A stretch of 64,000 bases of DNA from Peristeroidobacter soli (GTDB taxonomy: Bacteria > Pseudomonadota > Gammaproteobacteria > Steroidobacterales > Steroidobacteraceae). Numbering within the stretch: the stretch's first letter is position 1; every line of letters starts with the position of its first letter. The position numbers and the translations under genes were made by a program. The notes under the pieces were generated by a model that worked only from the letters and a program-made list of their open reading frames with translations, searched no databases and was not told the DNA's origin. Location of the stretch: the NCBI RefSeq assembly GCF_004138485.1, contig NZ_ML142848.1, positions 1,648,640 through 1,712,639 on the forward strand. The letters are read 5' to 3'. This document shows, in pieces, positions 1 to 64,000 of this stretch.

Positions 1-973
1 GATAGCTGGTGGCGCTGGTGAACGTCACGGCCTGGAAATCGTAGCCGACCTTCAATCCATACACATCGTAGTCGACCGCCTGGGGTTCGTTCACTCTCGA
101 CACATAGGTGCGTCGATCGGTCGACGCGTCGCGGTTATCGAAGTCACTGCGAGAGCTCCACGCGGACAGACCGACCGAGAGCGCGTCCGTCGGCTGTGCA
201 TTGACCTTCAGCCGCATGTTGCGAATTTCGCTGCCGTTCGCGTCCTTGCGGAACGGACGATCGATCCAGCCGCTCCAGTCCTCATACCCCACCACGGCCC
301 GCGCCGCGAGCTTGTCCTCGATGATCGGCACGTTCACCGCCATGTCGCCGCGGAAGTTGTCGCCGCCATCTGTCGTGCTCGAGCCGGTGACGCGCGCCTT
401 CATCCCGAAATTCTTGAGATCCGCATCCTTCGTGAGCACGCGCACCACGCCGTTCGCGCTGCTCGCGCCATACAGCGTGCCCTGCGGGCCGCGCAGCACC
501 TCCACACGATCCAGGTCATAAGCATTCGAATCGGGCACCGGCGAATTTCTGATCATCGCGAACGGCGCCGAATCCAGATAGTAACCGACCGGGCTGGATC
601 CCTGGTTGACACCGGGACCGCTCACGCCGCGGATCGTCAATTGGGTAGTGCCGGTGCCCGTATCGATCGTGGCCACGCCCGGGCTGCGGGTCAACGCTTC
701 TCTCATGCCCTGCACCGAACGGTCCAGCGTGTCGCCCTCGAGCACCGAGATCGACATCGGCACATCTTGCAAGCGCTCCACCCGCTTCTGCGCCGTGACA
801 AAAATCTCATCGATGACTTTGCCATCCTCGGTAGCCGCGCCCCGGTCGGCACCGAGCAGCGCTGGCGAGACGGACGTCAAAGCAACCACGGAACAGACGG
901 TGGCCGCGCTCCTTGCGCCACGTATCCGAGGAATCCTTCCTGACCGTTGATTCATATGAACAGTCGAAGCCAT
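1..973 (-). CDS. TonB-dependent receptor, N-terminal part (runs off window)
   Basis: Outer-membrane, TonB/ExbB/ExbD-energised import receptor; substrate unknown. Only the N-terminus is inside the window, and the frame stays open to base 1. The start ATG at 973-971 is preceded on the minus strand by GGGGAG with 5-nt spacing; an in-frame ATG at 955 is the alternative. Translation gives a signal-like segment, then EIFVTAQKRVERLQDVPMS, the usual start of the plug domain in this receptor class. The plug continues with LTIRGVSGPG and VEVLRGPQGTLYGASS, which are hallmark plug motifs, and then the first barrel strands. It diverges from the MATE gene downstream of the start. The family call is firm; nothing in view defines the ligand. 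Confidence 0.93.
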   Translation of the reverse strand, partial: MASTVHMNQRSGRIPRIRGARSAATVCSVVALTSVSPALLGADRGAATEDGKVIDEIFVTAQKRVERLQDVPMSISVLEGDTLDRSVQGMREALTRSPGVATIDTGTGTTQLTIRGVSGPGVNQGSSPVGYYLDSAPFAMIRNSPVPDSNAYDLDRVEVLRGPQGTLYGASSANGVVRVLTKDADLKNFGMKARVTGSSTTDGGDNFRGDMAVNVPIIEDKLAARAVVGYEDWSGWIDRPFRKDANGSEIRNMRLKVNAQPTDALSVGLSAWSSRSDFDNRDASTDRRTYVSRVNEPQAVDYDVYGLKVGYDFQAVTFTSATSY

Positions 974-1269
974 CGGAGCTCCCCATCTAGTTGTGTCGTT
1001 TGCCACCTGCTCAATATGACCGTGCTGTGACGACACCTACGCCCCCCCGGCAACAGCAAACAAATTCATTTCAGTTCGAATGGGATGACATCTCCCCGTG
1101 TGCCGATCTAGATCAAAATGGGTTCATTTTCGGCCACCGCGAGCCGGCGCATAATCCCATTCTCCAAGTCGGACACCGCGCCAATCGCGAGTGCTTTGCC
1201 GGCGCCGGCGCATGGGCGGCGCAACCGCTTTTGATTTGGGCAATAGTGGGCGCTTCGTACGCCCGATCG

Positions 1270-2658
1270 ATGCCGCCAGTGAAAGACCTGACCCGAGGCT
1301 CCATCGCCATCCACATCCTCAGCATGGCGGCGCCCGTCGCCATCAGCATGGTGGCGGGCGTTGCGTACCACCTGATCGATTTGTACTTCGTGACGCGCCT
1401 CGGCACCGAAGCGACCGCCGGCATCAATGCGGCAGGGACCGCAACGTTCATTCTCTCGGCGCTGACCCAGGTGCTGGGCACTGGCACGACCGTGCTGGTG
1501 GCTCACAGTCTGGGCCGCAAGGACGTGGCCAACACCAATCTCCTTTTCAACCAATCCATGGTCATGGCCGTGGTGTGCGGCGTCATCGCGGTGATCAGCG
1601 TGTGCCTGCTGATGCCACCGTACATGCGCGTGGTCTCTCGCGAAGCGGGCACCATCGCAGCGGGCACCAGCTATATCTACTGGGTCGCACCCGCCTATGC
1701 CCTGTTGTTTCCGATGATTGCCATGAGCTCCACGCTGCGGGGCGCGGGTGTGATCAGACCCGCGGTATTCTTCGTGTCTCTGACCGTAGTGCTGAATGCC
1801 GCGCTGGCTCCGGTGTTCATCGCCGGCTGGGGCACCGGCATTGCTTTGGGCGTGAAGGGCGCGGGCCTGGCCACCAGCGTCGCGATCTTTGTCGGCGTGC
1901 TCTGCATGGGGCTGCATTTTTCTCGCACGCAGCGACAGTTCCGCCTGGAGCGTGCGCTGATCTATCCACAACTGAAGCAATGGCGACGCATCCTCGCCAT
2001 CGGCTGGCCCGCCGGCGCCGAGTTCGTGCTCATGTTTTTAATGACGGGCGTGGTGTACTTCGCGATCCGGGACCAGGGCTCGACCGCGCAGGCGGCGTTC
2101 GCCATCGGTTCGAGGATCATGCAAACCCTGCTCTTGGCTGGAATGTCGGTCGCCTCCGCGGCGGGCCCCATCGCCGGCCAGAGTTACGGCGCCAACGATG
2201 CCGGCCGCGTCAACGAGGTGTTTCGAATCGCGGCGTTGCTGAGCAGCGCGGTGATGCTGACGACGACGGTGCTGGTACTGTTTCGAACCCCCGAGCTGGT
2301 CGGCCTGTTCGGTGCCGATGCCCGGACCGCGGGCGGCGCGACGCTGTTCCTGCACGTGATGTCCTGGACCTTTGTCGCGCAAGGCCTCGTCTACACCTGC
2401 GCGTTCATGTTTCAAGGCATCGGCAACACAGTGCCTTCGCTGCTCAGCGCGATCACCCGCTTCATCGTGTTCGCGGGGCCGGCGCTCTGGCTGGCGCGAC
2501 AGCCTGGATTCCAGATCGAGCAACTGTGGTATCTGCTGGCGGGCTCGGTGCTGCTGCAGGCAGTCCTGAGTTTGTTGCTGCTGCGCATGGAGTTGCGACG
2601 AAGATTGCAGCCCCTCGCCCGACCCGCGGTGGCTGCGATCAGCTCGATGGCTCGATAG
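1270..2658 (+). CDS. MATE family multidrug/metabolite exporter
   Basis: Inner-membrane cation-coupled efflux transporter of the MATE (NorM/DinF-like) family. The 462-residue product matches the usual family length and shows about 12 hydrophobic helices in two homologous halves; the N-terminal half begins with a motif like DLTRGSIAIHILSMAAPVAI. Typical MATE features include the FVTRLGTEATAGIN stretch and a GQSYGAND-like loop at the start of the second half. The frame stays open back to 991, but the extra residues are not MATE-like, so I chose ATG 1270; GTG 1246 is possible. Substrate cannot be told. It is divergent from the receptor at 973. Confidence 0.9.
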   Translation: MPPVKDLTRGSIAIHILSMAAPVAISMVAGVAYHLIDLYFVTRLGTEATAGINAAGTATFILSALTQVLGTGTTVLVAHSLGRKDVANTNLLFNQSMVMAVVCGVIAVISVCLLMPPYMRVVSREAGTIAAGTSYIYWVAPAYALLFPMIAMSSTLRGAGVIRPAVFFVSLTVVLNAALAPVFIAGWGTGIALGVKGAGLATSVAIFVGVLCMGLHFSRTQRQFRLERALIYPQLKQWRRILAIGWPAGAEFVLMFLMTGVVYFAIRDQGSTAQAAFAIGSRIMQTLLLAGMSVASAAGPIAGQSYGANDAGRVNEVFRIAALLSSAVMLTTTVLVLFRTPELVGLFGADARTAGGATLFLHVMSWTFVAQGLVYTCAFMFQGIGNTVPSLLSAITRFIVFAGPALWLARQPGFQIEQLWYLLAGSVLLQAVLSLLLLRMELRRRLQPLARPAVAAISSMAR

Positions 2659-2688
2659 TCTTGCGTCGTCCGTGATACGCCCAACGGG

Positions 2689-2965
2689 CTACCCGTATAA
2701 CTGCTCGCCGTCGGGCGCGAGCACCTGGCGTTCGCCCAGATCCAGCCCGGTCAGCTGCGGCTCGATCTTCGACAGGTCGCCCGCGATGGTCCAGACCATG
2801 CGCTCGACGTCCAGCAGGCGCACGGCGATTTCGTTCACGTCGTCCAGGGTCAGCGCCTGGAGACGGTCCGGGTGGGCCTCCCAGTACTCCGGCGTCCGGT
2901 TCTTCTGGACCAGGGATTCCATCACGGTCTGCAGGCCGCCGAGGCTGGCGATGGAGTTGTATCCG
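2689..2965 (-). pseudogene. C-terminal remnant of an M16 (insulinase-type) zinc peptidase
   Basis: The minus-strand frame reads IASLGGLQTVMESLVQKN, then EYWEAHPDRLQALTLDDVN and ends with a VWTIAGDLSKIE-type tail. This looks like the last 90 or so residues of an inactive M16 peptidase domain (the periplasmic zinc-protease pairs of proteobacteria). No upstream HxxEH catalytic half is present, and the frame upstream of about 2965 loses similarity to anything I recognise. It is therefore read as a gene fragment left by deletion. The remaining bases between 2659 and 3240 show no other gene I can support. Confidence 0.6.
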
Positions 2966-3240
2966 CGTCGAAATCGACGGCGGCCCCACTGTCGAGCCAA
3001 AGAGCGCTGCCGTTCGGCAACGACGCTTGCGTCACTGTCCCGATCGGGCTGGCAAAGTCGTGCTGGATGAACGACTGACGACCGCCCCTGCCGCAATCGG
3101 ACGCACCATCTAACTATCGCGTCACCGCCCGTTCTGTCGCAAATTCCGCGTTCCGTTTTGGATCGCGGCCGGTCGAGGAGCCGCGCACAGAAGGAAATGT
3201 CAGAGCATCGCAATAGCACTTCCGACAAGTGGAGAGAGCA

Positions 3241-4548
3241 ATGACACAGACCCATGACGTACAGCAGCTGAATCAAGCACTACAAGCCGCGATGCGCACA
3301 ACGCGCGGTGGCGGAGCGCAATTCGGCGGGGGGCAATTCGGTGGCGGTTTCAACAGAATGAGCGGTGACTCGTCCGGTTGGGAACAGCAGATTGGCGACC
3401 AGCTTCGCGACCGCATCCGCGACGCGATTCATCAGCAATTGGTAGACACAGTCCACGAGCAATTGGCGGACACCTTGAAACGACGCCTGCGCGAGACGCT
3501 GCGACGGCGCCTGGCGGACGAGATTCGCGCTGCGTTCATGGAGGGCCAGAGCGCTCCGGAGGGATTCGATGTAGAGCGCATCGAATCCAGACTGAGCGAG
3601 CGTCTCTCGGAGATGGTTCACGAACGCATCGTCGAAGCACTGCGTGAGCGTGCCGGCGAGATACTGCGTACGCGGCTGAAACAAGTCTGCCGGGAGGCTG
3701 TGATGAATAGCCCCATCGCTCAGCAGTTCGGTCGCGAAGAAGCCGAATCGATCGGCTGGCGACTCAGCGCCACGCTCGAATCGCCGTTGCGCGAGCGAAT
3801 CATCAGTGCGGCACGGGAGCGCCTGAAAGACGAGATTCGCGAGCGGGTCCAGAAATCGATTCGCGAACGGTTGCGTCAGGCATTGCAAACGGGCCTCACC
3901 CAGATGCAGTCAGGCAACGCCGACCCCGAACGGCTCATCTCGCTGGTGCGTGAGCACTTGAGCGAAGAAATCGAAGAGCGGGTGGGCGATGGCATTCGCG
4001 AACGGCTGCGGGAAGTTGTGCGTACCGGCGTAGGCGAAGCGCTGGAGGAGCGCCTGCAAGGCGCCGTGCGCTCGGCGGTCTCCGAACGTCTCATGATGAA
4101 GGCATCAGGAGGCGGATCGCAGCGGCTCGGATTTGGCGGACAGGCCGTGGGCGGTGGCATGGCAGGCGGCAGCGGCGGAGGACTGTCGGAGTCCATGCTG
4201 GATTCGCTGCGCGAGCGGATTGCAGACAACATTCGCGAGCGCGTCGGCCAGGACGTCCGCGAGCAGCTCAAGTCAGTCGTCGAGGATCGAATCGAGAGTG
4301 CGCAACGTGAGCGCCTGGGCGCAGCGGTTCGCGCGGCGGTGGCGGAACAGATCGTTCTCGGCGGATCCTTCAACATAGAACAGATCGCGCAAACGGTCCG
4401 AGACCGGATCGTGGACCCCGTGTGCGACCTCATCGTCTCGGGCATTCGCGAGCGTCTCGGTGAAGTAGTAGGTAACGGACTCGCCGAATCCGTCCGCAAC
4501 GCCGTGTCGGAAACCACACAGCGCAGCGACTCATCGGGCATTCACTAG
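3241..4548 (+). CDS. Octad-repeat, Arg/Glu-rich helical protein of unknown function
   Basis: 435 residues. ATG 3241 is chosen because GGAGAG lies 5 nt upstream; the frame also opens at GTG 3229. After a short Gly-rich head (about residues 25-40), the protein is almost entirely a strict eight-residue repeat, roughly [DE]-x-h-[RH]-[ED]-[RQ]-[LIV]-x, for example DAIHQQLV, DTVHEQLA, DTLKRRLR, ETLRRRLA. Octads are grouped into about six blocks of five or six, separated by linkers such as GFDVERIES, ADPERLIS and FNIEQIAQT, plus one long Gly-rich linker near residues 285-310. There is no signal peptide, no TM segment and essentially one repeated cysteine-poor composition. Hydrophobics every four residues predict long amphipathic helices. 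I recognise no family. It stands alone between a peptidase remnant and the merR-like gene. Confidence 0.85.
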   Translation: MTQTHDVQQLNQALQAAMRTTRGGGAQFGGGQFGGGFNRMSGDSSGWEQQIGDQLRDRIRDAIHQQLVDTVHEQLADTLKRRLRETLRRRLADEIRAAFMEGQSAPEGFDVERIESRLSERLSEMVHERIVEALRERAGEILRTRLKQVCREAVMNSPIAQQFGREEAESIGWRLSATLESPLRERIISAARERLKDEIRERVQKSIRERLRQALQTGLTQMQSGNADPERLISLVREHLSEEIEERVGDGIRERLREVVRTGVGEALEERLQGAVRSAVSERLMMKASGGGSQRLGFGGQAVGGGMAGGSGGGLSESMLDSLRERIADNIRERVGQDVREQLKSVVEDRIESAQRERLGAAVRAAVAEQIVLGGSFNIEQIAQTVRDRIVDPVCDLIVSGIRERLGEVVGNGLAESVRNAVSETTQRSDSSGIH

Positions 4549-4637
4549 CACCCGCGTCGAGCGAACCGAGGAATCGGAGAGCGCACAGCACGGACGCGGC
4601 GCTCTTGCGCTGGATTCAGACGCGCAAGGTCGGTCCG

Positions 4638-5069
4638 TTAGTCTCCTGGGTGTGGCCGTTCCGGCCGAGCGGCAAGTAACCCGGCAAGGATCGCGCACTC
4701 ACCCGCGCTCCTGGTGGAATCGCACCGACGCCGGAGCGATTCCAGATCCTGCTTCAGGCGCTGCATCTGCGCCACGCGGCGGGTGACGTCGGCGATGTGA
4801 TCGTCGATCAGCGAATTCACCTGCTCACAACTGCTCTGCGGGTCTTCCTTCAGCTTGAGCAGTGAGGATATTTCCTCCAGCGTCATGTCGAGGGAACGAC
4901 ACTGGCGGATGAACACCAGACGGTCCCGATGAGCTTCCGAATAGAGCCGGAAATTTCCCGCCGAGCGATTCGGCTTCGGCAACAATTGCTCGCGTTCGTA
5001 GTAGCGAATCGTCGCCACGGGCACGTCGACTTGACGCGCCAGTTCTCCGATCCGATATGACCTGGCCAT
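4638..5069 (-). CDS. MerR family metal-responsive regulator (CadR/PbrR-like)
   Basis: 143 residues. The N-terminal winged helix-turn-helix is classic MerR (YRIGELARQVDVPVATIRYYE), followed by the long dimerisation helix and a cysteine-bearing metal loop. Cys81, Cys116 and Cys125 are placed like the metal ligands of CadR/PbrR-type sensors of Cd, Pb or Zn. It is transcribed divergently from the CDF transporter at 5142, with a MerR-type operator between them, so it most likely activates that gene by untwisting the 19-bp spacer promoter. Exact metal specificity cannot be read from sequence alone. Confidence 0.92.
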   Translation of the reverse strand: MARSYRIGELARQVDVPVATIRYYEREQLLPKPNRSAGNFRLYSEAHRDRLVFIRQCRSLDMTLEEISSLLKLKEDPQSSCEQVNSLIDDHIADVTRRVAQMQRLKQDLESLRRRCDSTRSAGECAILAGLLAARPERPHPGD

Positions 5070-5081
5070 TGCAGTCTCCTC

Positions 5082-5112
5082 TTGACTCTGAAGTTACTAC
5101 AGAGTGCTCAAT
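5082..5112 (+). promoter_or_regulatory. MerR-type promoter/operator for the CDF transporter
   Basis: A -35 box TTGACT (5082-5087) and a -10 box CTCAAT (5107-5112) are separated by 19 bp, the overlong spacer typical of MerR-activated promoters. Between them lies a dyad with perfect arms ACTCTG (5085-5090) and CAGAGT (5100-5105) and inner matches AGT/ACT. It sits 30 nt before the transporter start and within 15 nt of the regulator start, so it probably controls both genes. Confidence 0.88.
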
Positions 5113-5141
5113 AGCCGCACCCTGCTATTGAAGGAACCGCG

Positions 5142-5804
5142 ATGAGTGATTGCCACCAGGGGGGCTGCTGTGCTCCGCCGACGGGAAATTCGGCGCGTTT
5201 TCGCCGTGCGCTGTGGCTTGCGCTGGTCGTCAACGGCGCCATGTTCGCCATCGAATTCTCCGCTGCCTGGCACGCCAGCTCGGTCTCCTTGCTGGCCGAC
5301 GCCGTCGACTTCCTGGGCGATTCGGCCAACTACGCCATAGCGCTGTTCGTGCTGGGACTGGCTCCTGTGTGGCGCTCCCGGAGCGCGCTGATCAAAGGCC
5401 TCTCGATGGGGGTTTATGGAATCTTTGTATTCGGCCAGGCCGCCTGGGCGGCTTTCGACAGCACCGTTCCCAATGCAATCACCATGGGCCGCGTCGGCTT
5501 CCTCGCGCTCGCCGCCAATGTCGGCGTGGCACTCCTTCTTTATAGCTTCCGCGACGGCGATGCCAACATGCGCTCGGTATGGTTATGTTCACGCAACGAC
5601 GCCATCGGCAACGTCGCCGTCCTGCTCGCCGCACTCGGCGTTTTCGGGACGGGGAGCGGCTGGCCGGATCTGGTCGTTGCAACCATCATGAGCGGGCTCG
5701 CGGTGTTCGCAGCGGTCAGCGTGGTGAAACAGTCGTTGACGGAGCTGCGCGGAAACGCTGGGCAGGTCAGCGCCAAGCCGGAGGCTGCCGGCCACATGCA
5801 CTAG
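5142..5804 (+). CDS. CDF-family heavy-metal cation efflux transporter
   Basis: 220-residue inner-membrane protein with about six TM helices, of the short cation diffusion facilitator type usually linked to CadR/PbrR regulators. It exports divalent metal (Zn, Cd or Pb likely) by proton exchange. TM2 carries DFLGD (Asp56, Asp60) and TM5 carries SRNDAIGN (Asp153, Asn157), corresponding to the CDF metal site. The N-terminus MSDCHQGGCC holds three Cys and one His, a likely metal-collecting tail, and the C-terminus ends GHMH. The long cytoplasmic C-terminal domain of CzcD is absent, as usual in this subgroup. Regulated from the operator at 5082-5112. Confidence 0.88.
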   Translation: MSDCHQGGCCAPPTGNSARFRRALWLALVVNGAMFAIEFSAAWHASSVSLLADAVDFLGDSANYAIALFVLGLAPVWRSRSALIKGLSMGVYGIFVFGQAAWAAFDSTVPNAITMGRVGFLALAANVGVALLLYSFRDGDANMRSVWLCSRNDAIGNVAVLLAALGVFGTGSGWPDLVVATIMSGLAVFAAVSVVKQSLTELRGNAGQVSAKPEAAGHMH

Positions 5805-5820
5805 TGCTACTCTGGAAAGG

Positions 5821-7986
5821 ATGAACGCAGAGAACGCAGGCAGAAATTACAGCCGGAGAGCGCGATCGTATGTTGCCGCGTCGGTCGCCGTGGTCATCGC
5901 AGCGATCGTTCTGTGGGCACTCTACTGGCCGGACAGCGATTGCGATCAGCCCAGCTGCGCGCGACAGCGCTATTCAGTCGCGCTGGAAGTCGACTCATTG
6001 GCGCACATCGAGCCCATCAGCTTCGACGTTGACGAAGCGGACGAACCCATTTCCCTGGCTGGGATTTTGCGTGACGGCGGCATCGAGCTGAACCTGGCGC
6101 TCGATGAGACCCACCTGCCCTACGACCCGGCCAGCGGTCCGCTCGACCGCGCCGATCTGTTCCAGTTCGTCAACGCCTGGAAGAACAAATCCGTGCCGGG
6201 AACGGATGCGACGCTGTACGCGCTGTTCGTCAATGCCTTGATGGCGGACGACGGCTCGGAGTTGTTCGGCATCATGTTCGACACATCGGGGCGCGAGGGC
6301 TTTGCCGTCGCGCCAAGAACGACCGAACGTTTCTTTCGCGCGCATGAGCCCACGCAGATCGCGACGCTGCAACTGAGAACGTTCGCTCACGAGCTGCTAC
6401 ATGCGTTCAACAGACATCACACCGATGCCGCGCAAACGCGAGAGGGCCGATTGACGCTGGAAGCGCCGACACGCTGCATCTCCGAAATGCAGCCGCGTGG
6501 CTGGCGCTTGCGCGAAGCACCGCTCATGACGATCAGCCCGAGCACGATCCGTTTCTTTCAAACAGCCGGTGCGCGCGACATTCTGCCCGGACCGGCGAAC
6601 TCGCCCTACACTTCTCGACGTGCGTCACCAACGGAATGTGACGATGTCCGTACGCAAGTGGTGAATCCAGACGAGCGCTCGCGCTTTGCATTGGCGCTGC
6701 GCAGGTTGCAACTACTGTTCGGCTTCAGTAGCGCGGAAGCCGCGGAAGCGGAGTCGCCGCCGCCCAGTGCGGACATTCGACTGCAGGCTCAGTCGGCTGC
6801 GTATCCCCTTGGATATCCGGTGGCGATCCGGCTCACCGTCAACAACACGGGCGAACAGGCCCTGCCGATCGTCGGCAGACTGAATCCCCGCTATGGCATG
6901 TTTGTAATCGAATATCGTCAATCGGGCGCGGCTGAATGGCAGACGGTGCAACCGCTCAACTGGTTCGAACCGACCAGCGACGACAATGCCCGGCTCGCCC
7001 CCGGCGCCATCACCGAAGCAACCATTCCCATCTATTTCGGCGACGAGGGCTGGAGCTTCGACGCAGCCGGCGACTATGAAGTTCGCGCGCGGCTGCAGGT
7101 CGGGCCACCTCATGAAGACATCGTCAGCGAGCCGATCACCATCGCGGTCACCAAACTGAGCACACCCGATGATCTCGCCGCTCTGCAGGTGCTGCTCGAC
7201 GCCGACGGCCGACTGGCCAAGGACGTGGGCCGCCTGCTGTACTTCGGCGGCCGCATTGGCGATAGAGATGACCTCGAGCCCCTGGAGCGCGCGACCCAAA
7301 CGCTAGGCCACACCTCCGTGGGCGGCGCCTTGCGTTTGACGCTGTTATCGCAGCGCCTGCGCCGGCCCATCGATCCAACCACCGGCATCCGGCCAGCGCC
7401 GAACTTCGAGGATGCCATGGATCTGATCGAAGACACCTGCACCGACAGCGGCGTGGCCGCAATGACGTCCGAGGTCCTGGAACAGCGCTCGGACATACCC
7501 GGCAATCTTCGGGCGCGTGCGGCAACGGATGCAATGGCATGGGATGGCATCACAGCCAGCGGGCGCACGATTGCGACGTATTCGGATCCTTTACTGCGAC
7601 GACGCGGCCCCTCACTGCATTTCTGTTTCAACGAAGCCGAGCTTCGTGCCCCGGCGCGCACGGCGATCACGAAACTCGCCCGACAACTGCGCCGAGAGCG
7701 CGCCTCACGCGTCGTGGTGGTGGGTCACAGCGATTCGGTAGGAACATGTCGTTACAACGACACGTTGGCGCTCAAGAGAGCCCGCTCGGTACAGCGGGCG
7801 CTGGCGGCATCCGGCATGGGCCGCATCCCCGTCGAAGTCGTCAGCATCGGGGAACGCCGGCCCATGAGCTTCTCGTCGGCGAACGAGGCGCAACAGTTGA
7901 ATCGCAGAGTCGAGATCCTGGTCGAAGGAAAAGCCGACGACACCGCGAGTGCTCACATCATTCCCAAATGCCCCACGAGCCGATAG
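5821..7986 (+). CDS. Membrane-anchored HExxH metalloprotease-like / OmpA-domain fusion
   Basis: 721 residues. One N-terminal TM or uncleaved signal anchor (about 17-36) leads into the periplasm. Residues 190-200 read HELLHAFNRHH: a HExxH zinc motif with a third His at the metzincin position (HExxHxxxxxH, but Asn where metzincins have Gly). Around residues 315-435 is an Ig-like beta region (IRLTVNNTGEQALPIVG). Residues about 598-715 form an OmpA/MotB-type peptidoglycan-binding domain (VVVVGHSDSVG, then NRRVEILVEG). I know of no named family with this order. It may be a peptidoglycan-tethered protease acting in the periplasm. It follows the CDF gene by 16 nt and precedes the GFA gene by 8 nt. 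Confidence 0.8.
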   Translation: MNAENAGRNYSRRARSYVAASVAVVIAAIVLWALYWPDSDCDQPSCARQRYSVALEVDSLAHIEPISFDVDEADEPISLAGILRDGGIELNLALDETHLPYDPASGPLDRADLFQFVNAWKNKSVPGTDATLYALFVNALMADDGSELFGIMFDTSGREGFAVAPRTTERFFRAHEPTQIATLQLRTFAHELLHAFNRHHTDAAQTREGRLTLEAPTRCISEMQPRGWRLREAPLMTISPSTIRFFQTAGARDILPGPANSPYTSRRASPTECDDVRTQVVNPDERSRFALALRRLQLLFGFSSAEAAEAESPPPSADIRLQAQSAAYPLGYPVAIRLTVNNTGEQALPIVGRLNPRYGMFVIEYRQSGAAEWQTVQPLNWFEPTSDDNARLAPGAITEATIPIYFGDEGWSFDAAGDYEVRARLQVGPPHEDIVSEPITIAVTKLSTPDDLAALQVLLDADGRLAKDVGRLLYFGGRIGDRDDLEPLERATQTLGHTSVGGALRLTLLSQRLRRPIDPTTGIRPAPNFEDAMDLIEDTCTDSGVAAMTSEVLEQRSDIPGNLRARAATDAMAWDGITASGRTIATYSDPLLRRRGPSLHFCFNEAELRAPARTAITKLARQLRRERASRVVVVGHSDSVGTCRYNDTLALKRARSVQRALAASGMGRIPVEVVSIGERRPMSFSSANEAQQLNRRVEILVEGKADDTASAHIIPKCPTSR

Positions 7987-7994
7987 GAGCCACC

Positions 7995-8387
7995 ATGGAC
8001 CGCTTCACCGGAGGTTGCCTGTGCGGCAACGTACGAATCGTGGCGTCGGGTCGTCCTTATCGAGTCGGCATCTGTCACTGCCTCGACTGTCGCAAACATC
8101 ACGGCGCGCTCTTCCTCGCTACCGCGATATTCCCTCAGGACGCAGTGACCATCGAGGGTGAAGCCCGCGACTACGCCGGACGGTTCTTTTGTCCTCGCTG
8201 CGGCTCGTCGGTTTTCTCACGCAGCGGCGACGAGATCGAAGTGCATCTGGGATCGCTGGATGCCCCGGATCAACTGCAACCCACCTACGAGCTCTGGACG
8301 GTTCGCCGCGAATCCTGGCTGCCGCCGTTTCCGCTCGCGAGACGATACGAACGCAATCGTGACGGTGCGAGTCGCTTCGAGGAATAA
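7995..8387 (+). CDS. GFA / CENP-V family zinc-binding protein
   Basis: 130 residues, start ATG 7995 behind AGGAG that overlaps the stop of the preceding gene, so the two are probably cotranscribed. The family is named after glutathione-dependent formaldehyde-activating enzyme, but most members have no proven reaction. Zinc-ligand cysteines are complete: GGCLCGNV, CHCLDCRKHHG and CPRCGS. The fold is the small beta-tent zinc domain, expected in the cytoplasm. No glutathione-pathway gene is nearby, so I would not assign formaldehyde metabolism. Confidence 0.87.
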   Translation: MDRFTGGCLCGNVRIVASGRPYRVGICHCLDCRKHHGALFLATAIFPQDAVTIEGEARDYAGRFFCPRCGSSVFSRSGDEIEVHLGSLDAPDQLQPTYELWTVRRESWLPPFPLARRYERNRDGASRFEE

Positions 8388-8409
8388 CCCGGCCACCGCA
8401 GTGGCCGGG
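8388..8409 (+). terminator. GC hairpin directly after the GFA gene
   Basis: Perfect 9-bp stem CCCGGCCAC / GTGGCCGGG with loop CGCA, beginning one base after the stop codon. There is no T-run behind it, so it may be a mRNA-end stabiliser or weak terminator rather than a full intrinsic terminator. Confidence 0.5.
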
Positions 8410-8528
8410 CCTATCGACGCTAGAACTTGCCCGCCGCTTCCCGCGGAAGACGAGCAACGCGGTCCAGCGCCGCAACGAGTCGAGTCGCGATACACTCCGC
8501 CCTCCAGCGGGAACGTATCGGGAATGTC

Positions 8529-9257
8529 ATGCAAATTCGTCGAGGTACGCGAGCAATCGCGATCGTGGGCTTGGCCGTTGCAGTGAGCACCGGCTTGGGC
8601 GCGTGCGCGGAAATGTCGCAGGTTCTGCAGTCGAGCGGCGGAGCCTCTGGCAGTTCCAATCAGTCCGGTTTGTCGCGCGCGGTCAAGGAATCGCTCGAGC
8701 TGAGCAGCACCCGTGCGGCGGAGCTTCTGTCAAAGACCGGCGCCTATCAGAACAGCTCGATCTATCGCATCCGGCTGCCGGAATCGGTGCAGCCCCTCGC
8801 CACCCGGCTGCGACAGTTCGGCCTGGGCGGGCAGATCGACCAGATCGAGAAGCTCATGAATCAAGGCGCCGAGCACGCCGCGGTTCAGGCGAAGGACGTG
8901 TTCGTCAGTGCCGTGCGAAGCATGACGATTTCGGATGCGCTGGGCATCGTGCGCGGCAACGACACTGCCGCGACCGCCTACTTCCGCCAGCACACTGAAG
9001 CTGAATTGCGACAGAAATATCTGCCCATCATCCAGAGCAACCTGCAACAGATCGGCTTCTACAATCAATATCAGCAGCTGCTCAGCGCTTACAAACAATT
9101 GCCGCTGACCAACAAGCCCGACCTGGATCTGGAACAGCACGTGCTCACACAGAGTCTGAACGCGCTGTTCACTCAAGTGGGCGAGGAAGAAAAGGCGATT
9201 CGCAAAGATCCGATCGGTCGCGGCAGCAGCGCGATCGCGGCCGTGTTCGGTCGCTAA
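8529..9257 (+). CDS. DUF4197 lipoprotein
   Basis: 242-residue predicted lipoprotein. The signal ends in the lipobox LGAC (Cys26), then a Ser/Gly-rich linker, then a helical DUF4197 domain over about residues 45-240 with landmarks such as GGQIDQIEKLMNQGAEHA, MTISDALGIVRGNDTAAT and YFRQHTEAELRQKYLPI. Function is unknown in the family; it is an envelope protein. ATG 8529 is preferred over more upstream in-frame starts because the lipoprotein signal begins there. The last 4 bases overlap the convergent EAL gene. Confidence 0.88.
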   Translation: MQIRRGTRAIAIVGLAVAVSTGLGACAEMSQVLQSSGGASGSSNQSGLSRAVKESLELSSTRAAELLSKTGAYQNSSIYRIRLPESVQPLATRLRQFGLGGQIDQIEKLMNQGAEHAAVQAKDVFVSAVRSMTISDALGIVRGNDTAATAYFRQHTEAELRQKYLPIIQSNLQQIGFYNQYQQLLSAYKQLPLTNKPDLDLEQHVLTQSLNALFTQVGEEEKAIRKDPIGRGSSAIAAVFGR

Positions 9258-10513
9258 GCGCTCGGAAACGGCCGACTGATCGCCTCCATGAACGGCATCG
9301 GCCGCGCCAGGAAATATCCCTGGGCGCAGCCCGCGCCGAGCTGTCGCAGCGTCCGCAACTCCGCTTGCGTTTCCACACCTTCGGCAACGATGCGTGCCTG
9401 CGTTTCGCGAGCAAACGCGATGAGCGCCGAGGCCAGCGCCCGACGCTTGGGATCGCTGTCGATGTCGCGAGTCAGACTGATGTCCAGCTTGATCAGATCC
9501 GGCTGAATATTGAGCACGTGGCGCAGGCTGGCGTAGCCCGCGCCCGCATCGTCGATGGCAACCCGCAATCCCTGTGCGCGTAACGGCGCGAGAGACGAAA
9601 GCAGCGCCGGGTAATCCTGAATGTAATCGTGCTCGGTGATTTCCAGAACGATGCGGCCGAGTCCCGCCGAGAGCAGCAACTCGTGCAGGCGCCCGCTCAA
9701 CAACGTCTGCGGCGAACAGTTCAATGCCAGATAAACATCCGTGGGCAACGAAGGCAACGCGCTCAGCGCGTTGCGGATCGCCGCAAGCTCGAGATCCACG
9801 ACCATGCCGACCCCCGCCGCTTGCGCGAACCATTCATCGGGCGGGCGCTGCGGTTCGAGACGGAAGCGCGACAGGCATTCCAATCCAGCCAGCCGCCGGG
9901 TCGATAGATCGTAGATCGCCTGATACAGGATCGAGGGCTGCCCGGCATCGAGCGCGGACGTGACGATTCTCTTGCGCTGTTCGAGCGTGCGCTGCTGCTC
10001 CAGATCGCGATCGATCTGATCGGCCAGCAACGCGGCGAACACATGCATCACCTTCAGGTCACGCTCCCCCAGCGACGGATCGGGCGCGAAACTGAAACAG
10101 CAAAAGGTGCCGAAGACGCGTCCGTCCGACAGTCGAATGGGCACACTCAAGTGAGCGCCGATTGGAATGGCCTGCGTGTCCGGCAACGCCTGCGCCGCCG
10201 GGACCTGCTGCGTGTCCGGAATCAACTCAGGCAGTCGCCCTTCGACCACTCGTTTGCAATAGCCCTGTTCCAACGGCGCGGCATCGCCGGACACGATGGG
10301 CGTACGATCCCGGGCGTCCACATGACGGAAGATACGATCGTGAGTGCGGAATTCCGCGACGAAAGCGACGTCCATGTCGAGGTGGTTGCGAATGGCATGC
10401 AGCACCTTGTTGACGGCGTCCGTGCCGACGGAGGGCTGAAGATTGCTGTCGATCAACTCTGTCAGTGGCATCTTCACCGCGCCGTGTGCCATGAAAGACC
10501 TCTGGTTATCCAC
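9254..10513 (-). CDS. GAF-EAL cyclic-di-GMP phosphodiesterase
   Basis: 419 residues. A GAF sensor domain (about 25-170) is followed by an EAL domain (about 185-415) that hydrolyses c-di-GMP to pGpG. EAL hallmarks are present: ECLSRF at the signature (E-C-L rather than E-A-L), NCSPQ, LEITEHD, IDDAGAGYASL (the usual DDFGTGYS loop, somewhat changed), LIKLDISL, AEGVET and QGYFLARPM. All acidic metal ligands and the Lys are kept, so activity is likely. There is no GGDEF partner domain and no TM segment; it is a cytoplasmic enzyme whose GAF ligand is unknown. Confidence 0.92.
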   Translation of the reverse strand: MDNQRSFMAHGAVKMPLTELIDSNLQPSVGTDAVNKVLHAIRNHLDMDVAFVAEFRTHDRIFRHVDARDRTPIVSGDAAPLEQGYCKRVVEGRLPELIPDTQQVPAAQALPDTQAIPIGAHLSVPIRLSDGRVFGTFCCFSFAPDPSLGERDLKVMHVFAALLADQIDRDLEQQRTLEQRKRIVTSALDAGQPSILYQAIYDLSTRRLAGLECLSRFRLEPQRPPDEWFAQAAGVGMVVDLELAAIRNALSALPSLPTDVYLALNCSPQTLLSGRLHELLLSAGLGRIVLEITEHDYIQDYPALLSSLAPLRAQGLRVAIDDAGAGYASLRHVLNIQPDLIKLDISLTRDIDSDPKRRALASALIAFARETQARIVAEGVETQAELRTLRQLGAGCAQGYFLARPMPFMEAISRPFPSA

Positions 10514-10556
10514 CTCGCCGAGGGTCGTTCATATCATAGGAGCTGACGCGCCCGCG

Positions 10557-11249
10557 TCAGGGGTCGACGAAGCAGTTGATCGACAGCCGGCCGGTTCTGG
10601 GATTCGGATCCGGCACGAAGGCGCGGTCGATCGAGCCCGAGTGCAGGGAGTTGCGGCGGTAGACGAGCACGCGGTTGAAGACGCCCTCGGCTCGGGCGAT
10701 TTCTTCGAACAGCGCCGTGTCGCCATTGATGTATTCCAAGGACGGCCGGTCCGGGCCGGCACATTCGGAATCCAGCGCACGCGAGTACACCGGCCCGCGC
10801 TCCCGATCCAGATATTCGTAGCCCGTGGCTCGATGACGATAGAACGCGGTGCCGCCGTGTTTCGCCGTGAACAGATAATGGATGGTCGCCAGCCCTTCGG
10901 GGGCGAGTGAATCGACGTGGGGCAGCCGCTGTAACAGCGTCAGCTCCGCGGCCGGCGTCGTCACCAGGGAGTAGTGACACATGCTCAGGCGCAACGACGG
11001 GCTCGTCAAGCCGAAATGCTCGCCGACCAACGCAGGCAGGCGAGTCACCATGAAGTGCTCGTATGAAGGCGGCGCCTTGACCCGAATGCCCGGATAGTAC
11101 TGCCCACCCGACGCGAACTGCGCCGTGGCCGCCTTCTTCACCAGCCGCTCGGGCTCGGCGACGAAATTATCGATCACCACCAGCGGCGCGCCTTCGCGTC
11201 CGAGCGTGAGTTTCTGGATGCGGAGCTGGGGGTGCAGGTCCAGGATCAT
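10557..11249 (-). CDS. DUF6445 protein, 2OG-Fe(II)-oxygenase-like
   Basis: 230 residues, start ATG 11249. The sequence resembles the DUF6445 family. It has a possible facial triad HVD (His111, Asp113) and LHSGS (His203), with Arg219 near the end, as expected for a prolyl-hydroxylase-like double-stranded beta helix. Relatives often sit beside tryptophan-halogenase-like genes and TonB receptors; no halogenase is present here. It lies 43 nt upstream of the start of the GAF-EAL gene on the same strand. Catalytic status is inference from the motif pattern. Confidence 0.72.
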   Translation of the reverse strand: MILDLHPQLRIQKLTLGREGAPLVVIDNFVAEPERLVKKAATAQFASGGQYYPGIRVKAPPSYEHFMVTRLPALVGEHFGLTSPSLRLSMCHYSLVTTPAAELTLLQRLPHVDSLAPEGLATIHYLFTAKHGGTAFYRHRATGYEYLDRERGPVYSRALDSECAGPDRPSLEYINGDTALFEEIARAEGVFNRVLVYRRNSLHSGSIDRAFVPDPNPRTGRLSINCFVDP

Positions 11250-11489
11250 GCAGTCGATTGTAATCGGGCCGGCGGCCGGCGCCACTGCTTACGTCATCGG
11301 CACCAGTTCATCGAGCGCGTCGAGCCATTCGGCGGTTCCCAGGCCGCCGCCGGGTCGTTGCCGGCGCCCGATCCATCATGCGACTGGCAACGCAGCCTCT
11401 GGAAACACGAGTTCTGGCTCTCGCGGCTCGCCTTCTCGTAGAAAAAGTTGCGGTCCTCATACGCCGGAGGGCAAGCGCGCGACACAAAG

Positions 11490-12308
11490 TCAGGGCGCGG
11501 CGCGCCCCGGCTCGCCGTTACTCGCCTTGCGCGCGTAGAAGGTGGCAACCTCGTCGATCTCCGCGTCGGTCATGGCGCGCGCCATGTTGCGCATCTGGGC
11601 GCCGGGATCGTTGTGCCGGGTGCCGGCGATGAACGCTTTCAGCTGAGTGACCAGATAACGCTTGGGCATGCCCTCCAGCCAGGGTGCGCCGAGCTTCTGA
11701 TCCACGCCACCGTGACACGAGATACAGGGTGCAATGTTTCTTAGCGGATCGCCGACACGGATCAACGCGGGCAATGTTTCATCGTAGGTCGTCGGCGCCG
11801 TGCGGGCCTTGGGCAGATACGCGTAGTAAGCCGCCAGGTCGCGGACATCGCGGTCGCTGAGTCCGTTGACGATGGCTTCCATGATGGGGCTGGAGCGATG
11901 ACCGCTGCGATAGTCCTCCAGCTGTTTGATGACGACTTCCGGATACTGGCCGGCGAGATTCGGCGCATCCGACCGACTCATTCCCTGCGCGCCATGACAC
12001 ATCGTGCAATTCAATGCGAGCGTCGCGCCGCGACCGATCTCGGCATTGGTTCCAGCCCTGGCCATCGCAGGCTCGAGCACGACCGACGTGGACGTGCCCG
12101 CCTGACTCGCATTGTCCGACCCCCAATTCGCCGGCACACCCGCGGCCCGGCAGATGCCGGCCCATAGCCCTTCCAGCGTGAAATCTTCGTGCACCGGCGG
12201 CAGCCAGATGAAGCCGATCAGCATCGACACGATCGTCAGCGCCACCAGCGCGATGACGGATCGTTTCACCACGCGATTGTGCCACGAGAACAGCCGTTCC
12301 TCGGACAT
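11490..12308 (-). CDS. Membrane-anchored diheme cytochrome c
   Basis: 272 residues, last gene of the ba3-oxidase operon. One TM anchor (about 17-35) is followed by two class-I cytochrome c domains in the periplasm with heme sites CTMCH (Cys101, Cys104, His105) and CISCH (Cys195, Cys198, His199). Its ATG (12308-12306) overlaps the TGA of the subunit I gene as TGATG, so translation is coupled. It is the best candidate for an electron donor to the CuA site of the oxidase. The 240 bp downstream (11250-11489) hold no gene I can support. Confidence 0.9.
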   Translation of the reverse strand: MSEERLFSWHNRVVKRSVIALVALTIVSMLIGFIWLPPVHEDFTLEGLWAGICRAAGVPANWGSDNASQAGTSTSVVLEPAMARAGTNAEIGRGATLALNCTMCHGAQGMSRSDAPNLAGQYPEVVIKQLEDYRSGHRSSPIMEAIVNGLSDRDVRDLAAYYAYLPKARTAPTTYDETLPALIRVGDPLRNIAPCISCHGGVDQKLGAPWLEGMPKRYLVTQLKAFIAGTRHNDPGAQMRNMARAMTDAEIDEVATFYARKASNGEPGRAAP

Positions 12309-13927
12309 CACCGCCCTCCGATGGGAATCACCGGCACGGACGCCTGCTCCAACGAGGCGAGCTGCACGATGGGCCAGCCATAGTTGACCAGCGTGAGCGC
12401 GATCATCATCGTCACCCACACGGCAAAGGTGTTGAGGGCGACGGGCGTGCGTGCGGGCATGTGAATGGGCTCGCTGAACGTATATGGGACCGGAGCCTCA
12501 TGCGTCCGCCGCGCCCGCGCCAGAATGTAAACAAACAACACCGCCGAGATGACCAGCAGCAAGCCACCCAGCGTCGACGCCGTCACCGTCCACGCCTGCG
12601 CCTGCAACTCCGGATGACTGTAATCGTAGTACGCCATGCGCCGGGGCATGCCGAGGATGCCCACCCAATGCCACGGCATCGTCAGCACCATCATGCCGAC
12701 GAACCACAGCCACAGCTGCGTTCGCATCAGCCCCGCCGGCATCGACCCGCAACGCATGAGCTGCGGCCACAAGTCGTAGGCGATCATGAAGTACATGATG
12801 ACGATGGCGCCGGCGAAGATCAGATGGAAATGCCCCGTCACCCACTGCGTGTTATGGACGGTCTCGTTGAGCTGATAGCTCATGTTGATGATGCCGCCCG
12901 CGCCACCGAAGCCCAGCATGATGAACGCGAAAGTCACTGCGAGCATCATGGGATTGTCCCACGGCAAGGCCTTGATCCAGCCGAGCATGCCTTTGCCACC
13001 GCGCAGGCGACCCGCGATTTCCACCGACGCGACGATCGTGAACACCGTCAGCAACGTCGGCACCGACACCATCGCCGTCATCGCCGCATGCACGAACTTG
13101 AATCCCGCACCGACCTGCGGATCGGCGAACAAGTGATGAATGCCGATGGGCATCGAGAACACCAGGAACAGCGCGAACGCCACGCGCCCCATCGTGTCGC
13201 TGTACAGCCGTCCGCCGATGGCTCGCGGCACGATGGAGTAGAACGCGATGTACGCCGGCATCAACCAGAAATAGACGATCGCGTGCAACGTCCATGAGAA
13301 GAACACGCGCGCGAGGCCGGCATTGATCGTATCGGTGAGACCGAGCGAGGCCGGCAGGATCAGCACCAGTACTTCCACTGCCGCGCCCACCGATGTCCAG
13401 GCCCACAAGTAAGCGCCCGCGAGATTGCCGTACATCGCAAGCGGCACAGTCGCGCCCGGATTCTCCTTGCGCCACGCCCGCAGATTGATGGACATCAGCG
13501 CGACCCAGATCCACGAGCCGACCACGACCAGCACCACCCCCAGGTAATAGAACGGACTCGCAATCATCGGTGGATAGAACGTATAGAGCACCGATGCCTT
13601 GCCGAGCGCGACAGTGATGGCCGCCATCGCCGTGCCGACAATCACCAGCCAGAAGCCGGTCCACGCCCAGCGCAATCCGATGAGCGGACGTTTCAATGCC
13701 AGCTCCGAGATCGCGTAGCCGAAGCCCATGGCGACCAGCGTCGGCAGCACGTATGCCATGACCGTGCCGTGCGCGGTCACCGAACGATAGTAATGTTCCG
13801 GGTTGTTGATCCACGCGCTCAGCGGGCTGCGCATGAACATCTGCCACTCGCCCAGAAAAATGGCGCCGAGGAAGGCGACGAACGCGACCCAGAAATGAGC
13901 CAGGACCAGGCGTCTAGCGACGAACAC
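12308..13927 (-). CDS. cbaA: ba3-type heme-copper oxidase subunit I
   Basis: 539-residue integral membrane catalytic subunit of a B-type (ba3) terminal oxidase that reduces O2 to water and pumps protons. Ligands are visible: His53 in TAHGTVMAY and His368 for the low-spin heme, His215 plus His264/His265 (IGIHHLFADP) for CuB, and His366 in TGHFHLIF for the high-spin heme. His215 is followed four residues later by Tyr219, the position of the cross-linked tyrosine. The start of the protein (VLAHFWVAFVAFLGA) is typical of ba3 rather than aa3 or cbb3 enzymes. It overlaps subunit II by 14 nt upstream and the diheme cytochrome downstream. Confidence 0.95.
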   Translation of the reverse strand: MFVARRLVLAHFWVAFVAFLGAIFLGEWQMFMRSPLSAWINNPEHYYRSVTAHGTVMAYVLPTLVAMGFGYAISELALKRPLIGLRWAWTGFWLVIVGTAMAAITVALGKASVLYTFYPPMIASPFYYLGVVLVVVGSWIWVALMSINLRAWRKENPGATVPLAMYGNLAGAYLWAWTSVGAAVEVLVLILPASLGLTDTINAGLARVFFSWTLHAIVYFWLMPAYIAFYSIVPRAIGGRLYSDTMGRVAFALFLVFSMPIGIHHLFADPQVGAGFKFVHAAMTAMVSVPTLLTVFTIVASVEIAGRLRGGKGMLGWIKALPWDNPMMLAVTFAFIMLGFGGAGGIINMSYQLNETVHNTQWVTGHFHLIFAGAIVIMYFMIAYDLWPQLMRCGSMPAGLMRTQLWLWFVGMMVLTMPWHWVGILGMPRRMAYYDYSHPELQAQAWTVTASTLGGLLLVISAVLFVYILARARRTHEAPVPYTFSEPIHMPARTPVALNTFAVWVTMMIALTLVNYGWPIVQLASLEQASVPVIPIGGR

Positions 13928-14453
13928 AGCTCAACCTCTTTTCTTGGCCGATACGGGCGAGGAATTCCTGCTGGGGCACGACCTGCACGCGCGCCCACAT
14001 CGCTTCGTGACCGATGCCGCAATACTCGTGGCACGGCATGAGATGCTCACCGGCAGTCCGGAAGGTGGTGGTGAACGTCGCCACGAAGCCGGGAATCATC
14101 ATGGTGTTCGCATTCGACTTGCCGATCGAGAAGCCGTGAATGGCGTCGCTGCTGGTGCCGCGAAACGTCACCGGCATGCCCTCCGGCACGACCAGACATT
14201 GCGGCTGGAACGAATACTGTTGAGCCAGCACTCGCACCACCACCTTGCCGTCGCTCTCCAGCGCGGTGCCAAGATTGCTTTCGACGAACTCGCCCTTGAG
14301 ATGCAGCGTCTTCACATCCACCGTCTCGACGCGCGACGGCGGCATCGCCGCCCAATGCAGACCGGTGACCACCATCATGGCGATCAGCACGGCGATGATG
14401 GCCGCGACGATGATCGCCCAGCGCTGCTCGGCCGCTTCGGCAACCGCACTCAC
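13914..14453 (-). CDS. cbaB: ba3-type oxidase subunit II (CuA subunit)
   Basis: 179 residues with one N-terminal TM helix (about 12-33) and a periplasmic cupredoxin domain. The CuA centre is complete: His106 (DAIHGFSIG), then CHEYCGIGHEAM giving Cys141, Cys145, His149 and Met152. This subunit accepts electrons from cytochrome c. It starts with GTG at 14453, overlapping the stop of the 55-aa gene as GTGA, and its own end overlaps subunit I, so the three are translated as a chain. Confidence 0.94.
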   Translation of the reverse strand: MSAVAEAAEQRWAIIVAAIIAVLIAMMVVTGLHWAAMPPSRVETVDVKTLHLKGEFVESNLGTALESDGKVVVRVLAQQYSFQPQCLVVPEGMPVTFRGTSSDAIHGFSIGKSNANTMMIPGFVATFTTTFRTAGEHLMPCHEYCGIGHEAMWARVQVVPQQEFLARIGQEKRLSCVRR

Positions 14454-14617
14454 TGCACGGCACCTCGCGGCAGATAGATGAAGAAATAAAACGCGAAATA
14501 GATCAGCACGACGATGGCGGTCGCGATGCCCGCGAGCGCGAACGCCCCGGCCGGCCCCTGCGCCACGATCTTCTCGATCTCCTCGTCGCGTCGCGCATCA
14601 TCTGGCGATGGTTGCAT
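14450..14617 (-). CDS. Small ba3 oxidase accessory subunit, 55 aa
   Basis: Short reading frame from ATG 14617 to TGA 14450. The product begins MQPSPDDARRDEEIEKIV, a charged cytoplasmic head, followed by one TM helix (about 26-50, rich in A, I, V, F, Y). Position and topology fit the one-helix third subunit (IIa type) of ba3 oxidases. Its stop overlaps the GTG start of subunit II (GTGA), and it follows the triheme cytochrome by 12 nt. Sequence similarity to a named subunit was not testable here. Confidence 0.75.
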   Translation of the reverse strand: MQPSPDDARRDEEIEKIVAQGPAGAFALAGIATAIVVLIYFAFYFFIYLPRGAVQ

Positions 14618-14629
14618 GGCGGTTCTCCG

Positions 14630-15913
14630 TCATTCGGGGATCAAGGTACGCAGCTCGTTCGCCTGCTCGGGCGTCACCGGTGTACCGCTGTTGTTCCAGG
14701 CGACACGGATATAAGTCACCACGGCCGCGACGGCCTTGTCGTCGAGCAAATGCGAGAACGGCGGCATGCCATGCGGACGCGGATTCTTCTTGGTACCGGG
14801 CGAATAACCGCCGTTGAGCACCATGCGAATCGAGTTCACGGGCGAAGACATGGTGATCGATTGATTGCCGGCCAGCGGAGGAAACGAGACGCCGTGCCCC
14901 TCGCCTTCCTTGCCGTGGCACATCGAGCACTGCTCCTCGTAGGTCTTGCGCCCCAACTCCATCACGGATGGATCCACCAATCGCGCCTGACTCGGCGGCG
15001 GCGGTTCGGAGTCGCGAGGCGGTAGCGATCTCAAATACACCGCCATCGCCTTCGCATCGTCATCCGTCAGGTACTGCAGACTGTTGTAGACGACCTCGGC
15101 CATCGGGCCATAAACGGCGCCACGCTTCGAGGTGCCGACCTGCAACAGATCCGCGATGTCCTGCAGATCCCAATTGCCCAGGCCCGCCTCACGATTCGAC
15201 GTGAGCGACGGTGCGTACCAATTCTGATTCGGAATCATGCCGCCCTCGAACGCCTGCGACTCGCGCGAGCCGCCCAGCGCATTGACCGCGGTATGACACA
15301 TCGAGCAATGGCCGAGCCCCTTCACCAGATACGCGCCCCGATTCCATTGCTCGGATTGTTTCGGATCGGGCTGATATTCCCCTTCCCTGAAATACAGCGT
15401 GCGCCAGCCGATCAGCAGCTCGCGCTGATTGAAAGGGAAGCGCAACTCGTGCGGACGGTTCTCCCGCTTCACCGGCGGCACCGACATGAGATACGCATAG
15501 ATGGCGTCGGAGTCCTCGCGCGTGACGTTGGTGTAGTTGGCGAACGGCATTGCTGGATAAAGCAAGGTGCCGTCACGCGACACGCCCGTATGCATCATTC
15601 GATAGAAGTCATCGGAGCTCCACAGACCGATGCCGGTATCGTCATCCGGCGTGATGTTCGGGACGTAGAGATTGCCGAAAGGCGTCGGCATGGGCCGGCC
15701 GCCAGCGAATGCAGGTCCGTTGACCTCGGTGTGACAGGCGACACAATCGCCCGCCCGCGCCAGATATTCGCCACGCTCGATGATTTCAGTGGTCGCGTTG
15801 GTGCGCGCCCCTTCCATTCTCGGCAACAGGCCGGGACGTAGCAGATACAGGGCGACCATCGCCACCACCAGCCCGATCACGACAAACAATGCGAATCGCG
15901 TCCGCTTGCGCAC
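14630..15913 (-). CDS. Triheme cytochrome c, membrane anchored
   Basis: 427 residues with an N-terminal TM/signal anchor (about 7-25) and three class-I heme c domains: CVACH at about 57-61, CSMCH near 205 and CSMCH near 330. Domain order and motifs such as ERGEYLARAGDCVACHT and the later LDDKAVAAVVTYIR resemble the cytochrome subunits of periplasmic dehydrogenases. Here it stands between a diheme cytochrome and the oxidase, so it more likely relays electrons to the ba3 complex. It starts 4 nt after the stop of the upstream cytochrome gene. Confidence 0.9.
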   Translation of the reverse strand: MRKRTRFALFVVIGLVVAMVALYLLRPGLLPRMEGARTNATTEIIERGEYLARAGDCVACHTEVNGPAFAGGRPMPTPFGNLYVPNITPDDDTGIGLWSSDDFYRMMHTGVSRDGTLLYPAMPFANYTNVTREDSDAIYAYLMSVPPVKRENRPHELRFPFNQRELLIGWRTLYFREGEYQPDPKQSEQWNRGAYLVKGLGHCSMCHTAVNALGGSRESQAFEGGMIPNQNWYAPSLTSNREAGLGNWDLQDIADLLQVGTSKRGAVYGPMAEVVYNSLQYLTDDDAKAMAVYLRSLPPRDSEPPPPSQARLVDPSVMELGRKTYEEQCSMCHGKEGEGHGVSFPPLAGNQSITMSSPVNSIRMVLNGGYSPGTKKNPRPHGMPPFSHLLDDKAVAAVVTYIRVAWNNSGTPVTPEQANELRTLIPE

Positions 15914-15917
15914 GGGC

Positions 15918-16649
15918 TCACTTCCTCGGTTGGCTGCCGCACGCCAGCGGCATGCGGATCAGATTCGACGACTCCGGCGACAGATCCTTCGGCGCCTCTT
16001 GTCGCGACAGCCAGGCCGCGACCGCGACGATGTCCTGATCGGACAGCCGGGTGGCGATGCGCTTCATGCAATCCGGCTCGGTCGCGTGCCGGTCGCCGAG
16101 TTGCCAGCGCGTCAACTGCGCCACGATGTAGGTGGGTCGCAGTCCAGCCAGGCCGGGGATGCCCGGTTCCATGCCGGTCAAGCGCTCGCCGTGACAGGCC
16201 ACGCAAGCTGGAATGCCCCGACTCTCATCACCGCCAGTGACCAGTGACTGCCCGCGCGTCACGACGGCCGGATCGGCGGGCGTGATTTCGCGCGCAGCGA
16301 ATGGCGGCCGCTCACCAGCAAAGTGCTCGGCGATCTCGTGCAGATATTTATCCGGAAGGTACGCGACCAGATAGTTCATCGGCGGATACTTCCGCGTGCC
16401 GTTCTTGAACGCCAGCAGCTGGTTGTACAAATAGCCGGCGGGTTTGCCCGCGATCCTCGGAAAATAGCCGCTGCTCGTGCCCTGCCCCTGGTGTCCATGG
16501 CAAGTCACGCAGCCCTGCACGCGCGCATCGATCGAGTCGACGCTCGTGAACGCGGGGGTGGTGTCGCGAGGGGATTGTGGATTTTGTTGAGCCATCGCTG
16601 CCGACCCGCCCATCAGGCCAACAGCGATCGCTATCGCTCGCACGAGCAT
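15918..16649 (-). CDS. Periplasmic diheme cytochrome c
   Basis: 243 residues with a cleavable Sec signal (cut near GGSAAMA, residue 20) and two heme sites, CVTCH (Cys47, Cys50, His51) and CVACH near residue 148. It belongs to the cytochrome c4-like group. ATG 16649 is backed by a strong Shine-Dalgarno AAGGAGG with 6-nt spacing; the frame stays open far upstream but that part is not protein-like. It is the first gene of the operon running to 11490. The 143 bp upstream contain an AT-rich patch (TTATAA) but no promoter I can call with confidence. Confidence 0.9.
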   Translation of the reverse strand: MLVRAIAIAVGLMGGSAAMAQQNPQSPRDTTPAFTSVDSIDARVQGCVTCHGHQGQGTSSGYFPRIAGKPAGYLYNQLLAFKNGTRKYPPMNYLVAYLPDKYLHEIAEHFAGERPPFAAREITPADPAVVTRGQSLVTGGDESRGIPACVACHGERLTGMEPGIPGLAGLRPTYIVAQLTRWQLGDRHATEPDCMKRIATRLSDQDIVAVAAWLSRQEAPKDLSPESSNLIRMPLACGSQPRK

Positions 16650-16792
16650 GAACTGCCTCCTTGGTCGCCTCGAGGAGGGTGCATGCAGCTCCAGCGTTGC
16701 GCTGTCCGTATGTACCGCGACGCCGTGCTGCAAAACTAGAACAAAAGGGGCCTGCTGGAATTTTTTATAAGGATTGTGGCAATTCCTACCGG

Positions 16793-17050
16793 TCAGCGCC
16801 GCTCCGGCGCAGGAGGCGATGTGCCGGTGGCACTGCTGGCGGGCGGCATGAAAACCTCTTGACTGCGTCGAGGCGGCTGCTCGATCTGCGCCTGCGTCGT
16901 ATCGTCGGGGCGACGAGCGTCCTCTTGCGGTGTCCCGGCCGTGGGCGCCTGAGGCGCGATTGGTGCCTGCCTGGTGAGCAGAACGATACCGGTGCCCGCC
17001 GCGAGCAGCACGCCCGCGACGATCACCACTATGAGCACTCTTCGAGTCAT
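16793..17050 (-). CDS. Small Pro-rich single-TM protein, last gene of RHS operon
   Basis: 85 residues: MTRR, then one hydrophobic helix (about 5-25), then a Pro/Ala/Gln-rich tail without cysteine. Its ATG overlaps the stop of the 159-aa gene (ATGA), so it belongs to the RHS operon. I recognise no family. Topology suggests an inner-membrane anchor with a disordered periplasmic tail. It could be an accessory or second immunity protein; that is guesswork from position only. Confidence 0.6.
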   Translation of the reverse strand: MTRRVLIVVIVAGVLLAAGTGIVLLTRQAPIAPQAPTAGTPQEDARRPDDTTQAQIEQPPRRSQEVFMPPASSATGTSPPAPERR

Positions 17051-17526
17051 GTCGACTGAGCCATCGCAAGGGATGTGGGCGTCGGAGTGAATACGAGCGC
17101 AGCCCCCGAAGATGCTTGCACCATCAAGCGCCGCTCCTCCCACCAGCTTTCGCCGAGCACATCGTCAGCGTCGAAACGATCCAGCACCCGCCGCGCGGTC
17201 GGTTCGTACAGCAGCACGGACAACTCACTGACGATGCACAGACTGGATCCCACGCCATAAATGGCATGCACTTCATCTTCGAGATCCACACTCACAGCCG
17301 CCTTGCCCGGCACCAGGAGGTGGAATCGGGCGCCTGCCCACAAGGCGATCGCCGATGCGTCGAGAATGGCGACCCCGGGCAGGTACCAGATGGGCAGATC
17401 CACGCGCCACTCCCCGCCCGGGTGCACGACCACCTGCAAAGTCCGCTGCTCGCTCGTGGCCGCGACCTCCACGAGGCTGACCGTCAGATGCTGGCTGATG
17501 TAGCGGGTCGAATACTGTGCTGTCAT
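17047..17526 (-). CDS. 159-aa protein coupled to RHS C-terminal gene; candidate immunity protein
   Basis: Start ATG 17526 overlaps the stop of the RHS C-terminal gene (ATGA). The product has no signal peptide and no TM segment and is acidic and beta-rich in appearance (LQVVVHPGGEWRVDLPIWYLPG, later FDADDVLGESWWEERR). I recognise no family. A small cytoplasmic protein directly downstream of, and translationally coupled to, an RHS gene with a variable C-terminal domain is the usual place for an immunity gene, which is the only basis for that suggestion. Confidence 0.7.
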   Translation of the reverse strand: MTAQYSTRYISQHLTVSLVEVAATSEQRTLQVVVHPGGEWRVDLPIWYLPGVAILDASAIALWAGARFHLLVPGKAAVSVDLEDEVHAIYGVGSSLCIVSELSVLLYEPTARRVLDRFDADDVLGESWWEERRLMVQASSGAALVFTPTPTSLAMAQST

Positions 17527-18500
17527 TTGGGCATGGCCGTTACGAAATCCACGCTGCCTTCGGCTGTGATCTGCCACACGGATAGAACGTTCGCCGTCTT
17601 ACCGTTCGCACCCGTCATCGTGCCGGTGGCGCGAACTTTATTACCTTGCATGGTCGCAGTCCCAAAATTGTCGATCAAGTGCTGCTTCAACGCCGGCTCC
17701 AGATTCTTTTCGCTGAAGCCCAGCACGCCGCGGAAGAAACCGCCCTTGCCTTTGCTTTCCACGCTGTTCACATTGCCCAGCAGGTAATCCACCTTGCCCA
17801 GGGTCGAGTTCACCGGGCCGGGCACGCGGATCGCGTGGATGTCCAGAATCTCGCCGGAGGTGCGACTGATGAATCGTGCCGAGCTGCCGCGCCGGACCGC
17901 CCGCTCGATTTTCTTTTCCGCGCCCAGGAAAGGAATCCAGTTCCAGGGACTGCTCGCCTCTTCGTCGGCGATATCGGCAAGATCGCTCGCTCCTTGGGCG
18001 ACCATTTTGGCGCCGCGGGCCGCGCTCTGGCGGGTCAGCTCGTATTCGCAGGTCTCGTCGCAAGCCGTGTCGGCGGACTGGCGTCCGTTCGGATCGATGA
18101 ATCGATACGGATTGTTGTTGCTGTAGCCGTACCTGTTGAAGGTGAACGGATCGGCGGGATTGATTCCGGCCGGATCGATGCTCATGAAGCGCCCGAGATA
18201 CGGGTCGTAGTAGCGCGCGCCAAAGAACGTGAGCCCGGTCGCGTCGTCATGTTCCTTGCCGGTATAAGACAGCTTTTCGTTCCCGGCGGTCGAGTCGAGC
18301 TGCTGGCCGAACGGCGCATATTCCTTACGCCACAACAACTGCCCGGACTCATCCGAAGCCGCGACCACCGAGCCGAGGGCATCATTGTGATAGAACGTCG
18401 TGGTGCGCTCGGCGAATGCCTGCATGGCGATTGCCGCCAACAGCACTGCCAGCAGCAGACGGACGAGCGAGTGGACGATCATGGCGCGTTGCTCGCTCAC
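17523..18500 (-). CDS. Secreted RHS C-terminal core with DUF6883-like C-terminal domain
   Basis: 325 residues from GTG 18500, which overlaps the stop of the giant RHS gene as GTGA and has GGAG 6 nt upstream (ATG 18482 is an alternative). A Sec signal (LLLAVLLAAIAMQAFA) is followed at once by the end of an RHS cage: FYHNDALGSVVAASDESG, TGKEHDDATGLTFFGARYY, GRFMSIDPAG and NPYRFIDPNG. The last is the conserved DPxG site where RHS proteins are normally cut. After a linker, residues about 215-325 read like a DUF6883 domain (KVDYLLG, GKGGFFRGVLGFS, ANVLSVWQI, DFVTAMPK), found at the ends of polymorphic toxins. The YD repeats that should precede this core are in the upstream gene. Confidence 0.85.
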   Translation of the reverse strand: MSEQRAMIVHSLVRLLLAVLLAAIAMQAFAERTTTFYHNDALGSVVAASDESGQLLWRKEYAPFGQQLDSTAGNEKLSYTGKEHDDATGLTFFGARYYDPYLGRFMSIDPAGINPADPFTFNRYGYSNNNPYRFIDPNGRQSADTACDETCEYELTRQSAARGAKMVAQGASDLADIADEEASSPWNWIPFLGAEKKIERAVRRGSSARFISRTSGEILDIHAIRVPGPVNSTLGKVDYLLGNVNSVESKGKGGFFRGVLGFSEKNLEPALKQHLIDNFGTATMQGNKVRATGTMTGANGKTANVLSVWQITAEGSVDFVTAMPK

Positions 18501-21500
18501 AGGCCGCTCCTTGTATCGTCGAACGTTTGCTCCGGCGCCCGTGCCCCCGGCGGCGTCGCACTGAGGCTGCGCACTACGATGTTGTCGAACGTGGCACCGC
18601 CATTGCGCCAGCAGTAGAACGCCACCGAACCGCTCGCCACGCCGGTATCCGTGCCGGTGTAGAACACTTGCCCGTCGATCATCACCGTGATGGTGCCGTT
18701 GTAAGCGGAGATCGATAGGCGATACGTCTGATTCAGATTGAATGCGACGCTGTCTTCCTTCAACACGGTGAAGGTGCCGGCCACGCGCTTGACCAGCCGC
18801 CGTTGCGACAGCGTGCGATCCATCGAGAAGCGGTAATAGTTGGTGTTGTCCAGGTAGCGGAACATCAGACCCAGCGTGTCCGGATCGCTGGCTCGCAGGT
18901 CCGCCTCGACCGTGTAGTTGGTCCAGCTCGTGCCGTTCGTCCAATACATATAAGTGCCGAGTCGCGGGATGGTGGCAGGCGTGGTCGCGCCGCCAAAGAT
19001 CTGCGAGGTCTGCACCGCCGCTTGCGTGCTCGCGCTCCACACGGGTGGGCCGCCGCTCGTGCCGGCATCGGTGACGATGGTGAAGCCACCGAGGCTGCGA
19101 TTGGTGAAGTCGTTGGACATCAGCACCGGCCGCGCCGCGCCCACTGTAATGGTGATCGTCGGCGCGTGAACGGCGCCCAGGCTGTCAGTGACCCGCGCTG
19201 TGATCGTGTGCGTGCCGGTGGACAGCGTGCTGGTGCTGATCTGACCGGTCGAGCCTAGATTGCCATTGATGCTCGAGGACCACGTGATCGAACTCGTCAG
19301 CGGCCCATCCTCCTCGTCGGTTGCAGTCGCGGAGAACGCGATGAGATCGCCGAGGCCATACGCCGCGCCATTGGCGGGAGAGACGATCGTGACCACGGGT
19401 GCGTGATTCACGAACTGATTGACCGTCAGGCTGATCGTCGCGAGTCCAGTGACGTTGCCACTGTCCGTGCTACTCGCCGTGATCACGTGCGTACCGAGAC
19501 TGAGTGTGCTCACATTCAACACGCCGCCAGTCCCCAACGCGCCATCGACGCTCGAAGACCATTGGATCGTGCTGGAGAGCGAGCCGTCTTCGGCATCCTC
19601 CGAGATCGCGCTGAAAGTCACATTCCGGCCTTCGACCACCGAGGCATTGTCGGCGGGGCTGGCAATGGTCACGACCGGCGCGTTATTCGAGCTGGCCGTC
19701 GTCAGGTTCTCGACTTCGACGTTGTCGAACGCTGCGCCCTGGCTGCCCCACGAATACAGCGCGATCGAGCCGCGCAGGTGGCTGGGGTCGTTGCCGGTGT
19801 AGAGCTGGACCCCGTCGAGGCGGATCGTGATGGTCGTCCCCACCACCTCGACTTCCAGCTGATAGCTCTGGTTCTGCACGTACTGCCACGTGTCTTGCCA
19901 GATCGTCGAGTACACGCCGTTCACTTTCTTGACCAGGCGACGGAAGCCGCGCTCCCGATCCATCGAGAAGCGGTAATAGTTGTTGTCGTCGCGGACGCGG
20001 AACATCAGGCCGAGGCTGTCGTCGTCCGGCGAGCTGATGCTCAGATTCACGCGATAGTCGGTCCAGTGCGTGCCGCTGGTCTGCAACAGATAAGTCGCCT
20101 GCTTATCGATCGCGGGCGACGTGAGCGATCCCGACCACGTGCCGGTGAGCTCGGTCGCGGCACCGTTGGATACTCTCCACACCGACGCGGCGATCGGTGC
20201 GTTATCGACGACACGCCAGCCCGCCAGCGCGTCCGGCCCGACCGACACATCGAACGGATCGTACATGTGATAGGCCTGGCCATCGGCGTTGATGACGATG
20301 GTCCTGGTCGCGCGGCCGGTGACGCCACCGCCATCGGTGGCGGTCGCAGTGATCACATGCTCGCCGGCGGTGAGATTGCCGACTCGAATCGAAGCGCCGC
20401 GCCCCAACTCGCCGTCGATGTTCGACGACCAGACGATCGACGAGCTCAGATCGCCTTGCTCGCGATCGGTCACGGTGCCCACCAGAGGAAGGGTGCTGTC
20501 GACGGTGTAGAAGCCGTTCAAGCCCAGCGACGTGATGCGTACCACCGGCGGATAGTTGGCCGGAATCGGCAGCACTTTCACCGCGATCTCCTCGGCGGCT
20601 TTGGCGCCGGCGCTGTCCATCACCAGCGCTGTGATGATGTGATCGCCGACTTGCAGATTGCTGACCGTGATGGTGGAGCCCGTGCCGATCGCGCCCTGCA
20701 GGCTCGACGACCACTGGATGGCATTGAGCTGGCCTTCCTGCGGGTCATAGCCGATCGCGCTGAACGTGAGCGGATCGGTGAAATAGATTTCGGTGTTGGT
20801 CGCGGGCGCCTCGATCACGATGAACGGCGCCTCGTTGTCCGGCGAGTCGACGATGGCCCATACCATCCGGGTGGTCGTGAGGCCGGAGCTGTCAGTCACC
20901 GCTGCACGGATTTGATGCCAACCGACACTCAGCGACGATGTGCTGAACGAGGAGCCCGTGTGCAGCGGACCGTCCAGCGGCGAGGTCCACTGGATGCTGC
21001 CGCTCAGATCGCCGTCGCGCTGATCGTAGGCGCTCGCCTCGAAATACACCTCTTCGCCCGCCATCACCTCGACGAAGCCCCACGGCGAGTTGATGTTCAA
21101 CTCCGGAGGCAGGAGCGCGACGGTGATGTTGCGCGTTTGCGATGCCTCGGCGCCCGAGCTGTCGCGCACACGAGCTGTGATCACGTGCGGCCCCGTACTC
21201 AGACTCGACGACGAGATGAACGCGCCGGTCCCGATGAGGCCGTCGCGATCGGAAGACCATTCGATGCTGCTGCTCAGATCGCCATCCGCGGTGTCATACG
21301 CTTCGGCATCGAAATAGATTGGGGTGCCTTGTTCGTATGTTCCGTCCGCGGATGGAGAATAGATGTAGAGGTTCGGCGGAATGATCTCCACCGTGATCTG
21401 CACGGTCGCACTCGTCGACGTGCCGCTGCTGTCCGTAACCTTCGCAGTGATCGTATGCGAGCCTGCCTGCAACGTCGTGACGGTCAGCGTACTGGCCGTG

Positions 21501-24500
21501 CCCAATGGACCGTCCAGACTCGATGACCATTCGATCGCGGCGCTGAGATCGCCGTCGACTCGATCCTGCGCAGTGCCGGCCAGCACGACAGCTGCGCCGC
21601 GCTCGAATTGTGCATCGGTGGTCGGCGACGTGATGGAGACAGTCGGCGGCACGATGCCTACCGTTGCGGTGAACGTGTCGCTGCCGCTGAGGTTGCTGCT
21701 GTCCGTGGCAGTCGCGGTAATCGTGTGAGTGCCGGCGCGCAGTGAATGCAGAGACAACGACGCACCGCTGCCGAGTACGCCTTCCAGATTCGAGGACCAC
21801 TCGACGCCGGCGCTCAACTCTCCATCGGTCATATCCACCGCATAGGCGCTGACGTTGAGCAGCTCGCCAACATCGAGGTTGACGGTAGCGCCGGAACCCG
21901 GCGCGGTGATCACCACGCTCGGCTCGGGGCTGGGCGGCACGGGCACGATCCGAGCTGTATTGCGACTGTTTCGGTTATCGCGATTCCTGGTTGGCCACGG
22001 CGAGTCGGCGAGACCGCTCGAGCCCGAGACGATCAGCACGCGCTGGCCCGCCGGGCCCAGATAAATCGTGCCATCGATCAGAATGACCGGATAAGTCACA
22101 TCGCCGGAGCTGTCTAGCATTGCTTCCGACAGTCTCACGCCCGCACTGCTATACGACGCGAACGCGTTGTTGCGCGTGGCCACGTAGATGCGACCGTTCG
22201 AACCGATCACGGGCGTACCAGCGAACGTGTAGGTTTCCGTCGCAGTCCAGGTCAACACGCCCTGACGCGACACTGCACACAGTGCGCGCTGCGTTCCGCA
22301 GAGTTGCAGAATCAGCCCATCCGGCGTGATCACGGGCTCGCCGCGCGCGCCCGCGAACGTCCATTGGCGAACGCCGCTGACCGCCGCAATCGCGTGCAGG
22401 CCGGCGGAGTTGCTTATATAAATCGTGCCGTCCGAATCGATCGACGGCGCCGAGAACTCCGTGCCGGTGCCTCGCGATGTCGTGTCGACCCAGCGCTGCG
22501 TTCCAGACACTGCATCGTAAGCACGAATGCCACTCGCGCCGTCATGCGCGATGACGTCGCCATTCAATCCGATCGCGAGCTTCGGACGGCGACCCGAGAA
22601 CCGCACGCCATTGCCCCACACCGGACGCCCCTTGCTGTTGATTGCAAGGATCAGATCGCCAGCGGAGTCACTGCTGCGCACGCCGAAATACAACGTACCA
22701 TTGGCGCCGAGTACCGGCGGTTCATACAAACCAACGGAGGTCGAAGGCGCGGCGACGCTGTACGACCAGCGCTGCCTGCCATTCGGGAACAGCGCGACGA
22801 CACGCTGCGCGTTGTCGGCACGCGCCGTGATGACATAGATCGTGCCGTCGGCGCCAATCACCGGATGACCGACGATCTGCGTCGGCCAGGTCCACTTCAC
22901 CGAGAAATCGGGATTGAGCGCTTCCAGCCCGGTGCTGCTGTTCTGATAGATCGTGCCATCGACGCCGAGCGCCACCGATCGCATCGGCATGGTGCTGTCG
23001 TTGACTTGCAGAGCGACCGCACCCTCCGTCGGCACCGACGTCGCGTTGCGCAGATCGGTGCCCGCCCAATATTCCTGGCGATTGCTGAAGCCGTCGCCGT
23101 CCGCATCCTCGAGTGCGTCGGCTGCGTTACGCGGATCCAGGCCGTACTGAACTTCCTGCCCATCGCTGATGAAGTCGCGATCTGAATCGGCATTCAGCGG
23201 ATCGGTGTGATACGTGAGCACTTCCTGGCCGTCGTTGAGGCCGTCGCCATCGCTGTCGGCGACATTCAATCGCGTGCCCGCGGCATGTTCCTGCGCATTC
23301 GTCAGGCCATCGCCATCGGGGTCCTGAGCCGCATCGGCGGGATTCGCCGGATCGAGACCATAGGCAAGCTCGGCGCAATCGTCGATGCCATCGCCGTCTC
23401 GATCCGCCGCGATGCTGAATGCTTCACTGTCGAAGCATTGATAGGAACTGCCGGCACTGTCGTGCCGTGAAGTCGGCCAAGGCGTGCGAGCGAGACCTCC
23501 GCCGTTGTCGACGACGGCGAACAGCTGGCCCGTGCGTGAGCCGTAGTACAACGTGCCGTCGCGATCGATGACCGGCGGCGCACTGACCTCGGTATCGACC
23601 TTGTGAATCCATAACAGCGTGCCCGCCGGGCTGTAAGCGCTGATGGCACCGCCGAAGTTGGTGACGTAGATGGTGCCGTCCGCCGCGACCGTCGGGGTGT
23701 ATGAGGTGCCGTAAGTTGCGGCGGACCACAACGTGCTGCCGTCCTGATCGCTCACCGCGTACAGCTTGCTGTCGTAGGCGCCGATGTAGAGTGTGCCGTC
23801 GCCACCGACGGTTATCGTCGAACGCGTCTGCTGATCGGGCGACTGGCGCGTCCACAGAATCTCCCCTTGTGGACTGACCGCGTAGGTGCGACCGATCGTA
23901 TCGGAGAAATAGATCTTCTGATTCGGGCCAATGACCGGCGCGGCCGCCGCCTCGGCGATTCCTTCGATCGACCAGAGCTGCAGTCCTCCAGGACTGAAGG
24001 CGCGCATGACGCCCGACGCGTCCATCACATACACGTTGCCATTCGCGGCAACCACCGGCGGATACGTCACACCATCGTTGAATGAGCCGACCGCAACTGA
24101 CTGCCCGTCCTCATTCAGCGCGCTCCATCGACCGAAGACGCTGATGCCGAAGGGTCCCGCGCTGATGGTGTAGGCGGCGAAATAGACACGGCCGCCTGTG
24201 CCCAGCACGACGCCGGTGGCATTGCTGGCGGCATGAACCCAGCGGCGCGTGCCGTCGGGATTGATCGCGTGAATGCCCGGCGTTGCGCCGGCGGCGGAGA
24301 TATAGATCGTGCCGTTCGGCGCAACGATCGGTGCCGACAGCGACGCCTGCGGCACCGTATATCGCCAGCGCTGCGTGCCATCGGGATAGATGGCGTAGAG
24401 ATTTTCATAGTCGGCGCTGACGTAGATCGTGCCGTCCGGCCCGATCGCCGCCGACGACATCACTCTGCCAAGAGTCTCGAAGCTCCATGCCTGTCGACCA

Positions 24501-27500
24501 CGCGCCGGCGTGCTTTGTGCGCGGGTCGGATCGAAGCCCGCCAGGCTTTCCTGCCGGTTGCTGAATCCATCGCCATCGGCATCGAGCCGCGCATCGCTGG
24601 GATCGTGCGGATTGCTGCCGAGTTGCAGCTCCCAGTAATCCGACACGCCGTCATGATCCAGATCGGCCAGCGCCGGATCGAGTTGTGAGTTACCCGCCTC
24701 CGCGCCGTCGCTCAGCCCATCGCCGTCGGAGTCGGCCAGTGTCGGGTCCGTGAGATACTGATTCATCTCTTGGTAATCGGACACGCCGTCGTTGTCCGTG
24801 TCCGCCCTGGACAGTGACGTGCCCGCGAGGAACTCCTGCAGATTGCTCAGCCCGTCACCGTCGCGATCCGCGGCCGCATCGCTGGCGTTCGCCGGATCGA
24901 GGCCCAACTGCACCTCCATGCAATCGTTGATGCCGTCGCCGTCGGTATCCACCGCCGCATTCGCGAACCGATCGTCCGATTTCGCGAGCGTCAACGTGCC
25001 GAGCCGGATGTAATCCGTGCGTGTGCAAGTCGCGATGGAATCCTCGAACAACAACGCGCCGGTGTGCGCCGGGACGCTGTAACGAATGTCGTAGGATCGA
25101 TGTTTCTTCTCGACGACGCGTTGCCCGTTGCCGTCGTACACGAACTCCTTGTCCACCACCGACGTGGTCTGCGACGGGGTGCGACTCACCACCCTGGCCT
25201 CGACCAGGTTGGAAGCCGCGTCGTAGCTGAACTGTTTGTCGTCGACCGTGACGACGCGCATGCCGGCATCGAATCCATACTGGCGCCGGGCGACGGCATT
25301 GCCGCGGGAATCGAAGTCCATCCGAATGCGCGCCAGCTCACGCGTACTGTCGGTCGGGCTCATCTGCTTGACCTGACGCAACCGGCGCTGGTCGTCCATC
25401 TGATGGTTGAGCGTGTCGCTGCCGACGACTCTGCTGCGCATGTTGCCGAAGAAGTCGTAAGCGAACTGCGCGCGCCCCCACGAGCCATTGGCGATCAGCA
25501 ACCGATCCAGGCCGTCGTAGCTGCCCGCGTCCTGCATGCGCACGGACTTCGACGCGTCGATGCCGTCGACCATGGCAGTCATGTTGCCGGCCAGGTCGTA
25601 GCTGTAGCTCAGGTCGACCAGGCCACCGGCGCGAATGGTTTCGGGGATCATGCGCTGACTGAGCGTGACGTTGGTGACCACGCCGTTCGCCAGCCGATAA
25701 CTTTGCAACTGGCCACCCGGATGCCAGGTCACGTTGGTCGCGAACGTGCCGGCACGCGTCGGGCGACCGAACGCGTTCGGCGCGTAGTCGACCGCCAGCC
25801 CGCTCGGATACGTCACCCGCGACAGCGCATCCAGATCGTCATATTGATTGGCGGTGACGTAGCTGCGAACCCCGAGCACCGCATCGGCGATGCTCAGCGT
25901 CTGGTTGGTGAGATTGTCGTTCTCGTCATAGTCATAGACCCAGTGCGCTGCTCCTTTGGTGACTTCCCGCACATTGTTATTGGCATCGTAGAGCCGCGCT
26001 TCATCGGGCGTCGTATCCGGATAGTTGGTGTGAGTGCGCCGGCTGAGATCGTCGTACCCGAACAGGACCGGCTCATTGTCGTTCACGCGCTCGCTGAGCA
26101 CATTGCCGATCGGGTCATGCGTGTAGACGGTGGTGCCGACTTCGGGCTCGATGGCGCGCACCAGAAACTGGTGCTCGTCATATTCATACTCCTTGCCATA
26201 GCCGCGCACGCTGCCGTTCGAGAGCAGCTCGCCTTGGAATACCCGCGTGATGTTCTCGTAGGCGTTTCTGAAGATGAGCGTGCCGACGTTCTCGGGCGCC
26301 TTGACGAAAGCCAGCGACATGCTGGCGAAGTCGATGCCGCGGACGTGATAGTTGTACGTGGTGGTGAAGCCACGCTCATTGGTCACCCGCACCTCGTCAT
26401 CGTCGTACACATACCCGACGTGACCGCCGTCCGACCGCTCCGTGCGAACGATGCGCCCCAACGCGTCATACGAGCTGGCGATACCGGCAGCCGAGCTGGG
26501 ATAGGAAACAAAAATCTGGCGGCCGCTGGCGTCGTACCGCTTGGTTCGATAGATCTCCTGTCCGGTGACGCTGTCGCGCCGCTCGGTCCGCAACGCCTGC
26601 CCGAAATCGTTGATCAGCTCGGACTGCTGATAACCGCCGCGCGTGAGTGTGCGCCGGTAACCGCCACCGACCGTGTCGTAATGGATGGTCACATCGGCCT
26701 TGATCGGGAAATCGATGGCCGTGAGCCGGTTCAGCTCGTCATATTGAAAGGCAGTCGTAAAACCGCGGCCATTGGTGTCCGAGCGCACCGTGCCCGTGTC
26801 GTTGACGACCCGCTCGATCGTGACCGACTCCGGCAGCCGCTCCAGCCGCGGAACGCCGCGTTTGTAATTCGAGTAACGCCGGATCTTGCCGCGGGCATCC
26901 TCGATGGTCGCGATGTCGCCGGCGTCGTTGTACGTGTACTTCGTTTCCACGCCGAGCGAGACTTCGCTCAGCAGCTTGCCGTTGGCGTTGAAGGTGCGCT
27001 CGATCTCGCCCACGGTGTGCGGAGTGGCGCCCCCGAGCTCCTGCCGGATTTCGTCCTTGGGCAGCTGGACGATCCATTTGGCCGGATCGATGAAATACGT
27101 CAGCCGCGTCTGTATCGAGGGCCGATCGCTGAAGTTGGTGCTCTCCACGATGCGGCCCGGATTGCCATAGGCATCGTGATCGAAATATTGTTTGTAATGA
27201 TTGAAGCCCTCGGTCGGCGCCCGGGAGTCGCGGTCGACGTATTCGCCACTGAGCATCGGTGCATAAGTGCCGTCGTCGCGCCACCAGGAGCGATACCCCG
27301 CACCGTGCCAGTAGTCTTCGGTTGAAATCCGCCGCCCGGTCCACGAGTAGCCGGTGCGCTGGAGCAATGCATTGCCGGTGCTGTAGATCTCGTGCATCAC
27401 CTGTAAGCCGACGAACGACGGCCGCACGAACACCTGGCCACCGGTGGGACCGGCGGCGCGAAAGTCCTTGCCGTAGTGATAGAACTTCTGGATGTCCTCC

Positions 27501-28684
27501 GGCCCGATGATGGTGGTGACGTCGTGCCGGAGCTGACCGCCGAAGCTGTCATCGTAGGGATAACTGAAAGGCGCGAACGCATAAGTCCACTGACCGCCGG
27601 TGACGCCCGACCCCGAGACCGTCTTGGTTTGAATCGCGGTGGTCTTCTGCATCGGATCGCCGGGATCGAAGGCCACGCGCTGATACGTGTAATCGATCTC
27701 GGCGCCGTGCGGATAGCTGACATGAATCAACGAGAAGCTGGCGGGCCCGTCCTCGAGCACATCGTCGTTGGGATCGGGATCGCCGAGCTTGGGGTTGTAT
27801 CTGTAATACCAGCTGCGGCCATCGGGTCGTACCACCTGGGTCAGCTGATAGTAGTTGTCGAACATGAAGCCGGGAATGGACTCATATAGATAACCGACGC
27901 GCTGACCGTTCGCCGAAATCGCTCTGAGCCGGATGCCGGCGCCGCCTTCATCGTCATACTCATAACGCACCACCGGCGTCTCGTCGCCTTCCTCGCTGCG
28001 AAAGACCGCGTCGATATAAGAGATGCCGAGCGCGTTGGTTTTATAGGCGATGCGGATCCAGTTGCCTTGCAGGTCTTCGATGCGGGTCGTGAGCCAGGCC
28101 GGCTCGTCGTGCAACACATCGAATTGATTCATCGTGTAGCGCGTGCCGTTCGGGCTGGTGACGGTCAGCCCGACGCCATTCGGCCCACACTGCGCGCGCC
28201 AGTTGCTGCGCGTAATCATGCTGCCGTCGTTATTGATGTGATTCAGCACCAGCAGCTCGCGCCCGCCGTCCGGCATTTCGAGCGACGGGTTCTCGCGCGT
28301 GGTCAGCGGAAACGCGCCTTGGTTACATAGTGTCGACTGATATTGGCGCGGCACGACGATGCGCCCGAAATGCATGGTCCAGCCGAGCCCGTTCAGACCG
28401 AGCTTGGGATACTGGTTGGTCTGCAGGCTGGTGTAGACGCGGGTGACGTTGATATCCATCCCGCCGTTGCCGGGGATGGACAGATCGACATACTTCAACT
28501 GCAACGTGCCCGAGAACGGGTCGACGTGCTCATTGAAGTGCTGATTGATGGATTCCTTGAAAGGATTGAGCCCGGGTTCGGCGTAGTAATCGCGGATTTC
28601 TTCCGCCCGCACCTGACCGACGGAGGTCAGGCTGCCGAACAACAGCCCCCAGAAAAGCGGACGCAGCCAGCCGAGCGTGGGCAT
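18497..28684 (-). CDS. Giant secreted RHS/YD-repeat protein interrupted by TSP3, propeller and Ig-like modules (3395 aa)
   Basis: Start ATG 28684 has GGGAGG upstream. Sec signal residues 1-27. Residues about 30-1230 are an RHS-type N-terminus and YD repeats (YDELNRLTAIDFP, YDALGRIVRTERSDG, YDLAGNMTAMVDG), reaching YIRLGTLTLAKSDD, where a normal RHS protein would go on to its final core. Instead come thrombospondin-3-like Ca repeats DxDxDG (about 1243-1390), a PQQ-type beta-propeller with GPDGTIY repeats (about 1395-1735), a second Ca-repeat block (about 1750-1885), a second propeller (about 1888-2230), six Ig-like repeats with DGDLSxxIxWSS (about 2255-2800), a LamG/concanavalin-like domain, two more Ig-like repeats, and a second LamG-like domain to the stop. 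The missing RHS core is in the next, overlapping gene. Probably a cell-surface or exported multidomain protein. Confidence 0.88.
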   Translation of the reverse strand: MPTLGWLRPLFWGLLFGSLTSVGQVRAEEIRDYYAEPGLNPFKESINQHFNEHVDPFSGTLQLKYVDLSIPGNGGMDINVTRVYTSLQTNQYPKLGLNGLGWTMHFGRIVVPRQYQSTLCNQGAFPLTTRENPSLEMPDGGRELLVLNHINNDGSMITRSNWRAQCGPNGVGLTVTSPNGTRYTMNQFDVLHDEPAWLTTRIEDLQGNWIRIAYKTNALGISYIDAVFRSEEGDETPVVRYEYDDEGGAGIRLRAISANGQRVGYLYESIPGFMFDNYYQLTQVVRPDGRSWYYRYNPKLGDPDPNDDVLEDGPASFSLIHVSYPHGAEIDYTYQRVAFDPGDPMQKTTAIQTKTVSGSGVTGGQWTYAFAPFSYPYDDSFGGQLRHDVTTIIGPEDIQKFYHYGKDFRAAGPTGGQVFVRPSFVGLQVMHEIYSTGNALLQRTGYSWTGRRISTEDYWHGAGYRSWWRDDGTYAPMLSGEYVDRDSRAPTEGFNHYKQYFDHDAYGNPGRIVESTNFSDRPSIQTRLTYFIDPAKWIVQLPKDEIRQELGGATPHTVGEIERTFNANGKLLSEVSLGVETKYTYNDAGDIATIEDARGKIRRYSNYKRGVPRLERLPESVTIERVVNDTGTVRSDTNGRGFTTAFQYDELNRLTAIDFPIKADVTIHYDTVGGGYRRTLTRGGYQQSELINDFGQALRTERRDSVTGQEIYRTKRYDASGRQIFVSYPSSAAGIASSYDALGRIVRTERSDGGHVGYVYDDDEVRVTNERGFTTTYNYHVRGIDFASMSLAFVKAPENVGTLIFRNAYENITRVFQGELLSNGSVRGYGKEYEYDEHQFLVRAIEPEVGTTVYTHDPIGNVLSERVNDNEPVLFGYDDLSRRTHTNYPDTTPDEARLYDANNNVREVTKGAAHWVYDYDENDNLTNQTLSIADAVLGVRSYVTANQYDDLDALSRVTYPSGLAVDYAPNAFGRPTRAGTFATNVTWHPGGQLQSYRLANGVVTNVTLSQRMIPETIRAGGLVDLSYSYDLAGNMTAMVDGIDASKSVRMQDAGSYDGLDRLLIANGSWGRAQFAYDFFGNMRSRVVGSDTLNHQMDDQRRLRQVKQMSPTDSTRELARIRMDFDSRGNAVARRQYGFDAGMRVVTVDDKQFSYDAASNLVEARVVSRTPSQTTSVVDKEFVYDGNGQRVVEKKHRSYDIRYSVPAHTGALLFEDSIATCTRTDYIRLGTLTLAKSDDRFANAAVDTDGDGINDCMEVQLGLDPANASDAAADRDGDGLSNLQEFLAGTSLSRADTDNDGVSDYQEMNQYLTDPTLADSDGDGLSDGAEAGNSQLDPALADLDHDGVSDYWELQLGSNPHDPSDARLDADGDGFSNRQESLAGFDPTRAQSTPARGRQAWSFETLGRVMSSAAIGPDGTIYVSADYENLYAIYPDGTQRWRYTVPQASLSAPIVAPNGTIYISAAGATPGIHAINPDGTRRWVHAASNATGVVLGTGGRVYFAAYTISAGPFGISVFGRWSALNEDGQSVAVGSFNDGVTYPPVVAANGNVYVMDASGVMRAFSPGGLQLWSIEGIAEAAAAPVIGPNQKIYFSDTIGRTYAVSPQGEILWTRQSPDQQTRSTITVGGDGTLYIGAYDSKLYAVSDQDGSTLWSAATYGTSYTPTVAADGTIYVTNFGGAISAYSPAGTLLWIHKVDTEVSAPPVIDRDGTLYYGSRTGQLFAVVDNGGGLARTPWPTSRHDSAGSSYQCFDSEAFSIAADRDGDGIDDCAELAYGLDPANPADAAQDPDGDGLTNAQEHAAGTRLNVADSDGDGLNDGQEVLTYHTDPLNADSDRDFISDGQEVQYGLDPRNAADALEDADGDGFSNRQEYWAGTDLRNATSVPTEGAVALQVNDSTMPMRSVALGVDGTIYQNSSTGLEALNPDFSVKWTWPTQIVGHPVIGADGTIYVITARADNAQRVVALFPNGRQRWSYSVAAPSTSVGLYEPPVLGANGTLYFGVRSSDSAGDLILAINSKGRPVWGNGVRFSGRRPKLAIGLNGDVIAHDGASGIRAYDAVSGTQRWVDTTSRGTGTEFSAPSIDSDGTIYISNSAGLHAIAAVSGVRQWTFAGARGEPVITPDGLILQLCGTQRALCAVSRQGVLTWTATETYTFAGTPVIGSNGRIYVATRNNAFASYSSAGVRLSEAMLDSSGDVTYPVILIDGTIYLGPAGQRVLIVSGSSGLADSPWPTRNRDNRNSRNTARIVPVPPSPEPSVVITAPGSGATVNLDVGELLNVSAYAVDMTDGELSAGVEWSSNLEGVLGSGASLSLHSLRAGTHTITATATDSSNLSGSDTFTATVGIVPPTVSITSPTTDAQFERGAAVVLAGTAQDRVDGDLSAAIEWSSSLDGPLGTASTLTVTTLQAGSHTITAKVTDSSGTSTSATVQITVEIIPPNLYIYSPSADGTYEQGTPIYFDAEAYDTADGDLSSSIEWSSDRDGLIGTGAFISSSSLSTGPHVITARVRDSSGAEASQTRNITVALLPPELNINSPWGFVEVMAGEEVYFEASAYDQRDGDLSGSIQWTSPLDGPLHTGSSFSTSSLSVGWHQIRAAVTDSSGLTTTRMVWAIVDSPDNEAPFIVIEAPATNTEIYFTDPLTFSAIGYDPQEGQLNAIQWSSSLQGAIGTGSTITVSNLQVGDHIITALVMDSAGAKAAEEIAVKVLPIPANYPPVVRITSLGLNGFYTVDSTLPLVGTVTDREQGDLSSSIVWSSNIDGELGRGASIRVGNLTAGEHVITATATDGGGVTGRATRTIVINADGQAYHMYDPFDVSVGPDALAGWRVVDNAPIAASVWRVSNGAATELTGTWSGSLTSPAIDKQATYLLQTSGTHWTDYRVNLSISSPDDDSLGLMFRVRDDNNYYRFSMDRERGFRRLVKKVNGVYSTIWQDTWQYVQNQSYQLEVEVVGTTITIRLDGVQLYTGNDPSHLRGSIALYSWGSQGAAFDNVEVENLTTASSNNAPVVTIASPADNASVVEGRNVTFSAISEDAEDGSLSSTIQWSSSVDGALGTGGVLNVSTLSLGTHVITASSTDSGNVTGLATISLTVNQFVNHAPVVTIVSPANGAAYGLGDLIAFSATATDEEDGPLTSSITWSSSINGNLGSTGQISTSTLSTGTHTITARVTDSLGAVHAPTITITVGAARPVLMSNDFTNRSLGGFTIVTDAGTSGGPPVWSASTQAAVQTSQIFGGATTPATIPRLGTYMYWTNGTSWTNYTVEADLRASDPDTLGLMFRYLDNTNYYRFSMDRTLSQRRLVKRVAGTFTVLKEDSVAFNLNQTYRLSISAYNGTITVMIDGQVFYTGTDTGVASGSVAFYCWRNGGATFDNIVVRSLSATPPGARAPEQTFDDTRSGL

Positions 28685-28815
28685 GCCCGCACCTCCCTGT
28701 TACAGACACTCGCTCACTTCCTTGTGGCGCCCGATCCGTGGCGCCGAATGCGTCGCGATTAAAGCGCGATGGATTCGCCGCCGTCAAATATTTCTTGGAT
28801 GTTTGTTATGGGCTG

Positions 28816-29055
28816 TTACATCCAGCTGCCGCCGTTGACGTTGAGCTCCTGGCCGGTGATGTAACTTGCCCCGTCGGAACGTAGAAACGAGCACGCGGCG
28901 GCAATATCTTCCGGCGTTCCGGGGCGCGCGATAGGAATCATCTGTGAAATGACTTCGAGCGGCGGGACTTCGCCGCTTTGCTCGCTGCGACGGGCGAGCG
29001 GCGTAGCGACGAGTGAAGGCGGAATCGTATTCACAGTGATCGCGTGCCGGAGGAG
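28816..29055 (-). pseudogene. C-terminal fragment of a short-chain dehydrogenase (SDR)
   Basis: The minus-strand frame reads HAITVNTIPPSLVATPLARR, then IPIARPGTPEDIAAACSFL and GQELNVNGGSWM to the stop at 28816. This is the last 75 or so residues of a classical FabG-like SDR (post-active-site PG-like segment, then the NGG end). The Rossmann GxxxGxG and YxxxK parts are missing and the adjacent gene ends at 29094, so the 5' part has been deleted. Bases 28685-28815 hold only the leader of the RHS operon. Confidence 0.78.
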
Positions 29056-29093
29056 TCGCGCGCGCCTTGGAACAGGCGCGCGCGTGATCGAAC

Positions 29094-29978
29094 TTATTGC
29101 TGAAGCGTCCAATTCACCGTCTCGGTGAGGATGGCACCGTTCGACAGCTCGACCGTCCATTCGATCGGCGCACCCGCCGCCTGCGGCAGCACTGCATCGG
29201 CGGCCGGGCACAGCACCGCGGGTCGACCGGCGCTGTTCGGCGGCGGCACCAGCGAGCAATAACCTGGATAGCCGATCGGCAACGGCGCACCGTTCGCCTT
29301 CGCGATCACGTTCACGACGTTGCTGTTACGAGGCAGGGTCAACGCGGCATCGAAGTGTTGATTGGGCAGGAAGCTGCCCGCGGCCGGCGATATTTCGACG
29401 GCGTCCGCGACGATCAACTCGGCGGCCTCGATGTCGGCGCTGATGAAATACGACAGGCCGGGGCCGGTGATCGTGATTTCTTTCGTGCCGTAGTTGGCCA
29501 ACGTGGGCGCAACAGTCGGCAGCGCCGTCGATTGAGTCACGCTGCCAGAGCCGAAGAATTCCACCCTGATGTCGTTGACCGTCGTGCCATTCGACAACGG
29601 CTTGTTGTCCGAGCTGGACATTACGAAGGCGCCCATTGAGGAAGGCCCCTCCGCGCCGACGCTGATGTAGATTTCCTGAGTGGGCTGCACGTTCTCGAAC
29701 ACGAAGCCGCCCGCCGCGAAACGCATGCGCGCTTCGTTGACGTAGGGATGGTATTGGCCGATATCCGGCGTCGGCGACCCATTGGGCGTATTCGTGTTGT
29801 AAACATACGTCCCATTCATGCGTGAGCCCGGCACGATCTTGCCGTTGAGCGCACCCTGCATATCGACCGCCTGGATGACTCGCGCCACCACTTTCACGCG
29901 GACCACCTCCGCCATCGCCGGTGCACTTGCCAACACCGACAACAGCAGACCGCTGACAAACAATGCTGCCTTCTTCAT
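29094..29978 (-). CDS. Secreted hypothetical protein, 294 aa
   Basis: ATG 29978 with AGGGAG upstream. A clean Sec signal (MKKAALFVSGLLLSVLASAPAMA) precedes a beta-rich exported protein of about 272 residues. Visible landmarks are GALNGKIVPGSRMNGTYVYNT, a pattern seen in exported proteins with jelly-roll folds, and one Cys pair near residues 251 and 268. There is no C-terminal sorting motif or TM helix. I do not recognise the family. It is followed by the SDR remnant and preceded by the siderophore receptor. Confidence 0.75.
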   Translation of the reverse strand: MKKAALFVSGLLLSVLASAPAMAEVVRVKVVARVIQAVDMQGALNGKIVPGSRMNGTYVYNTNTPNGSPTPDIGQYHPYVNEARMRFAAGGFVFENVQPTQEIYISVGAEGPSSMGAFVMSSSDNKPLSNGTTVNDIRVEFFGSGSVTQSTALPTVAPTLANYGTKEITITGPGLSYFISADIEAAELIVADAVEISPAAGSFLPNQHFDAALTLPRNSNVVNVIAKANGAPLPIGYPGYCSLVPPPNSAGRPAVLCPAADAVLPQAAGAPIEWTVELSNGAILTETVNWTLQQ

Positions 29979-30182
29979 GGTTCTCCCTAACGTAAGTTGC
30001 GAGTTGATGGACATGCGAATCCATCGCGCGCGACAGCGCCTCGCCCGGGAGCAGTTCGTTACTGAGTCGGCGGCGCACGAACGGCGCCGCGAAAGTCGCA
30101 ACTATTGCCCGATCCCTGGCGGTTCCCTGTTGCCGGCCTCAGTCATTGAGGCCGTGTTTCCAGATTCGCGACGCCATCTTAC

Positions 30183-32390
30183 TTATTCGAAGCTCGCCTT
30201 CACAGTGAACATGAAGTTACGAGGCTCGCCATACCAGTTGCCGTTGCTGAGGCCGCCGATGGTGCGCAGGTAGGTTTTGTCCGTGAGATTGTTTACGTTG
30301 AGCGCCAGATCGATGCGGTCGTTGAGCTGATAACCCGCGCGCGCCGACCAGACCGCATAGCCGCCTTGCTGGAAACGGATCGCACCCGAAGTCTTGTACG
30401 CTTCGGTCTGCGCGTTGACGCCGCCACCGACACTGAGGCGCGACAGCAATCCCGGCAACTTATAGTCGGTCCACACGCGGACACTGTGCTTCGGCGTGAA
30501 CGAGCTGAGCGGTTTGCCTTCGTTGGCGCTCGGTGTGCCGGTGGCGGTCTTGTCGCTCAGATATTCGGTGGTCGTGTAGGTGTAGCCGGCGAACACGTTC
30601 CACGAGTCGGTCAGCGTGCCGTTGATCTCGGCGTCGAAGCCACGGCTGCGCACTTCGCCTTCGGCGATGGAGCAGACGCCGCCGACCGGCGAGGCGGGGC
30701 AAGGATTGGGGGTATTCGGATCGGTCTGACGCCGGTTGACCTCTTCGATCTGGTAGGCCGCGAAAGAAACATTGGCCAGTCCTTCGAACAGCTCGCCCTT
30801 CAAGCCCATCTCGTAACTCTGGCCTTCGGCCGGAGCGAGCGGCTCGCCGGCGGCGGTGTAGCTGTTGGCCTGAGACGTGAACGTCTCCGCATAACTCACA
30901 TACGTCGACCAATTCTTGGTCAGCTCATAGGAAACCGCGCCGTACGGCGTGAACACATCGCTGTCCCTGGCGTGCGCACTCGTCAGGCCGGTGACCTTGT
31001 TGAAGACCTCGTTCTCGTACTCACTGAACCGACCGCCGACGATCACGCTCAACGGATCGGTCAATCGGAAACGTACCGAACCGAAGATCCCCGTCTGCTC
31101 CGTCGTTTCCTCGGTACGCGTCTTGGCACGCGCCGGCACGGTCGGGAACACCGCGTACTGATTTGGATCGAACGTGAACGGATTGATGGCGGGATTCGGC
31201 ACGGTGAACAGCTGGCTGTCCAGATCGTACGTGCGCTTCCAATAGTTCGCGCCCACGATGACATCGTGACGACGCCCGAACGCGTCGAAGCCGCCCGTCA
31301 ACGTCGCGTCCGCGGAATTCTGATTGCCGATCAGGTGCTGATTGAACGCCGACAGACTCGAACCCGCCAGCGTGGTCACGCTGACGGTGCCGAATGCCGA
31401 GCCGGAATGATCGTGATTGTCCTCGCGATCGTTCAGCGCGCCGATCTTCAATTCCCACACGTCGTTGAAACGATGTTTCAGATCGGCGAACACCGTGGTG
31501 CTCTTGGCATTCGTGTCGGACCAGGCGGCATTGAGATACGTCGAACGGCTCAGGTTCAGCGACCTGCCGTCGGCGTAGCGCGGCAGGCCGGCGTAGAACG
31601 GCGTCATCTGGTTCTCTTCGTACTTCATGCCGGCCGCGATCGTGGTCGCCGAGCCCAGGTCGTACTCGATGATGCCGTAGCCCACCGGCTTGCTGGTTTC
31701 GGCCACGTCGTAGAAGAACTCGCGATCCTGATACGCCGCCACGAAACGGCCACGCAAGCTGCCGGAGCTGTTCAAGCCGCCGGTGACGTCGATCTCGCCG
31801 CGATAGTTGTCCCAAGAGCCGACGCTGAGCGAGCCGCGCACGGCAAAATCGGCGCTGGCACGTTTGCGAACCAGATTCACCGTGCCGCCTGGCGTCGAGG
31901 CGCCAGCAAACAATCCCGCCGGCCCGCGCAGCACTTCGACACGATCGTAAATGGCCGTGTCGCCCTGAATCGCAAAGCCCTTGGCCGTCTGACTGAACTG
32001 GGTCGGCACGCCGTCGAATTGCACCGAGCTGATCTGGAAGCCGCGCGAGTAGAAGGCCCGCTCATAGCTGCTGTTCTGCTCGACGACGATGCCGGTGGCC
32101 GCCTGCAACGCCTCATCGAGCGTGCGCAGGTTCTGATCTTCGAGACGCTCGCGCGTGATGACGGTGACCGAATTGGTGACGTCCTTCAGACGCTGCGAGC
32201 CTTTGCCGATGCTCGCGCTCGACGCGCCGTAAGAGCCCGTGCCTTCGGTGGCATCGCCGATCTCGCTGGCCTCGACCCGGAGCTTCTTGAGCTTCTGCGC
32301 GTCCTCGCTCTCCTGCGCCGCTACGGATGTGACAGCGGCAAACGCGAGCACGAGAGCGACACCCGCGCGAACGGAACCAACGCAAGCCAT
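30183..32390 (-). CDS. TonB-dependent siderophore receptor
   Basis: 735 residues, of the FpvA/FoxA/FhuA-like class that imports ferric siderophores. Signal peptide ends near VTSVAA. The plug carries DVTNSVTVITRERLEDQN, RGFQISSVQFDGVP and VEVLRGPAGLFAGASTPGGTVN, the GAGxPGG-type motif of siderophore receptors. The barrel ends with the typical NVNNLTDKTYLRT and a terminal Phe-Glu pair (FMFTVKASFE). Start ATG 32390 has GAGGAG 5 nt upstream. No biosynthesis or ABC-transport genes accompany it. Iron control by Fur is expected but I found no convincing Fur box. Confidence 0.93.
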   Translation of the reverse strand: MACVGSVRAGVALVLAFAAVTSVAAQESEDAQKLKKLRVEASEIGDATEGTGSYGASSASIGKGSQRLKDVTNSVTVITRERLEDQNLRTLDEALQAATGIVVEQNSSYERAFYSRGFQISSVQFDGVPTQFSQTAKGFAIQGDTAIYDRVEVLRGPAGLFAGASTPGGTVNLVRKRASADFAVRGSLSVGSWDNYRGEIDVTGGLNSSGSLRGRFVAAYQDREFFYDVAETSKPVGYGIIEYDLGSATTIAAGMKYEENQMTPFYAGLPRYADGRSLNLSRSTYLNAAWSDTNAKSTTVFADLKHRFNDVWELKIGALNDREDNHDHSGSAFGTVSVTTLAGSSLSAFNQHLIGNQNSADATLTGGFDAFGRRHDVIVGANYWKRTYDLDSQLFTVPNPAINPFTFDPNQYAVFPTVPARAKTRTEETTEQTGIFGSVRFRLTDPLSVIVGGRFSEYENEVFNKVTGLTSAHARDSDVFTPYGAVSYELTKNWSTYVSYAETFTSQANSYTAAGEPLAPAEGQSYEMGLKGELFEGLANVSFAAYQIEEVNRRQTDPNTPNPCPASPVGGVCSIAEGEVRSRGFDAEINGTLTDSWNVFAGYTYTTTEYLSDKTATGTPSANEGKPLSSFTPKHSVRVWTDYKLPGLLSRLSVGGGVNAQTEAYKTSGAIRFQQGGYAVWSARAGYQLNDRIDLALNVNNLTDKTYLRTIGGLSNGNWYGEPRNFMFTVKASFE

Positions 32391-32533
32391 GCGAACTCCT
32401 CACCAAAATGTTGAGCGAGTGCTGGCCGGATCGGATCGATGCGTGGGCGCTGAAACGGGCCGCTGGAGTCGCACTCGCGAGCGGCGGGCGGGCTCCTGGG
32501 GAAGGAGCGTGGCTAGCAGTTCCAGATGCGAGC

Positions 32534-32563
32534 TATTCTCAGGTAGCGCCGCGAGGATTGCAA
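32534..32563 (-). promoter_or_regulatory. Possible promoter of the siderophore receptor
   Basis: On the minus strand TTGCAA (32563-32558) and AGAATA (32539-32534) are 18 bp apart, 144 nt before the receptor start. Matches to the consensus are partial, so this is a weak candidate. Confidence 0.3.
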
Positions 32564-32609
32564 CTTCGCCATGCCGCTCGGTAGGCTGCGCGCGAAGGAA
32601 ATTCTCATC

Positions 32610-33308
32610 GTGACCGATCGACTCCCGCTGCTTTTGTTGCCCGGCCTGTCATGCGATCAGCGCCTGTGGCGCGATCAAGCTCGCGACCTCAGCGACATTG
32701 CCGAGCCCACTCTCCCGGACCTCACGCTCGACGACAGCTTGAGTGCGATGGCCAGACGCGTTCTCGACGCCGCGCCTCGGCGTTTCGCATTGGCGGCGCT
32801 GTCGATGGGCGGTTATGTCGCGTTCGAAATCCTGCGTCAGCAGCCGGAACGAGTGACGCGACTGGCGCTCGTGGACACCAGCGCCGCGCTCGACTCTCCA
32901 CAACGAGTGACGCAACGAATGGCCGGCATTCAGTCGTTGAAGCACGGACGATTCTTCGGCGTGACGACTCGCATGCTCCCGCAACTCGTACACACCAAGC
33001 ATGTGCACGGCCCGATCGGCGAGGAAGTGCAAGCGATGGCCAGGCGCGTCGGGGGCGATGCGTTTCTGCGTCAGCAGAACGCCATTCTCAATCGGCCCGA
33101 CTCGCGCCCGCTGCTGCCGTCGATCAAGATTCCCACGCTCGTTGCGGTCGGCGACTCGGACGTTCTCACGCCACCGGGCGATGCCGAGGACATGCATCGA
33201 CAGATCGCGGGCTCGACGTATCACGTGTTCCCTGAGTGCGGCCATTTGCCGCCAATGGAACTGCCGGAGCAGACATCGCAGCTGCTGCGCCGCTGGCTCC
33301 TTGAATAA
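32610..33308 (+). CDS. Alpha/beta-hydrolase
   Basis: 232 residues from GTG 32610, which follows AAGGAA; ATG 32571 in the same frame gives a 13-residue extension without homology-like content. Small single-domain alpha/beta hydrolase: oxyanion region LLLPGLSCDQRLW, nucleophile elbow ALSMGGY (Ser65), acid in VAVGDSDVLTPP and catalytic His in CGHLPPMELP. The overall pattern is like esterases or enol-lactone/MenH-type hydrolases; the substrate is unknown. Divergent from the siderophore receptor. Confidence 0.85.
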   Translation: MTDRLPLLLLPGLSCDQRLWRDQARDLSDIAEPTLPDLTLDDSLSAMARRVLDAAPRRFALAALSMGGYVAFEILRQQPERVTRLALVDTSAALDSPQRVTQRMAGIQSLKHGRFFGVTTRMLPQLVHTKHVHGPIGEEVQAMARRVGGDAFLRQQNAILNRPDSRPLLPSIKIPTLVAVGDSDVLTPPGDAEDMHRQIAGSTYHVFPECGHLPPMELPEQTSQLLRRWLLE

Positions 33309-33376
33309 ATTTCACGACTCGCGCCGGTGGTTGCCACTGTCTGGCGCCGCGTCGCCCGCCGGCGCATGATCGCCGC

Positions 33377-35428
33377 ATGAGTCGCATCGTTGCCTCCCTG
33401 GGTACCCTGATCAGTGTCATCGCACTCGCCAGTTGTGCGACGACCCACAATCCACCCGCTGCCTCGCCGACGCTGCACTTCCAGATCGACGAAGGGCGCA
33501 ACATCAACAGCTTCGTGCGCGAAGGCGCGGTCGCCGCGCACTTGTTACTACGATCTGGAACTGATCCACGCATTCTCGTGGCGTTTCCTGCCGGCAATAG
33601 CGGTGTGGGCCTCTGGTTCAACAAAAGCGACCCGCCGGTTGAATGGACACTCTCGCAGCCTCCCACGCCGCTGACAGAGAAAGATGCGAAGGGCCGGCCA
33701 CTGCATGGCCTCGAAGCAGAGGTCACAGTCGATACCGCGACACTCAACATTCACGAAGCCGTGCTGTCGTCAGTGCGCGTGCTGCGCGACTATCAAGCAC
33801 TCGGCACGCTGCCGGATGGCATTGCCGTCGCGCCTGCTATCAGCGGCAATCGCATCGTGTGGGCCCGATCGCGACTGGACGGCGCCACTGGGTATCGGCT
33901 CTCGGTCGAAGCGCTCGATGGCGCGCAAGTTTCCAAAGAAGCCATCAGTGGCAACGGCAAGCTGCGATTGAAGATCGTCGCGCTCACTGGCGAGACACCA
34001 CTCACGCCGATCGACAATACTTCGCTGCTGACCGCGACCGCCGCTCGCGACACACGTGCTCGTGACGTGCTCACGTTCCTCAGCTATCGCGAGAAGTATC
34101 TGGCCGGCTCGTGGCGCTTCGACACGTATTTCGGCCGCGACACCCTGATGTCACTCACGCTGCTCGCACCGGTGCTGCAAAACCTGGCCATCGAGAGCGG
34201 CATCGGCGCCGTGCTGACCCGCCTCGCGCCGAATGGGGAAGTCGCGCACGAAGAAGACATCGGCGAGTTCGCCGTGCTCCGCAACGCCAAGGAAGGGCGC
34301 GGCGCCATCGACACGCCGATCTACGACTACGGCATGATCGATGACGATTTCATGCTCGCGCCGGTCACCGCCAATTGGCTGCTGGCGAGCGCAGGCCGGG
34401 CGGTTGCGCCGAAGTTTCTTGCGGACCAAAATGCCGCCGGCCGGCGACAAGGCGACGCTCTGGTACGGAATCTGGTGTGGGTGGTCGAACGCACGGCTGC
34501 ATTCGCCGCCGATCCGACAGCTACGAATCTGGTCGGCCTCAAGGAAGGCCGCATGACCGGGCAATGGCGCGATAGCGAGGAAGGCCTGGGTCGGGGACGT
34601 TACGCCTATGACGTGAACGCGGTGTTTGTTCCCGCCGCGCTCGACGCCATCGATCGATTGCTCGAGAGCGGCTTGCTCGATGGCTATCTCACCGATGCTC
34701 AACGTCGCACGTTGCAGAAAGCGAGCGCTCAACGCGACGTGTGGTCTCGCAAAGCGCCGCCGATGTTTACTGTGACCTTGCCAGCGAAACAGGCGCGGGA
34801 TCAGATTACGACTTATGCGACCGCGGTCGGCGTGGATGCGAAGACGGCGCTGGAGAATCTGCGCGAGCCCTCACTGACCTTCAATGCGCTGTCGCTCGAT
34901 GCGAGCGGCAAGCCGATCCCCATCATGCATTCCGACGATGGCTTCGCGCTGCTGTTCACCCAGCCGACGGCGGCACAACTGCAACGTTCGATCGATGCGC
35001 TCATGCGGCCGTTCCCCGCCGGGCTGTTGACGCCCGTCGGCATGTTGGTCGCGAACCCTGCGTTTGCCGATCGCGAGACGCAGTCACGCTTCGATAACAC
35101 GGCGTATCACGGCACGGTCGTGTGGTCGTGGCAGCAGGCGGTGTTTGCGGCGGGATTGAGTCGTCAGCTGGCGCGGACTGATCTGTCGGCGGATCTGCGC
35201 ACTCGATTGCAAACGGCGCGGTCGCAACTGTGGAAGGCGATCGATGCCGGTAACGCGCTACGCTCGTCGGAACTTTGGTCGTGGTCGTTCTCGAACGGTC
35301 GGTATCGACCCGAGGCGTTCGGACAGCACAACACGCACGCGGATGAATCGAACGCGGCTCAGCTCTGGAGCACGGTGTATCTGTCGTTCCAGAACGGCGA
35401 ATGGCTGGGCGCCCGGCAGTCGCCTTGA
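33377..35428 (+). CDS. Lipoprotein with an (alpha/alpha) glycosidase-like toroid
   Basis: 683 residues. Lipobox ALASC (Cys20) marks an envelope lipoprotein. The region about 225-670 looks like a six-hairpin glycosidase fold: SWRFDTYFGRDTLMSLTLL resembles the start of the catalytic region of amylo-glucosidase/GH15/GH63-like enzymes, with acidic candidates in EEDIGEFAVLRN and YDYGMIDDDFM, later WRDSEEGLGRGRYAYDVNAVFVPAALD and a VVWSWQQAVF segment. I infer a periplasmic glycoside hydrolase or related protein; family number and substrate are not assignable by eye. It stands alone, 68 nt after the hydrolase gene. Confidence 0.65.
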   Translation: MSRIVASLGTLISVIALASCATTHNPPAASPTLHFQIDEGRNINSFVREGAVAAHLLLRSGTDPRILVAFPAGNSGVGLWFNKSDPPVEWTLSQPPTPLTEKDAKGRPLHGLEAEVTVDTATLNIHEAVLSSVRVLRDYQALGTLPDGIAVAPAISGNRIVWARSRLDGATGYRLSVEALDGAQVSKEAISGNGKLRLKIVALTGETPLTPIDNTSLLTATAARDTRARDVLTFLSYREKYLAGSWRFDTYFGRDTLMSLTLLAPVLQNLAIESGIGAVLTRLAPNGEVAHEEDIGEFAVLRNAKEGRGAIDTPIYDYGMIDDDFMLAPVTANWLLASAGRAVAPKFLADQNAAGRRQGDALVRNLVWVVERTAAFAADPTATNLVGLKEGRMTGQWRDSEEGLGRGRYAYDVNAVFVPAALDAIDRLLESGLLDGYLTDAQRRTLQKASAQRDVWSRKAPPMFTVTLPAKQARDQITTYATAVGVDAKTALENLREPSLTFNALSLDASGKPIPIMHSDDGFALLFTQPTAAQLQRSIDALMRPFPAGLLTPVGMLVANPAFADRETQSRFDNTAYHGTVVWSWQQAVFAAGLSRQLARTDLSADLRTRLQTARSQLWKAIDAGNALRSSELWSWSFSNGRYRPEAFGQHNTHADESNAAQLWSTVYLSFQNGEWLGARQSP

Positions 35429-35538
35429 ATCGACCGTAATTTGGCGCTGCTCCGAGCAGGCGTCGAGAATCGACCGTAATTGGCGCTGCTCTGAGCAGGC
35501 GTCGAGAATCGACCGTTACTTGGGGCTGCTTCGGGCGG
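35427..35538. repeat. Three tandem hairpin-forming repeats of about 38-40 bp
   Basis: Directly at the stop codon of the preceding gene begin three copies of GAATCGACCGT followed by AATTTGGCGCTGCT or a close variant and a GAGCAGGCGTCGA-like end. The first copies contain CTGCTC / GAGCAG inverted arms around one base; the third has CTGCTTCGGGCGG. They lie between convergent genes (stops at 35428 and 35549), so they may act as bidirectional terminators or as a small REP-like array. Confidence 0.8.
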
Positions 35539-35548
35539 AGCGACGCGA

Positions 35549-36016
35549 TTATTGATTCGAACCGGCGGCTGCGCGCCGGCGCGAGATCGCGACCGGCACG
35601 AGCGAGGCAAGCAACAACAAACCGATGACGGCCCAGGCCGGCGGCAACCACGACTGCTCTTCGGCAACCGCGCCTTGCTTCTCGATGAGCTTCGGTCTGG
35701 CATCGGCGACGGCGTCGATCTCAACGTCCACGCCATGACCTTCGGCGGCATACGCCGAAACACGGTAGCGATGTCCGTTCACGACCGGGAAGCTGAACTT
35801 GCCCTCCTTGTCAGTCTCGCCAGCGGCGGCAGTGGCGCCCTGAGTCGACAGATCGAGCAGTTCGACAGACTCGCCGACGGCCAGCTCGCCGTTCGAGTAA
35901 TACACGGTGCCTTCGATCTCATCGCCCACAGGCTTCGCATCGAGCAACAGACCGTGCGCCGCCGCCGGACCGGGCAGCAGGACCAGCAGGCAAACGAATC
36001 GTGCGATGAGTTGCAT
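35549..36016 (-). CDS. Small membrane-anchored Ig-like periplasmic protein of the nickel locus
   Basis: 155 residues from ATG 36016. Sec signal ending near GPAAA, then HGLLLDAKPVGDEIEGTVYYSNG, a beta-sandwich like carboxypeptidase-regulatory or CopC-like domains, and a C-terminal TM helix (about 125-143) with a basic cytoplasmic end (SRRRAAAG). The mature N-terminus begins with His, as in many copper or nickel periplasmic proteins. It starts 4 nt after the DUF4198 gene and is the last gene of the operon. A role in periplasmic nickel handling is inferred from context. Confidence 0.72.
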   Translation of the reverse strand: MQLIARFVCLLVLLPGPAAAHGLLLDAKPVGDEIEGTVYYSNGELAVGESVELLDLSTQGATAAAGETDKEGKFSFPVVNGHRYRVSAYAAEGHGVDVEIDAVADARPKLIEKQGAVAEEQSWLPPAWAVIGLLLLASLVPVAISRRRAAAGSNQ

Positions 36017-36020
36017 GCGA

Positions 36021-36719
36021 CTACTTCGCGTCGAACCCGAAGGAATATTCATAGCTCAGCTCCGTGTATTTGGGATTGCCCGTGACCGGAATGCGCTTGC
36101 CCGCCCACAGACGATTGAAACCCTGCTTCGGCACGAACGCCGCAATACCCTCGGCATCGGTGACGGGATCCGTCGCCGTACCCTCTTCGCCGTGACCGAG
36201 TTTTACACCAGCCGCGGGCTTGCCGTCCTGGAGCACGCGAACGCGGAACGGCTGACCAACCGCCGGCTGCTGCGCCGACAGAGGAACCACCTCGAACGGC
36301 TGACCGAGGGTCTTGGTCACGAGCGGCGCCCAATCCACGACCGTCTTGTGATACTTCACCGCATAAGTCGCGCGCGTCGCGCCGGGCACTTCGTTCATCG
36401 GCTTCTCGACGCTCGGCCCTGTCGCTGGCTTCGTGTGAATGCCGTTGTCGAAATGCATGGAGATCAGGGCGGGCGCGCCATCGACATGCAGGCGCACGGC
36501 ATCGGCGGTGACGTCCTGCTCGACACTGAGCTTCTTGCCTTGCTTGTCGAGCGCCTCGATCTGTTTGATTTTCTCGGGCCGGTAGGTCTCGAGCTTGCCG
36601 GCGTGACCGCCGAACTTCACCTGGAAATCACTCTTGCCCTCCGGCTCGAGCCACACTGTGTGCGCCATCGCGGCCGAAGCGCAGCAGGCGAGCATGGCGG
36701 AGAAAATCAGCTGACGCAT
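36021..36719 (-). CDS. DUF4198 periplasmic protein, nickel-locus component
   Basis: 232 residues with a Sec signal (cut near SAAMA) and a mature start HTVWLEPEG, where the first His is a hallmark of DUF4198 proteins that accompany nickel and cobalt importers. The body has two beta-sandwich parts (about 20-130 and 140-232), with GQPFRVRVLQDGKPAAGVKL in the second. Located in the periplasm; likely binds or passes metal after TonB-dependent import. AAGGAA lies 7 nt before ATG 36719, and the gene starts 11 nt after the receptor stop. Confidence 0.85.
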   Translation of the reverse strand: MRQLIFSAMLACCASAAMAHTVWLEPEGKSDFQVKFGGHAGKLETYRPEKIKQIEALDKQGKKLSVEQDVTADAVRLHVDGAPALISMHFDNGIHTKPATGPSVEKPMNEVPGATRATYAVKYHKTVVDWAPLVTKTLGQPFEVVPLSAQQPAVGQPFRVRVLQDGKPAAGVKLGHGEEGTATDPVTDAEGIAAFVPKQGFNRLWAGKRIPVTGNPKYTELSYEYSFGFDAK

Positions 36720-36730
36720 GTGAATGTTCC

Positions 36731-38770
36731 TTAGAAATCGAACTGGATGCCGGCGCGCACCGTGCGCGGCGTGCCGGGAGCAAACAGGAGCTGGCCGCCG
36801 ATGACCGAGACCGACGTGGCGTATTTCTCATCGGTGACGTTGTCGAGCCGGGCATAGACGCGGTAGTTACGCTCGCCGCGGGCCGTGTATGAAACGCCGA
36901 GATCGAGCAGATCGTAGTTCTCCGCCTGCAGTGTATTGAACGCATCGACGTCGTACTCGCCGACGTAGCGCCAGAACGCGCTGAAGCTCCAATCCTCGAA
37001 CGGCCGGAGGGTTGCTTCGAGGCTGCCGGAATTCTCAGGCACGCCGGCCACCGACAATCCCAGCAGACGGGCATCCGCGTTCTGCGTCACCTCAGTGTCG
37101 GTAACGCCATAGACCGCGCTCAATTCAAAACTCTCGACCGGTTTCCATCGCGCGCTCGCCTCGACGCCTTTGCGCAAGGTCGCGCCGTAGTTCTCATAGA
37201 CGCCCGGCGACACCGTGCGCACTTCGCCAGTCGACTTCAGACGATAACCGGCGACGTCGAATTCGAACACGTCGGCCGCGGTGAAGTGCGCGCCAATCTC
37301 GGTCTGCCGGAAGATGTTCTCGTCCAGCGGCTGGCCGCCGATCGCATATTTCACAAACCCGTTCGGCAGTGCGAAGCCTTCCGACCAGCTCGCGCGCAGT
37401 TGCAGCCAGTCGGCCACTTGCGAGTTCAAACCCAGCTTCGGACTCACATGATCCGCTTTGTTGAGCGCACCGCAGGGGTCGGAGCCCGTCTCCGCTCCGC
37501 GCAACTCACAACCGCCCGTGAAACGATCCGCGCGCAGACCGACCGACAGCTGCGCGAGCGGGTGCAGGGTTGCCCTGATTTCAGTAAACGCGGACACGCT
37601 GTTGAGCTCGGTCTCGCGATTCGACTGCGCCGGCAGAACTCGGCGACGATGATCCAGGCCGTCGAAGAACTTGTACTCGGTGGACTCGCGGAAGGTTTCG
37701 ACGCCGGCGATGTAACTCACCGGGACCGACGCCAGCGACGTCACGCCATTCAAGCTCGTGCCGGCGCCGTATACGCTGCGATCGTAAGTCTCTTCGCGCT
37801 GCCGCCAGGTCGTCGCATTGATGGGCCGCGAGAACCATCGCGTGAAATCCTGCTGAGTCGTGTATGCGAACGTCAGCAGCTTCAGCTCGTCATTGATCGC
37901 ATAGTTCAAGTCGCCGCGAACCGTCAGGAATTCCTTGTCCGCGCCGTCGTTCTGAGTGTTCGGATCGATGCCGCGAGGGTCGGTTTCGAACTGCGTCTGT
38001 GTCAGATACGACGCAGAATCGCTCTCCGACTGTAAGTAACGCGTCGACAGCGCGACCTGCAGCGCCGGCGTGACTTCCGCCGACCAACGACCGGCGAACG
38101 TGCCACGCTCCGTGTGACCCTGCGGCCGATAACCGTCAGTGCGAAACAGCTGGCCGGCAAGGTTGACCTGCTGAGTGTCACCGAGCTGCGAGCCATAGGC
38201 CGCTTGCAGATCCACCGTGCCATACGAGCCCAGCGACAGGTCCGTCTCGGCGTAGTCGCCGCTCTTGCGCGTCTGGATATCGACCAGGCCGCCGCGATTG
38301 TAGTTGCCGTACAGCGCCGACACCGGGCCTTTGAAAACCGTGAACGAATCGATCTCCAGCGGCACGACCGTGTTCAGATCGACGTAGCCGTCGGCGTGCG
38401 ACATGGCTTCGTTGAGCGGAATGCCATCGATCACCGCGCCGAGATCGCCGCCGTGACCGCCATTGCCGAAGCCGCGAATCACGATATTGCTGGCCACCGA
38501 GCCGAGCTGCAGATCGCGCACGACCATGCCGGGTACGAGCCGAAACAGATCGTCGACATCCGCCAGCGCCTGCTCGCGAATCATGGAAGTATCGAGCACC
38601 GTCGCGCTGTAAGCCGACTCTTGGGCACGAAGCAACTGACCCTTCACAACCACTTCGTCGATGGTCGCCTCACCGGGCTGCATGTCGGCCACCGCGCCGA
38701 GCGACAGCGAGCCCAGCGCGCAAGCCACCGCCCATCGCAATCCGTTATTGATCGCCACGACCGTCTCCAT
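36731..38770 (-). CDS. TonB-dependent receptor, probable nickel (complex) importer
   Basis: 679 residues from ATG 38770, whose A is shared with the TGA of the HupE-like gene (TGATG); GTG 38773 is the alternative. Signal peptide ends near LGAVADM; TonB-box-like region ATIDEVVVKG; plug motifs DVDDLFRLVPGMVVRDLQ, VIRGFGNGGHGGDLGAVIDGI and FKGPVSALYGNYNRGGLVDI. The plug is shorter and its last motif differs from siderophore receptors. Ligand is inferred from its place between a HupE/UreJ-like permease and a DUF4198 gene, divergent from nikR: nickel or a nickel chelate. Confidence 0.88.
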   Translation of the reverse strand: METVVAINNGLRWAVACALGSLSLGAVADMQPGEATIDEVVVKGQLLRAQESAYSATVLDTSMIREQALADVDDLFRLVPGMVVRDLQLGSVASNIVIRGFGNGGHGGDLGAVIDGIPLNEAMSHADGYVDLNTVVPLEIDSFTVFKGPVSALYGNYNRGGLVDIQTRKSGDYAETDLSLGSYGTVDLQAAYGSQLGDTQQVNLAGQLFRTDGYRPQGHTERGTFAGRWSAEVTPALQVALSTRYLQSESDSASYLTQTQFETDPRGIDPNTQNDGADKEFLTVRGDLNYAINDELKLLTFAYTTQQDFTRWFSRPINATTWRQREETYDRSVYGAGTSLNGVTSLASVPVSYIAGVETFRESTEYKFFDGLDHRRRVLPAQSNRETELNSVSAFTEIRATLHPLAQLSVGLRADRFTGGCELRGAETGSDPCGALNKADHVSPKLGLNSQVADWLQLRASWSEGFALPNGFVKYAIGGQPLDENIFRQTEIGAHFTAADVFEFDVAGYRLKSTGEVRTVSPGVYENYGATLRKGVEASARWKPVESFELSAVYGVTDTEVTQNADARLLGLSVAGVPENSGSLEATLRPFEDWSFSAFWRYVGEYDVDAFNTLQAENYDLLDLGVSYTARGERNYRVYARLDNVTDEKYATSVSVIGGQLLFAPGTPRTVRAGIQFDF

Positions 38771-39510
38771 CACGAGGGGTAAACAACGCCTTCAGTCACC
38801 GCAGCAGCTGCCTGCGAGGATGTGACATAGCCATGCACTTGCAGAGCCAACAACACCGCGCTCGCCGCGATCAAAGCACCGTTGGCGACGCGCGTGATCG
38901 CAGGGAACGCAGAACTCGTGCGCCAGACCTTGACGACCGCGGTCATCAACACCAACGCGGCGATCTGCCCGAGCTCGACGCCGATGTTGAATGCGATGAT
39001 TTTCGTCACCAGCTCCGGATCTTTCGCCAGCGTCATCTGCTGCAGGCGGGTCGACAGGCCGAAGCCGTGAATCAAGCCGAACACGAACACCATGAACAGC
39101 AGATTGGGCGCAGGCCGCCCGAACCAGCGACGAAACAAATCGAGATTCTCGAACGCCTTGTAAGTCACGGTCAGCGCAATGACCGCGTCGACCAGATGAG
39201 GATTGGCGGTGATGCCCGCCAGCGTCGCGAACAACAGCGTGATCGTGTGACCCGCGGTGAACGCGGTGATGAAGACGACGATCTGGCTGAAGCGCGTCAG
39301 AAACAGCATCACGCCGAGCAGAAACAGCAAATGATCGTAGCCAGTGAGCATGTGCTCGGCGCCGATCCACGCGGCATCGAAGAAGCCGCCGATCAGCATG
39401 CGCTGTTGCGCTTGTTCGCTGACCGAGTGCGCCATCGCCGTGGCAGCGGCGAGCAGCGCGCTCGCCGAGCCACATGCGACACACAATAGCTTTGAAAAAC
39501 GGCTTCTCAC
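38770..39510 (-). CDS. HupE/UreJ-family membrane protein (nickel permease-like)
   Basis: 246 residues from GTG 39510. Sec signal (ending near ATAMA), a periplasmic stretch, then about six TM helices. HupE/UreJ hallmarks are present: GAEHMLTGYDHLLFLLG (the H...D...H motif of the first helix), FTAGHTITL, TVTYKAFEN and FGLIHGFGL. HupE and UreJ proteins are secondary nickel permeases. First gene of a four-gene operon transcribed away from nikR. Confidence 0.88.
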   Translation of the reverse strand: MRSRFSKLLCVACGSASALLAAATAMAHSVSEQAQQRMLIGGFFDAAWIGAEHMLTGYDHLLFLLGVMLFLTRFSQIVVFITAFTAGHTITLLFATLAGITANPHLVDAVIALTVTYKAFENLDLFRRWFGRPAPNLLFMVFVFGLIHGFGLSTRLQQMTLAKDPELVTKIIAFNIGVELGQIAALVLMTAVVKVWRTSSAFPAITRVANGALIAASAVLLALQVHGYVTSSQAAAAVTEGVVYPS

Positions 39511-39566
39511 GACCGGCCACGCCCCTCATCGAATCATTCGCATCGAACCGTCCGAGGCGCGAGCGG

Positions 39567-39597
39567 GGTGTATGATGAATCTGAAATATTTCACACC
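39567..39597. promoter_or_regulatory. Candidate NikR operator between divergent nickel genes
   Basis: GTATGA (39570-39575) and TCACAC (39591-39596) are spaced by 15 bp; the enterobacterial NikR consensus is GTATGA-N16-TCATAC. The element also has perfect outer arms GGTGT (39567-39571) and ACACC (39593-39597), and TATGAT at 39571-39576 could serve as a -10 box. It lies 57 nt from the hupE-like start and 98 nt from nikR. Confidence 0.5.
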
Positions 39598-39694
39598 GAT
39601 TGCAGATCGCCAAATTTTTCTGCCTCTGCATGACGCCCGGGAATGCGCGCATTCCTTTGAGTTATGCTGACGGCCTCGCGACACGAGAGCTCCC

Positions 39695-40156
39695 ATGCGC
39701 CGACTCACCATTTCCATCGACGACGATCTCGCCGACACCTTCGATCAGTTCATGCAGCAGAAGGGTTACCAGAATCGTTCCGAGGCCTTTCGCGATTTGT
39801 TACGCAGCGAGCTGGACCGGGACACGGTGAATCACGGCGGCGCGCACCACTGTGTGGCGGCACTGAGTTATGTGTACAACCATCACGAGCGTCAGCTCGC
39901 CGGACGGCTGGCGCAGATCCAGCACGATCATCACGACGTGACGGTCTCGACCATGCACGCGCATCTGGATCACGACAATTGCATCGAGACCATGATCCTG
40001 CGCGGACACACGAACGAGGTGGTGCAGTTCGCCGAAGCGCTGATCGCCGAGAAGGGCGTGCGCCATGGCAAGTTCAATGTGATCCCGGTGGAGTCCGAAG
40101 CCAACGGGCGCACGCATCACCACCATCACCACGTCCACTTGCGACCGCACCGCTGA
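39695..40156 (+). CDS. nikR: Nickel-responsive regulator NikR with a natural His6 tail
   Basis: 153 residues. N-terminal ribbon-helix-helix DNA-binding domain (RLTISIDDDLADTFDQFM, NRSEAFRDLLRS) and C-terminal ACT-like nickel-sensing domain. The square-planar nickel ligands line up with Escherichia coli NikR: His77, His88, His90 and Cys96 within THMHAHLDHDNC-like context. Nickel binding should repress uptake genes, here the divergent operon 39510-35549. The odd feature is an extension after the ACT domain, ending T-HHHHHH-VHLRPHR (His141-146), which the E. coli protein lacks. Confidence 0.95.
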   Translation: MRRLTISIDDDLADTFDQFMQQKGYQNRSEAFRDLLRSELDRDTVNHGGAHHCVAALSYVYNHHERQLAGRLAQIQHDHHDVTVSTMHAHLDHDNCIETMILRGHTNEVVQFAEALIAEKGVRHGKFNVIPVESEANGRTHHHHHHVHLRPHR

Positions 40157-40195
40157 AGCCGCGATTATCCACGTCTCGTCTGACGGAGACTCTCG

Positions 40196-41308
40196 ATGCG
40201 ATCCAAACTGTTCACGCCGGCCCAGGTCGGTCCGCTCACGCTCGCCAACCGCATCGTGATCGCGCCCATGTGCCAGTATTCAGCCGACAACGGCTCCATG
40301 ACCGACTGGCACCTGATTCATCTCGGCCAGCTGGCGCTGTCGGGCGCGGCGCTGCTGACCATCGAAGCCACCGCCGTCACGCCCGAAGGCCGGATCTCCT
40401 ACGCCGACGTGGGCCTGTTTTCCGACGAGAACGAAAGCGCGATGCGCCGGGTCGTCGAATCGGTGCGACGCTGGTCGGACATGCCGATCGCAATTCAGCT
40501 CGCGCACGCCGGCCGCAAGGCTTCCACCGATTTGCCTTGGAAAGGTGGCGCGCAGCTGCCGCCCCATCACGCGCACGGCTGGCAAACCGAAGCGCCCTCT
40601 TCAGTGGCCTATCACGAGAGCGAACATCCGCCGCTCGCGCTGGATCGCGATGGCCTCAAAAAGGTGCGCGATGCGTTCGTTGCAGCGGCACGCCGTGCCG
40701 TGCGGATCGGTCTCGATGCAATCCAGCTGCATGGTGCGCACGGTTATCTGCTGCATCAGTTTCTATCGCCGCTCTCGAATCGCCGCCATGACGAATACGG
40801 CGGCTCACTCGAGAACCGGATGCGCTTTCCGCTCGAAGTGTTCGATGCGGTCCGGGCCGTGGTGCCCGCCGAAAAGCCGGTCAGCATTCGTGTCTCGGGA
40901 ACGGACTGGGCACCGGAGGGCTGGGACATCGAACAGACTGTCGAATTCGCCAAGGCACTGGAGGCGCACGGCTGCCAGGCCATCCACGTTTCCAGCGGCG
41001 GACTCACGCCGGCGCAGAAGATCGCGGTCGGCCCTGGTTATCAAGTGCCGCTGGCGCGCGCCGTCAAAGCGGCCGTGAAGATGCCGGTGATCGCGGTCGG
41101 CTTGATCACGGATTTCGAACACGCCGAATCGGTGCTGGTCAACGGCGACGCGGATTTCATCGCGCTGGCGCGCGCCATGCTCTACAACCCACGTTGGCCA
41201 TGGCATGCCGCGGCTCATTTCGGTGCGCGAGTGAAAGCGCCCGATCAATATTTGCGCTCTCAGCCGGCGCGATTCCGCGGTTTGTTCGATATCCGCGCCG
41301 ACGACTGA
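40196..41308 (+). CDS. Old-yellow-enzyme family NADH:flavin oxidoreductase (YqjM-like)
   Basis: 370-residue FMN TIM-barrel ene-reductase. The N-terminal signature RIVIAPMCQYSADNG has the Cys of the YqjM/XenA thermophilic-type class (Cys in PMCxYS) rather than the Thr of classical OYE. Further hallmarks are IQLAHAGRKAS, LHGAHGYLLHQFLSPLSN with the catalytic His/His pair, HDEYGGSLENRMRF, and VGLITDFEHAE near the phosphate site. It reduces activated C=C bonds, with NAD(P)H as donor. It begins 40 nt after nikR but nothing suggests a role in nickel uptake. Confidence 0.93.
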   Translation: MRSKLFTPAQVGPLTLANRIVIAPMCQYSADNGSMTDWHLIHLGQLALSGAALLTIEATAVTPEGRISYADVGLFSDENESAMRRVVESVRRWSDMPIAIQLAHAGRKASTDLPWKGGAQLPPHHAHGWQTEAPSSVAYHESEHPPLALDRDGLKKVRDAFVAAARRAVRIGLDAIQLHGAHGYLLHQFLSPLSNRRHDEYGGSLENRMRFPLEVFDAVRAVVPAEKPVSIRVSGTDWAPEGWDIEQTVEFAKALEAHGCQAIHVSSGGLTPAQKIAVGPGYQVPLARAVKAAVKMPVIAVGLITDFEHAESVLVNGDADFIALARAMLYNPRWPWHAAAHFGARVKAPDQYLRSQPARFRGLFDIRADD

Positions 41309-41315
41309 GCGCGTA

Positions 41316-44090
41316 TCAAGTGCTCGGCTTCGTCGCCTGCTGCGTCGGGACTGTCTTGTTGCCCTGATACACAGGCTGCGCGCCGAGCACCATCGCGTCG
41401 AGCTTGCGACGCTGATTGGTGTCGGTATAGAAGCGCGCGACCCGTTCGCGCGCCTTTTCGATCGTGTCGCGATCGACGCCGGACGACGAAGAGATGACAC
41501 GCAGGCTCGACACGAGATAGCGCTCCGCATCGTCGTTGCGCTTTTCACGATGCAGCACTTCGCCCAGCGCGCTGGCGGAACGGGCCGAACGCCATTCGGG
41601 CGCATCGGTGCGCTTCCAGCGATTCATCGACGCGGTGAACGCAGCCTCGGCGTCCGCCAGCTTGCCGCTGCCGGCCAGCGCCTCGCCCAGATAGTGCTCG
41701 GCCGACGCCACATACTCGTGATCGGGCGGCAGGCTCTTGGCAAACAGATCCAGCGTGCTACGAAGCACTTCCTCGGCATCGGCGAACTTGGACTGCTTGA
41801 TCAGCACCGTGCCCAGCATGGTTTGCAGGTAGCCGATCTTGCCGTAAGCGGTGCTGCCTGAATCGTGGTGCGCGGACAAAGCTTCGCGGACCAGCCCTTC
41901 GGCGGACTTCGGATCGCCTTGCGCCATGCGGACCTGTGCCAACGATGCGAGCGTATCGGCGACCTTGCTGTTCGACTTGTAGAGCAAGCGCTGCGCCGTC
42001 AGCGTCCGCTCGAAGATGGGCGCGGCTTCAGAGACGCGGCCTTGATAGAGCAGAATCTCGCCGAGGTGATAGTCGGCCTTGATGCGATCGGGATACAGCT
42101 CGGCCACGTCGCGATAGATATCGACCGCTTCGCGAGCCGCCGCTTCCGCGCCCTGCAGGTCGTCGGACCAGGCCAGAATGTTGGCAATCTCGCTCAGGAT
42201 GCTGCCGACTTCAGGATCGCGCGGCCCGCGCGCCTGGCGCATCAACTGCAGCGCCTTGGTGAAGGATTGATAGGCCTGGGTCGTATTGCTGCGCAGGTTT
42301 TCGAGCCGGCCGTTTTCGACCAGCAGCGTCGCCGTGACTTCCGGATCGGTCTCGCCCGACAGCTGGGTCATCTGCTGCGCTTCGGTGAACAGCTGATCGG
42401 ACTGTTTGAATTGCCCGGCCTCGCGCGTGGCAATCGCCAGCTCGATCAACAACGACGCCGTGCGGGGGTTGTTGCCCGGCTGCAGCTGTCGCTGCAGACG
42501 CAGGGCGCTTTCCAGCTGCGGGATGGCCCGGTCGGGCAAGCCCATACGGCGGTACGCAACCCCGATGGTTTCCAGCAGCGGCGAACGCACTTCGGGCTGC
42601 TCGCCCAGATCGGTTTCGATGGAACGGCTGGCCTGATCCAACACGTCGCGAGCGGTTTGCTCGCGCCCGAAGTTCACGAACGGGTCGGCCGCGGCGAACA
42701 TGTTTCGCATGAAGCCCGACACCTTCTCGGCGCGCTCCTTTTCCTGCGTGGCCAGGACCAGCGCGGCTTCCGTCTGCGAGCGCTGGTAGGACATCACCGC
42801 CGAGACGCCGATGAGGAACATCACGAAGCTGGCGCTGGCCGCGACCGCGAGGCGATTCCGGCGCACGAACCGATTGGTGTAGTAAACCCAGTTGCCCTGC
42901 CGCGCCTGAACCGGCTCGCTCGACAGGTGACGCCGGATGTCGGCCATCAGCTGTTCGACGGAGCTGTAACGGGCCTGCGACTCCTTGCGGAGCGCGCGCA
43001 TGATGATGGCGTCGAGGTCGCCGATCAGAGTGCGCTCCAGCTTGTCCGGCGTCGTGCCGCGAGCGGTCGCGAGGGCGGCAATCGACGGCTCGTCTTCGGT
43101 CGGCACCGACGACTTCGCCGCACTCACGGCGGCGCTCGGGCGCATCGGATCGGTCACGCAGATGGCGCGCTCGAGTTCGAGCTGACTCGCCGACGACGAG
43201 GACAATGTGTACGGACGCAGGCCAGTGAGTAATTGATACAAAACGACGCCGAGCGAATACACGTCGCTGGCGGTGGTCACCGGCTTGCCCAGGATCTGTT
43301 CAGGACTCGCGTACTCGGGCGTGAGCAGGCGATCGTTCATGCGCGTCAGATCGGACGGCTTGGTGACGTCGCTGGAGTCCAGCAGTTTGGCGATGCCGAA
43401 GTCGAGCAGCTTGGGCACGGCTTCGCCGGTCACCAGGATGTTGGCGGGCTTGATGTCGCGATGAACGATCAGGTTCTGGTGCGCGTACTGCACGGCGCCG
43501 CAGACCTGAAGAAACAATTCGAGCCGCGCGCGCAGATCGAGCTGCTGCCGGTCGCAGTATTGATCCACGGGCTCGCCGTGGATGTATTCCATGACCAGGT
43601 ACGGTTGACGGTTCTCGGTCTCGCCGGCATCCAGCAGCCGGGCGATGTTGGGATGATTCAGACTGGCCAGGATCTGGCGTTCGGCCCGGAACCGCAGGCC
43701 GAACGAGGCCGCGGCACTCTCATCGATGATCTTGACCGCGACCTGGGCGGAATACTGTTTGTCGGCGCGCTCGCCGAGATAGACGGTGCCCGAGCCGCCG
43801 CGGCCCAGCACGGAAACGATCATGTACTGGCCGATCACCCGGCCAATCAGATTCCGATTGTGATTGTCGGCGGAATTGTGCACCGCCTGACCGATCGCCC
43901 GCGAGATCGGTCCGGTGCCATGGTGAGTGAAAGCGAACGCCACCAGGTCCAGCAGCTCCCGCATTTCCTCGGGATTGATGGCGTGTTTACGAATGAAAGA
44001 CTCACGCTCCGCGCGCTGCAGCTTGGTCGCTTTGGCGAATAGATCCTCTATTCGCTTCCAGCGTTCTTCTGGCGCGTTCGGACTTGTCAT
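41316..44090 (-). CDS. Transmembrane Ser/Thr protein kinase with C-terminal TPR domain
   Basis: 924 residues. After an N-terminal helical segment lies a Hanks-type kinase domain (about 88-370): glycine loop GRGGSG (96-101), Lys120 in VAVKII, HRDIKPANIL (210-212 HRD), DFG at 230-232 and LTPEYASPEQ in the activation segment, all intact, so it should be active. A single TM helix follows (about 413-433), and then about 490 residues of TPR-type helical repeats, predicted outside the cytoplasm. This layout is that of receptor-like bacterial kinases sensing an extracytoplasmic signal. It diverges from the tandem-repeat peptide genes, with 283 bp between the starts. No phosphatase is nearby. Confidence 0.92.
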   Translation of the reverse strand: MTSPNAPEERWKRIEDLFAKATKLQRAERESFIRKHAINPEEMRELLDLVAFAFTHHGTGPISRAIGQAVHNSADNHNRNLIGRVIGQYMIVSVLGRGGSGTVYLGERADKQYSAQVAVKIIDESAAASFGLRFRAERQILASLNHPNIARLLDAGETENRQPYLVMEYIHGEPVDQYCDRQQLDLRARLELFLQVCGAVQYAHQNLIVHRDIKPANILVTGEAVPKLLDFGIAKLLDSSDVTKPSDLTRMNDRLLTPEYASPEQILGKPVTTASDVYSLGVVLYQLLTGLRPYTLSSSSASQLELERAICVTDPMRPSAAVSAAKSSVPTEDEPSIAALATARGTTPDKLERTLIGDLDAIIMRALRKESQARYSSVEQLMADIRRHLSSEPVQARQGNWVYYTNRFVRRNRLAVAASASFVMFLIGVSAVMSYQRSQTEAALVLATQEKERAEKVSGFMRNMFAAADPFVNFGREQTARDVLDQASRSIETDLGEQPEVRSPLLETIGVAYRRMGLPDRAIPQLESALRLQRQLQPGNNPRTASLLIELAIATREAGQFKQSDQLFTEAQQMTQLSGETDPEVTATLLVENGRLENLRSNTTQAYQSFTKALQLMRQARGPRDPEVGSILSEIANILAWSDDLQGAEAAAREAVDIYRDVAELYPDRIKADYHLGEILLYQGRVSEAAPIFERTLTAQRLLYKSNSKVADTLASLAQVRMAQGDPKSAEGLVREALSAHHDSGSTAYGKIGYLQTMLGTVLIKQSKFADAEEVLRSTLDLFAKSLPPDHEYVASAEHYLGEALAGSGKLADAEAAFTASMNRWKRTDAPEWRSARSASALGEVLHREKRNDDAERYLVSSLRVISSSSGVDRDTIEKARERVARFYTDTNQRRKLDAMVLGAQPVYQGNKTVPTQQATKPST

Positions 44091-44233
44091 AACGCAGTCA
44101 TTTCTTCGCCGCAGCGCAGGCCCTTCTCACAACGGGCATTCCAACAAAACTCACACGAAAACATGAGTTACGGCGCCTCACTTTTAAAAACAAACAGCGC
44201 TGTGACATCCACGTAGAGCCCGTCGCAGGTTGA

Positions 44234-44252
44234 ATTCAGGGTTCTCCTGAAT
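44234..44252. promoter_or_regulatory. Inverted repeat in the kinase-peptide intergenic region
   Basis: ATTCAGG and CCTGAAT form a perfect 7-bp palindrome around GTTCT, in the unusually AT-rich 283-bp region between the divergent kinase and peptide genes. It may be an operator or mRNA hairpin. A CATAAT box follows at 44268-44273, but no matching -35 is clear. Confidence 0.4.
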
Positions 44253-44373
44253 ATCCATTTTCCTTTGCATAATGAACAATCCATGTGACGGGCTTCACAA
44301 GTTAAGATCACTTGGAATAACGAGCCCGGCGTTTTGAAGGTTGGGACACATTTTTTTCTCGCGGGAGTGTTCA

Positions 44374-44796
44374 ATGCGCATTCGTCTAGTCTCTGTAGCT
44401 GCCGCCACCATCGTTGGCGCCCTTATGACAAATGCCGCGCTCGCTGGCGACACCGGCGGCGCGAAACGCCCCCTGCTCCAACTCGCCGGCGACACCGGCG
44501 GTGCCAAGCGCCCCCTCCTCGCCGGTGACACTGGCGGTGCCAAGCGTCCCCTGTTCCAGCTCGCCGGCGATACCGGCGGTGCCAAGCGTCCCCTGCTCGC
44601 CGGCGACACCGGCGGTGCCAAGCGTCCCCTGTTCCAGCTCGCCGGCGACACCGGCGGTGCCAAGCGTCCCCTGCTCGCCGGCGACACTGGCGGTGCCAAG
44701 CGTCCGCTGCTCGCTGGCGACACCGGCGGTGCCAAGCGCCCGCTGCTCGCTGGTGACACCGGCGGTGCCAAGCGCCCCCTCGTGGTCGCGGGTTGA
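44374..44796 (+). CDS. Secreted tandem-repeat peptide precursor, nine copies of GDTGGAKRPL
   Basis: 140 residues from ATG 44374, with GGGAG upstream. A Sec signal (residues 1-24, ending NAALA) is followed exactly at the predicted cut by nine units, each GDTGGAKRPL plus a short spacer: LQLA, LA, FQLA, LA, FQLA, LA, LA, LA and a final VVAG. The core decapeptide is invariant in all nine. Every boundary reads [LQ]LA-G or LA-G, like the signal cleavage site itself. The mature part has no Cys, Ser or aromatic residue other than two Phe. It forms an operon with the 57-aa peptide gene 24 nt downstream. I know of no family with this sequence; it looks like a multi-copy peptide precursor or a short repetitive surface protein. 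Confidence 0.88.
   Translation: MRIRLVSVAAATIVGALMTNAALAGDTGGAKRPLLQLAGDTGGAKRPLLAGDTGGAKRPLFQLAGDTGGAKRPLLAGDTGGAKRPLFQLAGDTGGAKRPLLAGDTGGAKRPLLAGDTGGAKRPLLAGDTGGAKRPLVVAG
44446..44793 (+). repeat. Tandem 36/42-bp coding repeats
   Basis: Nine coding units: five of 36 bp, three of 42 bp (extra QL or FQL codons) and the last of 42 bp with a changed end. Copies are nearly identical at nucleotide level, differing mostly at third positions, which indicates recent duplication or gene conversion together with selection on the peptide. Confidence 0.9.
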
Positions 44797-44820
44797 TCGA
44801 GCAGATTCAGGAGCACAGTC

Positions 44821-44994
44821 ATGAAAAAGTTCTTCCTGCTTTCCCTTAGCGTCGTTGCCCTGCTCCCGGTGGTGGCTGGCACGGCTGGTCCGGCCAACAG
44901 CTCCACCCCGGTCGCGCAGTCGACCGACCTGTCGCCCGCGCTGATCGATGCGCTCAAGGCTCAGGCCGGCACGACCCTGTCCCGCCCGCTCTAA
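44821..44994 (+). CDS. 57-aa secreted peptide, partner of the repeat precursor
   Basis: ATG 44821 follows AGGAG with good spacing. The product has a Sec signal (MKKFFLLSLSVVALLPVVAG) and a short mature part rich in Ser, Thr, Pro and Ala, containing an amphipathic stretch LSPALIDALKAQ. The last nine residues, AGTTLSRPL, look like a worn copy of the AGDTGGAKRPL unit of the gene upstream. It is too short for most gene callers. Function unknown; shared operon and shared end motif suggest a common processing or binding partner. Confidence 0.75.
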   Translation: MKKFFLLSLSVVALLPVVAGTAGPANSSTPVAQSTDLSPALIDALKAQAGTTLSRPL

Positions 44995-45015
44995 GTCCCG
45001 CGCAGATCCCAACCG

Positions 45016-45060
45016 AAGGCGCGTGGTCCGGTCATCCCGGGCCACGCGCCTTATTCATTT
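45016..45060 (+). terminator. Strong intrinsic terminator of the peptide operon
   Basis: Arms AAGGCGCGTGG (45016-45026) and CCACGCGCCTT (45042-45052) extend inward through TCCGG and CCGGG to a 16-bp stem with a 5-nt loop, followed by TTATTCATTT. It lies 22 nt after the second peptide gene. The bases from 45061 to 45187 show nothing further. Confidence 0.88.
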
Positions 45061-45187
45061 CTGCGGAGCACTCGCGCCACTCTGCAGCGCGGCACGGCTG
45101 ATTAGCAAATTCAGATGTCGGCCCGATTGCAGGAATGTCAGCGGCGGGCCGGCCTCTCAGGCTTTGTATGCCTTTTTCCTACAAAAC

Positions 45188-45625
45188 TCAGCGCGAGCCC
45201 TGCTGGCGCTCGACCTGGGCCCGCAACTCCTCTTCCTTGGCGCGCAGCTCCGGGGTGAACTCGGCACCGAAATCCTCCGCCTCGAAAAAGGGACGGATTT
45301 CGATCTCGGTGTCCTCGCCGGGCATGGGATGCGGGCAGCGACGCACCCACTCGACGGCTTCGTCCATGGATTTGACCTGCCAGATCCAATAGCCGGCGAT
45401 CACTTCCTTGGTTTCGGCGAACGGCCCATCGATGACCAGTCGCTTGTCGCCCGCGAAGCGCACGCGCTTGCCTGCGCTGGTGGGCTTCAAGCCATCGCCG
45501 CCGAGCATGATGCCGGCCTGGACCAGCGCCTCGTTGAACCTGGTCATGTCGGCGAGCAATTGCTCGCTGGGCATGACGCCGTCTTCGGTGTTTTTGGTGG
45601 CCTTGAGCAGAACCATGACGCGCAT
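45188..45625 (-). CDS. YciI-like (DGPF) small protein
   Basis: 145 residues from ATG 45625 with AGGAG upstream; the longer open frame is ignored. YCII-related ferredoxin-like fold: VMVLLKATKNTEDG at the first strand, VIDGPFAETKEVIAGYWI (the DGPF signature) and a WVRRCPHP segment. Proteins of this type often sit next to ECF sigma factors and act as small cytoplasmic enzymes or binding proteins of unknown substrate. No sigma-factor gene adjoins it here. Confidence 0.88.
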   Translation of the reverse strand: MRVMVLLKATKNTEDGVMPSEQLLADMTRFNEALVQAGIMLGGDGLKPTSAGKRVRFAGDKRLVIDGPFAETKEVIAGYWIWQVKSMDEAVEWVRRCPHPMPGEDTEIEIRPFFEAEDFGAEFTPELRAKEEELRAQVERQQGSR

Positions 45626-45722
45626 TGTCGGACTCCTGATTGAATTGCCTGCGATCTGACTGGAAGACGACCGGGCCAGGGCCGGGCCGACACTTCGACA
45701 CAGACTTTCCGCGTCGGACGGA

Positions 45723-46706
45723 TCAGCCCGGAGTCCAGGGGCGCAGTTCTTCGAGCCGCTGTCGCACGTAAGCCATGACCTGCCGGCGCTTTTCCGGCCC
45801 GCGCTTGCCATCGTCGCCACCGGCGGCGTCGCCGAAGAAGCTGGGCATGCGATCCTCGATCCGCTCGTAAATGCCCCGCCAGAGTTTTTTCAGGCCATGC
45901 ACCGAGACGTCGAGGGTGGGCATCAAAGCTTCGTCCGATTCGTCGAACAGCGCGAACCACAGCAACCGTCGTTGCGAGGCGGAGAAACAGAACAGCGGCG
46001 GCTGATGTTCGAAGCTGTTCCGGGTCGGCGGGCCCGGCAACTGGTTCCATGCCTCCGCCCGCGTGAGCCCGAAGTAAGCAGGCCGAAGCTCGAGCGGCAC
46101 AGTCAGCAGATCCGACTCGTTTGCGAACCGTCGTCGCAAGAACCCGGAAGGCGCGGCGGCGTACTGATCGATCGCGTTGGTCTCGTAGTAGATGGCGCGC
46201 AGGTTGTAGCCGTCGTGAAACGTGCGATAGGTATCGTTGGCCGTCGCGATCAGGCTGTGTCCATAAGGATTCTCGGGGCCGTACTGACGCGCCGAGAAAT
46301 TCAGGATCAACATGGTCAGCTCGCCGGCCGCGTTCTCCTGGCCGATCTCGCGATCGGTCATCGGCCGGAAGCGCCCGTCGAGCAGCGACTGATAGACGCG
46401 ACGGGTGAGGAAAGCCTCGGGCTCCTGATCGAGACGCAGCTCGCTGACCTGCTGCCTCGGTACGATCAAGGTCACGCCCCAGCCCTGGATGCGTTCGCCC
46501 GGCAGCGCCATGTCCTCGATCACGGCACTGACCATCGACGGCTCATCCACGAGTTGCTGCCACAGTCGCGGCAGCGCTTGCCTTTGCTCCGCGCTGAGCC
46601 CCTGCCACGGCGGCAACAGGCTCATGCACTCGTCTATGTCACGGCGAGTGACGGGACGATAGCGCAGGCGGGAAATGCGACGAGGATTGGGCGGCGGCGC
46701 GGACAT
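45723..46706 (-). CDS. Hypothetical protein with LuxR-like helix-turn-helix C-terminus
   Basis: 327 residues. The N-terminus (LRYRPVTRRDIDECMSLLPPW) resembles the start of a GNAT acyltransferase fold, followed by a mixed region about 60-225 I do not recognise. Residues about 233-280 read FSASQRRLLWFALFDESDEAL, then DVSVHGLKKLWRGIYERI, which aligns position by position with the LuxR/GerE HTH (ordinary form LSPREREVLLLAL..TVKNHLSNIY). The strongly conserved Glu and Thr are replaced, so DNA binding may be altered. Probably a transcription regulator with an acyltransferase-like sensor; moderate confidence. Confidence 0.6.
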   Translation of the reverse strand: MSAPPPNPRRISRLRYRPVTRRDIDECMSLLPPWQGLSAEQRQALPRLWQQLVDEPSMVSAVIEDMALPGERIQGWGVTLIVPRQQVSELRLDQEPEAFLTRRVYQSLLDGRFRPMTDREIGQENAAGELTMLILNFSARQYGPENPYGHSLIATANDTYRTFHDGYNLRAIYYETNAIDQYAAAPSGFLRRRFANESDLLTVPLELRPAYFGLTRAEAWNQLPGPPTRNSFEHQPPLFCFSASQRRLLWFALFDESDEALMPTLDVSVHGLKKLWRGIYERIEDRMPSFFGDAAGGDDGKRGPEKRRQVMAYVRQRLEELRPWTPG

Positions 46707-46748
46707 CGGGCGAAGTTTAGCCCAACGCCGCGCCGGTTCGTCCGTCGG

Positions 46749-48860
46749 TCAGAAGCTATAGCCGGCCTTGATGCCGATCATGCGCGGCCGCGTGCGGTCG
46801 GCATTCGCCCAGGCATGGTACGGGTCGGCCCATTTGTTCTGATTGGTCAGGTTGTCGACGAACACCTCCAGGTCGACCCGCTTCACCGTCAGGCCGGCGC
46901 GAACGTTGACCAGGTCGATCGCGTCCGACCATTGCGGCAGGAACTGCGGCAGGAAGCTCGCGCGATCGATGTAAGCGACCTCGTCGCGATGGTTGTAATC
47001 GAGGCTCACGAACGCCGGCAGATCGCCGAGCGCGCTGAACTCGTAACGCCCGCCCACGCTCCAGCTGAACTTCGGGGTGTAGTCGGACGAATCGCCGACC
47101 ACGTTGACCTGGTCGCCCGGATCGGTCTCGATCATCTCGCTGTCCAGCCAGGCGCCATTCGCATAGAACGACAGGCCATCCGCGGGCTGCAGTGTGAGCC
47201 CGGCCTCGACCCCCTTCACGCGCACCTTGCCGATATTGCGCGACTCCGACAGGAACGCGCCGTCGATGACCGTCATCCGACGCCGGATCATGTCCTCATA
47301 GTTGGTGAGAAAGCCGGCGAAGTCGTATTGCACCAGCCCGTCGCCCGCCGAGCCTTTGACACCCAGCTCATAGGTGAAGACCTTCTCCGGCTGGTACGGC
47401 GCGAACGGCTCTTGATTGAACCCGCCGCTGCGGAAGCCCTTCGCGAAGTTCAGATACAACGTGGTCTCGTCGTTCGGCTTGAAACGCACATACGCGCGCG
47501 GATCGACGGAATGAAATGTCGCGTCCAGCTCGGTGCCGGTGCCGGGCGAGTACTCGATCAGGCTGGTCTTCTTGTCCTCGAAGTAGCGCACACCGGTGCC
47601 GACTGTCCAATGCTCGTTGAACGAATAGCTGCCGTCGGCGAACAATGAATAGGACCTGGCGGTCTGGTGACTGAAGTAATACAGGTTGCCGACGAAGATG
47701 CCGCCGCCCTGGTACAGACTGCCGTCGGTCGTATACTCGTATTCGTAGGTCACGGGATTGCGATAATCCAGATCGCGATAGAACGCACCGAGCGTCCACT
47801 CGAACGGTCCACCGGAAGACGCGAGCCGCACCTCCTGGCTGAACTGCTCGGCGAGAATGGCGCGATCGTCGTTGCCCTCAACGTAGCCGTACTGAAGATT
47901 GCCCTGCCGCGGAATATAGGTGAACGGCAGGTGATGATCGAAATCGATATACGACGTCGCGCTGATCAGCTTCGCGAAGCCGGCATCGTAGTTCAAGGTG
48001 AGATTGTAGAGCTCGAAGTCGACCGTCTTGGGTCGCAGCACCTTGGAGCGATCCGGGCCCACATCGACGGTGCGATCCGGCTCTTCGTACCCCATGCCGA
48101 GTTTGGTCTCGGCGCGATTCACCTGGATCATCAGGTTTGCACTGAACTCTTCGGTCGGCTGCCACAGCAGCTTGCTGCGCACGTTGAGCAGCTCGGTGCC
48201 ATTGCCGTCTTTGATGCCCGCCTCGGGCTGATCCTGCCAGCCACCGCCGCCTTGATACGAACCGGCGAAGCGCCACGCCAGCCGGTCCGTGACCAGCGGC
48301 ACGTTCAACACCGCCGAACCTTTGCCGCCCATCTCGCCGCCGGAGACATCGTAAGTCTCGGCCTCGAAGCGACCCTCGAGCGCATCGAGCTTGGGATCGT
48401 TGCTGATGAAGCGCACGGTGCCCGCCGCCGAACCCTGACCATACAACGTGCCCTGCGGCCCTTTGAGAATTTCCACGCGCTGATAATCCAGCACCGCCGG
48501 CGACACCTGATCGAAACCGGTCAGCGTCAGCGGCACTTCATCCAGATACATGCCGACCAGCGCATCCGTGCCCGAATGATTCGCCAGACCGCGAATGAAT
48601 ACCTGATACGTTCCCGGGCCGTCCTCACGCAACGTGAGACCCGGCACGTTGTACGCGAGGTCCTTCATCGTCTCGATGCGACGCTGCTCCAGTTGCTCAC
48701 CGCTCAACACGTCCAGACTGATGGGCACGTCGATCAGACGTTCGGCGCGCTTCTGCGCCGTCACGATGACCTCCTCCAGCTCCTGCGCAAAGCTCATCGT
48801 CTGCACGGCCAGCACGCCCACGGTGGCGATGACGGCCTGTCCGATCGCTCGACTCTTCAT
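46749..48860 (-). CDS. TonB-dependent receptor
   Basis: 703 residues from ATG 48860. Signal peptide MKSRAIGQAVIATVGVLAVQTMSFA, then ELEEVIVTAQKRAERLIDVP, the same class as the receptor at the left edge of the window. Plug motifs: RGLANHSGTDALVG and VEILKGPQGTLYGQGSAAGTVRF. Barrel ends with DLEVFVDNLTNQNKWADP and a terminal aromatic (KAGYSF). The secreted P1 peptidase lies 57 nt upstream on the same strand, so uptake of peptides or of an amide product is possible, though this receptor class often carries terpenoid, aromatic or sugar ligands. Confidence 0.93.
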   Translation of the reverse strand: MKSRAIGQAVIATVGVLAVQTMSFAQELEEVIVTAQKRAERLIDVPISLDVLSGEQLEQRRIETMKDLAYNVPGLTLREDGPGTYQVFIRGLANHSGTDALVGMYLDEVPLTLTGFDQVSPAVLDYQRVEILKGPQGTLYGQGSAAGTVRFISNDPKLDALEGRFEAETYDVSGGEMGGKGSAVLNVPLVTDRLAWRFAGSYQGGGGWQDQPEAGIKDGNGTELLNVRSKLLWQPTEEFSANLMIQVNRAETKLGMGYEEPDRTVDVGPDRSKVLRPKTVDFELYNLTLNYDAGFAKLISATSYIDFDHHLPFTYIPRQGNLQYGYVEGNDDRAILAEQFSQEVRLASSGGPFEWTLGAFYRDLDYRNPVTYEYEYTTDGSLYQGGGIFVGNLYYFSHQTARSYSLFADGSYSFNEHWTVGTGVRYFEDKKTSLIEYSPGTGTELDATFHSVDPRAYVRFKPNDETTLYLNFAKGFRSGGFNQEPFAPYQPEKVFTYELGVKGSAGDGLVQYDFAGFLTNYEDMIRRRMTVIDGAFLSESRNIGKVRVKGVEAGLTLQPADGLSFYANGAWLDSEMIETDPGDQVNVVGDSSDYTPKFSWSVGGRYEFSALGDLPAFVSLDYNHRDEVAYIDRASFLPQFLPQWSDAIDLVNVRAGLTVKRVDLEVFVDNLTNQNKWADPYHAWANADRTRPRMIGIKAGYSF

Positions 48861-48917
48861 TCTTCGTTCCCCTTCATTACTTGTGATCCCCACGTCCTTC
48901 GCATCGATCGAGGCGCG

Positions 48918-50324
48918 TCAGCGGCGCGCCTTCTTCGCAACTTGTTGCCAGCGTCCGGGATTGATCGTGAGCGCGCCGCCGGCATCGAAACGCAACAGCA
49001 ATGGATAACGGCCCGGCACGGTGAACTCGTTGGCGCTCACGGGCAGCAGCTCGACGGCCTCGTCCCGCGGGATCGCGTAGATGTCACGCTCGCCCGTGGC
49101 TCGACCGAACAACTTGCCGTCGGCCGCGGTCACGGTGAGTTTCGCGAACTGACTGAAGGGATAGTCGCCGGAATATTTGTTGAGTGCTTTCGCATCGGCG
49201 ACCGGGGTGCTCGACGGCACGGGTATCGTCGGCTGCTCGGGCGCGGCACTCAGAACCGCATCCCACATCACTTCGCCCGCGAGCAGGCCGAGGTTCACCA
49301 GAGAAATACGTTTATCCTCCGGCGGCGAGAGCTCCGCCGTGGACACGGCATATAGAACATCGCCGTCATACTCCGTCGCGAACGGCTGAATCGCGCGCCC
49401 CATCGACGTGTGTACTTGAACGGCGAGCCGCTGCAGCTCCCACGGCGCCAGCGCTTGATTGACGATGACCAGGCTGATCGTGGTGTTACGTCGTGCGTCG
49501 CCCGGAGCGGGCGGCGGCGGCCAACCGTCCTTGCGCGTGTTCATCGCGTCGGCCATCAAGTCCTTCGCCTTCAGCTCCTGCGGCCAGCCTGGCTCGCGAT
49601 TGCACTTGGGCACGCGGCCGTCGCGATCCGTAACGATGCCGAACGCATTGACGACGGTGAACGCGGCGATCTTCAAATCGCCGATCTGCCGGAATGCCCC
49701 GCCTTGACCGGAGTGCGCGTTACAACCGAACACCGCGCCGGTCATCACCAACCGTCCCGCGCCGTACGGGCCGACCGGATAAACGCCGGGCTGTACCGCG
49801 CGCAACGCGGCCTGAGCGAGCTTCTTGTCGGGATAGATTTCGTTGAGCCGGCGCGAGCCGAGGTCGTACACGATCGAGCCTTCGACCAGCCCGACGTTGT
49901 CCCAGCGTCCGCCGCGATAGCCTTCGTCGACGAAGGCCGTGTTGACCGCCGTGACGGTCTCGAGCCCGTACCATGAGCCGCCCGAGAACACGATGGCATC
50001 GAGCGCCGGCCGGTCGTAGCCCAGTTGCAGGAATTCGGGATTCACCGTGCCCGGGCCGCCGCCGCGCGCATCGATGGCCCCGTGCACCGGACGGGCGAAT
50101 CGAAACACCGTGACGCCGGTGGGGCCCTCGTCGTATTCGCCGGTGCCGATGCGGATCATCGGCCAGTCGAAGCGCAAGGCCGACGGCCCCTCCATGCCGG
50201 CATTCAACACCGGCTGTAAATTCGCCTGGGATGGCGGCGGCGCCGCAGCGGGCGTTACTGTGGATCCTGCGAGCGCCACGAGCGCACAGCAGAGTTTAGA
50301 AAACTTGGAGGCAGCGACGTGCAT
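48918..50324 (-). CDS. Secreted P1-family (DmpA-like) aminopeptidase
   Basis: 468 residues with a Sec signal (MHVAASKFSK...TPAAA). The DmpA/OAT fold is recognisable: VFSGGSWYGLETVTAVN, GAVFGCNAHSGQGGAF and ARRNTTISLVIVNQAL, where the Asn-Thr junction is the self-cleavage/nucleophile site (Thr instead of the Ser of Ochrobactrum DmpA). These N-terminal nucleophile enzymes are D-/L-aminopeptidases or beta-peptidases. A C-terminal extension of about 90 residues after VAWDAVLSAAPE-like context is not standard. Likely cotranscribed with the receptor at 48860. GGGGG precedes ATG 50324. Confidence 0.83.
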   Translation of the reverse strand: MHVAASKFSKLCCALVALAGSTVTPAAAPPPSQANLQPVLNAGMEGPSALRFDWPMIRIGTGEYDEGPTGVTVFRFARPVHGAIDARGGGPGTVNPEFLQLGYDRPALDAIVFSGGSWYGLETVTAVNTAFVDEGYRGGRWDNVGLVEGSIVYDLGSRRLNEIYPDKKLAQAALRAVQPGVYPVGPYGAGRLVMTGAVFGCNAHSGQGGAFRQIGDLKIAAFTVVNAFGIVTDRDGRVPKCNREPGWPQELKAKDLMADAMNTRKDGWPPPPAPGDARRNTTISLVIVNQALAPWELQRLAVQVHTSMGRAIQPFATEYDGDVLYAVSTAELSPPEDKRISLVNLGLLAGEVMWDAVLSAAPEQPTIPVPSSTPVADAKALNKYSGDYPFSQFAKLTVTAADGKLFGRATGERDIYAIPRDEAVELLPVSANEFTVPGRYPLLLRFDAGGALTINPGRWQQVAKKARR

Positions 50325-50673
50325 GGCCCCCAGTCTAGAAAGTCCGCAACGCTACCCCGCCGACTAGTTGTCACCAGCGTTGCGGTGTGGTCACCACCGG
50401 CTAGCGGCTCAGAACTCCTGCCACTCCACAACCGGCGCGGCGGCGACCGGCGCACGAGCAACCGGCTGATGCGCCGCTGCCGGAAACAGCCTGGGCCCGC
50501 ACCGGGGATCCCTTAGAGCACGAACTGAGGTCACATCCCGTCCGGGAAACCCCTTTGACAGCGCGATCAGCGCCAAGACTTTGTCTATCGGCGTCATCCG
50601 ATCAATCGATTTCTGTGATCTGTGTTCGCCGCGTACCTTGCGCCTCACCGACCGATGAAACAGGCGCTGACCG
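50325..50673. other. Intergenic region between P1 peptidase and catalase
   Basis: 349 bp between divergent genes. TTGACA at 50555-50560 is a possible -35 box for the catalase gene, but no good -10 follows at 16-18 bp. An open frame on the minus strand (50409-50747) overlaps the catalase start and looks non-coding. No OxyR or Fur site was convincing. Confidence 0.5.
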
Positions 50674-52221
50674 ATGAATAAAACGGATATCGAACCCGCG
50701 ACGGCTGTCACACTCACCACCAGTGCCGGCAACCCCGTCGCCGACAATCAAAACTCACTGAGCGCCGGGCCGCGCGGACCGCTGCTCCTGCAGGACTATC
50801 AATTAATAGAGAAGCTCGCTCATCAGAATCGCGAACGCATTCCCGAGCGCGTGGTGCACGCGAAGGGCTGGGGCGCTCATGGAACATTAACGGTGACAGG
50901 AGATATTTCCTCGTACACCAAGGCGAAGGTGTTACAGCCTGGCGCGAAGACCGATCTGATCCTGCGTTTCTCGACCGTCGCGGGCGAACTGGGCGCCGCC
51001 GACGCGGAACGCGACGTGCGCGGTTTCGCGCTGAAGTTTTATACGCCCGAAGGCAACTGGGACCTGGTGGGCAACAACACGCCGGTGTTCTTCATTCGCG
51101 ATCCGCTGAAGTTTCCGGATTTCATCCGCACGCAGAAGCGCCATCCGCGCACCAACCTTCGTTCGCCGACCGCGCAATGGGATTTCTGGTCGCTGTCGCC
51201 GGAGAGCCTGCATCAGATCACGATTCTGTTTTCGGACCGCGGCCTGCCGACTGACGTGCGCCACATGAATGGCTATGGCTCGCACACCTACAGTTTGATC
51301 AACGACGCCGGCGAGCGCGTCTGGGTGAAGTTTCATTTCAAGACCCGGCAGGGCCATCGTCACTGGACCAACGCCGAAGCGGCCCAGGTTGTCGGACGCA
51401 CGCGCGAAAGCACCCAGGAAGATCTGTTCTCCGCCATCGAGCAAGGCGACTTCCCGCGCTGGACGCTGCAAGTGCAGATCATGAACGAAGCGCAGGCGGC
51501 CTCGTGGTCGGAAGACACCGGGTTGAATCCGTTCGATCTCACCAAGGTGTGGCCGCATCGTGACTTTCCTTTGCTCGATGTCGGCGTGCTGGAGCTGAAT
51601 CGGAATGCCAGCAACTATTTCGCTGAGATCGAGCAGGTGGCGATGTCGCCTTCGAACATCGTGCCGGGCATCGGCTTCTCGCCCGATCGCGTGTTGCAAG
51701 CTCGTATCTTCAGCTATGCCGACGCGCATCGTTATCGTCTGGGCACGCACTATGAGGCGTTGCCGGTGAACGCGCCCAAATGTCCGGTGCATCATTATCA
51801 CAAGGATGGCTCGATGCGGTTCTTCCAGAACGACACCGGCAACAGCGACGCGTACTACGAGCCGAACTCGTTCAACGGTCCGAAGCAGGACCGGCGTTTC
51901 GCCGAGCCGCCTCTGCCGCTGCACGGCGCGGCCGATCGTTACGATCATCGCTCCGGCAATGATGATTTCGTTCAGCCAGGCAATCTGTTCCGTCTGTTCG
52001 ATCCAGCACAGCAGCAGCGACTGTTCGACAACATCGCGGCGGCGATGCAAGGCGTGCCAGAGTCCATCGTCCGACGCCAGCTCGCGTTGTTTACCAAGTG
52101 CGATCCCGCATACGGCGACGGTGTGCGTCGTGCGCTGAAGCTCGATCCGAGCGACGATGATCGGCTCAAAGGCACCAGCGCGACGGATGAAGCGAAGCAG
52201 AGCGACGCCATCGACGCCTGA
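50674..52221 (+). CDS. Monofunctional heme catalase (clade 3, small subunit)
   Basis: 515 residues; dismutates hydrogen peroxide in the cytoplasm. Catalytic His62 lies in [13 protein letters not shown], Asn135 in [11 protein letters not shown], and the proximal heme ligand Tyr348 in [15 protein letters not shown]. Length and the [18 protein letters not shown] segment match small-subunit NADPH-binding catalases. There is no signal peptide. It stands alone and is followed by two tandem terminators. Peroxide control is likely in general but not visible in the promoter. Confidence 0.96.
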
Positions 52222-52250
52222 GTTTTCCTCGACTCCTCCTCCCTGCACTC

Positions 52251-52277
52251 GCCCCGCTCGACGCGGGGCATTTTTAT
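52251..52277 (+). terminator. Intrinsic terminator of the catalase gene
   Basis: Stem GCCCCGC (52251-52257) / GCGGGGC (52263-52269), loop TCGAC, followed by ATTTTTATT. Confidence 0.9.
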
Positions 52278-52291
52278 TCCAATCCACACTC

Positions 52292-52318
52292 GCCCCCGCC
52301 GAAGGCGGGGGCTTTATT
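52292..52318 (+). terminator. Second tandem terminator
   Basis: Stem GCCCCCGCC (52292-52300) / GGCGGGGGC (52304-52312), loop GAA, followed by TTTATT. It backs up the terminator 40 nt upstream and insulates the next gene. Confidence 0.85.
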
Positions 52319-52397
52319 CATTGGCCTTTCGAACCCGAAGACTGTGAGGACTGTTGTACGATAGAGCCCGTGCTTTCCCGTTCAGGCGCCGGTTCTC

Positions 52398-53207
52398 ATG
52401 AAGCAAGTCACCTCACAGGATGTCCAACTTCGCGTCGAACACACGCCCCGGCCGGGCGCGCCCGCGCTGTTGCTGCTGAATTCGCTGGGCACCTCGTTCG
52501 AAATGTGGGATGACCAGTTCGAAGCGCTGAGCGAGCGCTTCGAACTGATCCGCTTCGACGCGCGCGGCCATGGCAAATCTACAATCGGCACTCACAAAGA
52601 AGCGACCATCGATCTGCTGGCGACCGATGCGCTCAATGTGCTCGAGGCCTGCGGAGTCGCGCGTGCGCATCTTTGCGGTCTGTCCTTGGGCGGAATGATC
52701 GCGATGCATGTCGCCGCCAAGTGGCCGGATCGCGTGCTCAAGGCCGCGTTGTGTAATACCACGCCTCACATGCCACCCCGCGAGACCTGGGAGACGCGAA
52801 TTCAAATCGCGCTCACGCAAGGAACCGCTTCGTTGATCGAGGGCACGCTGGGGCGTTGGTTCACGCCGCAGTTTCATCAAACGCATCCCGAGAAGGTCGA
52901 CAAGATCCGTACGTTACTTCGGGAGACTTCGCCACAAGGCTACGCAGCCTGTTGCGCGGCCATTCGCGACATGGATCAGCGCGAGTCGATCAAGAACATC
53001 ACCGCGAAGACGCTGATCATCGGCGGCACGCAGGACGCGGGGACGATGCCTGCACAGGCGGAATCGATGGCGAAGGCGATTCCAGAGTCGAAGCTGGTGC
53101 TGTTGGAGGCCGCGCACTTGTCGAACGTCGAGCGCTCCGACGAATTCACCGCGACCTTGATCGAGTTCCTGCAGGGCGAATTGGCGCCGCCCGTGACGCA
53201 GGCTTGA
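52398..53207 (+). CDS. pcaD: 3-oxoadipate enol-lactonase
   Basis: 269-residue alpha/beta hydrolase close to PcaD of the beta-ketoadipate pathway, which opens 3-oxoadipate enol-lactone in protocatechuate degradation. Landmarks: LLLLNSLGTSFEMWDDQFEAL, FDARGHGKST, nucleophile elbow CGLSLGGMIA, GGTQDAGTM with the acid and AAHLSNVERSDEF with the catalytic His. No other pca gene is nearby, so the true substrate could be a related lactone or ester. The TetR gene ends 6 nt away on the opposite strand and may control it or something further left. Confidence 0.85.
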   Translation: MKQVTSQDVQLRVEHTPRPGAPALLLLNSLGTSFEMWDDQFEALSERFELIRFDARGHGKSTIGTHKEATIDLLATDALNVLEACGVARAHLCGLSLGGMIAMHVAAKWPDRVLKAALCNTTPHMPPRETWETRIQIALTQGTASLIEGTLGRWFTPQFHQTHPEKVDKIRTLLRETSPQGYAACCAAIRDMDQRESIKNITAKTLIIGGTQDAGTMPAQAESMAKAIPESKLVLLEAAHLSNVERSDEFTATLIEFLQGELAPPVTQA

Positions 53208-53213
53208 CAAATG

Positions 53214-53759
53214 TTATGCCGCGCCCAGCTTCTTCAGTAAAGCGGCGCGCTGCTCGGAGCTGATCTCGTAACAGCTGAACAGATCGGCCAGCCACATTCC
53301 GTCGGCCACCAGCCGCAGATGCAATTCCTCGAGCGACGTTTCGCCCGGCAACGCATCCGGGTGAGACATATTCAGGCGTGCCCGCACGCGCCCGGCCAGC
53401 TCCGGCTGCGCCGTGCAAATGATGGTCAGGGCTTTGAACACCTGCTCATCCTTCGGCAGCTCGCCCATGCGCGACACGACCTGCAAATAAGCCTTGGCGA
53501 GGCTGCCACCCGCGGCCTGACGCTCGACTTCCAGTTGCAGCTGTTCGGCGAGGTAATCGGCCAGCGCTTCGAGCAGGGAATTCTTGGAGTCGAAGTAGTA
53601 CAGCAACCCGCCTTTGCTGACGTGCGCGGCTTCGGCGACAGCCTCCAGCGTCAAGGCGGTGGTGCCCTTCTTCAGCACCAGGGCCGCGGCGGCATCCAAC
53701 AATTGTTGCCGTCGATGGCTCGCGGCACGGGCACGAACAGTGGAAGGAATCGTGGACAT
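53214..53759 (-). CDS. TetR family transcriptional regulator
   Basis: 181 residues from ATG 53759 (the frame is open to 53795). N-terminal TetR HTH: RRQQLLDAAAALVLKKGTTALTLEAVAEAAHVSKGGLLYYF, which is the canonical 47-residue DNA-binding motif. The C-terminal helices form the usual ligand pocket and dimer interface. The next sequence leftwards of its start, 53888-54103, is a piece of an RND pump, so this regulator probably once controlled a now-deleted efflux operon. Confidence 0.93.
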   Translation of the reverse strand: MSTIPSTVRARAASHRRQQLLDAAAALVLKKGTTALTLEAVAEAAHVSKGGLLYYFDSKNSLLEALADYLAEQLQLEVERQAAGGSLAKAYLQVVSRMGELPKDEQVFKALTIICTAQPELAGRVRARLNMSHPDALPGETSLEELHLRLVADGMWLADLFSCYEISSEQRAALLKKLGAA

Positions 53760-53887
53760 GACACCCAGGGTTGCGACGGAACACACGCTTATCAAGACGC
53801 CGGCGCGGGCCTTAGGGGAATGCCTAAGGCCCGCGCCAGGTGTCGTGGATAGCGAATTGGACAGGCGCTGGCCGCCTCAGTTCCGCC

Positions 53888-54103
53888 TTACACCGGCACC
53901 ATGAACAGTGTGAGCAGCGTCCCGACGATCATGCCGGTCACCAGCACGATGCCGATACTGTTCCGCGCCTCGGCTGCCGGGCCCGAAACCAACACCAGCG
54001 GGAAGTGCCCGAACACAGTGGCTGCCGAGGTCATCAGCACCGGTCGCAAACGGGTCAGCGACGCCTCACGCAGAACAGGGTCCACCTCGTGCCGGCCAAG
54101 CAG
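53888..54103 (-). pseudogene. Fragment of an RND efflux pump (AcrB-like)
   Basis: The minus-strand frame reads REASLTRLRPVLMTSAATVF, then GHFPLVLVSGPAAEARNSIG and IVLVTGMIVGTLLTLFMVPV. This is the conserved last TM pair of AcrB/MexB/CzcA-type pumps. The frame stops straight after MVPV where a full pump would have 10-30 more residues, and upstream it is cut by the CHAD gene at 54107. It is a remnant of about 70 residues out of more than 1000. Confidence 0.8.
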
Positions 54104-54106
54104 TAA

Positions 54107-54997
54107 TTATTCGCTGCGCCAGAGCTGCCAGTACTGACCGATGCGTTTCACGAAACGACGCGGCTTTTCTTCGAAAATCCGGGCGCCCAGCTCGCAGGCC
54201 TTGTCCTGTAACCTGGTGCGGCGACGGTCCAGCACCGCAACCAAAGCATCGTAGTCCTGGCGCTCGAACGCGTCCTGATGGGCGGTGAGCCTGGCATGCA
54301 ATACCGCGAGGTCGTGATCGTCGCCCAGATGTTCGGACAGCTTGTGAACCTGACCGGCCAGCTCTGGCAACAGCCCCGGCCAGGCCGGCTCCAGGATCTG
54401 CAGCTGATGCCATAGATATTTCACTTGTTTGCGCCAGTCGTGCAGATCCTCGCTGAGCCGCGAGCGGGCAGCCCGTTTCATTTTCTTCCGGCCGCCGCGA
54501 TAGATACGTTGCAACCCGCCGCCGATGACCTGCCAGTCATCGCCTGCCATGTTCCACCGGCTGCTGCGAGCCGCCACTTCGCGCAACGCCTTGCGTTGCT
54601 TGTTCATCAAGGTCTGCGTGATGGCCTGGCGGGCCGATGTTTGTTCCTGACGCAGCACGCGCCGGAATTTGTCCAGTTTCAGCGAACGAGTGGCCGGCTC
54701 GAAGCGTTCGACCAGATCGTCCAGCGCGACGCTCAGCACTTTGCTGTCGCGGGCGACCCCCAACGGCCTGGCGGCATCGCGCAGGGCGATGTTTTCGCGT
54801 CGATACGCGATCTCGCCGATCGTCTCCCGCAACAACCGGAGTGCGGCCCGGGATTTCTTCAGCTGCTTGCGCGCGTCGTGAATGTGCGCGTCGGTGACTC
54901 TTTTCCGATGGAGCGAGTCGCCGGCGCCGGCCAGCCACTCCTGAAAAATTCGCCGCACCCCGGACAGACCCGCTTCGTCAGGTTGCAACTCGGCCAT
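54107..54997 (-). CDS. CHAD domain protein (polyphosphate-binding)
   Basis: 296 residues, nearly all one CHAD domain: two helical bundles lined with basic residues (HDARKQLKKSRAALRLLRETIG, then LHDWRKQVKYLWHQLQILEP). Conserved His and Arg/Lys in HDARKxLKKxRA-like helices bind polyphosphate, and CHAD proteins localise to polyphosphate granules. It starts 3 nt after the pyrophosphatase stop, so the two are cotranscribed. There is no CYTH catalytic domain, which often precedes CHAD. Confidence 0.92.
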   Translation of the reverse strand: MAELQPDEAGLSGVRRIFQEWLAGAGDSLHRKRVTDAHIHDARKQLKKSRAALRLLRETIGEIAYRRENIALRDAARPLGVARDSKVLSVALDDLVERFEPATRSLKLDKFRRVLRQEQTSARQAITQTLMNKQRKALREVAARSSRWNMAGDDWQVIGGGLQRIYRGGRKKMKRAARSRLSEDLHDWRKQVKYLWHQLQILEPAWPGLLPELAGQVHKLSEHLGDDHDLAVLHARLTAHQDAFERQDYDALVAVLDRRRTRLQDKACELGARIFEEKPRRFVKRIGQYWQLWRSE

Positions 54998-55000
54998 CGG

Positions 55001-55549
55001 TTACGTGCCCTTCGTCTTTGCAAACTCGCGGACGGCGTCGCGAAACATCTTCTGCGCCTGCCGTGCACCGCCGCGTCCCGTGATCCTGAACTCACGGCCC
55101 TGCGCCCGATTATACGACGACAGAAAATGTTCGATATCCCGCAGACGCTGCGAGTCCAGCTGCTCGAGCCGGGTTATTGCCGGTTTGTTTACGGGCGTCT
55201 CGATGGTCGCGAGCAGCCGGTCGTTGCGGATCGTCTTGCGCCCTTCCTTCTGCACCGCCTTGAGTACCCCGATCAGGTGTACGTAAACCAGGCAGCCAGG
55301 AAACAGCGGTGCCTCGCTCAGCACCATCACATCCAGCGCATCGCCGTCCTCGGCACAGGTGGATGGAATGGAGCCGAAGTCATGAGGAAAGGACATGCCG
55401 GCCGGCAGGATGCGACTCAGTTTGAGCAGGCCGAGCCTGGCATCGAATTTGTACTTGTTACGACTGCCCTTGGGCGTGTCGATCACGACGCGCACCAGGC
55501 CGGTATCCGGATCCAGCGCGGGCAGCTCCATGGGAGAGGGATTGGACAT
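55001..55549 (-). CDS. ppa: Inorganic pyrophosphatase
   Basis: 182 residues, soluble family-I type. Hydrolyses PPi to 2 Pi with Mg. Active-site segments: RVVIDTPKGSRNKYKF (Glu usual at this site is replaced by Asp), FPHDFGSIPSTCAEDGDALDVMVL with the metal-binding D-G-D-x-x-D, and later Lys-rich KAVQKEGRKTIRNDRLLA. The sequence is diverged from typical housekeeping Ppa (for instance DGDALDV rather than DGDPLDV), suggesting a second, specialised paralogue. Operon with the CHAD gene points to polyphosphate/PPi metabolism. Confidence 0.88.
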   Translation of the reverse strand: MSNPSPMELPALDPDTGLVRVVIDTPKGSRNKYKFDARLGLLKLSRILPAGMSFPHDFGSIPSTCAEDGDALDVMVLSEAPLFPGCLVYVHLIGVLKAVQKEGRKTIRNDRLLATIETPVNKPAITRLEQLDSQRLRDIEHFLSSYNRAQGREFRITGRGGARQAQKMFRDAVREFAKTKGT

Positions 55550-55638
55550 GGCTGCCTCCTGGTAAATGCAAGAGGCGAGCCCGGCGGTGAGTTCCCGGAA
55601 ACAACCCGGCGACGGCCGAAGCCGCCGCCGGCAGGGGG

Positions 55639-58494
55639 TCAGAAGCGGACGCGGGCGCCGAAATAATATTGGCGGCCGGTGTTGTGGTAGAGCACGACCC
55701 GATCGTCCGTATCGATATAGAAATCCTGGAACTCGTCGGTCAGGTTCAAGGCTTCGAGCGTGATCGACAGCGCGTCGGTGACTTTATAGGACGCCGATGC
55801 GTCGACCGTCAGCGACGAATTCACGCCCTCTTCGCTGCTGCTCTCGCGAGCTCCGCCGGCGAACGCCGTGACATAGCCGGAGCGATACGACACCGAACCA
55901 CGCAGACTCAGACGGTCGTCTTCATAGAACAGCGTGCCATTCGCGGAATCCTTGGACAGGTTCGTCAGCGGGCCGCTCACGGGCGCGCTGCCCCCTGGAC
56001 CGGGATACTCGATATCGGCATCGACATAGGTGTAGTTGGCGAGCACACCCAGGTTGGACAGGAAGCCCGGCAGGAACCGCAACTGATGCTGATAGTTGAG
56101 CTCGAAGCCATTGATCTTGCCGCCCTCGCCATTGACGACGCGGCGATACTCGAACAGATCGCCGGGCTGCACGTTGGTGCCATTCAACAGGCTGGCCGGC
56201 AGGCCCAGCGACGAGAACGGCACCGAGTCCGCGATGCTGGTGCCGCTCAGCGTGCTGATGTCTTTTTGGAACAAGCCGACCGACAGCATCGAGCCCGGCG
56301 CGAAATACCATTCCGCGGCCAGGTCCAGATTGGTGGCCTTGGTGGGATCGAGGAACGGATTGCCGGTGTTGTACACGCGATTCGACGGCAGGATGGTCAG
56401 CGATCCGCCCGGCGACAACGACGCCAGCGTGGGCCGCGTGATGACCTTGGCGGCGCTGAAGCGAACCACCACGTCCTGGACCAGTTCAGCCGCCAGATTC
56501 AACGACGGCAGCCAGTTGCCATACTCTCGCTCCACCCGCAGCGGACTGATGTCGACCGAGCCGTTCGGATTGGTGATCGCCGCGTAACCCAAGGTGTCCT
56601 GCTTGGTGCGCGCATAGCGCAGACCGACATCGCCACGCAGTGTGATCGGCCCCACCGGCACCTCGAAGTTGGCTTGCACGAAACCGGCATACGCATCTTC
56701 TGTCACCGAGGCCCAGTTGCTGCGCGCGGTCGCATTCTCGATGCCATACATGCGCAGATCGATGCTCTGCCCGTTGATGGTAGTGACGCAGTCACAATAC
56801 AAATTCAGCTGCGACACCATCGCGTCGTAGTTGGGAATGACGTAGCTGCCGTAGTTGGGATCGCCGGTCAACGCGCTCAACGTCATCGTCAGGCTGCTGA
56901 GCTGATCCGCAGTCAATGTCGGCGTCTGCGTTTCGGCGACGGCGCGGCGATACTCGCGACTGTCGTATTCAAACTTCCGGGCCTCGCCGCCGAAGGACAC
57001 GCGCAGCTCCGGCACGATGGTCCAATCCGCCACCAGCTTGGTGCTGGTGAATTCGTTGTCGGCGTAGTTGCGCCGGATCCGCAGATCCGACACGCCATTG
57101 GTCATGGTCCACGCCGCCGGATCGGTCGGATCGAAACCCAGATTGATGACGGGCTCGCGACTGTTGGCACGATAGTCCCACGAATAGCCGTCGCTGTTGG
57201 CGCGATCCAGCGTGATCGTGGTCTGCACCGGGTTGCTGAAGGCGGACTGCGAATGGCCGACGAACGCCGTGGTCTTGAAACTGTCGGTGAACTGATATTC
57301 GAAGGCCGCGGTGTATTGCTGGAACTGCGTTTCGAGCTCGTCGTAGCGCGACTCGATGCGCATGTCGACATCGTCGAACACGCCGTACACCAGCTCGTTC
57401 TGAGCGTTCACCGCGCCGTCGCGGATGATGGTGAAGGGCTTGCCGCCAGCCGACGCCGTGCGACTGAACGACAGCGCTTCGATATAGTTTTCGGCGCGTG
57501 AGGTCTGGGCGTTCGAGTACAGCGCATCGATCGTGAGCATGGCGCGATCGGACGCGCGCCACTGCAACGAACCGGTCACGCCCAGACGTTCGATTTCGTA
57601 CTGCCAGTTGTCGTAGCGGGGAATGCGGGGATGATAGAGCAGTTGATCCCAGTTGCCGCCGTTGCCGGCCGGCGAAGCATTGATCTGCGCGATGCTGTAG
57701 CCAGGCAGGGTCGAGGCCGCATTGAAACCGCCGTTCGCTCCCGACGGTCCCCAGCGCACGGTGCTGTGCCCTTCTTCCAGGACATCGCGCTGAGACCAGG
57801 CGACGGATACCAGCGCACCCAGCGTCGAAGCTTCGTTCTGCCAGCTCAGCAGGCCCGCGAGACGCGGATCGGTCGATTCGGACAGATCGTTGTAGCCGCC
57901 TTGCGCCGAGCCGGCCATCACCCACTGATCGGTGAAGTCGAGCGGGCGCGCGGTCTGCAGATCCACGGTCGCGCCGAGCGAGCCTTCCTCGACATCCGCC
58001 GACGCCGTCTTGCGAACGGTGATGGAGTTGAACAGCTCGGAGGCGAACACGTTGAAATCGAAACCGCGGCCGCGGTTGACTCCGCCATTGGCATCCGCGC
58101 CGCCCGTAGTCGCCACCGCTTCCATGCCGTTGATACGAACCCGTGTGAAATCCGGCCCGAGGCCGCGCACCGACAAGGATCGACCTTCGCCGCCATCGCG
58201 GGAGATCGCGACGCCCGGCACACGCTGAATCGACTCGGCCAGGTTGTTGTCGGGAAAATCCGCGATGTCCTCGGCCTTGATGACGTCGACGACGCCGCTG
58301 GCGGCGCGCTTTTCATCCTGGGCCGCATTGACGCTGCCACGAAAGCCCGTCACCACCACTTCCTCGAGGCCGCCTTCACTGCCGACTGAAGTGTCCGCAG
58401 TCTGCGACGCTTCCTGCGCATGCGCGGCCCCTGCGCACAGCGCGGCGATCGCCAGAGCCAGGACCGGCGAGCGCCGGTGAATCGGATGAGACAC
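55639..58494 (-). CDS. Large TonB-dependent receptor (Caulobacter-type)
   Basis: 951 residues from GTG 58494, preceded by GGGGGAAA; ATG 58536 would add 14 residues. Signal peptide MSHPIHRRSPVLALAIAALC..AHAQ. Then GGLEEVVVTGFRGSVNAAQD, VIKAEDIADFPDNNLAESI and GEGRSLSVRGLGPDFTRVRI, the fixed opening of the large receptor class that imports oligosaccharides and other bulky ligands. Barrel ends in a terminal Phe (FGARVRF). It is divergent from the MFS transporter and likely brings uronate-containing sugars or sugar acids through the outer membrane for that locus. Confidence 0.93.
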   Translation of the reverse strand: MSHPIHRRSPVLALAIAALCAGAAHAQEASQTADTSVGSEGGLEEVVVTGFRGSVNAAQDEKRAASGVVDVIKAEDIADFPDNNLAESIQRVPGVAISRDGGEGRSLSVRGLGPDFTRVRINGMEAVATTGGADANGGVNRGRGFDFNVFASELFNSITVRKTASADVEEGSLGATVDLQTARPLDFTDQWVMAGSAQGGYNDLSESTDPRLAGLLSWQNEASTLGALVSVAWSQRDVLEEGHSTVRWGPSGANGGFNAASTLPGYSIAQINASPAGNGGNWDQLLYHPRIPRYDNWQYEIERLGVTGSLQWRASDRAMLTIDALYSNAQTSRAENYIEALSFSRTASAGGKPFTIIRDGAVNAQNELVYGVFDDVDMRIESRYDELETQFQQYTAAFEYQFTDSFKTTAFVGHSQSAFSNPVQTTITLDRANSDGYSWDYRANSREPVINLGFDPTDPAAWTMTNGVSDLRIRRNYADNEFTSTKLVADWTIVPELRVSFGGEARKFEYDSREYRRAVAETQTPTLTADQLSSLTMTLSALTGDPNYGSYVIPNYDAMVSQLNLYCDCVTTINGQSIDLRMYGIENATARSNWASVTEDAYAGFVQANFEVPVGPITLRGDVGLRYARTKQDTLGYAAITNPNGSVDISPLRVEREYGNWLPSLNLAAELVQDVVVRFSAAKVITRPTLASLSPGGSLTILPSNRVYNTGNPFLDPTKATNLDLAAEWYFAPGSMLSVGLFQKDISTLSGTSIADSVPFSSLGLPASLLNGTNVQPGDLFEYRRVVNGEGGKINGFELNYQHQLRFLPGFLSNLGVLANYTYVDADIEYPGPGGSAPVSGPLTNLSKDSANGTLFYEDDRLSLRGSVSYRSGYVTAFAGGARESSSEEGVNSSLTVDASASYKVTDALSITLEALNLTDEFQDFYIDTDDRVVLYHNTGRQYYFGARVRF

Positions 58495-58744
58495 GATAGG
58501 TTTCCCCCAAACTGCGACGCTCGTTGGCGGCGTCATTCGATGTTCGACCGGCCGGGGTGTGCCCCTCGGCGCTGGAGTTACCTTAGTGCCGTCGCCGTGA
58601 CGAAAGCGAATTCCATGTCGGCATCGCCCGATGCGGTTTTGGCAATGATGCCGCCCGTGGATCGATCCATAGAGTATTTGACTTAGACGCCCCGGCGCCC
58701 ACCGCCTAGCATCCGGCAACACTACGAGAACGACGAGGGGGAGC

Positions 58745-60064
58745 ATGTCGATCGCCGCCATCGCCGAACGGCGCACGCGGGTGCGCTACTTCATCATCTT
58801 TTTCGTTTTCATCGTCACCTCGATCAATTACGCCGACCGCGCCACGTTCTCGATTGCCGGCAGCGACGCCGCGCGCGAGCTGGGCCTGTCGCCAATTGCC
58901 ACCGGCTATATCCTCTCCGCCTTCGCCTGGGCTTATGCGCTGGCGCAGATTCCCGGCGGCGCGCTGCTGGACCGTTTCGGCACCAAACGCATCTATGCGG
59001 GCGCCATCGCCGTGTGGTCGGTTTTCACGTTCCTGCAGGGCTTCGCCGGCTTCATCGCCGGGCTGTCGGCGGTGACCATGCTGTTCGCGCTGCGCTTCCT
59101 GGTCGGTCTCGCCGAAGCGCCCTCGTTTCCCGGCAATGCCCGCATCGTCGCCGCCTGGTTTCCGAGCAGCGAGCGCGGCACCGCCTCCGCCATCTTCAAT
59201 TCGGCACAGTACTTCTCGCTGGTCGCGTTCGCCCCGCTCATGGGCTGGGTCGTTCATAACCACGGCTGGCGCGCGGTGTTCTATGTGATGGGCGGCCTCG
59301 GGTTGCTCGCGGCACTGGCGTTCGTGCGCTTCATTCACGATCCGGTGCGTCATGCGGGCATCAATCAGGCGGAACTGGACTACATCGAAAGCGGCGGCGG
59401 ACTGATCGCGCTCGACCAGGCCAACGCCGGCAAAGGCAATGCGTTTCGCTGGTCCAACGTGAAGCAGTTGCTCACCAATCGCATGCTGCTCGGCGTGTAT
59501 CTGGGTCAGTACTGCATCAACGTGCTGACGTATTTCTTCGTCACCTGGTTCCCGATCTATCTGGTGAAGGAACGCGGTCTGAACATTCTCGAAGCGGGCT
59601 TCGCGGCGGCGGCTCCCGCGCTGTGCGGCTTTGTCGGCGGCGTGCTCGGCGGCTATGGCTCGGACTGGCTGTTGAAGCGCACCGGCTCGCTCACCATCGC
59701 GCGCAAGACGCCGTTGCTGATCGGCATGCTGCTCGCCACGCTCATCATCGCCTGCGTGTACATCGAGCAGGAGTGGCTGGTAGTCACGGTGATGGCGATT
59801 GCCTTCTTCGGCAAAGGCATCGCATCGCTGGGGTGGGCAGTCGTTTCCGATGTCTCGCCGCGACAGCTGGCCGGACTCACCGGCGGCGTCTTCAATATGT
59901 TTGGCAATTGCGCCGGCATCGTGACGCCCATCGTCATCGGCTATCTGGTCGCGGCCAGCGGCTCGTTCGACGGCGCGTTGATCTTCGTCGGCGCACACTG
60001 CCTGCTGACCATCTTTGCGTACTTCGTCATCGTCGGACCGATTCGCCGGCTGGAGCTGAAATGA
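58745..60064 (+). CDS. MFS transporter, ACS family (hexuronate/glucarate-type)
   Basis: 439 residues, 12 TM helices. The sequence follows the anion:cation symporter family of GudP/GarP/ExuT: INYADRATFSIAGSDAARELGLS at the first helix-loop, AQIPGGALLDRFGTKRIYAG at the MFS signature, FLVGLAEAPSFPGNARIVAAWFP, then the second half GGYGSDWLLKRTG. These carry hexuronates, galactonate or glucarate with protons. AGGGGGAG precedes ATG 58745. Its stop overlaps the next gene by ATGA. Substrate inferred from family plus the KdgD-like gene nearby. Confidence 0.9.
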   Translation: MSIAAIAERRTRVRYFIIFFVFIVTSINYADRATFSIAGSDAARELGLSPIATGYILSAFAWAYALAQIPGGALLDRFGTKRIYAGAIAVWSVFTFLQGFAGFIAGLSAVTMLFALRFLVGLAEAPSFPGNARIVAAWFPSSERGTASAIFNSAQYFSLVAFAPLMGWVVHNHGWRAVFYVMGGLGLLAALAFVRFIHDPVRHAGINQAELDYIESGGGLIALDQANAGKGNAFRWSNVKQLLTNRMLLGVYLGQYCINVLTYFFVTWFPIYLVKERGLNILEAGFAAAAPALCGFVGGVLGGYGSDWLLKRTGSLTIARKTPLLIGMLLATLIIACVYIEQEWLVVTVMAIAFFGKGIASLGWAVVSDVSPRQLAGLTGGVFNMFGNCAGIVTPIVIGYLVAASGSFDGALIFVGAHCLLTIFAYFVIVGPIRRLELK

Positions 60065-61884
60065 ATCGCCGGCAATTCGTTACCGGCGCGGCCGCCCTTG
60101 CCGCGTGGCCGGCCGCAGCGAATTCCGGTCTGATCGCCGCGACGCCCATGGCGCCGCCGGAATGGGCATTGTTACAGCGAGAGTTGCTCCGCGTTCAGAC
60201 CGAAGCGTGCGAAGCCTTCTACGCAAAGTATTTCGATGAACGCGGCCACTTGCGCGCCTTCGAGCGTTGGGGCGCGAACGACGGCCCCGACGACGCCATC
60301 GAGCAGGTGAACGACTGGGCGCTGTTACATGCGCTCGGCGGCTCGGATCGCATCCTCGATCTGTATCGCAAGGCTTGGGAAGGTCATCTGCAACAGTACT
60401 CGAACGTGCGGACCAAACAGGTCGAGCTCGGCCGTCGCGGCATGTACGTGCGCGAGTTTCCACCGCAGATGGATTGGCAGCACATCAGCGAAGGCCTCAC
60501 GACGTTCAATCTGATGGGCTTGTCCACGCCGCAGGATGCCAGGCTCATCGAACGCACGCGTCGTTTTGCCGGCTTCTACACTGGCGACGATCCGGGCGCG
60601 CCGAACTACGATTCCAAACATCGCATCATTCGCAGCGTCTTCAACGGCAGCGCCGGGCCGCTGCTGCGGCCCGCGACCGAGCTGGACTGGGCTGGCGATC
60701 CGTTCGATGTTTCCAAATTCAAGATGGAACACGGCGAGCGGACCTACGAAGAGACGCTCGCGCATTACCGCGAGTACACCGACATCGTCGGCGACAACCC
60801 GCTCAATCTGCATTCAACCACGCTGGCACTGAACGCCTTCATGCTCACGGGGGGTCGCAAGTATCGGAGCTGGGCGCTGGAATATCTGGATGCCTGGGTG
60901 GCGCGTGCCGAAGCCAACGGCGGCATCCTGCCGAGCCTCATCGGCCTCGACGGTCGCATCGGCGGACCGAGCGGCAAATGGTACGGCGGCGTGTATGGAT
61001 GGAATTTCAGTCCCATCGTCCCGCAAACCGGTCAGCGCGAAGACCGCAATCGGGTGCCGCGCTCCATCGTGGCCTTCATGAATGCCAGCCTGTTGACCGG
61101 CGACGATCGTTACATGCAGGTCTGGCGACGCCAGAACGAAGTGATCAATCAGCAGGCGCGCACCATCGACGGCAAGCTGCACACGCCGCGCATGTATGGC
61201 GAGCAAGGCTGGTACAGCTTCGCTCCCGGCCCCTATCGCAGCAATGCCTTCGAGATCTGGTATGTCTCGATGCGTGCCAGTGATCGCGAGCTGGCCGGCG
61301 ATCATCCGTGGCTCGCATTTCTCGAAGGGCGCAACGCGAACTATCCGGTCGAGGCACAACGCGCGGCATTGAATCGCGTCCGCGAACGGATCGCGGCCAT
61401 GCAGGCGGACCGGAGCACACCGGAAACGCGACTGGCCGACAATGCCATCGATATCAATCCGGCGACGGTGACGGCATTGATTCAACTCTCGCAGGGTGGA
61501 CTGCATATCGCCCGCCCGCCATGGTCGAGCACCTCGCCACACCAAGGCGGCGCGCCCTTGCACTGCCGGTTGAGATATTTCGATGGTGAGCGGCGGCGTG
61601 CCGGCTTACCGTCGGATGTCGCCGCATTGGTCGATGAGCTGGGTGCCGATCGCACCAGTGTGACGCTGGTGAATCTCAATCCCGTGAGCTCGCGCGTGGT
61701 CACGATCCAGGGCGGAGCCTACGCCGAGCATCGCATCGAATCGGCGACGCTGGGCGAGCGACGCATCGACATCGGCAACTCCGCGTTCGACATCGAACTG
61801 CGGCCGGGCTGCGGGGAGCGTTTGCAACTGAGCATGCGACGCTATGCCAACGCGCCGACGCTGGCGTTCCCCTGGATGCGTTAA
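60061..61884 (+). CDS. Tat-type exported protein, alpha-toroid-like, uronate locus
   Basis: 607 residues. N-terminus MNRRQFVTGAAALAAW is a Tat-like signal with an RR pair. The mature protein is rich in helices and aromatic residues (ISEGLTTFNLMGLST, SKHRIIRSVFNGSAGPLL, GGVYGWNFSPIVPQTG), ending with a beta-rich part (about 510-607). This recalls (alpha/alpha)6-barrel polysaccharide lyases or glycosidases with a C-terminal beta-sandwich, but I recognise no family and can name no catalytic residue. ATGA overlap with the transporter gene indicates a joint role: breaking down or capturing the transported sugar acid polymer. Confidence 0.75.
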   Translation: MNRRQFVTGAAALAAWPAAANSGLIAATPMAPPEWALLQRELLRVQTEACEAFYAKYFDERGHLRAFERWGANDGPDDAIEQVNDWALLHALGGSDRILDLYRKAWEGHLQQYSNVRTKQVELGRRGMYVREFPPQMDWQHISEGLTTFNLMGLSTPQDARLIERTRRFAGFYTGDDPGAPNYDSKHRIIRSVFNGSAGPLLRPATELDWAGDPFDVSKFKMEHGERTYEETLAHYREYTDIVGDNPLNLHSTTLALNAFMLTGGRKYRSWALEYLDAWVARAEANGGILPSLIGLDGRIGGPSGKWYGGVYGWNFSPIVPQTGQREDRNRVPRSIVAFMNASLLTGDDRYMQVWRRQNEVINQQARTIDGKLHTPRMYGEQGWYSFAPGPYRSNAFEIWYVSMRASDRELAGDHPWLAFLEGRNANYPVEAQRAALNRVRERIAAMQADRSTPETRLADNAIDINPATVTALIQLSQGGLHIARPPWSSTSPHQGGAPLHCRLRYFDGERRRAGLPSDVAALVDELGADRTSVTLVNLNPVSSRVVTIQGGAYAEHRIESATLGERRIDIGNSAFDIELRPGCGERLQLSMRRYANAPTLAFPWMR

Positions 61885-62783
61885 CGCGCCTCAGCGTCGA
61901 TGCCGAACTCGGCGCACAGATTCAACATCGGCTGTAAGGCGGGATTGCCATTGTCACGACGCCACACCATGTGCAGCTCGACCGGCTGCGCGGGGCGCGT
62001 CGTGAATTTCCGGAACTGAATCGCATCCATGTGCAGCTCGATCGCCGACGCCGGCACGATCGCGGCCGCTAGCCCCGCGCGCACCAGCCCCAGCATCGAA
62101 TGAATCTGCGTCACGTGTTGCACGTACTCGGGTAACGCGCCGGCCGCCTCGAACAGACGGGTGAGCATGTTGTTGAAATAGCCGGCGCCGAGGCGCGAGT
62201 ACATGATGAGCGGCTGACTGTCGAAGTCACTTGGCGTCAATACTTGTTTGTCCGCGCGCGGATCGCCGGCTGGCAACGCGGCCATCAACGACTCTCTGAG
62301 AATGAGCCGCGACTCGAAGCTCGCCTGCTCGACCGGCGGCCGCACGAATGCGATATCGATCTGACCGGTCATCAGCGCCTCGAATTGATCCGAGGTCACC
62401 ATTTCGAACAACTCGAGCTCGAACTGCGGCAGCGACGCGCGTGCGCGAGCCACGATGCGAGGCAGAAAACTGTAGCCCGAAACCGCGGTGAATCCGATGG
62501 CCACCCGCCCCGTGTCGCCTTTGGCAACCCGGCGAGCGGCTAGCGCGGAGGTCTCGGCGAGACGAATGATGCGACGGGCTTCGGGAAGGAACGTGCTACC
62601 CGCCGGCGTGAGCTTGACCTGACGGCTACTGCGCTCCAGCAGCTGGACGCCGAGGCCTCGCTCCAACAATTGGATCTGCCGGCTGAGCGGCGGCTGGGTC
62701 ATGTTCAATCGCACGGCCGCCCGGCCAAAGTGCAGTTCTTCGGCGGTGACCACGAAACAGCGCAGCTGACTGAGTTCGAACAT
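61881..62783 (-). CDS. LysR family transcriptional regulator
   Basis: 300 residues from ATG 62783. N-terminal winged HTH: LSQLRCFVVTAEELHFGRAA, then LNMTQPPLSRQIQLLERGLGVQLLER, which is canonical. The effector domain resembles the CatR/BenM-like group (GFTAVSGYSFLPRIVARARAS, DIAFVRPP). It starts 19 nt after the KdgD-like gene stop and converges with the exported-protein gene with a 4-bp overlap. Probably regulates the sugar-acid locus on either side. Confidence 0.92.
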   Translation of the reverse strand: MFELSQLRCFVVTAEELHFGRAAVRLNMTQPPLSRQIQLLERGLGVQLLERSSRQVKLTPAGSTFLPEARRIIRLAETSALAARRVAKGDTGRVAIGFTAVSGYSFLPRIVARARASLPQFELELFEMVTSDQFEALMTGQIDIAFVRPPVEQASFESRLILRESLMAALPAGDPRADKQVLTPSDFDSQPLIMYSRLGAGYFNNMLTRLFEAAGALPEYVQHVTQIHSMLGLVRAGLAAAIVPASAIELHMDAIQFRKFTTRPAQPVELHMVWRRDNGNPALQPMLNLCAEFGIDAEAR

Positions 62784-62802
62784 GCACAGACATATAGCGT
62801 GC

Positions 62803-63759
62803 TCAGACGCTGCGTACCAGAGGCTCTCCAAAAACTGCTGACGGCGCCGTCTCGACGCGCGCGATCAGGGCTCGCAATTCCTCCAGCTCGCGCTCGTTCA
62901 AGTCGGTCAATGGCGGGCGGACGAAACCTGCGGGCTTGCCGATCGCACGCATGCCCGCCTTGACGATGGCGACCGCGTAGCCTTTGCCTCGATTCCGCAG
63001 CGTGATGTAGGGCATGACGAAGTCGCGCAGGCCCGCCAGCACTTTCGCTTGATCCTCGGCGCGCACGGCCTTGTAGAACGTCGACGCCCAACGCGGCATG
63101 AAGTTGAAAATCGCTGAAGAGTACGTGGTCACACCCATCTTCAGGTACGGCGCGGCGAATGTCTCGGCGGTGGGCAAGCCGCCGATGTATGTCAGCCTGT
63201 CGCCCATCCGCGTGTAGATGCGCGTCATCAATTCGATGTCGCCGACGCCATCCTTGAAGCCGACCAGATTGGGATGCCGGTCGCACAGACGCGCCAGCGT
63301 GACATCGTCGATGATGGCATTGTCGCGGTTATAAACGATCACGCCGGTCGAGACGGCTTTGCAGACGGCGCCGATGTGCGCCGCCAGCCCTTCCTGCGAG
63401 CCATTCACCAGATAAGGCGGCAACAGCAGAATGCCGTCGGCACCCGCGGCCTCCACCGCTTTCGCCAGTTCGACGGCCATGGCGGTGCCGTAGCCGCAGC
63501 CTGCAATCACAGGCAAACGGCCAGCGCATTCGGCGACCGCCGCGGACACGACATCGACGACTTCTCCGAACGTGAGCGAAAAGAATTCGCCGGTGCCGCC
63601 GGCGGCGAACAGCCCGGCCAGCTCATGTTCCATCATCCACGCGCAGTGCGCGCGATACGGTTCGACGTCGAAGCGATTGTCGGCATCGAAATGCGTGACC
63701 GGGAACGACAACAGTCCGCGGCCGATCGCCCGGGCCATTTCAACAGGTGTGACAGGCAT
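62803..63759 (-). CDS. kdgD: 5-dehydro-4-deoxyglucarate dehydratase
   Basis: 318-residue DHDPS-superfamily TIM barrel. It resembles KdgD, which turns 5-dehydro-4-deoxy-D-glucarate into 2,5-dioxopentanoate (alpha-ketoglutarate semialdehyde), with loss of water and CO2, in D-glucarate/galacturonate oxidation. Schiff-base Lys169 is in VGFKDGVGD and Tyr143 in IVYNRDNA; the GTGEFFSLT loop is that of this subgroup rather than of DapA. Its start at 63759 has no clear competitor. Neighbours (transporter, LysR) fit; the aldehyde dehydrogenase that should follow is not in the window. Confidence 0.88.
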
Positions 63760-64000
63760 GGGCGCTAGCGTACGAGCAACGCTCGCTCCCGGTCCAAACC
63801 AAAGGCGCTATTGATCGATGCCGATCCGCTCTCGATCGAGGGCCGGCCGCATCGCGAGGCCAGTCTTTACAATAAACATCGCGCCACAACCAACGCTCCG
63901 TTGTTAGATTTCCGCCACGACCTTGTCGCCAGGCGACGACGTCGGGGCTCGAATCCGAGCGACGCTGCTCCGAGAACAGTAGAATACATTCAGCGCATCG
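63760..64000. other. Right-edge non-coding region
   Basis: 241 bp upstream of kdgD. There is no gene I can support. Near the end, CGCTGCTCCGAG (about 63964-63975) matches a 12-base part of the three-copy repeat at 35427-35538, so a related hairpin unit may continue past the edge. Confidence 0.45.

What the first reader, a model, noticed from the sequence alone, without database searches (positions are those of the whole stretch)
44374..44994. Multi-copy secreted peptide operon: nine perfect GDTGGAKRPL units plus a companion peptide
The first gene encodes a Sec signal that ends exactly where nine tandem units begin. The core decapeptide is identical in all nine, while the spacers (LQLA, LA, FQLA) vary. 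This is the layout of a precursor that releases many copies of one short peptide, such as a signalling peptide, bacteriocin-like peptide or ribosomally made peptide natural product. No modification enzyme is beside it. Operon structure, good ribosome sites and a strong terminator show it is real and not a composition artefact.
Basis: seen in the sequence. Interest (0 to 1): 0.88.

Follow-up and report, generated by a model that had tools for sequence, protein, structure and literature searches.

The report
Tandem-repeat secreted peptide beside receptor kinase
A soil-type bacterium carries a gene for a secreted protein made of nine identical ten-residue units, and its relatives carry such genes next to one particular kind of membrane receptor kinase, so it looks like an undescribed bacterial peptide-signalling system.

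Summary
In detail: window 44374-44796 encodes a signal peptide plus nine perfect GDTGGAKRPL units, followed by a 57-aa secreted companion (44821-44994) and a strong terminator. In this genus and five others of its family, a secreted tandem-repeat gene lies divergent to one clade of Hanks-type kinases with a periplasmic TPR domain: 25 of 27 clade loci against 1 of 49 related kinases outside it. The core is fixed within arrays (pN 0 in 19 of 26, pS up to 0.65) but differs between loci, completely so between genera. Companions end in Pro-[Leu/Ile/Phe/Arg], echoing the core. In 18 of 30 clade loci an ECF sigma factor accompanies the kinase, not in the window. A promoter-like block lies almost only at peptide genes, though at 14 of 21 known ones. 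Three groove residues of the TPR domain (R/W/R) are invariant in 35 clade kinases and at most 4% in 51 others. Best reading: released peptides are read by the adjacent kinase. Processing, binding and function are inferred. Rivals: secreted effector, structural repeat, proteolysis sentinel.

The parts
44284..44313 (+). Promoter-like block TGTGAC-GGG-nn-TCnCA-N8-TCnCTT, ending 60 nt before the precursor start
   Evidence: upstream regions; the pattern, written from the two peptide genes of this genome, has no other match with fewer than 3 mismatches in 9.37 Mb; one search repeats the test in 12 genomes
44374..44796 (+). Tandem-repeat peptide precursor, 140 aa
44374..44445 (+). Sec-type signal peptide (24 aa), ends ALA immediately before unit 1
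   Evidence: by pattern; predicts a helix at residues 4-20
44446..44781 (+). Nine GDTGGAKRPL units with spacers LA, LQLA, FQLA
44821..44994 (+). Companion secreted peptide, 57 aa, C-terminus ...TLSRPL
45016..45052 (+). Intrinsic terminator (16-bp stem)
41316..44090 (-). Divergent Hanks-type Ser/Thr kinase: N-terminal segment, kinase domain, TM, periplasmic TPR domain (924 aa); proposed receptor

Best explanation
This is a secreted, multi-copy peptide-signal precursor that works with the adjacent receptor kinase. The precursor is exported by Sec and stays unstructured. A periplasmic or extracellular protease cuts in the variable spacers and releases many copies of one short peptide (here GDTGGAKRPL or a trimmed form). 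The peptide, and probably the companion's exposed R-P-L C-terminus, binds the concave groove of the periplasmic TPR domain of the divergent kinase through a fixed Arg/Trp/Arg pocket. The kinase then phosphorylates an ECF43-type sigma factor (encoded in the sister locus of this genome), which transcribes the peptide operons from their shared promoter block, closing an autoinducing loop. SHOWN here by sequence: repeat array, purifying selection on the core, kinase association, companion, promoter-like block, groove signature. INFERRED: processing, binding, phosphorylation, which regulator uses the block, feedback and biological output.
Confidence: 0.47

Rival explanations
1. Output, not input: the kinase/ECF circuit senses something else (envelope stress, predator, competitor) and the repeat peptides are the secreted response, for example an antimicrobial or defensive peptide made in many copies.
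For: Known ECF43/Hanks-kinase pairs respond to amoebae (PknS/EcfK) and polymyxin (PknT/EcfP) (passages). The promoter-like block fits a sigma target. Proline/basic cores recall proline-rich antimicrobial peptides (recalled, not tested).
Against: Does not by itself explain why the peptide stays with the kinase where no ECF was found with it (window, L035-L038, L041, L051, L106, L173, L176-L178), nor the clade-specific groove residues, nor the core diversity. No immunity gene was recognised among the neighbours tested.
Confidence: 0.25
2. The intact repeat protein is structural: a disordered envelope or matrix component that binds a partner multivalently and is not processed.
For: Arrays of 2-20 units; many loci stand next to a TPR/TlpA envelope cassette.
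Against: Unit spacing varies (LA to FQLA) while the decapeptide is fixed. Predicted unfolded. Cores look unrelated between genera. Follows the kinase, not the envelope cassette.
Confidence: 0.13
3. Proteolysis or damage sentinel: the precursor is a sacrificial substrate; foreign or stress-induced proteases cut it and the fragments report the attack to the kinase.
For: Predicted unfolded multi-unit substrate and variable spacers; a similar kinase acts in resistance to predators.
Against: No evidence on cleavage; hard to tell from the main hypothesis by sequence.
Confidence: 0.1

Closest known systems
PknS-EcfK (Xanthomonas citri) and PknT-EcfP (Vibrio parahaemolyticus), ECF43 sigma / Hanks kinase pairs
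   Same: Like PknS: transmembrane kinase with N-terminal extension and periplasmic TPR domain; in type B loci an ECF directly before the kinase with motif QATA at the phosphorylated-Thr site
   Different: The passages read name no peptide gene or ligand for those kinases; here a repeat-peptide operon and companion lie divergent to the kinase. The window's type A locus has no adjacent ECF
RRNPP peptide quorum sensing (Rap-Phr, NprR-NprX, AimR)
   Same: TPR superhelix predicted for the sensor, short secreted linear peptides, core diversity like pherotypes (inference)
   Different: Those are cytoplasmic receptors of Gram-positives and their phages with imported, mostly single-copy peptides (recalled); here the TPR domain is the periplasmic part of a kinase and the precursors hold 2-20 copies
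Yeast alpha-factor and insect apidaecin multi-copy precursors (recalled)
   Same: One secreted precursor with tandem identical peptides separated by spacers
   Different: Eukaryotic, with known processing enzymes; no sequence relation tested or claimed
Multi-core RiPP precursors (cyanobactins, graspetides; recalled)
   Same: Several identical cores in one precursor
   Different: Sec-type signal rather than a RiPP leader, and no modification enzyme recognised among the neighbours tested

Membership tests
ECF43 sigma / Hanks kinase system | ECF sigma gene next to a Hanks-kinase gene: type B loci, such as the second locus of this genome (L034) | tested here: met
   ECF found with the kinase in 18 of the 30 clade loci
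ECF43 sigma / Hanks kinase system | ECF sigma gene next to a Hanks-kinase gene: the window locus itself | tested here: not met
   No ECF among the neighbours of the window kinase; the locus may work with the ECF of L034 but is not filed as a member
ECF43 sigma / Hanks kinase system | sigma2.2 DxxD replaced by an uncharged motif with Thr (QTTA consensus; QATE in EcfK) | tested here: met
   QATA in 18 of 20 aligned ECFs, QPTA in 2 (L172, L179); comparison from passages of PMC13147305
ECF43 sigma / Hanks kinase system | Kinase with TM and periplasmic TPR domain, as in PknS | tested here: met
   (TM read from the sequence, no TM predictor run)
ECF43 sigma / Hanks kinase system | Phylogenetic placement of the ECF in group ECF43; phosphorylation by the kinase | not tested
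   No ECF43 model was run; best NCBIfam match was TIGR02999
RRNPP peptide receptors | TPR superhelix that binds short linear peptides | tested here: inconclusive
   Fold matches to Rap/NprR, but other TPR proteins score alike and binding is untested
RRNPP peptide receptors | Cytoplasmic receptor with imported peptide | tested here: not met
   The TPR domain follows a TM segment after the kinase domain, so it should lie outside the cytoplasm; it may work like RRNPP but is not a member
RiPP precursor | Modification enzyme beside it, or a known precursor/leader family | tested here: not met
   No Pfam (E 0.01) or PADLOC (E 0.01) match for window precursor or companion; NCBIfam (E 1) none for the precursor, two far below cut-off for the companion. 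The type B precursor L034 has only sub-cut-off chance-like hits. No such enzyme among neighbours tested. An unlinked enzyme is not excluded

The most novel reading that the evidence does not exclude
A Gram-negative peptide pheromone system of a new kind: diverse, multi-copy, Sec-exported precursor peptides act as cognate ligands of a TPR-sensor Hanks receptor kinase, with a second peptide whose C-terminus mimics the ligand, in an autoinducing loop through an ECF43-type sigma factor. It would supply an encoded natural ligand for a PknS-like kinase.
Probability: 0.4. Interest if true: 0.92.

Novelty: new variant of a known kind. Interest (0 to 1): 0.82.

Why it matters
What activates the periplasmic TPR domain of PknS-type kinases is open: the PknS paper leaves activation through this region to future work (passages of PMC13147305). 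Here a kinase clade travels with an encoded candidate ligand, so the question becomes testable with a synthetic decapeptide. If true, it would also add linear multi-copy peptide signalling, with pherotype-like diversity, to Gram-negative bacteria, and show a receptor-kinase plus peptide-hormone logic outside eukaryotes.

Tried and rejected
Sequence search with the repeat protein alone reaches little beyond close kin: 21 of 200 family genomes at E 0.01, many weak; 6 of 296 order genomes at E 1e-4. The fetched loci showed why: cores look unrelated between genera. Plasmid and phage searches gave 4 and 2 records, all below 60% identity; features under the match were none, hypothetical, an LPD7-domain protein or a putative tail protein; I judged these low-complexity and did not follow them. 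Rfam: nothing in the window at gathering scores. PADLOC matches of the kinase cover the kinase domain. The idea that the peptide belongs to the TPR/TlpA cassette was dropped: its large TPR protein is in 199 of 296 order genomes and the cassette occurs without the peptide.

Coevolution of core and TPR domain: not shown. 'The groove is unusually variable' was dropped because control kinases show the same. Position classes of the TPR register (2, 5, 9, 12, 13 concave) are recalled. CRP/Clp reading of the palindrome TGTGA-N6-TCACA in the promoter block: possible, not resolved.

Ascertainment and dropped rows. Loci L034-L051 came from the peptide search; L102 was brought in by the cassette anchor but its peptide had already been seen. 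Found through cassette or kinase only are L103, L106, L173, L176-L184 (12 loci): the repeat criterion is met by 10 of 12 (not L173, L184). By reading, L184 has three degenerate units and L178 two. Clade kinases L153, L172, L175, L185 and L206 lie at contig ends and could not be judged; partial kinases of G068, G116, G175 and others were not fetched. L050, L051 and L174 had under 700 nt upstream and are outside the 27, though each shows repeats; L288 was left out of the controls for the same reason. L040, L046 and L049 have no kinase on their contig; the array of L049 shows no signal peptide and was not counted. defines units by a per-locus pattern, so deviating units are missed (for example the first of L183). 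One search used 26 of the 27 companions (L043 left out); the nearest downstream candidate was taken as companion, and five further candidates not ending P[LIFR] (L034, L036, L047, L176, L178) were set aside. Its background of 170 ORFs is a greedy ORF choice that may hold false genes. The array of G085 is split over two contig ends (L046, L174), read apart. The genome search scored only 4, 2 and 3 kinase candidates per genome, so clade members may be missed.

Papers: passages only of PMC13147305, PMC8999054, PMC8103513; all others in search listings only. No description of this system turned up in the searches; most subscription journals are not in that library.

Full report
OBSERVATION. The window encodes at 44374-44796 a 140-aa protein with a 24-aa signal peptide and nine exact GDTGGAKRPL units. 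The back-translated unit occurs nine times in the 9.37 Mb genome, all here. Spacers vary in length and sequence. Unit DNA differs at synonymous sites only (pS 0.34, pN 0). A 57-aa secreted companion follows after 24 nt and a strong terminator after that.

A FAMILY, NOT A SINGLETON. The same genome holds a second array with another core, sixteen DGDSGGKRPV units. Relatives in the genus carry DDTGGAKRPL, DETAGGKRPL, DGTVGGKRPL, DGVVGGKRPL, DGSGGGKRPV, DGSGGAKRPL, DGDTGGKRPV, DGESGTKRPL, DGVVNVKRPQ and AENNPPMRPL, and one of another genus ASSPGGIRPPQ. Anchoring on neighbours instead of the peptide brought in cores with little or no resemblance: ADNIxVRPPV, VTKLPRV, AVSLPPSRPP, GGRIPHAD, DGTTVPLPPK, LDSAPTLPPR, DAHPANPPR, DTPPASPPH, LDLPPTVPPH. 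The cores listed share at least one proline close to a basic residue. In 19 of 26 arrays the core has no amino-acid change between units although synonymous sites differ by 6-65%; the other seven have pN 0.006-0.088.

THE PARTNER. Of the 19 regions first compared, 16 contain a kinase of one family, each time beside the repeat gene; the other three (L040, L046, L049) are short contigs or contig ends without a kinase. Two layouts exist. Type A (window, L035-L038, L041): kinase divergent from peptide and companion, no ECF found beside it. Type B (for example L034 in this genome): Ysc84, kinase and ECF sigma divergent from peptide and companion, in several loci followed by a thioredoxin-like gene, an unknown gene and TPR genes. 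An ECF was found with the kinase in 18 of 30 clade loci. The large TPR protein of the cassette is in 199 of 296 order genomes. Of 40 cassette loci fetched, the three that also had a full-length clade kinase (L102, L103, L106) had the repeat gene. In the kinase tree the peptide-bearing loci form one clade, together with contig-end kinases without readable upstream DNA such as L206; in the order-wide search there is a gap between 1146 and 865 bits. Under one automatic rule, repeat ORFs were found at 25 of 27 clade loci and 1 of 49 controls, companions at 24 of 27 and 0 of 49.

THE COMPANION. A companion follows in 27 of 30 loci. It is short, has a signal-like N-terminus, often a helix-like segment (TPEMIAMWKATA or TPELLxALKAQA, by reading), and ends in Pro-Leu, Pro-Ile, Pro-Phe or Pro-Arg (26 of 26 tested; background 3 of 170 ORFs). 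Where cores end in PP[R/H/K] (L179-L184) companions end in Pro-Arg; the others end in Pro-[Leu/Ile/Phe]. This is one contrast between clades, not many independent events.

PROMOTER. A block TGTGAC-GGG-nn-TCnCA-N8-TCnCTT lies upstream of both peptide genes of this genome. The pattern was written from them; no other place in the genome has fewer than 3 mismatches, six have 3, reversed control 1. In 12 genomes of the genus a related pattern gave 18 matches: 12 of 12 with at most 2 mismatches are at peptide genes, and 2 of 6 with 3 mismatches; controls total 5. Together 14 of 21 peptide genes known to me in these genomes have a match; L035, L036, L037, L049, L051, L173 and L176 do not. The block occurs in type A and type B. 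That the ECF reads it is inferred; part of it is also a TGTGA-N6-TCACA palindrome.

SIGMA FACTOR. The type B ECF matches Sigma70_ECF and TIGR02999 and has QATA at the site where ECF43 members have QTTA with the phosphorylated Thr (18 of 20; passages).

MECHANISM. Most likely (0.47): a multi-copy signal precursor whose released units, with the companion, act on the groove of the adjacent kinase and through an ECF43-type sigma factor on their own promoter. Rivals are given with their tests. Named relatives are Steroidobacter gossypii S1-65, S. agaridevorans SA29-B and Peristeroidobacter agariperforans KA5-B (contig lengths equal those of G074, G115 and G106), so tests in cultured environmental strains are possible.

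Noticed in passing
L034:9332-17298: Conserved cassette: TlpA-like protein, unknown 237-aa protein without Pfam match, two large TPR proteins, TPR lipoprotein, then an ExbB-like protein (by reading, no family search). Its first large TPR protein is in 199 of 296 order genomes; function not identified.
   Followed up: partly
window 36731-40156: TonB-dependent receptor, HupE/UreJ-type membrane protein and NikR-type regulator next to each other: looks like a nickel uptake and control unit.
   Followed up: no
window 35427-35530: 39-bp tandem repeat, 2.6 copies, 92% matches.
   Followed up: no
L285:8627-9832: Secreted-looking repetitive 401-aa ORF about 1.3 kb downstream of a control ECF/kinase pair in another family of the order; not divergent and unlike the peptide family.
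   Followed up: no
L173:5515-5694: Clade locus whose peptide gene has no clear repeats (ends APRKPL) but keeps the companion (ends PLARPL).
   Followed up: partly
L049:814-1290: Array of (E/A)GVGT[A/G]KRPL-like units in a 3.3-kb contig without visible signal peptide or kinase; degenerate copy or assembly product.
   Followed up: no
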